This document shows, piece by piece, positions 1-49,913 of a stretch of 49,913 bases of DNA (its first letter is position 1; the number at the start of each line of letters is the position of its first letter). Both the position numbers and the translations under genes were made by a program. The DNA lies in the NCBI GenBank assembly GCA_027859175.1, contig JAQIBG010000005.1:1-49913 (forward strand). Direction: 5' to 3'. Source of the stretch: Planctomycetota bacterium (GTDB lineage: Bacteria; Planctomycetota; UBA11346). Under the pieces are notes generated by a model that saw only the letters and a program-made list of their open reading frames with translations, searched no databases and had not been told where the DNA came from.

Positions 1-673
1 ACGGCAGTGAACCGGCATCGAACATGTAAACCCGAGCCGGCGGACGATTCCACACCAAGAAGCCGCCGAGCACGCCGATCAAGGACAGGAACACCAAGCC
101 CAGTTGTACATCGCCGCTCATCAGGCTAGCGCTCACCAGCACGGTTAGGCTTATGATTGCGGTGGTGGCCGATAGGCCATCGGCGTGGTCAAGCAGGTTG
201 AACGCGTTGGTAACAACCATGCACCAGATTGCGGCCAAACCGTAGGACAGCACCGGCTGGTCTTGTATAATATCGATGCGCAAACCCGAGAAATACACCG
301 CGATTCCAACCGCAATCGCCTGCACCAGCAATTTGATGGCGGGCCGCAAAGGGCGACTGTCGTCAACCAAACCGAGCCCGAACAGCAAAAAGGCACCGGC
401 CGCAATCGGCCACAATGGCTCGAGCCGCAAGCCGGTGAGGCGGAACGCGCCGCCTGCAATGCTTGCCACCAGTACCAAAACCACGATCAACGCCATCGCC
501 ATACCGGCGCCGCCACCGTAGGGCACCGCGCGTGCTTGTTGTTTGTGGGCTTCGGTACCCGGCAGATCAATCATCCGACTGCGACGGAACAAGCCCATCA
601 GCAAACGCACCAACACAGCCGAGGCGGTGGCCCCAATCAGCACCGGCACCAACAAGAACGCGGTGAACATCAT
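1..673 (-). CDS. Glycosyltransferase family 4, undecaprenyl-phosphate GlcNAc-1-phosphate transferase-like (WecA/TagO/MraY superfamily), 3' end outside window
   Basis: Own reverse-strand translation (open to window edge, so absent from the ORF track): MFTAFLLVPVLIGATASAVLVRLLMGLFRRSRMIDLPG...NAFNLLDHADGLSATTAIISLTVLV...RVYMFDAGSLP; NLLDHADGLS and DAGS motifs typical of the family. Confidence 0.85.
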   Translation of the reverse strand, partial: MMFTAFLLVPVLIGATASAVLVRLLMGLFRRSRMIDLPGTEAHKQQARAVPYGGGAGMAMALIVVLVLVASIAGGAFRLTGLRLEPLWPIAAGAFLLFGLGLVDDSRPLRPAIKLLVQAIAVGIAVYFSGLRIDIIQDQPVLSYGLAAIWCMVVTNAFNLLDHADGLSATTAIISLTVLVSASLMSGDVQLGLVFLSLIGVLGGFLVWNRPPARVYMFDAGSLP

Positions 674-1767
674 TGCTGACGCGCTCGGGCAAAACGAGAG
701 CTAACCACGATCAGCGCTGCGCCAATGATCGCCGACACGATGCACCACCACCACAAACCGCTTGGGGTAATCGGCTGCATCGGGCCAAGCCGCGCAATGG
801 CATCAGGCAGGTAGTGGGCTTTCCATGGCCAAAGCGCCACCAGGCTGCCGGCCATCAAACCACTGAGGACACTCATGGTGCGATCATGGGCCCGCGCCAG
901 CACCCGGCGCAAGATCGGCACAAAGGCCATCAGGCCGAGGCCCATGCCGAGCAGGAAGCAACCGACGATCACTAGGTCACGATCATGCACGGCCGCAGCG
1001 ATCACCTGATACATGCCGAGCACCAAGAGAGCCAGCGACCCGGAAATCCCTGGCAGCAGCATCACCGAAATCGCAATCGCACCGGCCATCATAACCAGGA
1101 CCGGATGCGGGCCGAGCGCAGCAGCGGGCGAGAGCACGAGGCCGGCCGACACGGCGGCACCGGCCGCGGCCAGGGCCCAGTCGATCCCTTTGGTGCCAGC
1201 CTTATGCCGCCACGGCTCGTTGACGCTGGCAGCCACAAGACCAAAGAAGAAGGCAAACACGATCGGTGCCGAGCTGGGATTAATCAGCAGGCCTTTGGCG
1301 TTGGCCAACGCCTGGAGCAATTGTGCATCATTAAGGTTGGCAATCTCGGGCTTGCTGCCAACCAGCAGGCGCAGGGCGGTGACCAGTGACACCGCAGCAC
1401 CAATCCCAAGCGGGAGCAAAAACCGCAGGGCAGCAAACAGCTGCGCCCGACCTGCACGCGAGGCGATACCACGCAGGCCATGCAGCATCGCACTGAGGGA
1501 GTCGATCAGGGTGGTGTAGATGCCCAAGATCAGGGCCACGGTGCCACCCGAAACGCCAGGGACGGCGTCGGCCAGGCCCATCGCCATGCCACACAGGGCG
1601 GTGCGTGCGATACACGGCGTGGTGCTGCTGCAGCCTGCGGGAGGGCACGATGGCTCGCTGGTTTCGCTGGTCTCGCTGGGCGCAGGCTCGCTCATACCGC
1701 CATGCTGGGGCGAGCCTGGGGGGTGCAATCCCTTCGCGCCCGGCTCGTGGTCAGCAGGAGGGTTCAC
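670..1767 (-). CDS. DUF368 domain membrane protein (PopT-type polyprenyl-phosphate transporter family)
   Basis: ADAVPGVSGGTVALILGIY signature and multiple hydrophobic segments; start uncertain (GTG overlapping the ybeY stop). Confidence 0.85.
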   Translation of the reverse strand: MNPPADHEPGAKGLHPPGSPQHGGMSEPAPSETSETSEPSCPPAGCSSTTPCIARTALCGMAMGLADAVPGVSGGTVALILGIYTTLIDSLSAMLHGLRGIASRAGRAQLFAALRFLLPLGIGAAVSLVTALRLLVGSKPEIANLNDAQLLQALANAKGLLINPSSAPIVFAFFFGLVAASVNEPWRHKAGTKGIDWALAAAGAAVSAGLVLSPAAALGPHPVLVMMAGAIAISVMLLPGISGSLALLVLGMYQVIAAAVHDRDLVIVGCFLLGMGLGLMAFVPILRRVLARAHDRTMSVLSGLMAGSLVALWPWKAHYLPDAIARLGPMQPITPSGLWWWCIVSAIIGAALIVVSSRFARARQQ

Positions 1768-2249
1768 GCGTCGCCGATATCAATGCCCACGCGGGCCATC
1801 AATTCGTGCTGACGCTGCCACATCGTGGCGCGCAGATCGGGTTCGATGTCGTCGTAGCCGAGCAGGTGCAGCAGGCCGTGCAGGATGTAGAGCTCGAGTT
1901 CTTCGCCGGCGCGCTGCTCGCTCCCGTGGCGCTCCACAGCCATGCGACGCGCCACGTCGATGCCCACCGCGAGGTCGCCAAGGTGGACACAGCCGATCTC
2001 AGGATCCACGCCGCCATCGGGAAAGGTCATGACATCGGTGGGCTCGGGGTCGTTGAAGTGATCCACGTGCAGTTCGGCGCTGCGGCTGTCGTCAACCAAC
2101 TCCACCGTGAGCGCGGCCGCCTCATGCCCAGCTTCGCGCAGGGCGTCGTCGCACACGCGCTGCAAACGCTCGGCATCGAAGCTCGGGGCTTCGGCGATGC
2201 GGCCGGTGATGGTGAGTTGGCAGTAGGGATCAGTCGGCAAGGGTGCCAC
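1764..2249 (-). CDS. ybeY: Endoribonuclease YbeY (rRNA maturation factor)
   Basis: PTDVMTFP and HGLLHLLGYDD motifs; about 160 aa. Confidence 0.9.
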   Translation of the reverse strand: MAPLPTDPYCQLTITGRIAEAPSFDAERLQRVCDDALREAGHEAAALTVELVDDSRSAELHVDHFNDPEPTDVMTFPDGGVDPEIGCVHLGDLAVGIDVARRMAVERHGSEQRAGEELELYILHGLLHLLGYDDIEPDLRATMWQRQHELMARVGIDIGDA

Positions 2250-3222
2250 CTTCAGCGCAGAGTTCGGTTAAACGGCTCAGGCAGCGGCGGTACTTTTTCC
2301 GATAGCCCAGTTCACGGTATTCGGGCTTGAACACATCGGCAATCGGACAAGCCGCCTGGACCCGCAGCGGAACTTTCCAGTCGTACAAGCGGTCAATCAG
2401 ATGCACAAAGCGGATTGCCGAGAGCTGATCATCCCACGGCCGCATCTCGGTAATCGTTAGGGCCGGCATCAACCCCGCCACGCGCCGCAGGCTCACCACC
2501 GGGATACGCGTTAAAAACCGATCGAGTTCATGGGCGTCAAGCGCCAGCGCGCCGTCGATAATGGCGAAGGGGACCACCGCGGCACCCCAGCCGCTGGGGT
2601 CTTCGCCGTCACGCCGATGACGCTGGCGGTAGTCTTCACCGGGAACGTGCACGTCATCGAAATGCGCCTGCACACGCGCCAGTTGGCGGCGTAGCAATTG
2701 CACGAACACATGCTCGGCGCCGAGTTCACCCGGCACCGTGTTTGAGGTGAGGATGACCCGCACCCCTTTGCCGAACAGGCCATCGAGCACCAGATCCGCC
2801 AGGCGCGTGTTGGACGGGTCATCGAGCTCAAACTCATCAACGCATACCAAGTCGGCGCGCAGGATCTCTACGCAGCGCTTCGGCCCTTCGAGCACCGCCA
2901 GCGAGATCATCTCGGAGAAACTCAGGTAGCGCCGGGTGCCCTGGGCGGCGTGGAACGCAGCCGCCAAGAGGTGGGTTTTGCCAACACCAAAATCGCCATC
3001 GAGATACAGCCCCGGTTTCTCGCCACGGCGCCACATCTCCCACAGGCGCTTGCGGCCAGCGCCGGCAAAATCACGGACCTGATCAACCGCACTTTCTTGC
3101 CCACTGACGCTCGCATCGATGCGATAACCGTCGAAGGTTTTGTCGGCAAAACGGGGCGGCGGCACGAAGTCATCCGCTTCGTGGGGAGCATGAACGCGGC
3201 CAGCGATATCATCAAGGAGCAT
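2230..3222 (-). CDS. zapE: ZapE/AFG1-like P-loop ATPase
   Basis: GLYLDGDFGVGKTHLLAA Walker A, LVCVDEFELDD Walker B, ILTSNTVPGEL; start set at MLLDDIAGRVH because the longer ORF runs into the tRNA. Confidence 0.85.
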   Translation of the reverse strand: MLLDDIAGRVHAPHEADDFVPPPRFADKTFDGYRIDASVSGQESAVDQVRDFAGAGRKRLWEMWRRGEKPGLYLDGDFGVGKTHLLAAAFHAAQGTRRYLSFSEMISLAVLEGPKRCVEILRADLVCVDEFELDDPSNTRLADLVLDGLFGKGVRVILTSNTVPGELGAEHVFVQLLRRQLARVQAHFDDVHVPGEDYRQRHRRDGEDPSGWGAAVVPFAIIDGALALDAHELDRFLTRIPVVSLRRVAGLMPALTITEMRPWDDQLSAIRFVHLIDRLYDWKVPLRVQAACPIADVFKPEYRELGYRKKYRRCLSRLTELCAEGGTLAD

Positions 3223-3251
3223 GGGACAGCGGGCCAACTCGGTGGTACGGA

Positions 3252-3281
3252 AAGCCCCCGACCCAAACGGGCCGGGGGCTT
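3252..3281 (-). terminator. Hairpin downstream of tRNA-Gly
   Basis: AAGCCCCCG(3252-3260)...CGGGGGCTT(3273-3281), perfect 9-bp stem right after the tRNA on the minus strand. Confidence 0.6.
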
Positions 3282-3285
3282 GTGG

Positions 3286-3357
3286 TGCGGGTAGCCGGAC
3301 TCGAACCGGCATCATCAGCTTGGAAGGCTGATGTCCTAGCCATTAGACGATACCCGC
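3286..3357 (-). tRNA. tRNA-Gly(TCC)
   Basis: Reverse complement GCGGGTATCGTCTAATGGCTAGGACATCAGCCTTCCAAGCTGATGATGCCGGTTCGAGTCCGGCTACCCGCA folds as a cloverleaf; anticodon loop CTTCCAA. Confidence 0.93.
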
Positions 3358-3409
3358 GGCCAGGGGCCGAGACCGTAGGCACGTGGCGGAAGACGGCAAG
3401 AGGGCAGAT

Positions 3410-6211
3410 TTACCAGCTGCGATGCCGCCAGTTGCCCTGTTTGGGCGCCTGCGCAGCGAGAATCGCGCAACTCGGCGTGCGCGCCAGATAGCGCTGCGCT
3501 GCAGCGCGGACCTGCTGCGGGGTGGTGGCCAGAATCGCAGCACGATACCGTTGCAGATGCTGATCACCGCGGCCCAGTGTGGTGCCAATGAAGCTGTCGA
3601 GGGCCTCCTGCGGCGGGGTTTGCCGGGTGTCGAGTCCGGCAATAAGCGCCAACACGGCGGCTTCGTGCTGAGCCGCACTCAGAGCACGCTGCGCTAGGCC
3701 CTGGGCTAGGCGCTGACAGGCGGCGAGACTGCGCTCGGGCTTGGGGTCACGATAGCTGGTGAACACCACCTGGGCGCTGCGCGGATGAACGGCAAAGCTG
3801 ACGCCATAGGCCCCGCCGCGTTCACGCACCGCGCTGTGCAGGGCACCGTCGCTGAGCGCTTGGCAGCCGATCGCCAAAGCTGGGCAATCGTCAGCCCCAA
3901 GCGCCGGGCCGGGATAGACCGCGGCAGCGTAGCCGAGCCCGGTGTCGGTGATTAGCGCCTGCGGACGCAGCGGGCGGCGCCGATAGCCAGCAATGTGATG
4001 CCCAGCAATTGGACGGCAACTGCTGGTGCCCCAGGCCTTGCGGCAATACCGCGCCATGGCCGCCGTCTGCGGGCTACCAATGAGGGCCACGCGCGGCTTT
4101 TGCCGCAGCAGCCGGCGGTGCCAAGCAGCCATTTCGGCAATCGCCTCATCGAGATGGGTGTCGGCCCAGCGCAGCCAATGCAGGTACTCAAGACCACCAC
4201 CGGCGAGCGCGGCGGCCGGTGTGCCGCCACAGGCTGCTGCCGCGCAGTGGTGGGCGAAGTCGTCGCCGCTCTCAAGGATGTCGGCGCAACAGGCGTCGAG
4301 TTCATCGAGGAGGAGTTCGGCGATGCGTTCGCGTTCATGCCAAACCTGCTGATACCAGCACTGGGGCAGCAGGCCCAGGTGACGGCGCCAACTGTGGGCC
4401 GGGCCTTCGCAGCTAAGCACCAGGGCGCCCCGCAGTCTGTTTGCCGAGCCTGGGTCGCAGCGTGCTTCGCTCCAGGCGGCAATGCCGCTGCAGCGCGCGT
4501 CGAGTTGGCGCGTGTGGGCCTGATAGCCGAGGGCGCCGCGGCCCAGCGCGCCGAACACCGCGGTGAAAGCCGTGAGTGCGGCCGGCTTGCCGGTGCCGGG
4601 CGCAGGCAGCGGAATCATCGCCACCTGCTGAATCAGGCCGCCACTTGGCACCGCGTAGCCACTGATGCCCTCATGTTGGCTTGGCGCTGGGGTGGGCACA
4701 AAAGCAGGTGGGATGTCACCACGACCGATGCTCGGCAGACAACTGGGGTCGTCTTCCCGCTGTTCGCTGCTGCGGCGCTGTTGTTCTCGCTGGGTCCAAT
4801 CGACCTTGGTGGCGCTGGTGGCGGCAATGCGCTTGAGGCGTTGCTGTTGGGCTGCAGGCCAGGCCGAATCAGGACTGGCCTGCACATCGATCATCGCCCG
4901 ATTGGGCGCGATCAACTCAGCGCAGGCCGCCTGGGCCCAGGCTGGAGTGCAGCGCTCGCGCAAGGCAGTGAGAACAGGGTCTGGATCGAGGAAGGGCACC
5001 GGATCGGTGCCGTCGGTCCAGGCTTCAGCGATGCAGTGACACCAACTGGCTGCCTGGGTTGGATCGCCGCTCAAACGCCGCACATCCATTTCCAATTGCA
5101 GGAACGCTGCATCGAGCGTGGCGGCGCGGGGCGCGGTGGCCGCCATTTGTGCCAGCACCTGGTGAACGATCGTGCGCATCGTGTCGGCTTCATGCGCCTG
5201 ACAGCCATTGCGCCGGATCTGCAATTCACCGCGGGGGGCGTGGCTGCCGAAGCCGCTGCCGTCACCCAGCCCAATGCCAGATTCATCGCAGGCGAGGCGC
5301 AGAGGAGTAGCGTCATGGCCACACAGCAGGTGATTGAGCAGGCGCCCGGCGCACAGGTCTTCGGCGCGGCGCATGTCGCCCCAGGGCCACGCCAATAGCC
5401 AGGCGCTGGCTTCACGCGGATCAGCGCCACGGGGCGGGGTGGTAAGGGCAATGCGCCGCTGACCATTGATGGTACCGGGCTCGGCGGCCTGCGGACCAGC
5501 GCCGTTACGGCGTGGCAGTGTCGACAAAACCTCGGCCTCCATCGTAGCCGGGTCAATCGGACCCACGCTGACCAAGCACAGATTGGCCGGGCGATACCAA
5601 GCCTGATGGTCACGTCGGACGGCAGCCAAGGAGAGTTTGGGAATCGCCAGGGGGTCGCCGCCTTCGTTCCAGGCAAAGGGGCTGCGGGGATACAGAGCCG
5701 CACCTACGGCCGCGCTGATCACCTCGTCTGGCTCGGCCATCGCCCCGGCCATCTCATTGAACACCACGCCGCCGAGTTGGCCCTCGGCGCTGAGGTGCCA
5801 CACCTCGCGGTCGAAGGCAGTTTGCTCAAGTAGGGGGTTCCACACGGCGTCGGCCAACACGCGCACCATGTTGCACAGGTCGTCGGCCAAGGGCGAGGCG
5901 CACAGATAGGTGGTGGCGTCGGGGCCGGTCCACGCATTGCATTCGCTCTGCAGGCTGCGCCCTAGCATGCCCTGCAGCGGATCGCGCACCGGGAAGCGTG
6001 CGCTGCCACACAGCACCAAATGCTCGAGAGCGTGGCTACGACCGGTATCGTCGCGCGCTGGAGTCCGCAGCACCAGGGCGGCCGCGCAGTCACCCGTCTC
6101 GGTGTGGAGATGGTGGTGAACTATGCCGCTCGCATGCGATCTTCGCAGTAATGTGGCCTCTAGTCGCTCAAGAGGCACGCGAGATCGGGTCGTAAAGGGG
6201 GGTACTGGCAT
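3410..6211 (-). CDS. M16 family metallopeptidase (PreP/M16C-like)
   Basis: HALEHLVLCGS (HxxEH), GVVFNEMAGAM distal Glu region; 933 aa. Confidence 0.88.
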   Translation of the reverse strand: MPVPPFTTRSRVPLERLEATLLRRSHASGIVHHHLHTETGDCAAALVLRTPARDDTGRSHALEHLVLCGSARFPVRDPLQGMLGRSLQSECNAWTGPDATTYLCASPLADDLCNMVRVLADAVWNPLLEQTAFDREVWHLSAEGQLGGVVFNEMAGAMAEPDEVISAAVGAALYPRSPFAWNEGGDPLAIPKLSLAAVRRDHQAWYRPANLCLVSVGPIDPATMEAEVLSTLPRRNGAGPQAAEPGTINGQRRIALTTPPRGADPREASAWLLAWPWGDMRRAEDLCAGRLLNHLLCGHDATPLRLACDESGIGLGDGSGFGSHAPRGELQIRRNGCQAHEADTMRTIVHQVLAQMAATAPRAATLDAAFLQLEMDVRRLSGDPTQAASWCHCIAEAWTDGTDPVPFLDPDPVLTALRERCTPAWAQAACAELIAPNRAMIDVQASPDSAWPAAQQQRLKRIAATSATKVDWTQREQQRRSSEQREDDPSCLPSIGRGDIPPAFVPTPAPSQHEGISGYAVPSGGLIQQVAMIPLPAPGTGKPAALTAFTAVFGALGRGALGYQAHTRQLDARCSGIAAWSEARCDPGSANRLRGALVLSCEGPAHSWRRHLGLLPQCWYQQVWHERERIAELLLDELDACCADILESGDDFAHHCAAAACGGTPAAALAGGGLEYLHWLRWADTHLDEAIAEMAAWHRRLLRQKPRVALIGSPQTAAMARYCRKAWGTSSCRPIAGHHIAGYRRRPLRPQALITDTGLGYAAAVYPGPALGADDCPALAIGCQALSDGALHSAVRERGGAYGVSFAVHPRSAQVVFTSYRDPKPERSLAACQRLAQGLAQRALSAAQHEAAVLALIAGLDTRQTPPQEALDSFIGTTLGRGDQHLQRYRAAILATTPQQVRAAAQRYLARTPSCAILAAQAPKQGNWRHRSW

Positions 6212-6390
6212 TGCTTGCGCTCAGGGTGACCGTGCGGCCGTGGGTGACAACTAGTGGTCTTCCTGCCCTGCGGCCTTGTCGACCGCATAGCCATTGCTTA
6301 GTCTGCTCGCCTGCCACCACGGTCTGTAAGCCATTGTCGCCCGGTGCTCTGCGCGCCATTGGCTGTGACCCCGCCAAAGAAGCCTGCCGC

Positions 6391-9300
6391 GTGAGCGACG
6401 ACCTTGCCGTTTCTGATCTGATCAACGAACGCTTCCAGCTCCTGCGTGAGATTGGCCGCGGTACGACTGGCTTGGTGCATGCCGCCTGGGATCACCACCT
6501 CGATCGCGAAGTGGCGATCAAGATGATCCATCCCGAGTTGCAATCGCACCGCGAGATCAACAGCCGCTTCGAATCTGAAATTCGGATTACCGCCCGCCTG
6601 CAACACCCTGGTGTGGTGGCCGTGTTTGAGCGCTGCGAGACGGCAACCCATGAGCACGGCTATGTCATGAGCCTGGCGATGGGCAAAACGCTCGACGACT
6701 ACCTCAATGAACTGGTGCGCTCGGATGAGCCGTGGAAAGATTCGAGCCTCGTCGACCGGTTGACCTTGTTCCTCAAGGTCCTCGACATCATCGCCTATGC
6801 GCATTCGCAGGGCGTGGTCCATCGTGACATCAAGCCGGCCAACATTGTGCTCGGCCGCCATGGTGAGGTGCACGTCCTCGACTGGGGCTTGGCCCGCATC
6901 CTGCGTGAGCCTGACGGCCCAGAAGGGGTGTCGGAGCTCGCCTACGATGAGCTGTTTGGCCGCACCGCCGAGAGTCAATCGCTGCGTGATAACGCCACAC
7001 GGCGCGACAGCTCATCAGGCCGCGCGCGCCACAGCACCGAAGTAGACACACTCTATACGCCCACCGACCTGTCCAAAGATGACGAAAAGGCGAGCGACCT
7101 GACGCCGACGCGCATGGCCAGCCGGCATCAGCTCGACGAGCATGACCACACGCCGACTCAATCTTTCCAAACGCCACGCCGCCCGGCTGAAGATGACGCA
7201 ACCCGCATCGATGATGGTTTGAGCAGTTCAACCGGCGCCAATCCCGATAGCAATACAAGCAACGCCAGTGTGAGCTCGAGCAGTAGCGTCGCTGGTCGGC
7301 CGTCGTCTAAGCGGCGCCATCGCACCTCGGCTTTTGTCACCGGTTCCTCGCAACGCGATGAGCGCAGCACCCAGCACGGCGCGGTGCTGGGATCACCGGC
7401 CTATATGAGCCCCGAGCAGGCCAGCGGCGCTGCCAACACCGCCGATGAGCGCGCCGATATTTACAGCCTTGGTGTGATCCTAGTTGAGTTGCTCTCATTG
7501 CACACGCCCGCCGAGCGCGCCAAGAACGAGCCCCTGGTTGAGTTCATCGAGCGCGTTCGCAAGGGTGAGCGCCAGAAGCTGGGCGAGCTGTGGGCCGACG
7601 CGCCGAAGCCACTCGAGCGCATTTCCGAATGGGCACTGGCGCTTCGCGCTGAAGACCGCTACCCCGATTGCGAAACCTTCCGCAACGACCTGCAAGACCT
7701 GCTCGACAAGTTGTCGGCCTCGTATTCGGAACTCGAACGCCAGCGTCTTGAGCAAGAACGCGAGGGCGCCTGGCTGCATCACGGCACTTGGAACTATGGC
7801 GCCAAGCCCGGCCTCGAACCGTTCACCGAACCGGTGGTGGCCTACGAGGGCGAAGCCATCGGCCAAGTGATGCATCCCGAATTGGGTGGCTTGCTGCTGG
7901 GCGGAACTGGCCTGCAAGTGTACCCCTTAGGGCTGCCAGTATCTGATGACCTCCGCATCACGGCGGAAATCTCGATCAACCGGGGCCGTCAGGTCACTAT
8001 TTTTGCGCGCGGCGTTCCGCCTGGCCCCAGTTATTGCTTCCAGATCGGTGCCTACGACGGCAAGTGGGTGACGGTGTCGCGTAGCGAAAGCTCCGACGAT
8101 TTATTCCATCCCGACCTGCTCACGATGCGCGCCCTCGGCACCAGCTCGACCAGCTTTGATGCCACCCGACGCGGCAAGCGCCGCACCGTCGTGATCGAGA
8201 TCGTTGGCTCGCGCCTGAGCATGACGCTTGATAACAGTGAACCGTTGATCGTGCAGGACCCGTGCCCGTTGGTAGGCCCTTTGCACCGCCAGATGGCACT
8301 GGCCACCACCGACAGCCAAATTGTGGTGCACTCGATGGTAATCGAACGGCGGCGTTCGCCCTTGATGATGCCGGCCTACAGCATCGCCAATGAATTGCTG
8401 CGGCAGAAGCTGTATCCGCAAGCCATCGATTATTATCGCCGCTTCCTGCTCGAACACACCGGCAGTGGTCAATGCGTTGAAGCCAACTTCATGTTATGCT
8501 TGGCCTTCCTCCAAGCCGGCCACCGCGCTCAAGCTGAGCGCGAACTGCGCAACTTCCTGTCTGAGAACATGGAGCACGAGCTCGCACAGGATGCGATTTT
8601 CGAACTGTCGCGCCTCGCGGTTGACCGGAGCTCCGGCATCGAACGCGCTGTGCGCACCGTGCTGAGCTATCAAGAATCTGGTGACTTGGTGCGGTCGCGG
8701 TTCTGTCTGTGGGTCACCCATATGCTCAGCGAGCGGGTTGGCGAAGACGGCCTGTCGCCCGCGGTGATCCACGATCTGACCCAGTTGCGCCACTTGATTC
8801 GCGGCTTTGCTGACGAGCAATTGATTCTCGACACCATCGCGCTCGGCATCAACGAAGCACTGCAAGACTTTGCCAATCGCCTGCTCGACATGGACGCCGC
8901 GACCGAACTCGAGAATCTCTCCGCAGAAATCGAGACATGTAGCGAACTCGGCTATGCATTCCGCGTCACCGGCCTGCACGCCCAGCAAGACTACCTTGCG
9001 TTGTCACGCAAGCTGGCGGCAATTCCTAAGGGTGACGACCACGGTGAACAACTCGGCCACGCCCTGACTGGGTTTAAATCGGTTCGCGACTATCTGTTCT
9101 TGGCCGCCCTCGGTGGCAGTGAATTCTTGCTCGGCGCGCTTGAAGCACGCGACCCAACGCCGGTTGAACGCATCTTGCGCGCAATCCTGTTTTTGCGGTC
9201 CAATCGCAAGGATGCCGCCGAAGAAGATCTGCACGTATGTTTCCGCTTGATGGACATCATCGAAGTGGAGCGGACCTCGCAGGAAGTCACCGCTACGGCG

Positions 9301-9540
9301 CGTTTGGCCTTCTTTGGCCTTGGCTATCTGCCCTGGGACGTGATCTGGGAGCCAATCGCTTCAATCCGGCGCGGCCAAGAATTACAGGCACTGGCTGGCT
9401 GGCTCGCCGAGAGCCTTGGCGCTACCGAAGAAGCGGCGATGGCGTATCGGATGCTGAACCAACTTGGCTCCGGCTACTGCAAACTCGCCGAGCAGGGCTT
9501 GATCCGTCTCGGCATGAAACGGGAATCCGATGCCGGGTAG
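6391..9540 (+). CDS. Serine/threonine protein kinase with C-terminal TPR-like region, no obvious TM
   Basis: EIGRGTTGLVHAA, VAIKMI, VVHRDIKPANIV, LDWGLA, SPAYMSPEQ; C-terminal helical repeats. GTG start at 6391 proposed (ORF opens at 6211). Confidence 0.88.
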   Translation: MSDDLAVSDLINERFQLLREIGRGTTGLVHAAWDHHLDREVAIKMIHPELQSHREINSRFESEIRITARLQHPGVVAVFERCETATHEHGYVMSLAMGKTLDDYLNELVRSDEPWKDSSLVDRLTLFLKVLDIIAYAHSQGVVHRDIKPANIVLGRHGEVHVLDWGLARILREPDGPEGVSELAYDELFGRTAESQSLRDNATRRDSSSGRARHSTEVDTLYTPTDLSKDDEKASDLTPTRMASRHQLDEHDHTPTQSFQTPRRPAEDDATRIDDGLSSSTGANPDSNTSNASVSSSSSVAGRPSSKRRHRTSAFVTGSSQRDERSTQHGAVLGSPAYMSPEQASGAANTADERADIYSLGVILVELLSLHTPAERAKNEPLVEFIERVRKGERQKLGELWADAPKPLERISEWALALRAEDRYPDCETFRNDLQDLLDKLSASYSELERQRLEQEREGAWLHHGTWNYGAKPGLEPFTEPVVAYEGEAIGQVMHPELGGLLLGGTGLQVYPLGLPVSDDLRITAEISINRGRQVTIFARGVPPGPSYCFQIGAYDGKWVTVSRSESSDDLFHPDLLTMRALGTSSTSFDATRRGKRRTVVIEIVGSRLSMTLDNSEPLIVQDPCPLVGPLHRQMALATTDSQIVVHSMVIERRRSPLMMPAYSIANELLRQKLYPQAIDYYRRFLLEHTGSGQCVEANFMLCLAFLQAGHRAQAERELRNFLSENMEHELAQDAIFELSRLAVDRSSGIERAVRTVLSYQESGDLVRSRFCLWVTHMLSERVGEDGLSPAVIHDLTQLRHLIRGFADEQLILDTIALGINEALQDFANRLLDMDAATELENLSAEIETCSELGYAFRVTGLHAQQDYLALSRKLAAIPKGDDHGEQLGHALTGFKSVRDYLFLAALGGSEFLLGALEARDPTPVERILRAILFLRSNRKDAAEEDLHVCFRLMDIIEVERTSQEVTATARLAFFGLGYLPWDVIWEPIASIRRGQELQALAGWLAESLGATEEAAMAYRMLNQLGSGYCKLAEQGLIRLGMKRESDAG

Positions 9541-9551
9541 GACCTTGCAGT

Positions 9552-9675
9552 AGGGCCCTGGGTGCGCGCCTTTGGCGCTGTGGGTCCTCGATCCTAGGAG
9601 CAGCCGACTGGCAGGGCCAACTGGCTTGTCCCCACGACCTAAGCGCCGCAAGGCGCGTACCAGGACCCAGGGCCT
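9552..9675. repeat. Nested inverted repeat / structured intergenic element between convergent genes
   Basis: GGCCCTGGGT 9554-9563 pairs with ACCCAGGGCC 9665-9674; internal hairpins GCGCC-TTT-GGCGC (9666-equivalent offset: 9606 lower, i.e. 9606 is not used; actual 9566-9570/9574-9578) and GCGCC-GCAA-GGCGC (9643-9647/9652-9656). Confidence 0.7.
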
Positions 9676-9697
9676 CGCAGGGCGTGCCGGCGCAGGC

Positions 9698-10852
9698 TCA
9701 GCCCTTGCGTTTATCCGGCACCGCGATGTCAACCGCGCCCAAAAATTCGGTCGCGTAGGTACCAGACGGCAAAGCCAGATCGAGACGCACGCGTTCGTCT
9801 TCGCTATGCAGGGTCGGCGTTTCCAGCAGTGGCACCACCACGGGGCGGCGATCACCGGGTGAATTGAACACGCCATCGCGCTCAAACCAAGCCCAGTCGA
9901 TACCGGTATCGGCCGACCACGCGCGCTCTTCGGCGGCGATGGCCTCGCTCGGGCTGATCTTCCACGTGCCAGGCAGCGGCGCGGAGGCGCGCACTTCGAG
10001 ACGGGACGCGCGTTCGTTGACTTCGTCGCAATCCTCGTCGCTGACCACAAAGGGGGCGCCGCTGGGGGCGATAGCGAGGTCGCCTGGGCGCAAACGATGC
10101 AGTAGCCCCTGCTCCTTGCGCGCATCATAAACGGCATTGAACACCGCAGACTGCCCAGCGCTGGCGATTAATTTACGAATCGGATGGCCGCCGATCTTGA
10201 GGGCCTTGGTGGCATTGGCGCCCTTACGCACCGCACCCACTAGTTTGCCGGCCAGATCCTTGCGGAAACCACCGGGCAGCTCGTCGCCAAAATGCCACGC
10301 GCCACTGGGATCAACCAGGAGCTCAACCGCGCGCTCGAGGTCGCCACGGCCCCAGGCTTGAGCGATTGACAGGCTGGCACCGTGCAAACCAAAGCGCTGG
10401 GTGCCGAAACGATTGCCGAGCCCTTCGCGCGCAACGCGCTCGCAAGCCTGTTGCAGCACGGCGGTGTCGTCTACCTGCAGGCCAAGCTGAAAGCGATTGC
10501 CGCGCAGATGGCCCGTCTTGAGTTTATTGCGATGGCGCTCACAGCGCAGCACGCGCAGGCTGCCATCGCCTTCGGCGTACTCAAAACCCGCCAGCTTCTC
10601 ACTGTCACCAAATTGCAGCGAGACCCACTGCCGAGTAACGGCGCGCCGATCTTTGCGGCCGGCAATGCCAACATCGCGCGATTTCACCCCGCCAGTCCGT
10701 GCCAAAATCCGTACCGCATCATCAGTCGTGAGATTGCGTTTCTCAATCCACACGTAGACGTGCTCGCCTTCACCACAGGGCTCGTAGGCCGGCAATTCTT
10801 CAACGATGAAATGATCAGGGCCGGCAATCAAACTGCCGTTGGGGCTACTCAT
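9698..10852 (-). CDS. truD: tRNA pseudouridine(13) synthase TruD
   Basis: DHFIVEELPAYEPCGEGEHVYVWIEKRNLTT, GIAGRKDRRAVTRQWVSLQ; start at MSSPNGS. Confidence 0.9.
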   Translation of the reverse strand: MSSPNGSLIAGPDHFIVEELPAYEPCGEGEHVYVWIEKRNLTTDDAVRILARTGGVKSRDVGIAGRKDRRAVTRQWVSLQFGDSEKLAGFEYAEGDGSLRVLRCERHRNKLKTGHLRGNRFQLGLQVDDTAVLQQACERVAREGLGNRFGTQRFGLHGASLSIAQAWGRGDLERAVELLVDPSGAWHFGDELPGGFRKDLAGKLVGAVRKGANATKALKIGGHPIRKLIASAGQSAVFNAVYDARKEQGLLHRLRPGDLAIAPSGAPFVVSDEDCDEVNERASRLEVRASAPLPGTWKISPSEAIAAEERAWSADTGIDWAWFERDGVFNSPGDRRPVVVPLLETPTLHSEDERVRLDLALPSGTYATEFLGAVDIAVPDKRKG

Positions 10853-11706
10853 GAAGACTCCGCATCGCGCGCTGCATCTGCTTCGGCGGCGGCACGATAC
10901 GCGGCCCGTAAGCGACTGGCCCAGGGGCCGGGATGTCCGGACCCAATGGAGTGGCCGTCGAGAGTGACAATGGGGACTAATTCGCGCACCGCACTCGAGA
11001 TCCACATTTCATCGGCTTCAAAGCAGGTGTCGCGGGTGAGATCGGCCTGTTGCCATTCGAGGCCGGCCGCACGCGCCAAGGGCTGAAGGCCAGCGCGCGT
11101 AATGCCGGGCAGATTGCTGATCCGTGGGCTCAGCACCGCACCATCTTTGAGAATCAGCACGTTCGAGGTCACGCCTTCGGCAATCAGACCCTGCTCATCG
11201 CAGTAGATTGCCTCATGCGCACCAGCGCGTTCGGCGGCCAGTAGCCCTTCACGGCCGGTGATATAGGCGGTGGTCTTGAACTGTGGGCACACCCGCGCGC
11301 CACGGAAGGTCACGGCGCCAACGCCGTCGGTATACCAAGCAGCAGGGGGTTCGTGCAATTCGCGCAGCAAAACCACCACCGTGGGCTGGTCAGCACCAAA
11401 CACGCCGTCGGTATGCAGGCCAGGGGTCACAATCAGGTTAACCCGCACATCGCTATACCCAGTGGCTTGAACCGCTGCTGCCAATTGCGGGCGGAACTCA
11501 ACCTCGGTCAGCACTGGCGGAATCCCCAAGGCTTCAGCGGCTGCGCCCAAACGGCGCAAGTGCTCGCTCAGGGCATGCGGGTGACCAGCGTAGCTGCGCA
11601 GGGTTTCAAACGCGCCGATGCCACGCAGAAAACCAAGATCGCACACGCTCACGGTGGCCTCAGCGAGGGTGGTGAGCTGTCCGTTAACGAGAGCCATGTC
11701 GGGCAT
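10849..11706 (-). CDS. PLP-dependent class IV aminotransferase (IlvE/PabC/Dat-like)
   Basis: FKTTAYITGREGLLAAERAGAHEAIYCDEQGLIAEGVTSNVLIL; start at MPDMALVNG. Confidence 0.87.
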   Translation of the reverse strand: MPDMALVNGQLTTLAEATVSVCDLGFLRGIGAFETLRSYAGHPHALSEHLRRLGAAAEALGIPPVLTEVEFRPQLAAAVQATGYSDVRVNLIVTPGLHTDGVFGADQPTVVVLLRELHEPPAAWYTDGVGAVTFRGARVCPQFKTTAYITGREGLLAAERAGAHEAIYCDEQGLIAEGVTSNVLILKDGAVLSPRISNLPGITRAGLQPLARAAGLEWQQADLTRDTCFEADEMWISSAVRELVPIVTLDGHSIGSGHPGPWASRLRAAYRAAAEADAARDAESS

Positions 11707-11729
11707 GGCCGTAATCGTCGGCTTGGGCC

Positions 11730-13112
11730 TCAGATGTCCAGGCGCAGAAAGTCGAGCCCACCGGTGCCAACCAGGGTCGGCTCCTGATCGGCGTGCTCGC
11801 CGTAGAGGGTCAAATTGGTAGACCCGTTGATGCGCACTGGCACACAGCGCCCGATGCAATCATCGTGCCCTGCGCGGTCCATCACCACGTTGAGGTTGCC
11901 TTGGCTGCGGCCCTGCAGGCGCTGATCGTTCGACTTGCTCACACCTTCAATCAGCACCGACAACACCTGGCCGTGGAGGCGCCCATAGCGCTCTTCTTGC
12001 TGGCTCAACTGCAGGCCAAGGGCCTCATTGCAGCGCACGCGCTTGATGTCTTCCGGGACGTCATCTGGCAGGTTCCAGGCACCGGTGCCGGGGCGCGGGC
12101 TGTACATGAACACATACGAGCCGTCGAATTGGACATCGCGCATGAGGCTCATGGTTTCAGCAAAGTCTTCATCGGTTTCGGTGGGGAAGCCGACGATGAT
12201 GTCGGTCAGGATTTCCACACCGGGGCACAGCCGCCGTGCGCGTTCCACGAAATCGAGATAGCCTTCGCGGGTGTAGCGCCGCCCCATCAGGCGCAGCACG
12301 CGTGACGAACCGCATTGAGCCGGCACGTGCAGGTGCTTGGCCACGCGATCGCAATCGCGAATCGCGATGAGCAGTTCATCGGTGATGTCTTTCGGATGCG
12401 AGGTCACAAAGCGCAAGCGTTCAAGGCCGTCGATCTCATTGAGTCGATACAGCAGCTTGGCCAGGCTGGTGCCGTCGCCCAAGGTTTTGCCGTAAGCATC
12501 GACGGTTTGCCCCAGCAGGGTGACTTGAACGTGGCCATTGGCGACCGCATCGCGCACTTCGGATTCAATCAGATTGGGGTCACGACTCTTTTCGCGGCCG
12601 CGCGTTTTAGGCACAATGCAATAGGTGCAGTTGTAGTTGCAGCCACGCATCACTGGAATCCAGGCGTTCACGCCTTCGCGACGCCGCGCCGACCAGTTTT
12701 CGCTCTCGAAGAAACCAAAGTCGGTGGCCACCACTTGCTGCTCTTGCTCCAGACGCTTGAGCAGGGCCGGCATGTGTACGAACTGGTCGGTACCAACCAC
12801 CAGATCTACGTGCGGGTGAGCCTGAATCAGCTCTTCTTTGGCGCGTTGCGCCATGCAGCCCATCACGCCAATGCGCAGATCTTTGCGCTCACGCTTGATC
12901 GGCTTGAGGCTGTCGAGACGACCACGCACCTTAGCTTCGGCGCCATCGCGAACCGAGCAGGTGTTGTAGAGCACCAGCGAAGCCGCATCGACGCTGTCGA
13001 CCTGGCTATACCCATCGTCGGCCAGACGAGCCAGTACCACTTCGGTATCCGACGCGTTCATCTGGCAACCGAAGGTCTCGATATAGACCGTCTTGCCTTG
13101 TTCCGTGCTCAT
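11730..13112 (-). CDS. miaB: tRNA-2-methylthio-N6-dimethylallyladenosine synthase MiaB
   Basis: YIETFGCQMNASDTE; radical SAM CNYNCTYC; VTSHPKDITDEL; start at MSTEQGKT. Confidence 0.92.
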   Translation of the reverse strand: MSTEQGKTVYIETFGCQMNASDTEVVLARLADDGYSQVDSVDAASLVLYNTCSVRDGAEAKVRGRLDSLKPIKRERKDLRIGVMGCMAQRAKEELIQAHPHVDLVVGTDQFVHMPALLKRLEQEQQVVATDFGFFESENWSARRREGVNAWIPVMRGCNYNCTYCIVPKTRGREKSRDPNLIESEVRDAVANGHVQVTLLGQTVDAYGKTLGDGTSLAKLLYRLNEIDGLERLRFVTSHPKDITDELLIAIRDCDRVAKHLHVPAQCGSSRVLRLMGRRYTREGYLDFVERARRLCPGVEILTDIIVGFPTETDEDFAETMSLMRDVQFDGSYVFMYSPRPGTGAWNLPDDVPEDIKRVRCNEALGLQLSQQEERYGRLHGQVLSVLIEGVSKSNDQRLQGRSQGNLNVVMDRAGHDDCIGRCVPVRINGSTNLTLYGEHADQEPTLVGTGGLDFLRLDI

Positions 13113-13259
13113 GGCGCTCCTCGTCCGGCGCGGGTTGTAACGCCATACCGCTGGGTTCAAACCGCAAGCCGCCGAATCGCCTGCGAGGCGCATCGTTGAC
13201 ATTGTGCCCGCTTGCAGCGCAGCGTGGCGGGGCCAAGGTGCCAGTCGGAGCCAGATTCG

Positions 13260-14723
13260 ATGCCCCAACAGTTACGTGTGCTGCATGTTGCCTCAGAGGC
13301 CGTGCCCTTTGTCAAAACCGGCGGTTTGGCCGATGTGGTGGCTGCCTTGCCCAAGGCGCTGCCCAAGCACAAGGTCGAGGCCCGGATCGTTATCCCTGGC
13401 TACAGCGCCGCGCTACGCAAAGCCGAAGAACTCGGCGGCCTGGAGTGGCTGCCTGGTGATCTGACGATTGAGGCCGGCGGGGTGGACCACCGCATTGGGG
13501 TTGGCGCGATCACAGTAGAGGGGGTCACCTACTACCTGCTGGCCTGCAACGAACTGTTTGCGCGCGAGGGCCTGTACGGCCCGGCGGCCTCGGTTGACTA
13601 TGACGATAACGCGCGGCGCTTTGCCGTGTTCTCGAAGGCCGCGCTGGCCCTACCACACTACGTCGGTTGGATTCCGCACGTAGTGCACGCCCACGATTGG
13701 CAGGCCGGCTTGATTCCGGTGTTACTGCAACGTGGGTTCCAACACGACCTGCCGGCCACGCGCAGCGTGTTCACCATCCATAATATCGCCTACCAAGGCG
13801 CGTTCTGGCATTGGGACCTGCGCCTGACCGGGCTCGACTGGTCTCTGTACAACCCGCTGCAGCTTGAGCAGCACGAGCGTCTTAACTGCCTCAAGGCCGG
13901 CATCGTGTTCGCCGATCGCGTCACCACCGTGTCCAAGCGCTACGCTGAAGAAATTCAAACGGCCGAGTTCGGCTATGGGCTCGACGGGGCAATTCGCGAG
14001 CATCAGTATAAGCTAACCGGCATCACCAACGGCATCGATGTCGACGAGTGGGACCCGGGCAAAGATCCACATCTGCCGGCAAATTACACCGCCGCCAAGC
14101 TTGCTGGTAAGCAGACCTGCAAGCAGGCCCTGCGCAAAGAACTGAATCTCACCACCGAGGGCAACCCGGCCCTGGTAGGCGTGGTGTCGCGTTTGGTATG
14201 GCAGAAGGGCATCGATCTGCTGATTGAAGCCGTCAGTCCGTACATTCTTGCCGGCCGCATGCAGTTAGCCGTGCTCGGTACAGGTGACCCAGACTTGGAG
14301 CACCGCCTGCGGCAGTTGCAGGGCAAGCATCCTGGCTACGTATGCTTCTGGCATGGCTACAATGAAGGCCTGGCCCACCGCATTGAAGCCGGTAGCGATA
14401 TTTTTGCGATGCCCAGCCGCTTTGAGCCGTGCGGTCTCAATCAGATGTACTCGCTGCGTTACGGCACCTTGCCGATCGTGCGCCACACCGGTGGCTTGGC
14501 CGATACGGTTAGCGATGTGGTTTCTGGCGCAGGCAACGGCTTTACTTTTGGCCCGATGGATCTGGGGCATTTTTCCAGCGTCCTCGATCGGGCTCTGGGC
14601 CTATATGCCGAGTTCCCAGCAGAGTGGACCAAGGCGGTTAAGCGCGCCATGAAGGGCGACAACAGCTGGAACCACGTGGCGGCCGAATACGCCGACTTGT
14701 ATCGCAAAATCAGCATGATTTGA
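13260..14723 (+). CDS. glgA: Glycogen synthase GlgA
   Basis: VLHVASEAVPFVKTGGLADVV, HAHDWQAGLIPVLL, PSRFEPCGLNQMYSLRYGTLPIVRHTGGLADTV. Confidence 0.95.
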   Translation: MPQQLRVLHVASEAVPFVKTGGLADVVAALPKALPKHKVEARIVIPGYSAALRKAEELGGLEWLPGDLTIEAGGVDHRIGVGAITVEGVTYYLLACNELFAREGLYGPAASVDYDDNARRFAVFSKAALALPHYVGWIPHVVHAHDWQAGLIPVLLQRGFQHDLPATRSVFTIHNIAYQGAFWHWDLRLTGLDWSLYNPLQLEQHERLNCLKAGIVFADRVTTVSKRYAEEIQTAEFGYGLDGAIREHQYKLTGITNGIDVDEWDPGKDPHLPANYTAAKLAGKQTCKQALRKELNLTTEGNPALVGVVSRLVWQKGIDLLIEAVSPYILAGRMQLAVLGTGDPDLEHRLRQLQGKHPGYVCFWHGYNEGLAHRIEAGSDIFAMPSRFEPCGLNQMYSLRYGTLPIVRHTGGLADTVSDVVSGAGNGFTFGPMDLGHFSSVLDRALGLYAEFPAEWTKAVKRAMKGDNSWNHVAAEYADLYRKISMI

Positions 14724-14775
14724 ACATGCCGGCTCTCGTGGCGTTGTTCCGCTGTACACATTAAGTTAACGATCG

Positions 14776-14804
14776 TTGACAGTTGGCAATTAAGCGCTAC
14801 CGTA
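14776..14804 (+). promoter_or_regulatory. Possible sigma70-like promoter of the lipoprotein gene
   Basis: TTGACA at 14776-14781 with a weak -10-like ACCGTA about 17 bp downstream. Confidence 0.3.
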
Positions 14805-14827
14805 GGTCCAACACAAGGGGACTCGCC

Positions 14828-15379
14828 ATGCGCGCTGTCATTATGCTCTCACTCGGCATCGCCACGCTGTGCACCAGCGGTTGCGGCATTACGCGCGAAA
14901 TGTGGCGAGATAAAGCACACCACGATTGGCTTGCAAGCGTGGCCTATAGCGACGACAAGAGCAGCGTGGTCTTGGATGGTCTCGGTGATGATTACCACAC
15001 GCCAAGTGACCCGATGTGGGCCGAAATTCTGGCCCATGACCCGCAAACCATTCGCATCGAGCACGGCCACGGCGTGCAACAGGGCAAGCTACTCAGTTAC
15101 GACCTGCTGATCAGCATCAGCAGCCGCGATGCCGTTTACCACGTGCGCGGCATTGCTGACATCGATTCAGATCAAGCAAGCACGCCGGTGCGATTGTCGC
15201 GCGACGGCACGCGGATCGAGATACGCGAGGAAGATTCCGCCGCCCTCTTCGTTGGCAAAGTAGCGGTAACACCAGTAACCGTCGGGCTAGACGCCGCAGG
15301 GTATGCTGCGACAACAGCTTTGGCCGTAGCATTGTCACCGATATGGGTGCCGACCTTGATGAATTACTTTACTATCTAA
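14828..15379 (+). CDS. Putative lipoprotein, unknown function
   Basis: MRAVIMLSLGIATLCTSGCG signal peptide with lipobox; 183 aa. Confidence 0.7.
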   Translation: MRAVIMLSLGIATLCTSGCGITREMWRDKAHHDWLASVAYSDDKSSVVLDGLGDDYHTPSDPMWAEILAHDPQTIRIEHGHGVQQGKLLSYDLLISISSRDAVYHVRGIADIDSDQASTPVRLSRDGTRIEIREEDSAALFVGKVAVTPVTVGLDAAGYAATTALAVALSPIWVPTLMNYFTI

Positions 15380-16044
15380 TCCAAATCGTGCAGGCGGCCG
15401 TCACGCAGTTCACTGCGCCGATCGGCCGAGGCGGCGATGCGCGGGTCATGCGTGACCAGCAACACGCTTGAGCCGTCTTCACGCGCGAGCTCGAGCAAGA
15501 GTTGCAGCACTTCGTCGGCAGTGTGTGGGTCTAGATTGCCGGTGGGTTCGTCGGCCAAAATCAGCGGCGGCTTGCGCACCAAAGCGCGGCACAAGGCCAC
15601 CCGCTGCGCTTCGCCGCCTGACAAGGTCTGAACCGCAGCTTTGCGACGCTGATTCAAGCCAACACGATCAAGCAGTGCATCGGCGCGCTGTCTATCGGCC
15701 TCGTTGCCACCGTTGGCCCGCACTGGCAACAAAACGTTCTCGAGCACGTTGAATTCGGGCAGCAGATGAAAGCCTTGGAATACAAAACCAATATGCTTGG
15801 CGCGAAGTCCGGCGCGCAAACCAGCCGAGGCCTTGCTTGGCACCACCGTGCCATCAATCGCAATGCTGCCTGCATTGGGCGTGTCGAGCAGACCGGCAAT
15901 ATTCAGCAGCGTTGACTTGCCGGTGCCGCTGGCGCCGCGAACCGACACCACTTCGCCAATCTGCAATTCCAGGTCACACCCATCCAACACCGTGGTGCCG
16001 GGAAAGCTGCGCGTGATACCCAGAAGGCTGAGTCGAGCGCTCAT
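15376..16044 (-). CDS. lolD: ABC transporter ATP-binding protein (LolD-like)
   Basis: VRGASGTGKSTLLNIAGLLDTP, LSGGEAQRVALCRALVRKPPLILADEPTGNLD. Confidence 0.85.
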   Translation of the reverse strand: MSARLSLLGITRSFPGTTVLDGCDLELQIGEVVSVRGASGTGKSTLLNIAGLLDTPNAGSIAIDGTVVPSKASAGLRAGLRAKHIGFVFQGFHLLPEFNVLENVLLPVRANGGNEADRQRADALLDRVGLNQRRKAAVQTLSGGEAQRVALCRALVRKPPLILADEPTGNLDPHTADEVLQLLLELAREDGSSVLLVTHDPRIAASADRRSELRDGRLHDLD

Positions 16045-17441
16045 CAGCCTGCCTCACGAATGGTGTCGACCGGGTTGATCAATCCGGCGCGAATCGCAGG
16101 AATCAGCGCCGACACCAAACCGATCCCGGCCTGCAAGGCAATGAAGGAGGCGGGGGTCCGCCAGTCAAAATGAATGGGGGCCTCTGAGGTATAGAACACC
16201 TGCTGCGGGAACAGCGTCCACCCCGTCCACTCGCTGAGCGGATTGATCAACGCTAACGCACCCCAACCAGCGCCCCAGCCCAACAAACCACCACCAACAC
16301 AGGCCAGGGTGCTTGCGAGCAGGAAGATCGCGATCACGCGCCAGGGATGCACACCAATGCCGATCAGCACCCCAATATCATGACGTTTTTCCGCAACCAA
16401 AGTACTGAACACCGCAGCCACCGTGAAAATACACAAGGCTTGCAGCACGATCATCACGATTCGCAAGGTCCGCAGATTGATCTCCAGCAAGCGCACCGCA
16501 TTGCCCCGAATCTCGTGCCATAGATCGATGCGGGCGCGGCTGCCCTGGACAGCACTCACCAAGTCGGAATCAGACAATAATTCTGAGCGAACCTGCTCCA
16601 AATCAGCATCGGGGCTGACGCGCATACGATAGCCGTCAACCTTGGGCCCACCGTTGCGGTGACGCCTGTCGTCTTGATCGGTCAGGCGCTGGGCGGAGGC
16701 CAGTGGCATGATTGCGGCGTAGCGATCGATCTCGAGCACGCCGGTGCCCACGGTATCGCTGATTTCCAGGCGCACGCTGCCGAGGCGCCCGCCCTTCTGA
16801 TCAGGGAGGGTGATCGCAACCGGGCTCCCCATGCGCAAGCGGCCGCCTTGTTCGTACATCAACTCGCGGCCGACAATCAAGCCAGCGCGAAACCGGCTCG
16901 CACGTGGCGGCAGTGGAACCGGCAAGCCGGCAAGGCCGCCCAGGGTCTCAAGCCCGGCCAGGGGCAGCCAGGCGCGACAGTCTTGAGTGATGAACCCGGT
17001 CCCGCGTTCATCGGCTTCGAGCGGCGGGGCCGACAACTCCAGCCCGGGTCGCGGATGCAGCCACGCGTCGTTCAGGCGATTGATCGCTCGGTCAGCCTGC
17101 CAGTCAACGCCCTGGGCGTGAATCGGGATCATGCGCTTGGAGCCGCTGCGGTCTTCAGACACCATCGGGGCTGGCGTGGCGATGAAGGGGGCAGCGGCCA
17201 CCACTGACGGGTGTTTGGTCAAGATCGTGTCGACCGCGCGCGAGGCCAAGATGCCCTCGCTGCTGCGCAGGCTGATGTCGCTCTCGGAAGCACGCACCTG
17301 GACTCGCGTAAAACTGACCCAGCCTTCCATCACGCCCAGCACCAGCACCGATACCCACACCGTGAGCGCCACAGCGGCCAGCGCCAGCCACGCCATACGG
17401 CGGCGGCGCAGGTAGCGCAAAGCGAAGTAGGGGACCAGCAT
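16044..17441 (-). CDS. ABC transporter permease (LolC/E, FtsX family)
   Basis: MLVPYFALRYLRRRRMAWLALAAVALTVWVSVLVLGVMEGW; C-terminal FtsX-type TM region; coupled to lolD. Confidence 0.85.
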   Translation of the reverse strand: MLVPYFALRYLRRRRMAWLALAAVALTVWVSVLVLGVMEGWVSFTRVQVRASESDISLRSSEGILASRAVDTILTKHPSVVAAAPFIATPAPMVSEDRSGSKRMIPIHAQGVDWQADRAINRLNDAWLHPRPGLELSAPPLEADERGTGFITQDCRAWLPLAGLETLGGLAGLPVPLPPRASRFRAGLIVGRELMYEQGGRLRMGSPVAITLPDQKGGRLGSVRLEISDTVGTGVLEIDRYAAIMPLASAQRLTDQDDRRHRNGGPKVDGYRMRVSPDADLEQVRSELLSDSDLVSAVQGSRARIDLWHEIRGNAVRLLEINLRTLRIVMIVLQALCIFTVAAVFSTLVAEKRHDIGVLIGIGVHPWRVIAIFLLASTLACVGGGLLGWGAGWGALALINPLSEWTGWTLFPQQVFYTSEAPIHFDWRTPASFIALQAGIGLVSALIPAIRAGLINPVDTIREAG

Positions 17442-17544
17442 CGCAGCAGCATGGGTAGCGGTGCCAAGCCCGCAACCAGCGCACAGGCCCAGCGCCGGGT
17501 CACCGCTTGGTTCGCCTCCAGCTTGGAGTAGCGTCCGCACACAG

Positions 17545-20268
17545 ATGACAGCACAGGTGATCGACGGCAAGGCGGTGGCGAAGCACAGGCGAGATGCCTT
17601 GCGGGGCACCATCGCAGACCTGCAAGCGGGTGGTATCCACCCCTGCCTAGCGGCAATCACCGTTGACGGTGATCCCGCCTGGGGCGTGTACTCGAAACGC
17701 CAGGCGCGCAGCTGTGAACTGCTCAGCATTGTGTATCGGCGCGAGCAACTGCCGGCCGGCAGCACCCAGGAAGACCTGACCGAACGCATTGAGATGCTCA
17801 ACGCCGACGCCTCGGTGCATGGCATCATTATTCAGGCGCCCTTGCAGGAGCCCTTTGATCTGTTTGCGGCGCAAAGCCTGATCTCACCAGCCAAAGACGT
17901 GGAGGGGGTCAACCCCGCCAACCTCGGCCTCGTGCTGGCTGGCCGGGCTGGCATCGCGCCGTGCACCGCACGCAGCGCCTTTGCCCTGGCCGAGCACGCC
18001 ATGGGCGACCTGCGCGGCGTTGAAGCCGTGGTTGTGGGCGCTTCGGTTATCGTTGGGAAACCGGTTGCACAATTGCTGCTCGCGGCTGGCGCCACGGTTC
18101 ACATCTGCCACATCGACACCGTTGACGTGGCAAGCCATACCAGCAAGGCCGACCTCGTGGTGGTGGCGGTTGGCAAGGCCGGTCTGGTGACCGGCGCTAT
18201 GCTCAAGCCGGGCGCGGTGGTGGTGGACGTTGGCATCAACAGCATTAGTGATGCCGACGGCACGCGCATCGTGGGCGATGTTGACCCCGACGCCTGGGAT
18301 GTCGCCGGCCATATCACGCCAGTACCCGGCGGCGTGGGCGCGCTAACCACCACCATTCTGCTCGAACACACGGTACGCGCGGCCGAGGCCCTGCGCGACC
18401 AAGTGCCGGCCTTTGAGGGCGGCGCGCTCACGCGAATTCTTGGCGGCGCGGGCATCGACCTGCCGCCCGATGTAGCCGATCGCCTAGCCGGTCTGCTATC
18501 GCGGCACTTGGTAACCGGTGTATCGGCGATGCCGCATCGCTCGGCCCTCGAGCGGCGCCTAGACCGCGGCTGTCTGGTGTTGGACGGCGGTATCACCAGT
18601 GCGCTGGTAGCGCGCGGCGTTGACGCCACCTGCCCACCACGGGCCAATCTTGATGCCCCAGATGTTGTTCAAGCCGTGCATGAAGACTTCATCGCGGCCG
18701 GTGCCGAGGCCATCACCACCAATACCTTCCACCTCAATCGCTACGATCACGACCGCGAAGAATGCGCCCGTTTGGTGCGCGCTGCGGTGCGCTTGGCGCG
18801 TCATGCCGGCCGTGGCCGCGTAATGGTGCTCGGGTCGATTGGGCCCTTGGGCAAGGTGGTGGGCGTTGAACTCGCAATCGAAGAAGCCGAAGAAGCCTAC
18901 GCCGAACTGGCGATGGAAATGGCTGACGCCGGTGTTGATGGCGTGATCCTGGAGACCTTCCCGTCAACCGCCGATCTCGCTGCCGCGGTGCGTGCAGTGC
19001 GCCGCAGTACCAGTCTGCCAGTGATTGCGTGCCGCCGATACCAGGGCGTGGACCACGACGAGATGGCCGAGTTCGCGCTCGCCATGGAGCGTGACGGCGC
19101 CACTGCCATTGGCCTCAACTGCGTGGGCGGTCCGCGCGCTTTACTCCCAGCGGTATCGCTCCTGGCCGGCCTGACCGACCTTCCGGTTGTAGCGCAGCCC
19201 AATGCTGGCTACCCACGCCGTGATGCCGACGGGCGTCTCAGTTATAGCCTGCGGCCTGCTTGGTTGGCCCGCATGGGCGAAGCGTACGTAGCCGCTGGCG
19301 TGCGCGTCATCGGCGGCTGCTGCGGCGTGGCCCCCGAGCACATCGCTGCGCTCGCCGATACCGTTTCGGGCGCCGTGCCAGGCACCCCGCGTGAAATGGG
19401 GTCTGCTGAAATTCGGGCGGCACGCGCTGCGGCCGCACACCCCTTGCTCGATGCCATGGCAAACGATGCCTTCCCGATTCTCACCCTCATTGCCGGGCGC
19501 TGCGAGATTGGCAGCGCGGCGCAGGCTGCCGGAGAATTGGGCCACGCTGGAGCCGCCGCGATTGGCCTCGATCCCGGTTGGCCAGGTAGCGCCCGCCTGG
19601 GTGAATTGCCGGCGCAATTGCACCACGTGCAAGACCGCGCCGGCGTTCCCGGCATTCTAGCGCTGGAGGCGGGCAGCCTCAGCCTGATTGAAGCCGAATC
19701 GCTGCTGCGCGCCGCGCATCTGCTCGACATTCGCCTGGTCTTGATCGACGCCGGTATTTTTGCCGGCGGGCGCGAAGGTGGCGGCAGCGAAACCGAGCAA
19801 CTGCTCTCGCTGATCGGGCGTCTCAATGCCGGCCGTGACGCCCGTGGCTCGCGTATTGATGGGTACACCGATTTCACGGTTGGTGTGCGCCTGCCCGAAG
19901 AAGCCATGAGCCGCGCCAGCACCTTTGCGGCGGCTGGTGCGGCCTTCTGCACCGTGCAACCGGTGTACGAACCGAGCCGATTCAAGGCGGCGGTGGCGGC
20001 CTATGACGCCGACATCCCACTGCTGGCCGAGGTGCTGGTGCTGCCCGATGCCGATACCGCTGAAGAGTTGGACAACGAAGTGCCAGCGCTATCGGTCCCT
20101 GAGCGTTTGCGGCAGCGTTTATGCAGCGACCCCGATGAAGACGTGGCCGGGGTGCTGCGCTTCTTGGGTGCGTACCGCCATCGCCTGGCCGGCGCGTGTC
20201 TGCTGCTGCCTGATGCGCGCACTGACGCCGCCGTGCAGGTGCTCACCGCAGTGCCCGCGCTGACATGA
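17545..20268 (+). CDS. Trifunctional-like fusion: FolD-like + homocysteine S-methyltransferase + MTHFR-like domain
   Basis: FolD: GIIIQAPLQ, GASVIVGKPVAQLL, ITPVPGGVGALTT; HMT: LDGGITSALVARG, IGLNCVGGP, IGGCCG; MTHFR-like: FCTVQPVYEPSRF, LDNEVPALSVPERLRQRL. Confidence 0.9.
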   Translation: MTAQVIDGKAVAKHRRDALRGTIADLQAGGIHPCLAAITVDGDPAWGVYSKRQARSCELLSIVYRREQLPAGSTQEDLTERIEMLNADASVHGIIIQAPLQEPFDLFAAQSLISPAKDVEGVNPANLGLVLAGRAGIAPCTARSAFALAEHAMGDLRGVEAVVVGASVIVGKPVAQLLLAAGATVHICHIDTVDVASHTSKADLVVVAVGKAGLVTGAMLKPGAVVVDVGINSISDADGTRIVGDVDPDAWDVAGHITPVPGGVGALTTTILLEHTVRAAEALRDQVPAFEGGALTRILGGAGIDLPPDVADRLAGLLSRHLVTGVSAMPHRSALERRLDRGCLVLDGGITSALVARGVDATCPPRANLDAPDVVQAVHEDFIAAGAEAITTNTFHLNRYDHDREECARLVRAAVRLARHAGRGRVMVLGSIGPLGKVVGVELAIEEAEEAYAELAMEMADAGVDGVILETFPSTADLAAAVRAVRRSTSLPVIACRRYQGVDHDEMAEFALAMERDGATAIGLNCVGGPRALLPAVSLLAGLTDLPVVAQPNAGYPRRDADGRLSYSLRPAWLARMGEAYVAAGVRVIGGCCGVAPEHIAALADTVSGAVPGTPREMGSAEIRAARAAAAHPLLDAMANDAFPILTLIAGRCEIGSAAQAAGELGHAGAAAIGLDPGWPGSARLGELPAQLHHVQDRAGVPGILALEAGSLSLIEAESLLRAAHLLDIRLVLIDAGIFAGGREGGGSETEQLLSLIGRLNAGRDARGSRIDGYTDFTVGVRLPEEAMSRASTFAAAGAAFCTVQPVYEPSRFKAAVAAYDADIPLLAEVLVLPDADTAEELDNEVPALSVPERLRQRLCSDPDEDVAGVLRFLGAYRHRLAGACLLLPDARTDAAVQVLTAVPALT

Positions 20269-21068
20269 GTGGTCATATGCTGGTGACTGGAGCCAGCGCT
20301 GGCATCGGCGCCGCGTTATGTCGCCGTGCCGTGGCCCGGGGCTGGCGCGTGACCGCCTGGGCGCGCCGCAGTGAACGCCTAACGGACCTTCAGAGCGAAC
20401 TCGGCGCAGCCTGCCACATCGCCACCGTCGATGTTACCGACGCTGAGAGCATCGCCGCCGGGGTAGCCAGCGCGGTGGCCACGCATGGCGCTTTCAATGC
20501 GATCGTTGCTAATGCCGGTAGGGGGGTCGACGGTGAGATTCTCGATCTCAGCGTTAACGACATCAGTGCGGTGTTCGACGTCAATGTGCTGGGCGTCCAC
20601 CGCTGCCTCCAGGCCACGCGACCGCACTGGGCGGACAAGGCGCGCATCATCATCGTGTCGTCGATTGTGGCCTATTTGTCGATCCCGCGCATGGGAGCCT
20701 ACTGCGCCACCAAGCACGCCGTCGATGCCTATGCCGCTGCGCTGCGCGTTGAGCTCGCCGCCAGCGGGCATCACGTGTGCACCATTAACCCCGGCACCAT
20801 TGATACCGAGTTCTTTGATGTCGCGCCCACGCCAGGCCGCCAGTGGACCTGGCGCCCCGGCCAAGCCCTACGCGCCGAGCGCGTGGCCCGAGCAATGGAG
20901 CGCGTAGCCCGAGGGGGCCACCGGCGCCGTATTGTGCTGCCCGGCAGCGCGTACGCTGTCATTGCCTTGGCTCGGCTGTGCCCAGCTATTGGTGAGAGGT
21001 TATTGCGCCGCGCGCTTGGGCGCATGCGGGCGGCCGAATCAGCTGCAGAAAAGCCTGAGCACCCTTAA
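20265..21068 (+). CDS. SDR family NAD(P)-dependent oxidoreductase
   Basis: TGASAGIGAALCRRAV, ANAGRG, YCATKHAVDAY; overlaps the preceding stop. Confidence 0.88.
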   Translation: MSGHMLVTGASAGIGAALCRRAVARGWRVTAWARRSERLTDLQSELGAACHIATVDVTDAESIAAGVASAVATHGAFNAIVANAGRGVDGEILDLSVNDISAVFDVNVLGVHRCLQATRPHWADKARIIIVSSIVAYLSIPRMGAYCATKHAVDAYAAALRVELAASGHHVCTINPGTIDTEFFDVAPTPGRQWTWRPGQALRAERVARAMERVARGGHRRRIVLPGSAYAVIALARLCPAIGERLLRRALGRMRAAESAAEKPEHP

Positions 21069-21069
21069 C

Positions 21070-21097
21070 GGAAACCTGTTAGACGTTGACAGTTTCC
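21070..21097 (+). promoter_or_regulatory. Candidate promoter -35 inside a dyad upstream of the peroxiredoxin gene
   Basis: GGAAAcCTGTTAGACGTTGACAGTTTCC: GGAAA/TTTCC and CTGT/ACAG nested; TTGACA at 21086-21091. Confidence 0.4.
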
Positions 21098-21170
21098 GAA
21101 CCTTGTTCAATCTACCACACCCCACAAGGACCAGCGCGTCCACCACACCCTTCCTATGGAGCACACCAGC

Positions 21171-21764
21171 ATGAGCTTCCTCGTTACCAAGCCCGCCCCC
21201 GACTTCACCGCCACTGCGGTTCTGCCCGACAACAGCATCGTTGAGGATTTCTCCCTCAGCAGCTTCAAAGGCAAGTATGTGGTGCTGTTCTTCTACCCCC
21301 TCGACTTCACCTTCGTGTGCCCGTCTGAGATCATCGCCTTCTCGAAGGCCGTTGAAGAGTTCAAGTCGCGTAACGTTGAGCTGATCGGTGTGTCGGTTGA
21401 CAGCCAGTTCTCGCACTACGCCTGGCGCCAGACCAAGGTTGAAGACGGCGGCATCGGCGAGATCGCCTACCCGCTGGTAGCCGACCTCGACAAGTCGATC
21501 GCTCGCGACTACGGCGTGCTGTTCAACGAGGCTGTTGCCCTGCGCGGCAGCTTCCTGATCGACAAGGACGGCATCGTGCGCCACGCCACCGTCAACGACC
21601 TGCCCCTGGGCCGTAACGTTGCCGAAACCCTGCGCATGGTCGACGCTCTGCAGTTCACCGAAGAGAACGGCGAAGTGTGCCCGGCTAACTGGAGCAAGGG
21701 TGACGAAGGCATGAAGCCCACCGCCGACGGCGTTGCCAGCTACTTGGCCAAGCACGCTAAATAA
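21171..21764 (+). CDS. 2-Cys peroxiredoxin (AhpC/TSA, Prx1 type)
   Basis: FYPLDFTFVCPSEIIAFS, VSVDSQFSHYAWR, resolving Cys GEVCPANW. Confidence 0.95.
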   Translation: MSFLVTKPAPDFTATAVLPDNSIVEDFSLSSFKGKYVVLFFYPLDFTFVCPSEIIAFSKAVEEFKSRNVELIGVSVDSQFSHYAWRQTKVEDGGIGEIAYPLVADLDKSIARDYGVLFNEAVALRGSFLIDKDGIVRHATVNDLPLGRNVAETLRMVDALQFTEENGEVCPANWSKGDEGMKPTADGVASYLAKHAK

Positions 21765-21794
21765 ATCGCCCCGATTAGGGATCGGATAACGACT

Positions 21795-21830
21795 CGCCCG
21801 TCAGGTTTTCCTGGCGGGCGATTTGTTTTT
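21795..21830 (+). terminator. Rho-independent terminator of the peroxiredoxin gene
   Basis: CGCCCGTCAGG-TTTT-CCTGGCGGGCG then ATTTGTTTTT. Confidence 0.85.
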
Positions 21831-21934
21831 ATCAGCCTCGTAGGTTCGACCGCGAGGGGGTGACCGCAGCATCCCGAGCAGAGTAGTCAGGATTGTGCTG
21901 GCGCCGTTGCCCCCAGAGCCAATCTCGCCTCGCC

Positions 21935-22393
21935 ATGAGTGGAGAGACGCCCCCGATTCCCCGGATGGCAGCAGATCGCCTGTACGGCATCAGCATGCGC
22001 CCGCATGAGCTGTCTCTGTATGGCGACCGCGTCTTGTTTGATTTGCGCTACAGCGCCATTTTCGATGACGCAGACGAATCAACATCTAGTCATTTCAAGC
22101 TGATGGTGCTGGAGATGGCCTGCGACGTGCCCGCTGATGCCGACCCGCAAGTGGCTGGTAAGCGTATCGAACTGGTCAAATGTGGCTGGGAACTCGAATT
22201 GGAGACCAGCCGTGCGTGGCCCTCGGCGCAGCTCCCGGAGTTGCCCGAAGAGTTACCCTACTTGATCGGCAAAATCGCCGAAACCGTTAATGATTTGGCG
22301 CGTCGGGCGGGCCTGGAGGCGCCATTTGGTGCCGCTCTGCAAGAAAAGCTGGTCACCGATTACCGCGCGCGCTATGCGGGCCCTGCGAACTAG
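21935..22393 (+). CDS. Hypothetical protein
   Basis: ORF 21893-22393; start proposed at MSGETPPIPRM; no recognised domain. Confidence 0.5.
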   Translation: MSGETPPIPRMAADRLYGISMRPHELSLYGDRVLFDLRYSAIFDDADESTSSHFKLMVLEMACDVPADADPQVAGKRIELVKCGWELELETSRAWPSAQLPELPEELPYLIGKIAETVNDLARRAGLEAPFGAALQEKLVTDYRARYAGPAN

Positions 22394-22508
22394 GAAAGCG
22401 CTGCTATGCACTACTTGCATTGGTTGAGCCCGGTTTACAACATGCCCCCGTCATGGCGATGGTGTCCGGCTGTTGCCAAGTCCAGCGCCGTCTCTAGTTT
22501 GCCGCCTT

Positions 22509-22536
22509 CCCACGTGGGAGGCTTACTCACACGTGA
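22509..22536. promoter_or_regulatory. Two CACGTG palindromes upstream of the act/cox operon
   Basis: CCCACGTGGG 22509-22518 and CACGTG 22530-22535. Confidence 0.3.
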
Positions 22537-22563
22537 TTTGCGTCGTATCCCGAGGACAACTAC

Positions 22564-23676
22564 GTGAGCGACAACCTCGTAAAACGCACCCTGCCGCGCC
22601 CACCCCAGCCAACGGCGCCACTGAAGCGCTATTGGCACCTGCTGTTGGCGCTCGTCATCGCGGTGAGCGCCTTCTCGTACTGGTGGGCTTTCTACGCCTT
22701 CTATGACGTGGGTTACGCCCCGCTGCAGCCTGTGCCATATAGTCACAAGCTGCATGCCGGCGACCTCGGCATCGATTGCAAGTACTGCCACTTCAATGCT
22801 GAGCGCGGCAAGCATGCCGGCGTGCCACCGGTATCGGTGTGCATGGGCTGCCACGCGCCTGAGAAGGGCATGGCAGCCCAGTCGTTTCCGGGTGTGGTCA
22901 AGTTGCTGGAGTTGGCCAACAATGAGGCCGGCTTCTACGACAATGATCAAGACCTGGATCCGGCCGGCGAAGGTGTGCGCAAAGACGGTGGCGTGATCCA
23001 CTGGAACCGCGTCCACAAGCTGCCAGACCACGTGTTCTTCTCGCATCAGTGGCATGTGAAGGCTGGCGTCTCGTGCCAGACCTGCCACGGCCCGATCGAG
23101 ACCATGGAAGTGGTTCAGCAGGCCGAGAACCTGTCGATGGGCTGGTGCATCAGCTGTCACCGCAACGACAACTACGTTGGTGGCCGCGAGTATGACGGCA
23201 GCGCAGAAACCTTCACCGTTGGCACCGCCAACTATGACGTACTGCGCCAGCGGATTCGCCCTGACAACGTGGTGCATTTCCACGAGCCACTCACTGCGAG
23301 TGTGACCGGGCATCATGAAGAGGTCCCGGCTGATGTGAGCCCCGCTGAAGAGGCGGTCGAGGAACATCACGGCCAAACCCTGCGCGGCCTTGAGCGCGAA
23401 AGCCGAGACGAAGACCTGGTCAACCGGACCTACTTCACGCAGGCGCAGTTCGAGAAGCTCAATGAGCTGTTTCAGCACTATCGTCAAGATGACGGCACCA
23501 GCCGTCTGCCCCGCTGGCGGATCGCTGATCTGCCAGAAACCCATGCTCTGTTCTATCTCGATCATGCCGACGCCGATGGCGATGGTAAGGTCGACGATCC
23601 CGCGCTGTTGAAGGATCCTGCCGCTTTTGGCACCTTCCAGAACGCTCCCACCCAGTGCAGCACCTGTCACCAGTAG
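22564..23676 (+). CDS. actA: Alternative complex III subunit ActA, pentahaem cytochrome c
   Basis: Five CxxCH motifs (CKYCH, CMGCH, CQTCH, CISCH, CSTCH), N-terminal TM, GTG start, followed by actB-F. Confidence 0.92.
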   Translation: MSDNLVKRTLPRPPQPTAPLKRYWHLLLALVIAVSAFSYWWAFYAFYDVGYAPLQPVPYSHKLHAGDLGIDCKYCHFNAERGKHAGVPPVSVCMGCHAPEKGMAAQSFPGVVKLLELANNEAGFYDNDQDLDPAGEGVRKDGGVIHWNRVHKLPDHVFFSHQWHVKAGVSCQTCHGPIETMEVVQQAENLSMGWCISCHRNDNYVGGREYDGSAETFTVGTANYDVLRQRIRPDNVVHFHEPLTASVTGHHEEVPADVSPAEEAVEEHHGQTLRGLERESRDEDLVNRTYFTQAQFEKLNELFQHYRQDDGTSRLPRWRIADLPETHALFYLDHADADGDGKVDDPALLKDPAAFGTFQNAPTQCSTCHQ

Positions 23677-23686
23677 GCCCGACGCA

Positions 23687-26600
23687 ATGCCCAGCAAGCA
23701 GTGGAAGAACATCGAGGAGCTGACCAGCTCCACCGCGACGGCCTCGGCCCGCAACGCCGAATTCGGCCCGGATGTGGAGTCGGCTATGGCCGCACTGCGC
23801 ACCGAGTACGGACTCGACGAAGCGGCCGCCGAGCATCGTCCGGTGAAGATCGATACCGACAACGACGCCGTACATCAGGAAGACCTGCGCCAGTTGCTGC
23901 CCTCGGTCAGCCGGCGTGGCTTCATGAAGCTGACCGGCGCCGCCGCGGTATTCGGACTCGCCGGATGCTGGGCCAAGCCCCAGGAAACCCTGGTGCCCTA
24001 CGCCGAGCAGCCTGAGGGCTCCACCATCGGCGAAGCGCGCTACTACTCGACCGCAGTGCGCGTCGACGGTGAGTTCCTGCCGGTCATCGCCAAGCAGTAC
24101 GACGGGCGCCCGATTAAGCTCGAAGGCAACCCCGACGACACCCTCGGCGGCGGCACCTTGAGCCTGCGTGGTCAGGCCAGCCTGCTTGATCTGTACGACC
24201 CCGACCGCTTCCAGAACGGCCCGCTGGCTGCCGGTACGAGCATCGCTTGGGGCGAGCTCGACGCCACCGTTGGCGCCGCTTTGTCGGCCGGTGGTATCGG
24301 CTTGGTCACCGGCCCGATCGACGGCCCCGCCAACAAGCGTCTGCTCGACGCCTGGAAGCAGGCTTTCGGTGCCCGTCTCCAGCACGCCGCGTACAGCCCC
24401 TTCGCCAAAGACGAAGCACGCGCTGCACGCGCCAGCGTGTTCGGCAAGGCGCAGGGGGTTGACGTGGTCTACCACTTCGATCGCGCTGCATCGCTGGTCA
24501 CCTTCGGCTCATGCCCGATCAGCGGCGGCCATGAAGGCCATTACGCCCACGTGGCGATGGGCAAACAGCGTCGCCTCAAGAGTGCCGGCGCCGGCGCCGA
24601 AATGGGACAACTGATCGCCTTCGAACCGATGGTCACCCAGACCGGTTCGGTGGCTGACCTGCGCCAGCGCGTGCCGATGGAACGCATGGACTTCGTGGCC
24701 TGGGCTGTGGCCTACCGCGTTGCTGAATTGCTGAACAAGGAAGCTCTGCTCAACGGCATCTTGACCCGCGCCGACTACCAGGAAGCCGCTGCCGTTGTGT
24801 GCGGTCCGCACCCCAACCTCACGCGCGCCGACGCTCTCTACCCCAACCTCGACAAGCCTGAACTGCAAAACGCGATCGACTTCGCATCAGTCAGCTTGGT
24901 GGCGAACAAGGGTAAGAGCTTGGTCTACGTTGGCGGCGCCATTCACAACACAGACAGCAGCCGTGGCCTGTACCAAGCCGCTGCCTTCATCAACTGGATC
25001 CTCGGCAACGAAGGTCACACCCTTGAGACCAGCCAGGCTGACAGTGCCGTGATCGCCAGCGAAGTCGCCACCAAGGGCGTACTCGCCGCCGCCGCCGCTG
25101 GTAAGCTCAAAACCCTGATCATTGCCGACGCCAACCTCGCCTACAGCCTGCCTGGCGCAGCCGCCCAGATTGCTGCCGCCAAAGATAAGGGCTGCAGCGT
25201 GGTGGTGCTCGCTGAGCGCATGACCGAGACGGCCGCCTTGGCCGATATCGTGGCGCCCACCACGCATAGCCTTGAAAGCTGGGGTGATGGCGAACCGCGC
25301 CCTGGTGTGCTGGCTCTCCAGCAGCCGATGAGCCCGCGCTTCTGGGATAACCGCCAGGTGCAAGACAGCCTGATCAGCTTTGCCGCCGCCGCTGGCGTTG
25401 AGCGCTTCAAGCGCGAAGCCTCTGCGGTCAGCAAGGCCAAGTCGCGCATTAGCAATGTTGCCCTGTGGGACGCAGCAGCAGCCGGTGTGCTTGGCTGGAG
25501 TGCCTTCCTGAAGGAAACCTGGGCCGGCACCGTGCGCACCGCGAGTGGTGTCGCGATTGGTCCGGATGCATTCTGGAAAACCGCGCTCGGGCGTGGCTTT
25601 GTGGCTGTTCCGGCCAAGGGCCCTGGTGCAGCAGGTAGCTTTGCGGCGCAGGCCGTGAAACGCCCGTCTGAGACCAAGGCCAGCGACGCGCGCCTGATCT
25701 TGTCGGCCAGCCGTACGCTGGGTGACGGCAGCCAGGCCAACAATGCGTGGCTCCAAGAAACCCCCGACCCGATCGGTAAGGTCACCTGGGATAACTACCT
25801 TGCGGTCTCGCTGAAAGACGCGCAGCGCCTCGGCTTTAAGAAAGACGACATCGCACAGGTCACCGTGGGCGAAACCAGCTTCACGGTTCCGGTGCAGGTG
25901 CAGCCTGGTCAACTCGAAGGCAGCTATGAGCTGTACCTCGGGTGGGGTCAGACCGAAAGCTTCGGCTCGGTTGCCAACGACGGCGGCCTCGGCCAGCGCA
26001 TCAACGCCTTTGCCCTTACCGACGGCGCCCGCTGGGGCATCCCGGTGCAAGTCGCCAAGGCTGATGGCAGCTACAAGCTGGCTTCTACGCAATACCATCA
26101 CTACATGGATGGTCGCGACATCGCCATGGGCGACTCGATCGAACTACACCGCAAGGATGCCGACGGCAAAATTCGCGCCTCGCATCATCACCACCTGTGG
26201 TCGGGCGGTACCGGCGCCATCAGAACTGGCGACGGCGAAACCCAGAACGACACCAACAACCTCAACTTGTGGGGTCAAACCTTCGTCTATCCTGGCCGTC
26301 GCTGGGGCATGCTGGTTGACCTCAGCGCCTGTGATGGCTGCGGTGCCTGCATCGTTGCCTGTGGTGCGGAAAACAACGTGCCGGTGGTTGGTCGCGAAGA
26401 AGTGCGCCGTGGTCGCGAGATGCACTGGATGCGCATCGACCGCTACTACACCACGCCCTTGATTGAGGGCTATCACAAGGACGACCAGTGGAGCGACAGC
26501 GCCGTCATTGAAGAGCACGACCCCGAGAACCTCGGCGTGGTGCATCAACCGATGATGTGTCAGCACTGCGGTCACGCGCCGTGTGAAGAAGTGTGCCCGG

Positions 26601-27295
26601 CCATGGCCACGATGCACAACGAGGAGACCGTCAACCTGATGATCTACAATCGTTGCATCGGCACCCGTTTCTGCGCCAACAACTGCCCGTACAAGGTGCG
26701 TCGCTTCAACTACTACGAATACTCGAAGATGCGTAAGGGCCCGGATACCAGCGATCCGCTCGGGCGCGTTGCGCGCAATGTCGTCACCGAAGGCTACACC
26801 ACCTCGCAAGAGGAGTTGGGTGGTTGGGAAGCACCGCTAGCGCTGCTGCTTAACCCCACCGTGACGGTGCGCTCCAAGGGTGTCATGGAGAAGTGCAACT
26901 TCTGCATTCAGCGCACCCGCGATATTCGCGAGGGCGAAAAGAAGACCAACCGTGCGTACGACGACACCGATCTGATGAAGACCACGGCCTGCGCGCAAAC
27001 CTGCCCGATGGGGGCGATCACCTTCGGCGACATCGCCGATCCGTTCTCGACCATCACCGAGAAGAAGCATGCTTTCCCGCACCATTACGAGGTGCTGGAC
27101 AAGGTGATCAACACGCGCCCGGCGGTGAGCTATCTCCGCCAGATTCGCAACATCCCGGCCAGTGCCGAAGATCTTGCCAGCCTCGAAGGGGGCCACGGCA
27201 AGAGCGACGCGCGCGACGACGAGGGTCATCACGAGGGTGACGGCCACGATCATGGCAAGGTCACCCATACCCCGACCACGGAGGGTCAGGCCTGA
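23687..27295 (+). CDS. actB: Alternative complex III subunit ActB (molybdopterin-oxidoreductase-like plus Fe-S domain)
   Basis: Tat-like [21 protein letters not shown]-terminal ferredoxin motifs [47 protein letters not shown]. Confidence 0.93.
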
Positions 27296-28761
27296 TGCGG
27301 CCCACACTCGCCGAACTGGAAAACCCGAAGACCCTCATCCACGAGTCGGTCACGGCTAAGGATGTCACCTTCGAGGTCCTGCGTCCTATCTTTGCCAAGC
27401 CCCATCCGATGTGGTGGGTTGGTCTGATCCTGGCGGTTGTCAGCTTCAGCTGCATGGGGATTGCCGTTGTGGTGCAGATGCTCGAGGGCATCGGTATCCT
27501 CGGCATCAACAACCCCGTGTTCTGGGGCACCTATATTACCAACTTCGTGTTCTGGATTGGTATCGGCCACGCCGGTACGCTAATCTCGGCGATCTTGTTC
27601 TTGTTCCGCCAGAAGTGGCGGACCTCGATCAACCGCTCGGCCGAAGCCATGACCATCTTCGCGGTGTGCTGTGCGGGCCTGTTCCCGCTGCTGCATACCG
27701 GCCGTCCGTGGTTGGACTTCTGGCTGTTCCCATATCCGAACATGCGCGGCCCGCTGTGGCCGCAGTTCCGCTCGCCGCTGATGTGGGACGTGTTCGCGAT
27801 CTCGACCTATGCCACCACCTCGCTGCTGTTCTGGTACTTGGGCCTGATCCCCGACTTCGCGACGATTCGCGACAAGGCCAAGACCAAGCTCGCCAAGGGC
27901 TTCTACGGCATGCTCAGCATGGGTTGGACTGGTACTGCTAAAGACTGGAACCACTACGAGCGCGCTTACGCCCAGTTTGCCTGGATTGCCACGCCGCTGG
28001 TGCTCTCGGTGCACTCAACCGTGTCGTTTGACTTCGCGGTCTCGAAGGTGCCTGGCTGGCATACCACGATCTTCCCGCCTTACTTCGTGGCCGGCGCTAT
28101 TTTCGGTGGCTTTGGTATGGTGGTGCTGCTGCTGGTACCGACGCGCAAAATGCTGCGCCTCGAAAAACTGATCACGATCAACCATCTCGAGATCTGCAAT
28201 AAGTTCATTCTCGCGACCGGCATGATCGTCAGCTACGCCTACGCGATGGAATTCTTCGCTGCTTGGTTCTCTGAGTCGAAGTTCGAGCGTCACCAGTTCT
28301 TGTATCGTCTTGGTGGTGATCACGCCTGGGTGTTCTGGACCATGACCCTGTCCAACTGCGTGGCACCTCTGTTCTTCTGGTCCAAGCGGATCCGTCGCAG
28401 TTTGCTCGGGATGTGGATGGTCTGTATTTTCGTCAACATCGGCATGTGGTTTGAGCGTTTCAACATCTTCGTGTTGTCGTTGGAGCAAGACCACTTACCA
28501 GCTTCGTGGGATATGTTCGTGGGCACCTCGTGGGACTGGATGGTGGTATTCGGCAGCTTCGGGCTGTTCTTCATTCTGTTCTTGTTGTTCTGTAAGTTTG
28601 GTCCGGCGATCGCCATCGCCGAAGTGAAGAGCGTGCTGGCCTACCCAGCTGGTAAGCCCGAAGGCACCGGCCACGGCAGCGGAAGCGGCCACACTGCGGC
28701 AGTCAGCCATGACGACGCTGCCTCGGATGATTCGAAGCCGGAGGGCCAACAGAATGTCTGA
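27295..28761 (+). CDS. actC: Alternative complex III subunit ActC (NrfD-like quinol-binding membrane protein)
   Basis: Multi-TM NrfD-like protein ([35 protein letters not shown]) in act order. Confidence 0.92.
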
Positions 28762-29314
28762 CGTTAAGGCTCCCTACGTGGCTGGGTTCTTCAGTGATCC
28801 CAAAGTCTGGACCAAAGCGGTAGAAGCCAGCACTGCGCGCGGCCATCGCGACCATGACGGCTTCATGCCGTATCCGATCCACGGTTTCGACGCCAGTTTC
28901 GGCTACAAGCGCAGTTGGCTCGGCCGTCTGGTCTTGTTCATGTTGCTGTCGGGCGCGGTTGCTGGCTTCTTCACCCAATGGTACCTCATGAAGATGGACT
29001 GGCCGATCATCATCGCCGGCAAGCCCTACAACTCGTGGCCTGCCTACGTGGTGATCACCTTCGAGGCCGGCATTCTGTCGGGCGCGCTCACCAACATGTT
29101 CGCGTGCCTGTTTTTGGCCTGCAAACTGGTGCCACGTCCTTTCGTGCACGTCATCAAGGAAGAACTGACTGACGATATGTTTGCGCTGTGCATTCCCGTT
29201 AACGGCAACGGCAGCCCGGAAGACATCAAAAACTTCCTCAGCGAGCAGGGGGCCGAAGACATCGCATTGTACGCCCTCGAAGATGAGGCCGAGGGGGAGG
29301 TCGAGCATGCCTAA
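28754..29314 (+). CDS. actD: Alternative complex III subunit ActD (DUF3341)
   Basis: Two-TM small protein in act order, overlaps the actC stop; start at [13 protein letters not shown]. Confidence 0.88.
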
Positions 29315-30041
29315 GGCAGTGATGATTATCGCTGTGGTGTTTGCTGCCCTAGCCGTGAGCGGCTGTGGTGAAGGCAAGTCCAAGCGTGGCCTCAACTACT
29401 TTCCTGACATGTACAATAGCCCTGGGTTGAAGTCGCAGGAGGCACTCCAGAAGGAGGCCGAACTCGACGACCAGGGCAACGTGGTCACCCCCGCTACCGA
29501 CATCCCGGCCATGGTGCCGCCGGTGGCCGGTACCGTGTCGCGAGACTTCAACCCCTACGACCTGCCCGATACCCCTGAGGGTCTCGAGTTGGCCAAGCAG
29601 CTGAGCAACCCGGCTGCACCCACGCGTGAAGTGTTGATGCGCGGCCAAGAGCGCTTCAACATCTATTGTGCAGTCTGCCACGGCAAAGATGGCAACGTAG
29701 CGAATAGCTATGTTGCCGGCGAAGGTCGCGTTCAGGGCATCGTGAGTATCAACACCGACAGCGTCGCTGCGATGCCTGACGGTCAGATCTATCACATCAT
29801 TACCAATGGTCGCGGTCGCATGCCGCACTATCGGGCCCAGTTGCTGCCGGAAGATCGGTGGTCGGTCATCCACTACCTGCGTGCCCTGCACACCGCCGTT
29901 GCGGCCAAGGGTGACGCGTTGCAGGAGCTCGAGCAGATCCAAGACGAGGCGCAGGAGCGCTTCCGCCAACTGCCCGAGCCGGTCCCCGAGTACGAGCAGG
30001 GTCAATGGCCCGCGAAAATCCGTCCGGAGGCTGCCCAGTGA
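29307..30041 (+). CDS. actE: Alternative complex III subunit ActE, monohaem cytochrome c lipoprotein
   Basis: Lipobox AVSGCG, haem motif CAVCHG. Confidence 0.9.
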   Translation: MPKAVMIIAVVFAALAVSGCGEGKSKRGLNYFPDMYNSPGLKSQEALQKEAELDDQGNVVTPATDIPAMVPPVAGTVSRDFNPYDLPDTPEGLELAKQLSNPAAPTREVLMRGQERFNIYCAVCHGKDGNVANSYVAGEGRVQGIVSINTDSVAAMPDGQIYHIITNGRGRMPHYRAQLLPEDRWSVIHYLRALHTAVAAKGDALQELEQIQDEAQERFRQLPEPVPEYEQGQWPAKIRPEAAQ

Positions 30042-31288
30042 GCCACCATCATCACGTCACCGAACTCAAAGACCCGGGTCTGTTCACCGCGCCGCGCCTC
30101 AAGATGGCCTCAATGGTCATGGTGGTGCTGGGTGTGATCGGTTTTATCGGCGCGTTCTTCGTGGGCCCGAACCATGGCGCTGAACGCGCTTGGTCGATCC
30201 TGCTCCAGGGCATGCTGATCCCGACCTACCTGTCCTTGGCAGCATTGTTCTTCGTGTGCGTGCACTCGATCGGCGGCGCGCGTTGGGTTGCCCCGCTGCG
30301 GCGCTTGCTGGAAAGCATGAGCAGTGGTCTTCCGATTACGGCTGTGGTCTTTTTCCTGCTTGCCTTGCCATTCCTCGGTGGGTCCTACCTCTACGATTGG
30401 GTCAACCTCAGCTGGAATGACGTTGAGGGCCATCCGCATACGAGCTTGTTCCATGTTTATCATGGCAGCAAGAGCGGCTTCATGACCTGGTACCGTTTGC
30501 TGCTGACCGGCACCGTGTTCATCACCGGCTGGCTGTGGCTGCGCTACAAACTGGTTGGCATCAGTCTCAAGCAAGACGTGGACGGCGGTTGCATCCGCAA
30601 TATTCACCGACCCTGGGCGATTGCCTACGTCATGTTCTTTGCCCTCAGCCTGACCTTCTTCGTGTGGGACATGCTGCTGAGCTTGCACGTCAACTGGTTT
30701 AGCACCATGTGGGGTGTGTACTGCTTCGCGAGCGCGATGCAGACCTTCCTGTGCGTGTTGCTGTTGCTGGTGCTGTGGCTGCGCCGCGGGCCGATGAAAG
30801 AGCATCTGCCCAAGCACCTGTTGCATGACCTGGGCACCTGGATGGTGGCCTGGAGCTGCTTCTGTGCCTACATCGGCTTCTCGCAGTTCATGCTGATCTA
30901 CTACGCCAACCTGGATGAAGAAACCTACTGGTACATCCTGCGGACCCAGCACGGCTGGGGCCTGCAATACTGGATTGAAGCCGTTGTTCGCTGGCCCTTG
31001 CCTTTCCTCGGCCTGATGAGCCAGAAGGTGCGCACCAACCCGGTGGCCCTGCTGGTGATCTGTAGTGCCGTTCTGGTTGGCAACTGGATGGATTGGACCT
31101 GGATCATCCAACCGGCCATGGGCATCAATGAATACCGTGGCTTCTATGCCCTGGACCTGGTCTTGGTTGGTGCCGGCTTTGCCGGTGGTTACCTGCTTCT
31201 GGTTCAAGCCTTCTGGGCCAAGCATGGCTTGGTCGCCAAGAACGACCCCGACGTTCTGCCCGTCGTTAACGCGGAGCACCTGCACTGA
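30038..31288 (+). CDS. actF: Alternative complex III subunit ActF (NrfD-like)
   Basis: Multi-TM NrfD-like protein; GTG start VSHHHHVTELKDPG overlapping the actE stop. Confidence 0.9.
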   Translation: MSHHHHVTELKDPGLFTAPRLKMASMVMVVLGVIGFIGAFFVGPNHGAERAWSILLQGMLIPTYLSLAALFFVCVHSIGGARWVAPLRRLLESMSSGLPITAVVFFLLALPFLGGSYLYDWVNLSWNDVEGHPHTSLFHVYHGSKSGFMTWYRLLLTGTVFITGWLWLRYKLVGISLKQDVDGGCIRNIHRPWAIAYVMFFALSLTFFVWDMLLSLHVNWFSTMWGVYCFASAMQTFLCVLLLLVLWLRRGPMKEHLPKHLLHDLGTWMVAWSCFCAYIGFSQFMLIYYANLDEETYWYILRTQHGWGLQYWIEAVVRWPLPFLGLMSQKVRTNPVALLVICSAVLVGNWMDWTWIIQPAMGINEYRGFYALDLVLVGAGFAGGYLLLVQAFWAKHGLVAKNDPDVLPVVNAEHLH

Positions 31289-32205
31289 TGTCTGATCACA
31301 GCGATATCCCTGCCGAAAAGACTAACCCGGTTCTGTGGACTGCGGCCCTGGTCATCTTCGTTGCCGTCGTTGCGTGGTGGTTTGCCTACATGTTCGCCGG
31401 TGGCGCACATCACGCGAACCAGAACCCGCTGGCAATCGATGCCGGCGCGAGCGGGCCGGTTGAGCCCGACCACGTAGCCCTGATTGCCAGCCTGGCTGAC
31501 CCAGCCGTGGTCAAAGAAGGCAAGGCTGTGTACGCGGCAAACTGCACCGCATGTCACGGCGCCGACGGTGGCGTGGGCACCAACGCCGCTGCGCGCGTAT
31601 TCACGGCCGACGCCTTCGCCAACGGTGCTGATCCCTACAGCATGTACCTGACCCTCAAGAAGGGCTTTCAGGGTATGCCGGCGCAGGGGGGCTTGTCGGC
31701 TGAAGAGAAGTACGCTGTTATCGGCTTCATCCGCGAAACGTACTTGAAGGACAGCAACGCCACCCAGTACATCGCGGTTGATGATGCCTACTTGGCCGAA
31801 GGTGGCGCCAACGGCCCGTGGCCCGCACCCGGTGGTGGTGCTGAAGGCGGCGACCCGGTTACCAGCGGCAAAGACTTTGTCGTAACCGTGCCGGTTGCTG
31901 CTGCGATGGCCAAGGCCGAACGCAGCGCCGATTTGGCATCCATCGGCAAAGCACAGGCACAACTGGCTGCCGCGGCCAACAAAACCAGTGATGCGTCCGT
32001 AGCCAATGCACTGCGCGTCATCGCCGGTGACCCCAAGGCCGGCGCTTACGCCTTGGCGCTGGTGAAGGCTGCTGGCAAAGACAGCCAGGCCGACTTCCTG
32101 GTCCTGGTTACCACTCCTGGGCGTAACAGCTTCCAGCCCGAGCTGGCGCTGTTGCCCCAAGACCGTCTCGCGGCCCTGGCCGTGGCTATTCGAGAGGGCA
32201 ACTGA
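31288..32205 (+). CDS. Membrane-anchored monohaem cytochrome c with C-terminal extension
   Basis: N-terminal TM, GKAVYAANCTACHGADG; between actF and coxB. Confidence 0.85.
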   Translation: MSDHSDIPAEKTNPVLWTAALVIFVAVVAWWFAYMFAGGAHHANQNPLAIDAGASGPVEPDHVALIASLADPAVVKEGKAVYAANCTACHGADGGVGTNAAARVFTADAFANGADPYSMYLTLKKGFQGMPAQGGLSAEEKYAVIGFIRETYLKDSNATQYIAVDDAYLAEGGANGPWPAPGGGAEGGDPVTSGKDFVVTVPVAAAMAKAERSADLASIGKAQAQLAAAANKTSDASVANALRVIAGDPKAGAYALALVKAAGKDSQADFLVLVTTPGRNSFQPELALLPQDRLAALAVAIREGN

Positions 32206-32208
32206 GCA

Positions 32209-33396
32209 ATGCTGCTGATCCGTAGTCTGATCGTGGTGCTCGCACTGAGCATCCTGGGGCTCGCTGCGGCCGAGCCGGCTTTGGCCGATGCCGAGCGTGT
32301 GGATGCCCTGGTGGAGTTGTTTGACCCCAACACCCAGATCCCGATTGAAAACACTTTCCAAAACCCTGCCAGTGAGCTGGCCGAAGAGGTCCAGTCAGGG
32401 GCGTGGTTCTCGTTCCTGCTGTTCCTGCCGTTCTTGATTCTGCCACAGGTTTTGTTGCTAGTGGTGATCTTCAAGTTCCGTGATCGCAAGGATGGGCGCA
32501 AGCCGGCCACCTTCATCCACAACAACAAGCTCGAGATCTTCTGGACCGCGCTGCCGGTTGTGGTGGTGATCATCGTAGCCATCCCGATGACCCAGTTGGT
32601 CTATAAGATGGACCTCCCAGCCGCCAACGCTGACCAAGACGGGCTCACTGTTGTGGTCATCGGCAAGCAGTTCCAGTGGAAGTACGAATACCCGCAGTAC
32701 CCCGGCCTCAAGGTTGGCTACGCCGATGGGCGTCAGCAACCCGTGGTGCTGCAGAAAGACCGCATGGTCACCCTGCAGTTCACGTCTGAAGACGTGAACC
32801 ACGCGTGGTCGGTGCCGGCTTTTGGCGTCAAGAAGGACTGCTTCCCGGCTCCGCGCTTCAATTACGCATGGTTTACCCCCACGCGAACCGGCTTCTTTGA
32901 TGGCCAGTGCTACGAGCTGTGCGGCGAAGACCATGGTCGCATGGTGCTGTCGGCTGTGGTTGCAGAGGAAGCCGATTTCAAGGCCTGGGTCAACATTCAA
33001 AGCAATAGCCTTGATGCCCGCGATGTGGTTGAACTGCTCCGCAAGACTGATGACAGCCAGCTTGGTGAAGACGTTGCGGCGCTCAGCCAGGCCGTGACTG
33101 ATTACTTCGCCGACGATCGCAGTGCAGGCCGCACCCTGGCCCTGCAATACTGGGCTGGCTACAGCTACAATCTCGACGTCGGTGATCAGGAAAAAATCCT
33201 GCACACCAGCCGCGAAAACGAGCGCAAAGCCAGCGCCGAAGTCGAAGCCACGCGTATCCGGGCCTTGGCCACGGAACAGCGGCCGGTGCTCGACAATCTT
33301 ATCAAAACCACCCTCAGCCGTCTCGGAGCCAAACCGGCCCCGGCGGTTGAACCGACCACCAGCCCGACCGTCGCCAGCGGTCAGCAGGAGGGATAA
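32209..33396 (+). CDS. coxB: Cytochrome c oxidase subunit II
   Basis: QFQWKYEYP, DVNHAWSVPAFGVKKD, CuA motif CYELCGEDHGRM. Confidence 0.95.
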   Translation: MLLIRSLIVVLALSILGLAAAEPALADAERVDALVELFDPNTQIPIENTFQNPASELAEEVQSGAWFSFLLFLPFLILPQVLLLVVIFKFRDRKDGRKPATFIHNNKLEIFWTALPVVVVIIVAIPMTQLVYKMDLPAANADQDGLTVVVIGKQFQWKYEYPQYPGLKVGYADGRQQPVVLQKDRMVTLQFTSEDVNHAWSVPAFGVKKDCFPAPRFNYAWFTPTRTGFFDGQCYELCGEDHGRMVLSAVVAEEADFKAWVNIQSNSLDARDVVELLRKTDDSQLGEDVAALSQAVTDYFADDRSAGRTLALQYWAGYSYNLDVGDQEKILHTSRENERKASAEVEATRIRALATEQRPVLDNLIKTTLSRLGAKPAPAVEPTTSPTVASGQQEG

Positions 33397-33401
33397 GCAG
33401 C

Positions 33402-35108
33402 ATGAGTGCAGCACCCCTGCCCGAAATAAAACGCTACTCCGGTGTCCTCGACTGGATTAGCACGGTCGATCACAAGAAGATCGGCCTGATGTATTTCTGG
33501 TTCGCCTTCATCTTTGGTTTGGTTGGCGGCGGTCTCGCCGGTGCCATCCGCCTGCAGCTAGCCTCGCCGGCTGCGGTGTGGGAATACGTGCAGGCGGCCG
33601 CGATGGGCCTGCGCGAATCGCCAGGTGGATTGTTTGGCACAGAGAACGCCCTGTTCTCGCAAAGCTACACCACCTTCAATCAGATGACGACGATGCACGC
33701 GTCAGTGATGATCTTCTTTGTGATCATTCCGGCCTTTGCTGCCTTCGGTAATTACATCGTGCCGATCATGATCGGCGCCCGCGACATGGCTTTCCCCAAG
33801 ATGAACGCGTTTGCGTTCTGGCTCTTGGTGCCTGCCGCGGTGCTGATGCTGGCCTCGTTCTTCGTGCAGGGGGGCGCTGCTTCCTCTGGCTGGACTGCCT
33901 ATCCACCGCTGAGCGTGCGCAGTGACGGCCCCGGTCAGGACATGTGGGTACTTGGTGTCCACCTTGCTGGCCTGAGCTCGATTCTCGGCGCGATCAACTT
34001 CATCGTCACCATTTCGAATATGCGTGCGCCTGGCATGGGCTGGCTACAAATGCCCCTGTTTGCTTGGGCCACCTTCATCAACTCAATCATTCAGCTTATC
34101 GCCACGCCGGTGCTCGGCGCCGCCGTGACCATGGTGTTGCTCGATCGCAACTTTAACACCGGTCTGCTCGACAGCGCCAAGGGTGGCGACCCAACCCTGT
34201 ACCAGCACATCTTCTGGTTCTACAGCCACCCGGCCGTGTACATCATGATCTTACCGGGCTTCGGCGCGATCAGCCACATCTTCGCCGCGTTCAGCTCGAA
34301 GCGGATATTCGGCTATTTCGCCATGGTTATTGCCACTGCATCGATCGCGCTCCTCGGCTTCATGGTGTGGGCCCACCACATGTTCTCGATCGGCATGCCG
34401 CCCTGGCTGCAGACTTGGTTCATGATCGCCTCGCTCGGCATCGGCGTGCCCACCGGCATCAAGGTGTTCAGTTGGCTAGCCACGATGTGGGGCGGCAATA
34501 TCCGGTTCACAACGCCGATGCTGTACGCGCTCGGCTTCATCAGCCTGTTCGTGCTCGGTGGTTTCGGCGGTTTGATTCTGGCTCTGGTGCCCGTCGACTA
34601 CAGCCTCCATGACACCTATTTCGTGGTTGGTCACTTCCACTACACCTTAGTAGGGGGCTCGGTGATGCTGCTATTTGCATCTACCTTCTACTGGTGGCCG
34701 AAGATGACTGGCCGCATGCTCAACGAGGTTGCAGGTCGAACGAGTTTCGTATTCATGTTCATCGGCGTCATGGTCACCTTTGGTACCATGCACGTGTCCG
34801 GTGCGATGGGCATGGCCCGTCGTATCGGTGTCTACCGCGAAGAATTCATCTGGCTCAATCAACTCACCACCGCGGGCTATCTGATGACTGCCATCGCCGC
34901 CCTGATCGTTTTTGGCGCCTTGATTGCGAGCATGCTGCGCAAGGCCGACGCCAAAGACGACCCGTGGGAAGTCAACGACATCCAGCAGAGCTTCGAGTGG
35001 GCGATCTCCAGCCCGCCACCAGCCTACAACTTCGAACACGTGCCACCCATCCCGGTGCTCGACCCAATGAAGCACGGCCACGATGAGGCCAAGCCAGCAA
35101 GCACCTGA
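33402..35108 (+). CDS. coxA: Cytochrome c oxidase subunit I, A2-type haem-copper oxidase
   Basis: STVDHKKIGLMYFW, WFYSHPAVYIMILPGFGAISH, HDTYFVVGHFHYTL. Confidence 0.97.
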   Translation: MSAAPLPEIKRYSGVLDWISTVDHKKIGLMYFWFAFIFGLVGGGLAGAIRLQLASPAAVWEYVQAAAMGLRESPGGLFGTENALFSQSYTTFNQMTTMHASVMIFFVIIPAFAAFGNYIVPIMIGARDMAFPKMNAFAFWLLVPAAVLMLASFFVQGGAASSGWTAYPPLSVRSDGPGQDMWVLGVHLAGLSSILGAINFIVTISNMRAPGMGWLQMPLFAWATFINSIIQLIATPVLGAAVTMVLLDRNFNTGLLDSAKGGDPTLYQHIFWFYSHPAVYIMILPGFGAISHIFAAFSSKRIFGYFAMVIATASIALLGFMVWAHHMFSIGMPPWLQTWFMIASLGIGVPTGIKVFSWLATMWGGNIRFTTPMLYALGFISLFVLGGFGGLILALVPVDYSLHDTYFVVGHFHYTLVGGSVMLLFASTFYWWPKMTGRMLNEVAGRTSFVFMFIGVMVTFGTMHVSGAMGMARRIGVYREEFIWLNQLTTAGYLMTAIAALIVFGALIASMLRKADAKDDPWEVNDIQQSFEWAISSPPPAYNFEHVPPIPVLDPMKHGHDEAKPAST

Positions 35109-35132
35109 TGCTGCCTAGCACATCTCCAGCCC

Positions 35133-35165
35133 GGCGCCCCGAATCAGGAATGATCCCGGGGCGCC
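35133..35165 (+). terminator. Intra-operon hairpin between coxA and ctaA (attenuator/processing candidate)
   Basis: GGCGCCCCG 35133-35141 pairs with CGGGGCGCC 35157-35165; no T-tract. Confidence 0.45.
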
Positions 35166-35181
35166 TTGCTCCTCTAGCGAC

Positions 35182-36321
35182 ATGACCACAACTGATACCA
35201 CTCTCGAACAAAAGACGACCTCGTCGCGGGCATCAATTGCCTCGTGGCTGGGTGTTTTGTTTGTGCTGGTATTGCTGTTAATGATGGTCGGCGGTTATGT
35301 GCGTCTGACGCAATCTGGCCTGAGCCTGCCTGGTTGGCCATTCGTAGAAGGTCGCGTGTTGCCGCCGATGAGCGACGCCGGCTGGCACGAGATGCATGAG
35401 CTGTACCAGAAGGACATGCACGAACTCGAGTCACGTCGGCAACAGGGTATCGTTGGCTTAGGCGCGTCTGGGCACCGCCCGGAAACCCTGGCCGACTTTC
35501 AGCGCATCTTCCTGATTGAGTGGAGTCACCGCTTTCTGGCCGCCCTGGTTGGGATGGTTGGCCTCGCCTGCATGGTAGTGATGTTCCGCAATCGCGATGT
35601 GCGCGAACTCGCCGGCAAACCCTTGGTTGGAATCGTCGGCCTGATTGTGGTGCAGAGCATCATTGGCGGCCTGCTGGTGCTGAGCCATACCAGCACCCAC
35701 TGGCTGTTCATCCATCTCGGCATCGCCACCGGCATTCTCGGTTTCATTATGTGGACCTTGATGCTGCTGGTGCGCGGCCGCCGTGAGCCCTTACCCAAAG
35801 CCGAACTGGCGCCGCGTCGGACGATTCGGTTCTGGGTTCGTGCCGCCCTGATCGTCACCTTTATCCAGATTGTTCTCGGCGCTTTTGTTGCCGGCAGCCG
35901 CCACAACGGTTTCTCGACTTCATGGCCAGAGATGGCTGGGGAAATAATCCCAACCCTGTGGATGAGCAGCAAGGGCGTGATCTGGAATCTCCTCGATAAT
36001 CCGACGCTCCATCAGTGGACCCACCGGTGGTTTGCCTGGATCGTTGTGATTGCGATTGCCGCCATGGCCAGCACCGCGCGCCGTGCGCCGATTGGTATGC
36101 GCGGACGCTTGGCGATCCGCTTTGCCTTCGCCGTGACCTGCGCCCAGATCATACTTGGCGTCATGAACGTGCTGCGCGGTGCCGAACTGGTTATCGCCAT
36201 GAGTCATCTGGCGGTGGCCCTGGTGTTATTCACCTCGCTATGCCTCGCCGCCTTTGACCTGCGCTATGAGCCTACAGGCGAGCGCGAAGCCCTCGGCGAT
36301 GCCGGAAGGATTCCGGCATGA
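35182..36321 (+). CDS. ctaA: Haem A synthase (COX15/CtaA)
   Basis: GGYVRLTQSGLSLPGWPFVEGRVLPP, FQRIFLIEWSHRFLAALVG. Confidence 0.93.
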   Translation: MTTTDTTLEQKTTSSRASIASWLGVLFVLVLLLMMVGGYVRLTQSGLSLPGWPFVEGRVLPPMSDAGWHEMHELYQKDMHELESRRQQGIVGLGASGHRPETLADFQRIFLIEWSHRFLAALVGMVGLACMVVMFRNRDVRELAGKPLVGIVGLIVVQSIIGGLLVLSHTSTHWLFIHLGIATGILGFIMWTLMLLVRGRREPLPKAELAPRRTIRFWVRAALIVTFIQIVLGAFVAGSRHNGFSTSWPEMAGEIIPTLWMSSKGVIWNLLDNPTLHQWTHRWFAWIVVIAIAAMASTARRAPIGMRGRLAIRFAFAVTCAQIILGVMNVLRGAELVIAMSHLAVALVLFTSLCLAAFDLRYEPTGEREALGDAGRIPA

Positions 36322-37223
36322 AACAATTGCTCCGCGACCTCATGGTGCTGACCAAGTTCCGCATCAACGTTGTTGGCGTGTTTACCGGCTACACCGCCAT
36401 TGCGGTGTACAACAGCATGCATTTGGACGATCCCGTGCCCGGCTGGCAAACCCTGCTGTGCATGCTGGCCCTGCTGTTGATGGGCGGCGCTGCCAACACC
36501 TGGAATCAGATCATCGAAAAGGAACGCGACGGCCGTATGGAGCGTACGCGCAACAAGCGCCCTTTGCCGTCTGGACGCATGAGTCTGCGCACCGCTTGGA
36601 TCTTGGCATTAGTCCAGCTTGGTGGATCGATCGGCATCTTTGCCGGTGTGTTCCAGAGCCCCTTGGCGGTTGGCCTGACCTTGTTCACCGTGTTCTACTA
36701 CACGGTGCTCTACACCATGGTACTCAAGCCGCGTCACTATCTCAACATCGTGATCGGTGGTGTACCGGGTGCGATGGGCCCCTTGTTAGCTTGGAGTGCC
36801 GTTGCTGATTCGATTGCCTGGGAGCCTGTGGCGCTGTTTGCGATCATCTTCTTGTGGACCCCACCGCACTTTTGGGCCCTGGCGATTAAACTGCGCGAGG
36901 ATTACAAGGCGGCTGGCATCCCTATGTTGCCCGTGGTGAAGGGGGTTGATGAAACCACCCGTCAGATCTTCATCTATACCGTGATCATGGTTATCGCGAC
37001 CCTGCTGATGCCGGTGGTTCTGCCGGTGTTTATCGGTTCGTTCATCTACATCGCGGCCGCAGCGGTGTTCGGTGCGGTGTTCACCTGGTGGGCGTGGCGA
37101 ATCTGGCGCGAGCGGCCCATTCTCAATACCATGCCGCTGTTCCACTTCAGCATCCTGTACATCGGCTTGCTGTTCACCGGTGTCATCTGTGATGCCTTAA
37201 TCGGAACGAGTGTGCCGTCATGA
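36318..37223 (+). CDS. ctaB: Protohaem IX farnesyltransferase (CtaB/COX10)
   Basis: NTWNQIIEKERDGRMERTRNKRPLPSGRMS, VIGGVPGAMGPLL, LWTPPHFWALAI. Confidence 0.95.
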   Translation: MKQLLRDLMVLTKFRINVVGVFTGYTAIAVYNSMHLDDPVPGWQTLLCMLALLLMGGAANTWNQIIEKERDGRMERTRNKRPLPSGRMSLRTAWILALVQLGGSIGIFAGVFQSPLAVGLTLFTVFYYTVLYTMVLKPRHYLNIVIGGVPGAMGPLLAWSAVADSIAWEPVALFAIIFLWTPPHFWALAIKLREDYKAAGIPMLPVVKGVDETTRQIFIYTVIMVIATLLMPVVLPVFIGSFIYIAAAAVFGAVFTWWAWRIWRERPILNTMPLFHFSILYIGLLFTGVICDALIGTSVPS

Positions 37224-37846
37224 GCGATCCAAGCAGCGCCAAGAGTAATGCCAGCCTGGGCCTCAAACTCGGCGGGGTAGCTGTGTTTATGGTGTTCATG
37301 GCGCCGGTCCTCTACTGGAGCGGCAGCATCGTATGCAATTGGGCTGGCCTCGGCTTCAACCCGGACGCCAAAGAGATGGCAGCTGAAGGCGAGAGCAAAG
37401 GCCTCAAAATCGAGTGCAGTTTCACTGCGATGATGTCGGAAGAATTTGACGGGAAGGTCGAATTCACCGTCACCGAGAGCAGCCAAACGATAGTGGTAGG
37501 CGACGCCCGTGCCGGCAAGAACCTGTACCAGGTCAAAAACATCAGCAACCAGGCGCTGTATATCCGCCCGATCCATTTCGTGTCGCCGCCGCAAGCGAGT
37601 CTGAAGTTCCGGATGACCGAATGCTTCTGCTACAACGACATGAAGCTCGAACCCGGTGAAGCGCGCGATTTGCCCTTGGTCTACGGCTTCAAGGCCGACA
37701 TGGACAGTCGCGTCACCAAGGCCCTGATCAATTACACCCTTGAGCCGATCACCGAAGACGATCTACGGCCCACCATCGGTCCTCCGAATAAGGGACCATT
37801 CGAGGCAACCAAGCCTGCGGTTTCGCCGCTGGATGGTCAACCGTGA
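37220..37846 (+). CDS. ctaG: Cytochrome c oxidase assembly protein CtaG/Cox11
   Basis: RMTECFCYNDMKLEPGEARDLPLVY, N-terminal TM. Confidence 0.88.
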   Translation: MSDPSSAKSNASLGLKLGGVAVFMVFMAPVLYWSGSIVCNWAGLGFNPDAKEMAAEGESKGLKIECSFTAMMSEEFDGKVEFTVTESSQTIVVGDARAGKNLYQVKNISNQALYIRPIHFVSPPQASLKFRMTECFCYNDMKLEPGEARDLPLVYGFKADMDSRVTKALINYTLEPITEDDLRPTIGPPNKGPFEATKPAVSPLDGQP

Positions 37847-38079
37847 GCACGGTAATCCAAGGTGGTGTAGACCCACGCGATCCCGCGGTCCGCGCCCGCA
37901 ATCTCAAACTCGGATTCATCGTCGGTGGCGGCGCTGTATTGGTGCTGATTCTGGCCTTTATCCGCTTCGTGGTGTTCGGTCTTCCTGAAGACCGTGCCAC
38001 GCGTGAACGACTCGAACAACAGCGCAGCGCCGCCACCGGTGCAGCCGAACCTACAGACAAGGACCGCGTCCATGAGTGA
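37843..38079 (+). CDS. Small single-TM protein in the cox operon, unknown
   Basis: 78 aa, LGFIVGGGAVLVLILAFIRFVVFGL; overlaps ctaG and coxC ends. Confidence 0.65.
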   Translation: MSTVIQGGVDPRDPAVRARNLKLGFIVGGGAVLVLILAFIRFVVFGLPEDRATRERLEQQRSAATGAAEPTDKDRVHE

Positions 38080-38914
38080 GGTCGCCGATACCCACGCGGA
38101 TCAGCACGAAGATCCGATGAGCCACGTGCCGCCGCCCAGCTTCTGGCCCTTTATTATCGGCATCGCCCTCGTGGCGTTTATGGCCGGTGCCGTGTTGACC
38201 CTGCCCAAGGTGGCAGCCAGCGTTCCGATCAGTGGCGTCCCGGTGCTGATCTTTGGCGCCGTGGCGGTGTTGTTCGGCCTGATGGGCTGGGGCCACCAGA
38301 TCATCAAGGAAAAGCGCATTGCGCACGACTTGATGGCGCAACAGGTTGACCTGAAGTTCTTCGTTAAGAGTTTCCTCGTGTCAGAACTGATGGCCTTCAG
38401 CGCCATCTTCGCGTATTTCTACCTGCGCACCTTCTTCGTTGCCCCGGATAGTTTTGAGTCGCCCCCCGGCCTTCACCTCGGTGGCTCAATGGTGGCATTT
38501 GCTACCTTCCTGCTGCTGTCGAGTTCGGTGACCTGTGAAATGGCCCACCATGCGGTAATGCATAACCAGATGGGTAAAGCCCGCATGCTGATGATCGCAA
38601 CCTTGGTGCTGGGCTTTATCTTCCTGGGCTTCCAGGGCCGTGAGTACGGCGAACTGATCACGCACGGTTTCTGGCCGCTGAGCATGGGTGAAGAGAATCC
38701 GAACACCGCATTCATGGCCACCTTCTTCATCAGCACCGGCTTTCATGGCTTCCACGTGCTGACTGGCCTAGTGATGCTGTTCTTGGTGTACGTGCGCATG
38801 GAGATGGGGCACTTTACCCAGAAGCGCCATTTCTCTCTGGTCGCTGCCTCGTGGTATTGGCACTTCGTTGACATTGTCTGGGTCTTGCTGTTTATCACCG
38901 TCTACGTCGTTTAG
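38072..38914 (+). CDS. coxC: Cytochrome c oxidase subunit III
   Basis: SFWPFIIGIAL, FSAIFAYFYLRTFF, GFHGFHVLTGLVML, YWHFVDIVWVLLF; start at MSEVADTHADQ. Confidence 0.95.
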   Translation: MSEVADTHADQHEDPMSHVPPPSFWPFIIGIALVAFMAGAVLTLPKVAASVPISGVPVLIFGAVAVLFGLMGWGHQIIKEKRIAHDLMAQQVDLKFFVKSFLVSELMAFSAIFAYFYLRTFFVAPDSFESPPGLHLGGSMVAFATFLLLSSSVTCEMAHHAVMHNQMGKARMLMIATLVLGFIFLGFQGREYGELITHGFWPLSMGEENPNTAFMATFFISTGFHGFHVLTGLVMLFLVYVRMEMGHFTQKRHFSLVAASWYWHFVDIVWVLLFITVYVV

Positions 38915-38941
38915 ACCTGGCCAACACCCTTGGCTATCATG

Positions 38942-38970
38942 CGATTCCCGGCTGTTCAGGCCGGGAATCG
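38942..38970 (+). terminator. Hairpin after coxC
   Basis: CGATTCCCGGC / GCCGGGAATCG perfect 11-bp stem, no T-tract. Confidence 0.5.
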
Positions 38971-38993
38971 CCATGTATGGAGAGCTTGCATCG

Positions 38994-40313
38994 ATGAGCG
39001 ACAAGCGGACATCCCTGGGGGTCATTTTCCTGACCCTATTTATCGACCTGATCGGCTTCTCGATTCTGTTCCCCTTGGTGGCAGCGATCATGAGCCACTT
39101 CTCGGCTGAACCGGGTGGCCTGCTTGGCACCTGGTATGGCTGGCTTGACGCATACTTTCCGAATGCGAGTCCGATCCAGCGCGAGGCCTTGTTCGGTGGC
39201 ATCCTGATGGGCCTGTATTCGGTCCTGCAATTTGTCTGCGCGCCGGCCTGGGGCATCCTGTCTGATAAGATCGGTCGGCGCCCAGTGCTGATTGTCACCA
39301 TTCTCGGCAACACCGCCGGCTACGTGCTCTGGGCCTTCGCTGATAGCTTTGCGCTACTCCTGCTGTCGCGTGTCGTGTGTGGCTTGTTCTCCGGCAATAT
39401 CTCGGTGGCTACTGCAGCCGTTGCCGACGTCACCGACACCAAAAACCGCGCCAAGGGCATGGGCTTTGTGGGTATGGCGTTCGGATTCGGGTTTATTCTC
39501 GGCCCGGCGATTGGCGGCACCTGTTACGCGCTGCTGCCACATTTTGGGGGTGACGTCGCCAGCGGCGGCTGGGCCCTCAACCCATTCTCGGTGGCAGCTG
39601 CAATCGCAGGGGGCCTGAGTCTGCTCAATCTGCTATGGGTGGTCATGCGCTTCCGGGAAACCCGACGCGGCGACCAGACCAGCGAGGTGCCGGTGCGCGC
39701 GATCAATCCGCTGCGGATCTTCTCACGCGATAATGGCACCACAGTGCGCGCGGTCGTGGTGGCCAATCTCCTGTTCGGCATCTTGTTCGCAGGTCTGGAA
39801 GCGACGCTGGTGTTTTTGGTTGCCGAGAAACTGGGCTATCAGCCCGGTGATATGGCGTGGCTGTTTGTGGTTCTTGGCTTGACCAGTGCTCTGGTTCAAG
39901 GCGGTATTGTAAGACGCATGGCCCCCAAACACGGCGAGCGCAAACTCGCGCTGGTCGGCCTCGGCCTAATGATCCCGGCCTTTGCCTTGTTGGGATGCGT
40001 GGCCTGGGTGCAGTCGGCTTGGCTGCTGTACCTTGGTGTGTTGGTGTTGGGCTTTGGCACCGGTTTTGCCATGCCCTGCCTGGCCGCCTTAGCCAGCCTG
40101 GGGGCCGATGAATCCAACCAAGGGCGAGCCCTCGGCAGCTTCCGCAGTTCAGGCGCGTTGTCGCGGGCATTAGGTCCGTTTATCGGTGCCGGGCTATATT
40201 TTGCTATCGGCCCGGCTGCACCCTACCTTGCCGGTAGCGCGCTGCTGATTGTGCCAATGCTGATCATCGCACGAATTCATGTGCGCGGCGCGCGCGCCGA
40301 GGGGGCATCCTGA
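38994..40313 (+). CDS. MFS transporter (TCR/TetA-like)
   Basis: LGVIFLTLFIDLIGFSILFPLV, GILSDKIGRRPVLIVTILG, 12-TM pattern. Confidence 0.87.
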   Translation: MSDKRTSLGVIFLTLFIDLIGFSILFPLVAAIMSHFSAEPGGLLGTWYGWLDAYFPNASPIQREALFGGILMGLYSVLQFVCAPAWGILSDKIGRRPVLIVTILGNTAGYVLWAFADSFALLLLSRVVCGLFSGNISVATAAVADVTDTKNRAKGMGFVGMAFGFGFILGPAIGGTCYALLPHFGGDVASGGWALNPFSVAAAIAGGLSLLNLLWVVMRFRETRRGDQTSEVPVRAINPLRIFSRDNGTTVRAVVVANLLFGILFAGLEATLVFLVAEKLGYQPGDMAWLFVVLGLTSALVQGGIVRRMAPKHGERKLALVGLGLMIPAFALLGCVAWVQSAWLLYLGVLVLGFGTGFAMPCLAALASLGADESNQGRALGSFRSSGALSRALGPFIGAGLYFAIGPAAPYLAGSALLIVPMLIIARIHVRGARAEGAS

Positions 40314-41890
40314 TGAACTGGCTGCGGAATTCCTGGCTCCCGGTGGTGACCATGGTCATCATTCTGGGTGCGGCGCTGGCATTATTGCTCAAGGAGCACG
40401 AACACGGACGCAGTGGTCCGGCCGTGCAGCCGGGCATCTACCCCATGACCGAGCGCTTCCTGCCTAGCCTTGAGCCGAGCGTGCTGCCCGTTTTGTGCAG
40501 TGTCACTGAAACCGAAGGGCTGGCATTCCGTGAGCAGCGCGACGACCGCCTTGGCCTGGAAGTGGTACCGTGGGATGAGATCGCGATCGCAATCGAGGAT
40601 CATCACCCACTGACCCGCTCCGTGGCCAAGGCCATGGCTGAAGACCTGACCGGCATCCTGGCCCGCAATGACACCAACGCGGCGACCCCGGCCGCTGCCG
40701 CAGCCCACCTCGTGGTGATGCTGCCGGCCGACACCCAGTCGCCGCTGCCGCTGATGGTGCGCCGTGTCCTACGCGTGCGCACCGTAGCCCCGATGGGCGC
40801 CGACTTGGCCAAGCTTGCACCGAACACCGGCGCTCAGCTCACGGTTGAGGTCGGCATCCATGACGCTCTCGGCCCGGCCGCCATTGCCCAGGTTGGCATG
40901 ATGCCCAGCGGCGGTATCCGTCAGCACTGCATTGCGGTGCAGGCCGAAGTGGGTGCAAGCCAGGATCGCATTGATTGGCCACATTGGCATCTGACGGTTG
41001 GCCGCGCCATTGCGCGTGATGCTCTGCTGGCCCTGTTTGATGGCACCGGTCCTGAAGTGCCGTGGGACGAAGCCGCCGATCGCACCCAGGCGGTGCTTGA
41101 TCGCCATCAGGCCAGCAACGAAGCCCTGGCCTGGACCTCGTTGCCCGGCAACCCGCCCAATGCCAGCGTAGACCGCTGGTACGGCAGTTGGCAGGGGCCC
41201 TTGGTGCGCGGCTGGGGTGGAGCGATTATTGGCCGTACCGTGCCGGTAACCAAAGAGGGGACCATCGTACCGACCATCGACCTGCTCAATAAGGTCATGG
41301 GCAAAGGGCGTTGGCAGGATCCCGAGCAGGATGAAGAGCGTTGGCTGTGGCGGAGCATCAAGGAAGAGGGCGACTTCGAGTATGCCATTGCCAGTGCGCG
41401 GGCCTGGGGCTGGCGCCTGTCTGTTCTTGGCCGTCATGACAAGGCCTTGGAAATCGCGGTGGGCTGGCTCACGGGCGCCGAGCAGGGCGACCAGCGAGAC
41501 CGCGCCCAGCTGCGTCGCCATCTGTTGGCCCAAGGCTTGCCCAACTCGTGGCGCGAGCCCGCGGCCAAGCTGTTGCGAACCAAGCCCGATGCCGCGGAGA
41601 TGGCCGTCTTGGGACGGCTGCCCGACGCGACCGAGGCTGAACAAGCGGCAAGCGAAACCATCGATTGGATTCGCGGCCTGTCCCAGGATAAACCCATGCC
41701 TGTGCCAGCACAGGCGCTGCCTGCAGACTGGGATGGCCGCCCTTTCCTGATCAGCACAGCCAACGGGCCTGCCGTGGTGAGCCGCTCAGCCGCTGGCCTG
41801 GACCAAGCCTGGTGGCGCACCGACGAGGGCCCACGTCACGCCCTCGGAGACGCAGCGTTTGCCAGCGCCGGTGTCGCCGCAGGCCCCTAA
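40313..41890 (+). CDS. Membrane-anchored protein of unknown function
   Basis: 525-aa ORF, N-terminal TM (WLPVVTMVIILGAALALLL), overlaps the MFS stop; no recognised domain. Confidence 0.7.
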   Translation: MNWLRNSWLPVVTMVIILGAALALLLKEHEHGRSGPAVQPGIYPMTERFLPSLEPSVLPVLCSVTETEGLAFREQRDDRLGLEVVPWDEIAIAIEDHHPLTRSVAKAMAEDLTGILARNDTNAATPAAAAAHLVVMLPADTQSPLPLMVRRVLRVRTVAPMGADLAKLAPNTGAQLTVEVGIHDALGPAAIAQVGMMPSGGIRQHCIAVQAEVGASQDRIDWPHWHLTVGRAIARDALLALFDGTGPEVPWDEAADRTQAVLDRHQASNEALAWTSLPGNPPNASVDRWYGSWQGPLVRGWGGAIIGRTVPVTKEGTIVPTIDLLNKVMGKGRWQDPEQDEERWLWRSIKEEGDFEYAIASARAWGWRLSVLGRHDKALEIAVGWLTGAEQGDQRDRAQLRRHLLAQGLPNSWREPAAKLLRTKPDAAEMAVLGRLPDATEAEQAASETIDWIRGLSQDKPMPVPAQALPADWDGRPFLISTANGPAVVSRSAAGLDQAWWRTDEGPRHALGDAAFASAGVAAGP

Positions 41891-42041
41891 CAGGCTGTTG
41901 TAATACAGCCTGCGAGGGGTTGAAAGGGGGGCGCCGACCCCCCTGGGTAAAGAGTCGCCTCAAGAAAACCTTGGAAAATGGCGACTGCAGGTCGCCCAAG
42001 GTTTTTTTGAGGATAGCAGGCTGATGTATTTAAACAGCCTG
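41891..42041. mobile_element. MITE-like element, 151 bp, with imperfect TIRs and CTAA target duplication
   Basis: Left end CAGGCTGTTGTAATACA-GCCTGC; reverse complement of right end CAGGCTGTTTAAATACATCAGCCTGC; flanked by CTAA at 41887-41890 and 42042-42045. Confidence 0.65.
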
Positions 42042-42123
42042 CTAAGCGCCTGGTCACCGAACACTGCGCCGCATCGCGAGCGCAAACAACTGGCGCCCAT
42101 GCTAAGGCTGAAGAGGCTCATCG

Positions 42124-43596
42124 GTGATGGACCCTGAGCAGGACCCCGCAGATACCGACAATCGCCTTCGCGGCGAGGTAGGGGCGGCAACGGGTGATAT
42201 TCCCACTGGCCGGCTTCGTAACGAAGACGTACTCGATCAACCGGCTTCACCAGCCGCCGGTTTAACCCTGCGCGGCTTGGGTGGCGGGCAGGGGGTGCCA
42301 GTTCTGGCCGAGGGCTACCGAACCGGCGGCACCATCGGCACCGGCGCGATGGCCAACATCCTTGAGGCCGACCAGCAGACCCTGTGGCGCACCGTTGCGA
42401 TCAAAACCCTCAAGCCCGAACGGCGCACGCCCAACGATCAGCGCAGCTTCCTCGCCGAGTCGATCGCCACCGCCAAACTCGAACACCCGAACATTGTTCC
42501 CGTGCACGATCTGGTCCGCGATGAGAGCGGTCATCTGCAGTTGGTAATGAAGCGGGTGGTGGGGCGTACCTGGAAAGATTTGCTCCACCCGCAAAACGAT
42601 GCCGATGAAGCCGCGGCCGACGAACTCGACCTCGACGACCATCTCGAATTTCTGCTTAAGATTTGCGACGCCGTCGCATACGCGCATGCCTTTGGCATTT
42701 TGCACCGCGACCTGAAACCCGAGAATGTGATGGTCGGTGATTTCGGTGAAGTGCTGGTCATGGACTGGGGCTGTGCGGTGACCTACGGCGACTACCACGT
42801 TGCTGGCATGAGCCACCTCACCGAACTCGAAACCATTTCCGGCACACCCAACTATATCGCACCAGAAATGGCCCGCGGCGACGACAGCCGAACCGGCCCT
42901 TGGTCAGACGTCTATCTGCTCGGCGGCATGTTGTACGAAGTACTGACCGGCGAAGCCCCGCATCATGGCAAAACGGTGCGCGACGTTTTGGCGCGCGCCG
43001 CTCGCGGCAAGGTGCCACCGCCGCGCCATCGCAATCCGGCACGCGCGATGCCTGACGAACTGGTTGAATTGTGCACCGCAGCCTTGGCTGCCAATATCGA
43101 CGAGCGGATTCAGGGCGTTAAAGAATTTGCCAGCGAGCTCCGTAATTATCGCAAACACGGTGAAGCCTACCGGCTTGCCGAAGCGGCCCGCGAACAACTG
43201 CGCGTTGCCAAGCAGGCCCGCGCCAGCCAGGCCGGCCGGCATTATCGCCGGGCTGTTGCCTGCTGCGAACAGGCTCTTGATATGTGGCCCGAGCGCAGCA
43301 TTCAGATGCTCACGGTGCGCGCCCTGCTCGAAGCCGCCGGCGATGCGGTGGCCACTGGCGACCTCGGCGTTGCCGCTTCAGACGCGCGCGCTGCCGAAGC
43401 CTTGGCCGAAGAACTGGGCTTCGAAGATCAAGCCCGCAAGGCCGCCGAAATATTGGTGCTTTGTCATCAACCCGCCGAACAGGCCGACCGCCGCTTCGCC
43501 GCCCTCGAACTGACGATCACCAAACTCCGCTTTCTCGCTGCCGCCCTGCTCGCACTCGCCGTTCTCGGCACCGCGCTTGGGGCTGTCCTGTTCTAG
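42124..43596 (+). CDS. Serine/threonine protein kinase with C-terminal TM
   Basis: VAIKTLKPERR, ILHRDLKPENVMVGDFGEVLVMDWGCAV, SGTPNYIAPEMA; C-terminal FLAAALLALAVLGTALGAVLF. Confidence 0.92.
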   Translation: MMDPEQDPADTDNRLRGEVGAATGDIPTGRLRNEDVLDQPASPAAGLTLRGLGGGQGVPVLAEGYRTGGTIGTGAMANILEADQQTLWRTVAIKTLKPERRTPNDQRSFLAESIATAKLEHPNIVPVHDLVRDESGHLQLVMKRVVGRTWKDLLHPQNDADEAAADELDLDDHLEFLLKICDAVAYAHAFGILHRDLKPENVMVGDFGEVLVMDWGCAVTYGDYHVAGMSHLTELETISGTPNYIAPEMARGDDSRTGPWSDVYLLGGMLYEVLTGEAPHHGKTVRDVLARAARGKVPPPRHRNPARAMPDELVELCTAALAANIDERIQGVKEFASELRNYRKHGEAYRLAEAAREQLRVAKQARASQAGRHYRRAVACCEQALDMWPERSIQMLTVRALLEAAGDAVATGDLGVAASDARAAEALAEELGFEDQARKAAEILVLCHQPAEQADRRFAALELTITKLRFLAAALLALAVLGTALGAVLF

Positions 43597-43606
43597 AATT
43601 AGACCT

Positions 43607-43783
43607 AGCAGGAGGGAGTTGAGGGAGTTGACGTCCGAGTGAGTTTTGAGGGCTTGGCTGCGAAGCCGCTCTCGGTCTGTTCAGTGCGCGCCGTTGGTTC
43701 CGCGCTCGAGCCGGTACCGCTCGGCACAAAACCTGAAACATCCCCACTCATTCGGACCTCAACTCCCTCAACTTCCTCCTGCT
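43607..43783. repeat. Long imperfect inverted repeat (38-bp arms) between convergent genes
   Basis: AGCAGGAGGGAGTTGAGGGAGTTGACGTCCGAGTGAGT (43607-43644) vs reverse complement of 43746-43783, 3 mismatches. Confidence 0.85.
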
Positions 43784-46700
43784 AATCTAGCTCTCCTAAT
43801 TCCGCGCTGACGCGGGCGCGTTTGAGGTCGCGGAAGCGAGCCAACAGGCCGAGGCCGAACATCACCAAGACCACCGAGTAGGCGATCAGGATTGCCTGCA
43901 TCACGCCATCGGTGTGGCCATAGCTATGCAGGCCGGCGCCGAGTTGGTTGACGTGCCACCACGAGAAAACAACCACGCCAATGGTCAAGACCGCTGCCAA
44001 GCACAGACCATAGGCACGAATCCATCCGGCCATCCGGGCGTGCAGAATGGCCAACTGCGCCAGCACGATGAGCAAGGCGCCGTTCTCTTTCGGGTCCCAG
44101 CCCCAGAAACGGCCCCAACTCTCATTGGCCCAGATGCCGCCGAGAATGGTGCCAACCACGGCAAACACGAGGCCGAAGCAGGTCACGCCGTAGACCAATT
44201 GAGCGATCGAGCGGTACAACTGCTTGTCGTCACGGCGGAAGCCAATCAGACGTCCGCCGAGATAGACGATGGCAATTGCGCCAGCCAGCAAACCAGCCGC
44301 GTACCCGAGGGTCACCGTGGTAACATGGGTCGCGAGCCAGAAGTTGGTGTCGAGCACGGCAATCAACTGCGGCATGGTGTCCACTGCTTCAGTGGTTTCA
44401 TATCGCATGGCCAAGAACAGACCCATCGCGCCCAGTAGTGACACCAAAGAGAGCGCCACGCGGTTGCGAACAATCGCTTCGATAATCAACCCCAGCAAGC
44501 CGATGCTGCCAGTAATAAACAACACGGTTTCGTACAAAGTACTCACCGGCGGGCGTTCGCGCAGAATACAGCGCCAGGTGATCGCCGCGATAACCAGCAC
44601 CACTGCTAGCGCGCTGCTCGTCCACACGCTACCAGCCAGGATCTTGCTGCTGGGCCGCAGCCACAGCATTGCTGTGAGCACGAAGGCCAGCACAAACAGC
44701 AGCAGAGCCTTGTACAGCAGGTCTTGTCGGTAGTAGCTGTCTTCCGACGCGATCTTGCGATACTCGCCACGTTCAGCGGCAAGCCCGGCCGACTGATCAT
44801 GCACCGCTTGGGCCGCGCTGAGCAGGGCGGCTTCATCAGTCCCTGCGTCGAACACGGCCTGCCATGCGCCCAGGATCCCCAAATGACGACTCCAATCGTG
44901 ACCATGCCCGTCGCCATGGATCATACCCGACAGCATCGCACTTGTGGTGAGCCAGGTTTCGTCGGTCGGATGCATTGGCGGCAAGAAAGCCGGCTCGGAT
45001 TCAACTTTCAAGATTGTGACCGCGCGTCCGAGAACCTGTTCGAGTCGGCGGCGCTCAGAGGCCCGCAGTTCTTCATCACTAATTTCGGTAATGTTATCCA
45101 GGGCGTACAGGAGGGGGGCACGGTGTTCATAGACTTCAAGGGCAGTGGCCGAATCAGTACCAATGAACTTTTCTAACACCGGGCTGCCGGTGGGGTCAAT
45201 GCGCCAGCGAACAACTTCCATGCCATCGCGCCAGCGCTCAAAGCTGCGGATATTCTCGGCCAAACCGAGGATCTGATTTTCACGATAGTCACGCTGCTTG
45301 CGATCTTTGGCACTAATGCCGTCAGCCAGGGCCATCAAGGCCTGACGCCCAGGCAGCAGGTCTTGGTAGCTGTAGCGATCGCGCTTTTTCTTTTCGTCGT
45401 GGTCCATCCCAATCGCATCGAGCACTTCGCTGGTCTGCAATTGGAACACGTTTTGCTGCTCGGCAATCTCAGGCCGCAAGATGAGGTCAAGCGCCCAGGC
45501 CGTTGGCTCGATCGTGACACCAGCATAACGCACACTGCGGCGACCATTAAGGCGCAGCAGGGTAAACGAGGCGGCAGTCGACAGAGGCTTGATGCGTCCA
45601 GCTTCCTGCACCGGAATCGTGCGGAAGATTGACACCGCGGATGCCGGCCAGGGCTCATAAACAGGGCCCTCGGTTTCAGCAGCAGGAGCCTGAGTAAGAC
45701 CAATCAGCAACAGACCGACTATGCCTACCGCCTGTAGCGCAGCGCGGCGAGCGGCGGCACTGCGGCTCATATAGCGCAGTAGCATCGAGCCGAAATGCCA
45801 CACGAGGCCTATCGCGATGATAATGCACGACCATAGCGGCCACTGATCAGAAGGGTTTTCCACAACTTGGAACACGCTGTACATGGGGTCATTTGGCCCG
45901 GCGCCCGGGGGGCCATAACTGGCCTGAAACATCACCACGCCATCACGCCGCAATGGTTCGTTCATCTGAATCAGGTGCCCTTGTTCATCTTCGTCGAGCA
46001 CGGTGATTTTACTGCGGAAGCTCCGCGCCATACCCGTGCCCGGGTGGAATTCGGCCATGAAGTCATCAAGGCGAACCGAAAACGGCATCGGGTATTGATA
46101 ATGCCGCAGGGTGACACCGAACTGTTTGCCGTCTGACGCCACGGTCCACGGCAATTGTGCGTCGCCGTACAGGAGGCCGCGCTGTTCTCCTTCGGTGCCA
46201 GCCACGCGTGCCTGCAGGCCAATGACATTGCGTTCGGCCTCAGCTTCTCGTTCCTGCGGCAGCAAGAACCAGCCATCCACCACCGGAGTTTGCGCATCAA
46301 CCATCGGCCCTTTCGGTACGGCCCGGCAGTTTGCTTGAAACCCACCGAGTTCTAAAGTGAAGGGCAACTCTGGGTGGTTAAAGCTGCGCCACTCCTCAGC
46401 GTCAAGATGGCTGAAGGAGTCGGATGGAATGCGGTATTCGCGGATCGTACCGTCGTCACGCTCAGCACTGATCGCTACCTCCCACAGATAGTGATCATTG
46501 TAGTAGGCCGACTGAGCGCCTTCTTGCAGCAGCAAGTAGCCTTCTTGGGCCATGTGAAATTTCACAGCGCCCGCCACCATCATGATCACAATACCGAAAT
46601 GGATCACCAAGATGCCTGCGCGTCGCCATTGCCATTTAAGCCGCACGATACCGCCGCAGATCAAATTGATCGTCAGCAAGAGCATCGCCAGGTAGCCGCC

Positions 46701-46973
46701 CGGAAGCGGAAACGCAAACGGGCCCGGCAAGGGCTGGATCACGTACCAAGAATCAAAATAGAGCTCTTGGGCCGCAAGCAGGCCATGCTCGACCTGATGA
46801 AAGGTGCCCAGAATGGTGAGCAAGAATAAGATCAACAGCAGCACGACGGCCGTCTTGAGCGAACTGGCAATTTTCCACAGGGTCAGCCACCACGCCTGTG
46901 GCGCTAGGCTTGGCTTCTGCGACGAATTCGGCTCTGGGATTGCGGCATCGGGGCCTGGTGTGACCTCGCTCAT
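43782..46973 (-). CDS. Cytochrome c biogenesis fusion protein ResB-CcsA (system II)
   Basis: ResB-like N-terminus (SLKTAVVLLLILFLLTILGTFHQ), CcsA WWD region SWGRFWGWDPKENGALL; 1063 aa. Confidence 0.92.
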   Translation of the reverse strand: MSEVTPGPDAAIPEPNSSQKPSLAPQAWWLTLWKIASSLKTAVVLLLILFLLTILGTFHQVEHGLLAAQELYFDSWYVIQPLPGPFAFPLPGGYLAMLLLTINLICGGIVRLKWQWRRAGILVIHFGIVIMMVAGAVKFHMAQEGYLLLQEGAQSAYYNDHYLWEVAISAERDDGTIREYRIPSDSFSHLDAEEWRSFNHPELPFTLELGGFQANCRAVPKGPMVDAQTPVVDGWFLLPQEREAEAERNVIGLQARVAGTEGEQRGLLYGDAQLPWTVASDGKQFGVTLRHYQYPMPFSVRLDDFMAEFHPGTGMARSFRSKITVLDEDEQGHLIQMNEPLRRDGVVMFQASYGPPGAGPNDPMYSVFQVVENPSDQWPLWSCIIIAIGLVWHFGSMLLRYMSRSAAARRAALQAVGIVGLLLIGLTQAPAAETEGPVYEPWPASAVSIFRTIPVQEAGRIKPLSTAASFTLLRLNGRRSVRYAGVTIEPTAWALDLILRPEIAEQQNVFQLQTSEVLDAIGMDHDEKKKRDRYSYQDLLPGRQALMALADGISAKDRKQRDYRENQILGLAENIRSFERWRDGMEVVRWRIDPTGSPVLEKFIGTDSATALEVYEHRAPLLYALDNITEISDEELRASERRRLEQVLGRAVTILKVESEPAFLPPMHPTDETWLTTSAMLSGMIHGDGHGHDWSRHLGILGAWQAVFDAGTDEAALLSAAQAVHDQSAGLAAERGEYRKIASEDSYYRQDLLYKALLLFVLAFVLTAMLWLRPSSKILAGSVWTSSALAVVLVIAAITWRCILRERPPVSTLYETVLFITGSIGLLGLIIEAIVRNRVALSLVSLLGAMGLFLAMRYETTEAVDTMPQLIAVLDTNFWLATHVTTVTLGYAAGLLAGAIAIVYLGGRLIGFRRDDKQLYRSIAQLVYGVTCFGLVFAVVGTILGGIWANESWGRFWGWDPKENGALLIVLAQLAILHARMAGWIRAYGLCLAAVLTIGVVVFSWWHVNQLGAGLHSYGHTDGVMQAILIAYSVVLVMFGLGLLARFRDLKRARVSAELGELD

Positions 46974-47593
46974 GGCGCCACCTCCTTGATCGAGGTGATA
47001 AAGACCGCGAGCCCGTCACGCATCGATTCGACCTCGCTGCGTTGACCGATGAGCTTGATCGTAATCACGTCACCACCACGAATCTGCACATAGCCAATCA
47101 AGGCCGCATCCTCAATCGGTTCGGCACCCATGCCGCCTCCAAAGGGGCCGGTGACCGCAACTTCAATAGCGGGCTCGCCAAGCAGCGTCACCTGAGGCAA
47201 CGCTGCAATACCGGCAGCATCAAGCGGCGCAGCGCCAAATTGGCCCCGCCAACGATTGACATTATCGGGCAAGGCATCGGGCCCGCCAACACGCGTCACG
47301 CTCAGGTAGCAAGACGCGCCACCGGTGGTTTGCAGGTTGATGCTACGCATCCCGTTGGCATCCAAGTCGCTCCAGCCGTCAGGGAGCTCGAAGGCGAATG
47401 CCGAGGCCTGGGGCGCGCTCGAGGCATCCGGCATCACAAAGGCCTGTCGACCGCCAAAGCGTTGATCACTACTACGGCCCAATTGCCGATCATGCGGCGC
47501 CACGTCGCGTTGATCGTCAATCGTTACCGGATCCAAGCCTTCACCGCAGGCCGCCAGCAAACATACACAAAGGGCAACACTAAAGCGTCCCAT
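46970..47593 (-). CDS. Putative lipoprotein, unknown function
   Basis: MGRFSVALCVCLLAACGEG lipobox; coupled to the ResB-CcsA gene. Confidence 0.7.
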   Translation of the reverse strand: MGRFSVALCVCLLAACGEGLDPVTIDDQRDVAPHDRQLGRSSDQRFGGRQAFVMPDASSAPQASAFAFELPDGWSDLDANGMRSINLQTTGGASCYLSVTRVGGPDALPDNVNRWRGQFGAAPLDAAGIAALPQVTLLGEPAIEVAVTGPFGGGMGAEPIEDAALIGYVQIRGGDVITIKLIGQRSEVESMRDGLAVFITSIKEVAP

Positions 47594-47619
47594 GGCTCTC
47601 CTCCCAGCGGTGGACGCCA

Positions 47620-47650
47620 CCGGGGCCGAGGTCTTACCTTTCGGCCCCGG
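47620..47650. repeat. Perfect 10-bp inverted repeat in a divergent intergenic region
   Basis: CCGGGGCCGA 47620-47629 / TCGGCCCCGG 47641-47650. Confidence 0.6.
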
Positions 47651-47731
47651 AGGGCAACCGAATCACGGTCTCGAATCGATCGCCGACGCCCCCTGATCAG
47701 CAATTCTTGAGCTCGCCGCTCGACGACTACC

Positions 47732-48529
47732 ATGCTGCAGATGCACATCCTGGCGCTCATTTTTGTAGCCGCCGCCGGCGCCACGTTCTGTGGTGCCGCC
47801 GTTCTGCGTTGGCTCGCGCTTGCACGCGGTGCCGATGCCAGGCGTGGGTGGTGGGCCATCTGGCTCGGAATCGCCCTGCTCTCGCTCGGTCTCATCGCCA
47901 GCCTGCTTGATGGCACGCACCTGCCCTTCACCTACGGCGTGCTCGGCTCCTGGGCTGCCGTCGCCAGCGTCGTTTTCCTCGCACGTTATCTCACCTTGCC
48001 CAGTCGCGGGCTCCTGGTGCTGCCGGTAGGGGGCATGGCCCTCTTGGTGGCGATGGCCAGTATCGCCGGGCCGAACCGCGCAGCGCCCGAACAGGCCGTC
48101 CCCTGGATTACGATGGTTCACGTGGCTTTCATGGCGACGCATATGGCCGCCGTGCTGGTTACCGGTGCGGCCGGTTGTTTATGGCTGCTGACCCGGCGCC
48201 AACTCAAGGCCGCAGCTCCCGGCGTCCTCAAATTGCCCTCCCTGCCCTTATCTGCCACCGTGGTTGACCGCGGCATGGTGGTGAGCGCCGCCTTGCTGAT
48301 CGGTGGCCTTGCCACGGGCGGCGCGGCGATGCAGCAAGCGCCCGACTTCACCTTAGCCCACGGAACGCCCATTTTGGCCCTGGTTGCAATGGCGCTCTTG
48401 ATCGCCCTGCTGGGTCTGCGTGCCAGTGGCACTGGGCACCGGCGCAGCCTGGCGTGGGGCTCTTTGGTTCTGCTGTTGGTAACGGCGAGTTCGGTGGTCA
48501 GCTTGTTGGTGAGCCCGCCGCATGGCTGA
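47732..48529 (+). CDS. CcsA/HemX-like inner-membrane protein
   Basis: 8-TM-like cytochrome c assembly family protein immediately upstream of and overlapping hemA. Confidence 0.75.
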   Translation: MLQMHILALIFVAAAGATFCGAAVLRWLALARGADARRGWWAIWLGIALLSLGLIASLLDGTHLPFTYGVLGSWAAVASVVFLARYLTLPSRGLLVLPVGGMALLVAMASIAGPNRAAPEQAVPWITMVHVAFMATHMAAVLVTGAAGCLWLLTRRQLKAAAPGVLKLPSLPLSATVVDRGMVVSAALLIGGLATGGAAMQQAPDFTLAHGTPILALVAMALLIALLGLRASGTGHRRSLAWGSLVLLLVTASSVVSLLVSPPHG

Positions 48530-49775
48530 TGGCATTCATGTCATCGGCATCGATCATCACCGTTCGCCCATTGATCTTCGCGAACGCATGGCCGTAGGCC
48601 CGGGTGACCTGCAAGGTCTGCTGGCCGATCTGTGTGAACATCCTGGCGTCACCGAAGCCGTAGCCCTGAGTACCTGCAATCGCTGCGAGTTTTATCTCGG
48701 CGGCAGCATCGACCTCAACGCCGTGATCGGCATGTTGGCGCAGCGCCAGGGGGTCTTGGTCGATGACTTGCGCAGCCACTGTTACGATCTCGATGGTCGC
48801 GACGCCGTGCGCCATCTGTTTCGCGTGGTTGCGAGCCTCGAATCGATGGTGATTGGCGAATACCAGATCATGCATCAAACGCGCATTGCCTACGAGCAAG
48901 CGCGACTGCACCGCCACACCGGCAACCTCCTCAACCCGGTTTTCCAACGCGCGCTCGCCGCCGGCAAAGAAGTCCGCAATGCCACCGGGATTGGTCGCTA
49001 CAAGCTCTCAATGGCTTCTATCGCCGTTGACCTAGCCGAGCATATCCACGGTAAACTTAAGAAGAAACGGCTGCTGGTTATCGGTGCCGGTGAAATGGCC
49101 GAACTCGCCCTGAGGCATTTTGTTGATAACGGCATCGCCACAGTGAGTTTGGTTAATCGCACTCGTGAACGAGCGCTTGAGCTGTCAAACGATGCCCACG
49201 GCGGCGCCAATATTTCCGTGCGCCACTGGTCAGACTTGGGCGATATCCTTGGTGAACACGACATTATCGTGAGTTCTACCGCTGCTTCCCATGCCGTAAT
49301 CACGCCCGAGGCGGCGCGCGCCGCCTTGCGCCAACGGCGTGGGGCGATGATGTATATTGACCTCGCCGTCCCGCGCGATGTCGACCCAGCGGTTGGCGAC
49401 ATCGACGAAGCCTACCTGTATAATGTTGATCACCTGGAACAGGTGGTTGCAGCCAATCAGCAGTTACGCGTTGATGAAATAGACGCGGCCGCTGCGCTCA
49501 TCGATGAGCGCGTCTCAGAAACGCTCCAAGCGACCAATCGTGATCGCGGCCAGCTGCGCGGCGAGGTGGCACGCTTTTTCGATCAGGTTGTTGACGAGGA
49601 AGCCGAACGCCTGGCGCGCAAGCTCCCGCTCGGCAATGACGATCGCGGCCAGGTTCGCTACGGACTCAAACGAGTCGGCAACAAGTTACAGCATCGATTG
49701 CTGCAATGGTTGCGCGACCACGAAGACGACCCTGAAGCCGAGTCGATAGTCCGCGAGTTGCTCGAACTCGACTGA
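48522..49775 (+). CDS. hemA: Glutamyl-tRNA reductase
   Basis: GIDHHRSPIDLRERMA, ALSTCNRCEFYL, LVIGAGEMAELALRHF, DLAVPRDVDPAV. Confidence 0.95.
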   Translation: MADGIHVIGIDHHRSPIDLRERMAVGPGDLQGLLADLCEHPGVTEAVALSTCNRCEFYLGGSIDLNAVIGMLAQRQGVLVDDLRSHCYDLDGRDAVRHLFRVVASLESMVIGEYQIMHQTRIAYEQARLHRHTGNLLNPVFQRALAAGKEVRNATGIGRYKLSMASIAVDLAEHIHGKLKKKRLLVIGAGEMAELALRHFVDNGIATVSLVNRTRERALELSNDAHGGANISVRHWSDLGDILGEHDIIVSSTAASHAVITPEAARAALRQRRGAMMYIDLAVPRDVDPAVGDIDEAYLYNVDHLEQVVAANQQLRVDEIDAAAALIDERVSETLQATNRDRGQLRGEVARFFDQVVDEEAERLARKLPLGNDDRGQVRYGLKRVGNKLQHRLLQWLRDHEDDPEAESIVRELLELD

Positions 49776-49784
49776 ATTATTCAT

Positions 49785-49862
49785 CGAAGGGGGCCCTTCG
49801 GATCTCACGGTTCAGAGCTAGCGCTCGAGGGCCGTTAGGGGGTCTCTGCGGGAGTCGCAGAG
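49785..49862 (+). other. Two tandem hairpins downstream of hemA
   Basis: CGAAGG-GGGC-CCTTCG (49785-49800) and CTCTGCG-GGAGT-CGCAGAG (49844-49862). Confidence 0.4.
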
Positions 49863-49913
49863 GGGGCCTGTTGGTGTGGCTTGACTGGGGGCGTTTCGTT
49901 AGCGGTGCCAGCA

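Follow-up and report, generated by a model that had tools for sequence, protein, structure and literature searches.

A single gene in an uncultured Planctomycetota bacterium encodes a chain of FolD, a homocysteine methyltransferase (HMT) and an MTHFR-fold domain. An earlier note on this DNA had treated an N-terminal FolD on an HMT-MTHFR chain as an unfamiliar architecture, and that judgment held: we conclude that the fusion is genuine and a variant within the YitJ and FolD families, of which no description was found in the open-licence literature searched. We consider it reasonably likely that the protein is a lineage-specific fusion in which a dehydrogenase-only FolD, partnered by FchA, is joined to a zinc-site HMT and a non-catalytic MTHFR barrel. 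The gene lies in a stretch of 49,913 nucleotides (contig JAQIBG010000005.1, here called the window), which carries the following features.

17545..20268, + strand: FolD-HMT-pseudoMTHFR fusion gene, 907 aa, stop codon included
17560..17904, + strand: FolD catalytic domain PF00763, residues 6-120 (Pfam THF_DHG_CYH, 6.6e-26)
17701..17703, + strand: codon 53, where Gln replaces the catalytic Lys (K54 of E. coli FolD), from the alignment to 1b0a
17902..17904, + strand: codon 120, where Glu replaces Asp121 of E. coli FolD, from the alignment to 1b0a
17914..18390, + strand: FolD NAD(P)-binding domain PF02882, residues 124-282 (Pfam THF_DHG_CYH_C, 2.8e-51)
18391..18543, + strand: partly helical linker from FolD to HMT, residues 283-333
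18574..19365, + strand: homocysteine S-methyltransferase domain PF02574, residues 344-607 (Pfam S-methyl_trans, 1.4e-54)
19120..19122, + strand: Cys526, predicted zinc ligand
19318..19323, + strand: Cys592-Cys593 (GGCCG), predicted zinc ligands
19426..20265, + strand: domain of MTHFR fold with the MTHFR active site lost, about residues 628-907
20265..21068, + strand: short-chain dehydrogenase, its start overlapping the stop of the fusion by 4 bases

The 907-codon frame runs from the ATG at 17545 to the TGA at 20268 without an internal stop; upstream the frame stays open as far as a GTG at 17461, but relatives align from the Met at 17545. The earlier note's single 907-aa ORF with three modules was borne out, the third module by fold and descent only: of the Pfam models it had named, THF_DHG_CYH, THF_DHG_CYH_C and S-methyl_trans matched, but the MTHFR model PF02219 had no match in the full protein or in its C-terminal domain alone. 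The suspected joints at about 18400-18540 and about 19400 are ordinary inter-domain linkers. Residues 283-333 are the least conserved part of the chain (mean identity 42%), and low confidence in the predicted structure is limited to residues 323-331 and 619-625. Full-length, frame-intact relatives in separate assemblies exclude a sequencing or joining error at these positions, and an assembly or frameshift artefact was rejected on the same ground. The same chain, 46-56% identical, was found in 16 of the 24 genomes of the window's family, its own genome counted, where the 16 take in whole chains and chains cut by a contig end, with no stop in their frames. Across genera, identity to the window's chain is 59-63% for FolD, 42-59% for HMT and 42-54% for the C-terminal domain.

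The fusion's FolD is the only PF00763 match in the window's genome. The earlier note had rightly recognised the module and had overlooked two changes in its active site. When aligned to E. coli FolD (1b0a), the domain retains Tyr50 and Gln98. Gln occupies the Lys54 position in 15 of 15 fusions whose sequence reaches it, so the catalytic lysine of the YxxxK motif, on which cyclohydrolase activity depends, is absent, and Glu occupies the Asp121 position in 16/16 aligned fusions. In E. coli FolD, Asp121 binds the pterin (PMC3368264), and the K54N variant has about 19% of its dehydrogenase activity left with cyclohydrolase activity undetectable (PMC5688156). The published mutant carries Asn, and the natural change here is Gln. 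Human K56Q reportedly has the same outcome as the E. coli K54 mutant. Residue types, taken from aligned columns and sequences, fell into Lys/Asp pairs (n=12) and Gln/Glu pairs (n=39) with no mixed pair in the sampled genomes. Of the 51 FolDs typed in the Planctomycetota sample, 39 and thus the majority are of the Gln/Glu type, which is seen beyond the fusion among the FolDs of G024-G060 (L020-L031, L123-L143). Divergent FolDs outside both pair types were seen in G040 (Ala) and G043 (Leu); the G040 protein (L131, G040:C471) resembles FolD only very distantly, and it has Ala where the Lys would be and Tyr in place of Gln98.

Some bacteria are served by a separate cyclohydrolase, FchA (PMC7219735). 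We found the FchA family PF04961 in 37 of 39 Gln-type genomes compared to 4 of 12 Lys-type genomes (Fisher p = 2.9e-5, kinship ignored), with part of the matches sitting in long frames that are possibly FTCD of histidine degradation. Within the window's family the counts were 15/17 and 0/3, respectively (Fisher p = 0.009, kinship again ignored), and the two Gln-type genomes that lack FchA have completeness values of 72% and 68%. In G039 fchA immediately precedes a Gln-type folD, and in G056 fhs, fchA and folD form one cluster. The window's genome encodes an FchA-type PF04961 protein of 188 aa (G000:C267), which probably completes the step from methenyl-THF to 10-formyl-THF next to the fusion's FolD. 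Formate-THF ligase was considered as an alternative source of formyl-THF and rejected, since it was not found in the window's genome and within the family only G007 has one. Because each fusion that could be typed has both Lys54 to Gln and Asp121 to Glu, because the two positions change together without exception across the phylum sample, and because FchA nearly always accompanies the Gln/Glu type, we suggest that the FolD part of the fusion is probably a dehydrogenase only.

The named fusion records are Planctomycetota MAGs from several projects, and family members without the fusion include G001, G009, G022 and G007. No fusion was found outside the family among 297 genomes spread over the phylum, and the genomes outside the family have FolD separate from HMT-MTHFR, the latter mostly encoded by frames 610-800 aa long. 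The long frames of G193, G271, G045, G168, G211 and G056 were tried as further fusions and rejected, with no FolD inside. A scan of 85,462 species with two short peptide patterns, which was not exhaustive, likewise gave no fusion outside the family among its best 80 loci, where the non-family matches were HMT or HMT-MTHFR proteins without FolD. In a maximum-likelihood tree of FolD domains, the fusions, a set that included G021 with the odd tail of its FolD contig, formed one clade (92/86); its sister was the stand-alone Gln-type FolD of G007, and the two together had 100/99 support. All twelve Lys-type FolDs fell in one clade (100/99), with the fusions and G007 outside. The grouping of all fusion FolDs in a single clade makes it probable that the fusion had one origin. 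As for G021, L019 (G021:C325) is a Gln-type FolD near a contig end with a tail unlike that of the other fusions, and a second contig carries a fragment of the fusion's C-terminus; the FolD contig is possibly a chimeric assembly.

The nearest solved structure to the HMT domain is the homocysteine half of T. maritima MetH. Cys526, Cys592 and Cys593, which we take to be zinc ligands from their role in the HMT/MetH family, are retained in 15/16 fusions. The exception is L015 (G020:C171), whose HMT has a gap at C526 together with C592G and C593R. The HMT domain is probably still active. Domains of the S-methyl_trans family are known to take their methyl group from corrinoid or sulfonium/betaine donors, not directly from CH3-THF. 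For B. subtilis YitJ, homocysteine methyltransferase activity with (R,S)-AdoMet has been described (PMC6302742).

Judged by its modelled fold and by descent, the third module is an MTHFR barrel. The AlphaFold2 model of the C-terminal domain has a pLDDT of 93.5, and its closest PDB structures are MTHFRs, with query TM-scores of 0.64-0.73 and identities of 10-15%. PF02219 matches 17/19 aligned C-terminal domains (11 fusions and 8 YitJ types), and the NCBIfam HMT/MTHFR model NF006396 spans residues 334-902 of the window's chain at 279.3 bits, below its cut-off of 453. This alignment and the predicted fold confirmed the HMT-MTHFR order of the B. subtilis YitJ type that the earlier note had read. 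The fusions have lost the catalytic Glu28 of MTHFR in 10/11 cases (L051 retains Glu, and the loss in L048 is a gap) and both the folate-binding Asp120 and His88 in 11/11. All eight YitJ-type relatives retain the three residues, as does the genome's own MetF, and the Gln183 equivalent is retained in 10/11 fusions. The E. coli MetF sequence serves for numbering only, with the genome's own MetF marking identical columns. In MetF, kcat falls to 0.01% in E28Q and 0.3% in D120N, and the catalytic Glu is common even to flavin-independent and F420-dependent reductases (PMC11094777). The C-terminal domain thus appears inactive as an MTHFR, yet not useless: identity of 42-54% across genera indicates selection, which suggests that it serves something other than the MTHFR reaction.

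The window's genome carries a separate canonical MetF and a separate complete five-domain MetH. A second MTHFR-family protein (G000:C463, L152:136-2318, + strand) has a zinc-type (DUF5981/MetV-like) N-terminus and is followed, with an overlap, by a pterin-binding methyltransferase (PF00809); together they look like a C1 or demethylation system. A short-chain dehydrogenase also lies directly downstream of the fusion in four relatives (L044, L047, L048 and L049), and an FtsX-type ABC transporter pair lies upstream of it on the opposite strand and is also near the gene in several relatives. Near the fusion gene there was no Rfam match to a riboswitch, no terminator-like site and one promoter-like site compared to 0.6 expected. 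At 22564-27295 (+ strand) the window encodes a multihaem cytochrome and then a large iron-sulfur protein, which resemble alternative complex III subunits.

Among known systems, the YitJ-type HMT/MTHFR (NF006396, B. subtilis YitJ) shares with the window's chain an HMT followed by an MTHFR fold, matched over 334-902, but the window's chain has an extra N-terminal FolD, lacks the MTHFR Glu, Asp and His, and stays below the curated cut-off (279 vs 453 bits). Bifunctional FolD is alike over the whole fold, in both domains and in Tyr50 and Gln98, whereas the FolD of the window has K54Q and D121E, is fused and pairs with a separate FchA. The stand-alone Gln/Glu-type FolDs of other Planctomycetota carry the same two substitutions and also fall outside the Lys-type clade, but are unfused. 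A division of labour between FolD and a separate cyclohydrolase FchA is found, for example, in Clostridium perfringens (cited in PMC7219735), there with no fusion. The eukaryotic trifunctional C1-THF synthase (MTHFD1) likewise has an N-terminal FolD module on a larger one-carbon chain, where the partner is formyl-THF ligase rather than HMT/MTHFR.

The earlier note had proposed that the fusion couples CH2-THF chemistry to methionine synthesis or serves as a scaffold. Coupling by successive steps on the chain is not supported, given the lost MTHFR residues and the separate MetF and complete MetH; a scaffold could still describe the C-terminal domain. With the catalytic Glu, the folate-binding Asp and His88 missing from the MTHFR-like domain, a relay from CH2-THF through CH3-THF to methionine on one chain is unlikely. 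A working three-step enzyme, with CH2-THF passed between the FolD, MTHFR and HMT sites, would need a re-built barrel site, for example one without flavin, and CH3-THF as direct donor would not fit S-methyl_trans domains, whose known donors are corrinoid or sulfonium/betaine. All three domains are co-conserved on one chain across many genera, the Gln183 equivalent persists in 10/11 fusions and flavin-independent reductases exist (PMC11094777). Nevertheless, with Asp and His lost in 11/11 and the Glu, common even to flavin-independent and F420-dependent enzymes (PMC11094777), lost in 10/11, and with MetF present separately, we regard such an enzyme as very improbable.

We also find it improbable, if slightly less so, that the FolD domain keeps both activities in full, with Gln53 and Glu120 as an alternative active site. 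The perfect co-variation of the two substitutions would be expected of compensating changes, but the E. coli FolD K54 mutant is without cyclohydrolase (PMC5688156) and the Gln/Glu type is accompanied by FchA. A more plausible, though still doubtful, explanation is a near-neutral joining of genes for shared expression, in which FolD would work independently and HMT would be a methyl-repair enzyme like B. subtilis YitJ/SamT using (R,S)-AdoMet. The activity described for YitJ (PMC6302742), the variable linker and the stand-alone FolD of some family members are consistent with this, but the fusion has been kept while identity between the chains fell to about 50%. Furthermore, L015 keeps the chain without its HMT zinc cysteines, which indicates a non-catalytic reason for retention.

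In the reading that we prefer, a Gln/Glu-type FolD gene and a YitJ-type gene (HMT and MTHFR) would have been joined once. The FolD domain would be the cell's CH2-THF dehydrogenase, with methenyl-THF as its product, having lost its cyclohydrolase activity through Lys54 to Gln (with Asp121 to Glu), and 10-formyl-THF would come from the separate FchA, as residues and co-occurrence suggest. The HMT would keep its zinc-homocysteine site and probably still methylate homocysteine, and the MTHFR-like domain, with its barrel retained and its chemistry gone, would be a structural or ligand-sensing remnant. Bulk methionine would be made by the separate MetF and MetH. On this view the fusion would most likely serve to link homocysteine status or methyl-group repair with the oxidative branch of the CH2-THF pool, the HMT being a sensor or side enzyme, although this link is speculative. 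A homocysteine-responsive FolD, in which the HMT and dead MTHFR barrels are built-in sensors (of homocysteine through zinc, and of folate or a SAM-like ligand), is an unlikely form that it could take. If true, the sensors would set the share of CH2-THF that is oxidised toward formyl-THF compared to the share going by reduction to methionine, and the FolD of these organisms would have been cut down to a pure dehydrogenase.

These Planctomycetota offer a natural, phylum-wide case in which FolD has probably lost its cyclohydrolase through replacement of Lys by Gln, matched by replacement of Asp by Glu, and the fusion joins a central one-carbon enzyme with a pseudo-enzyme and an enzyme of homocysteine metabolism. 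Annotations of "FolD" and "MTHFR" in Planctomycetota may therefore overstate function.
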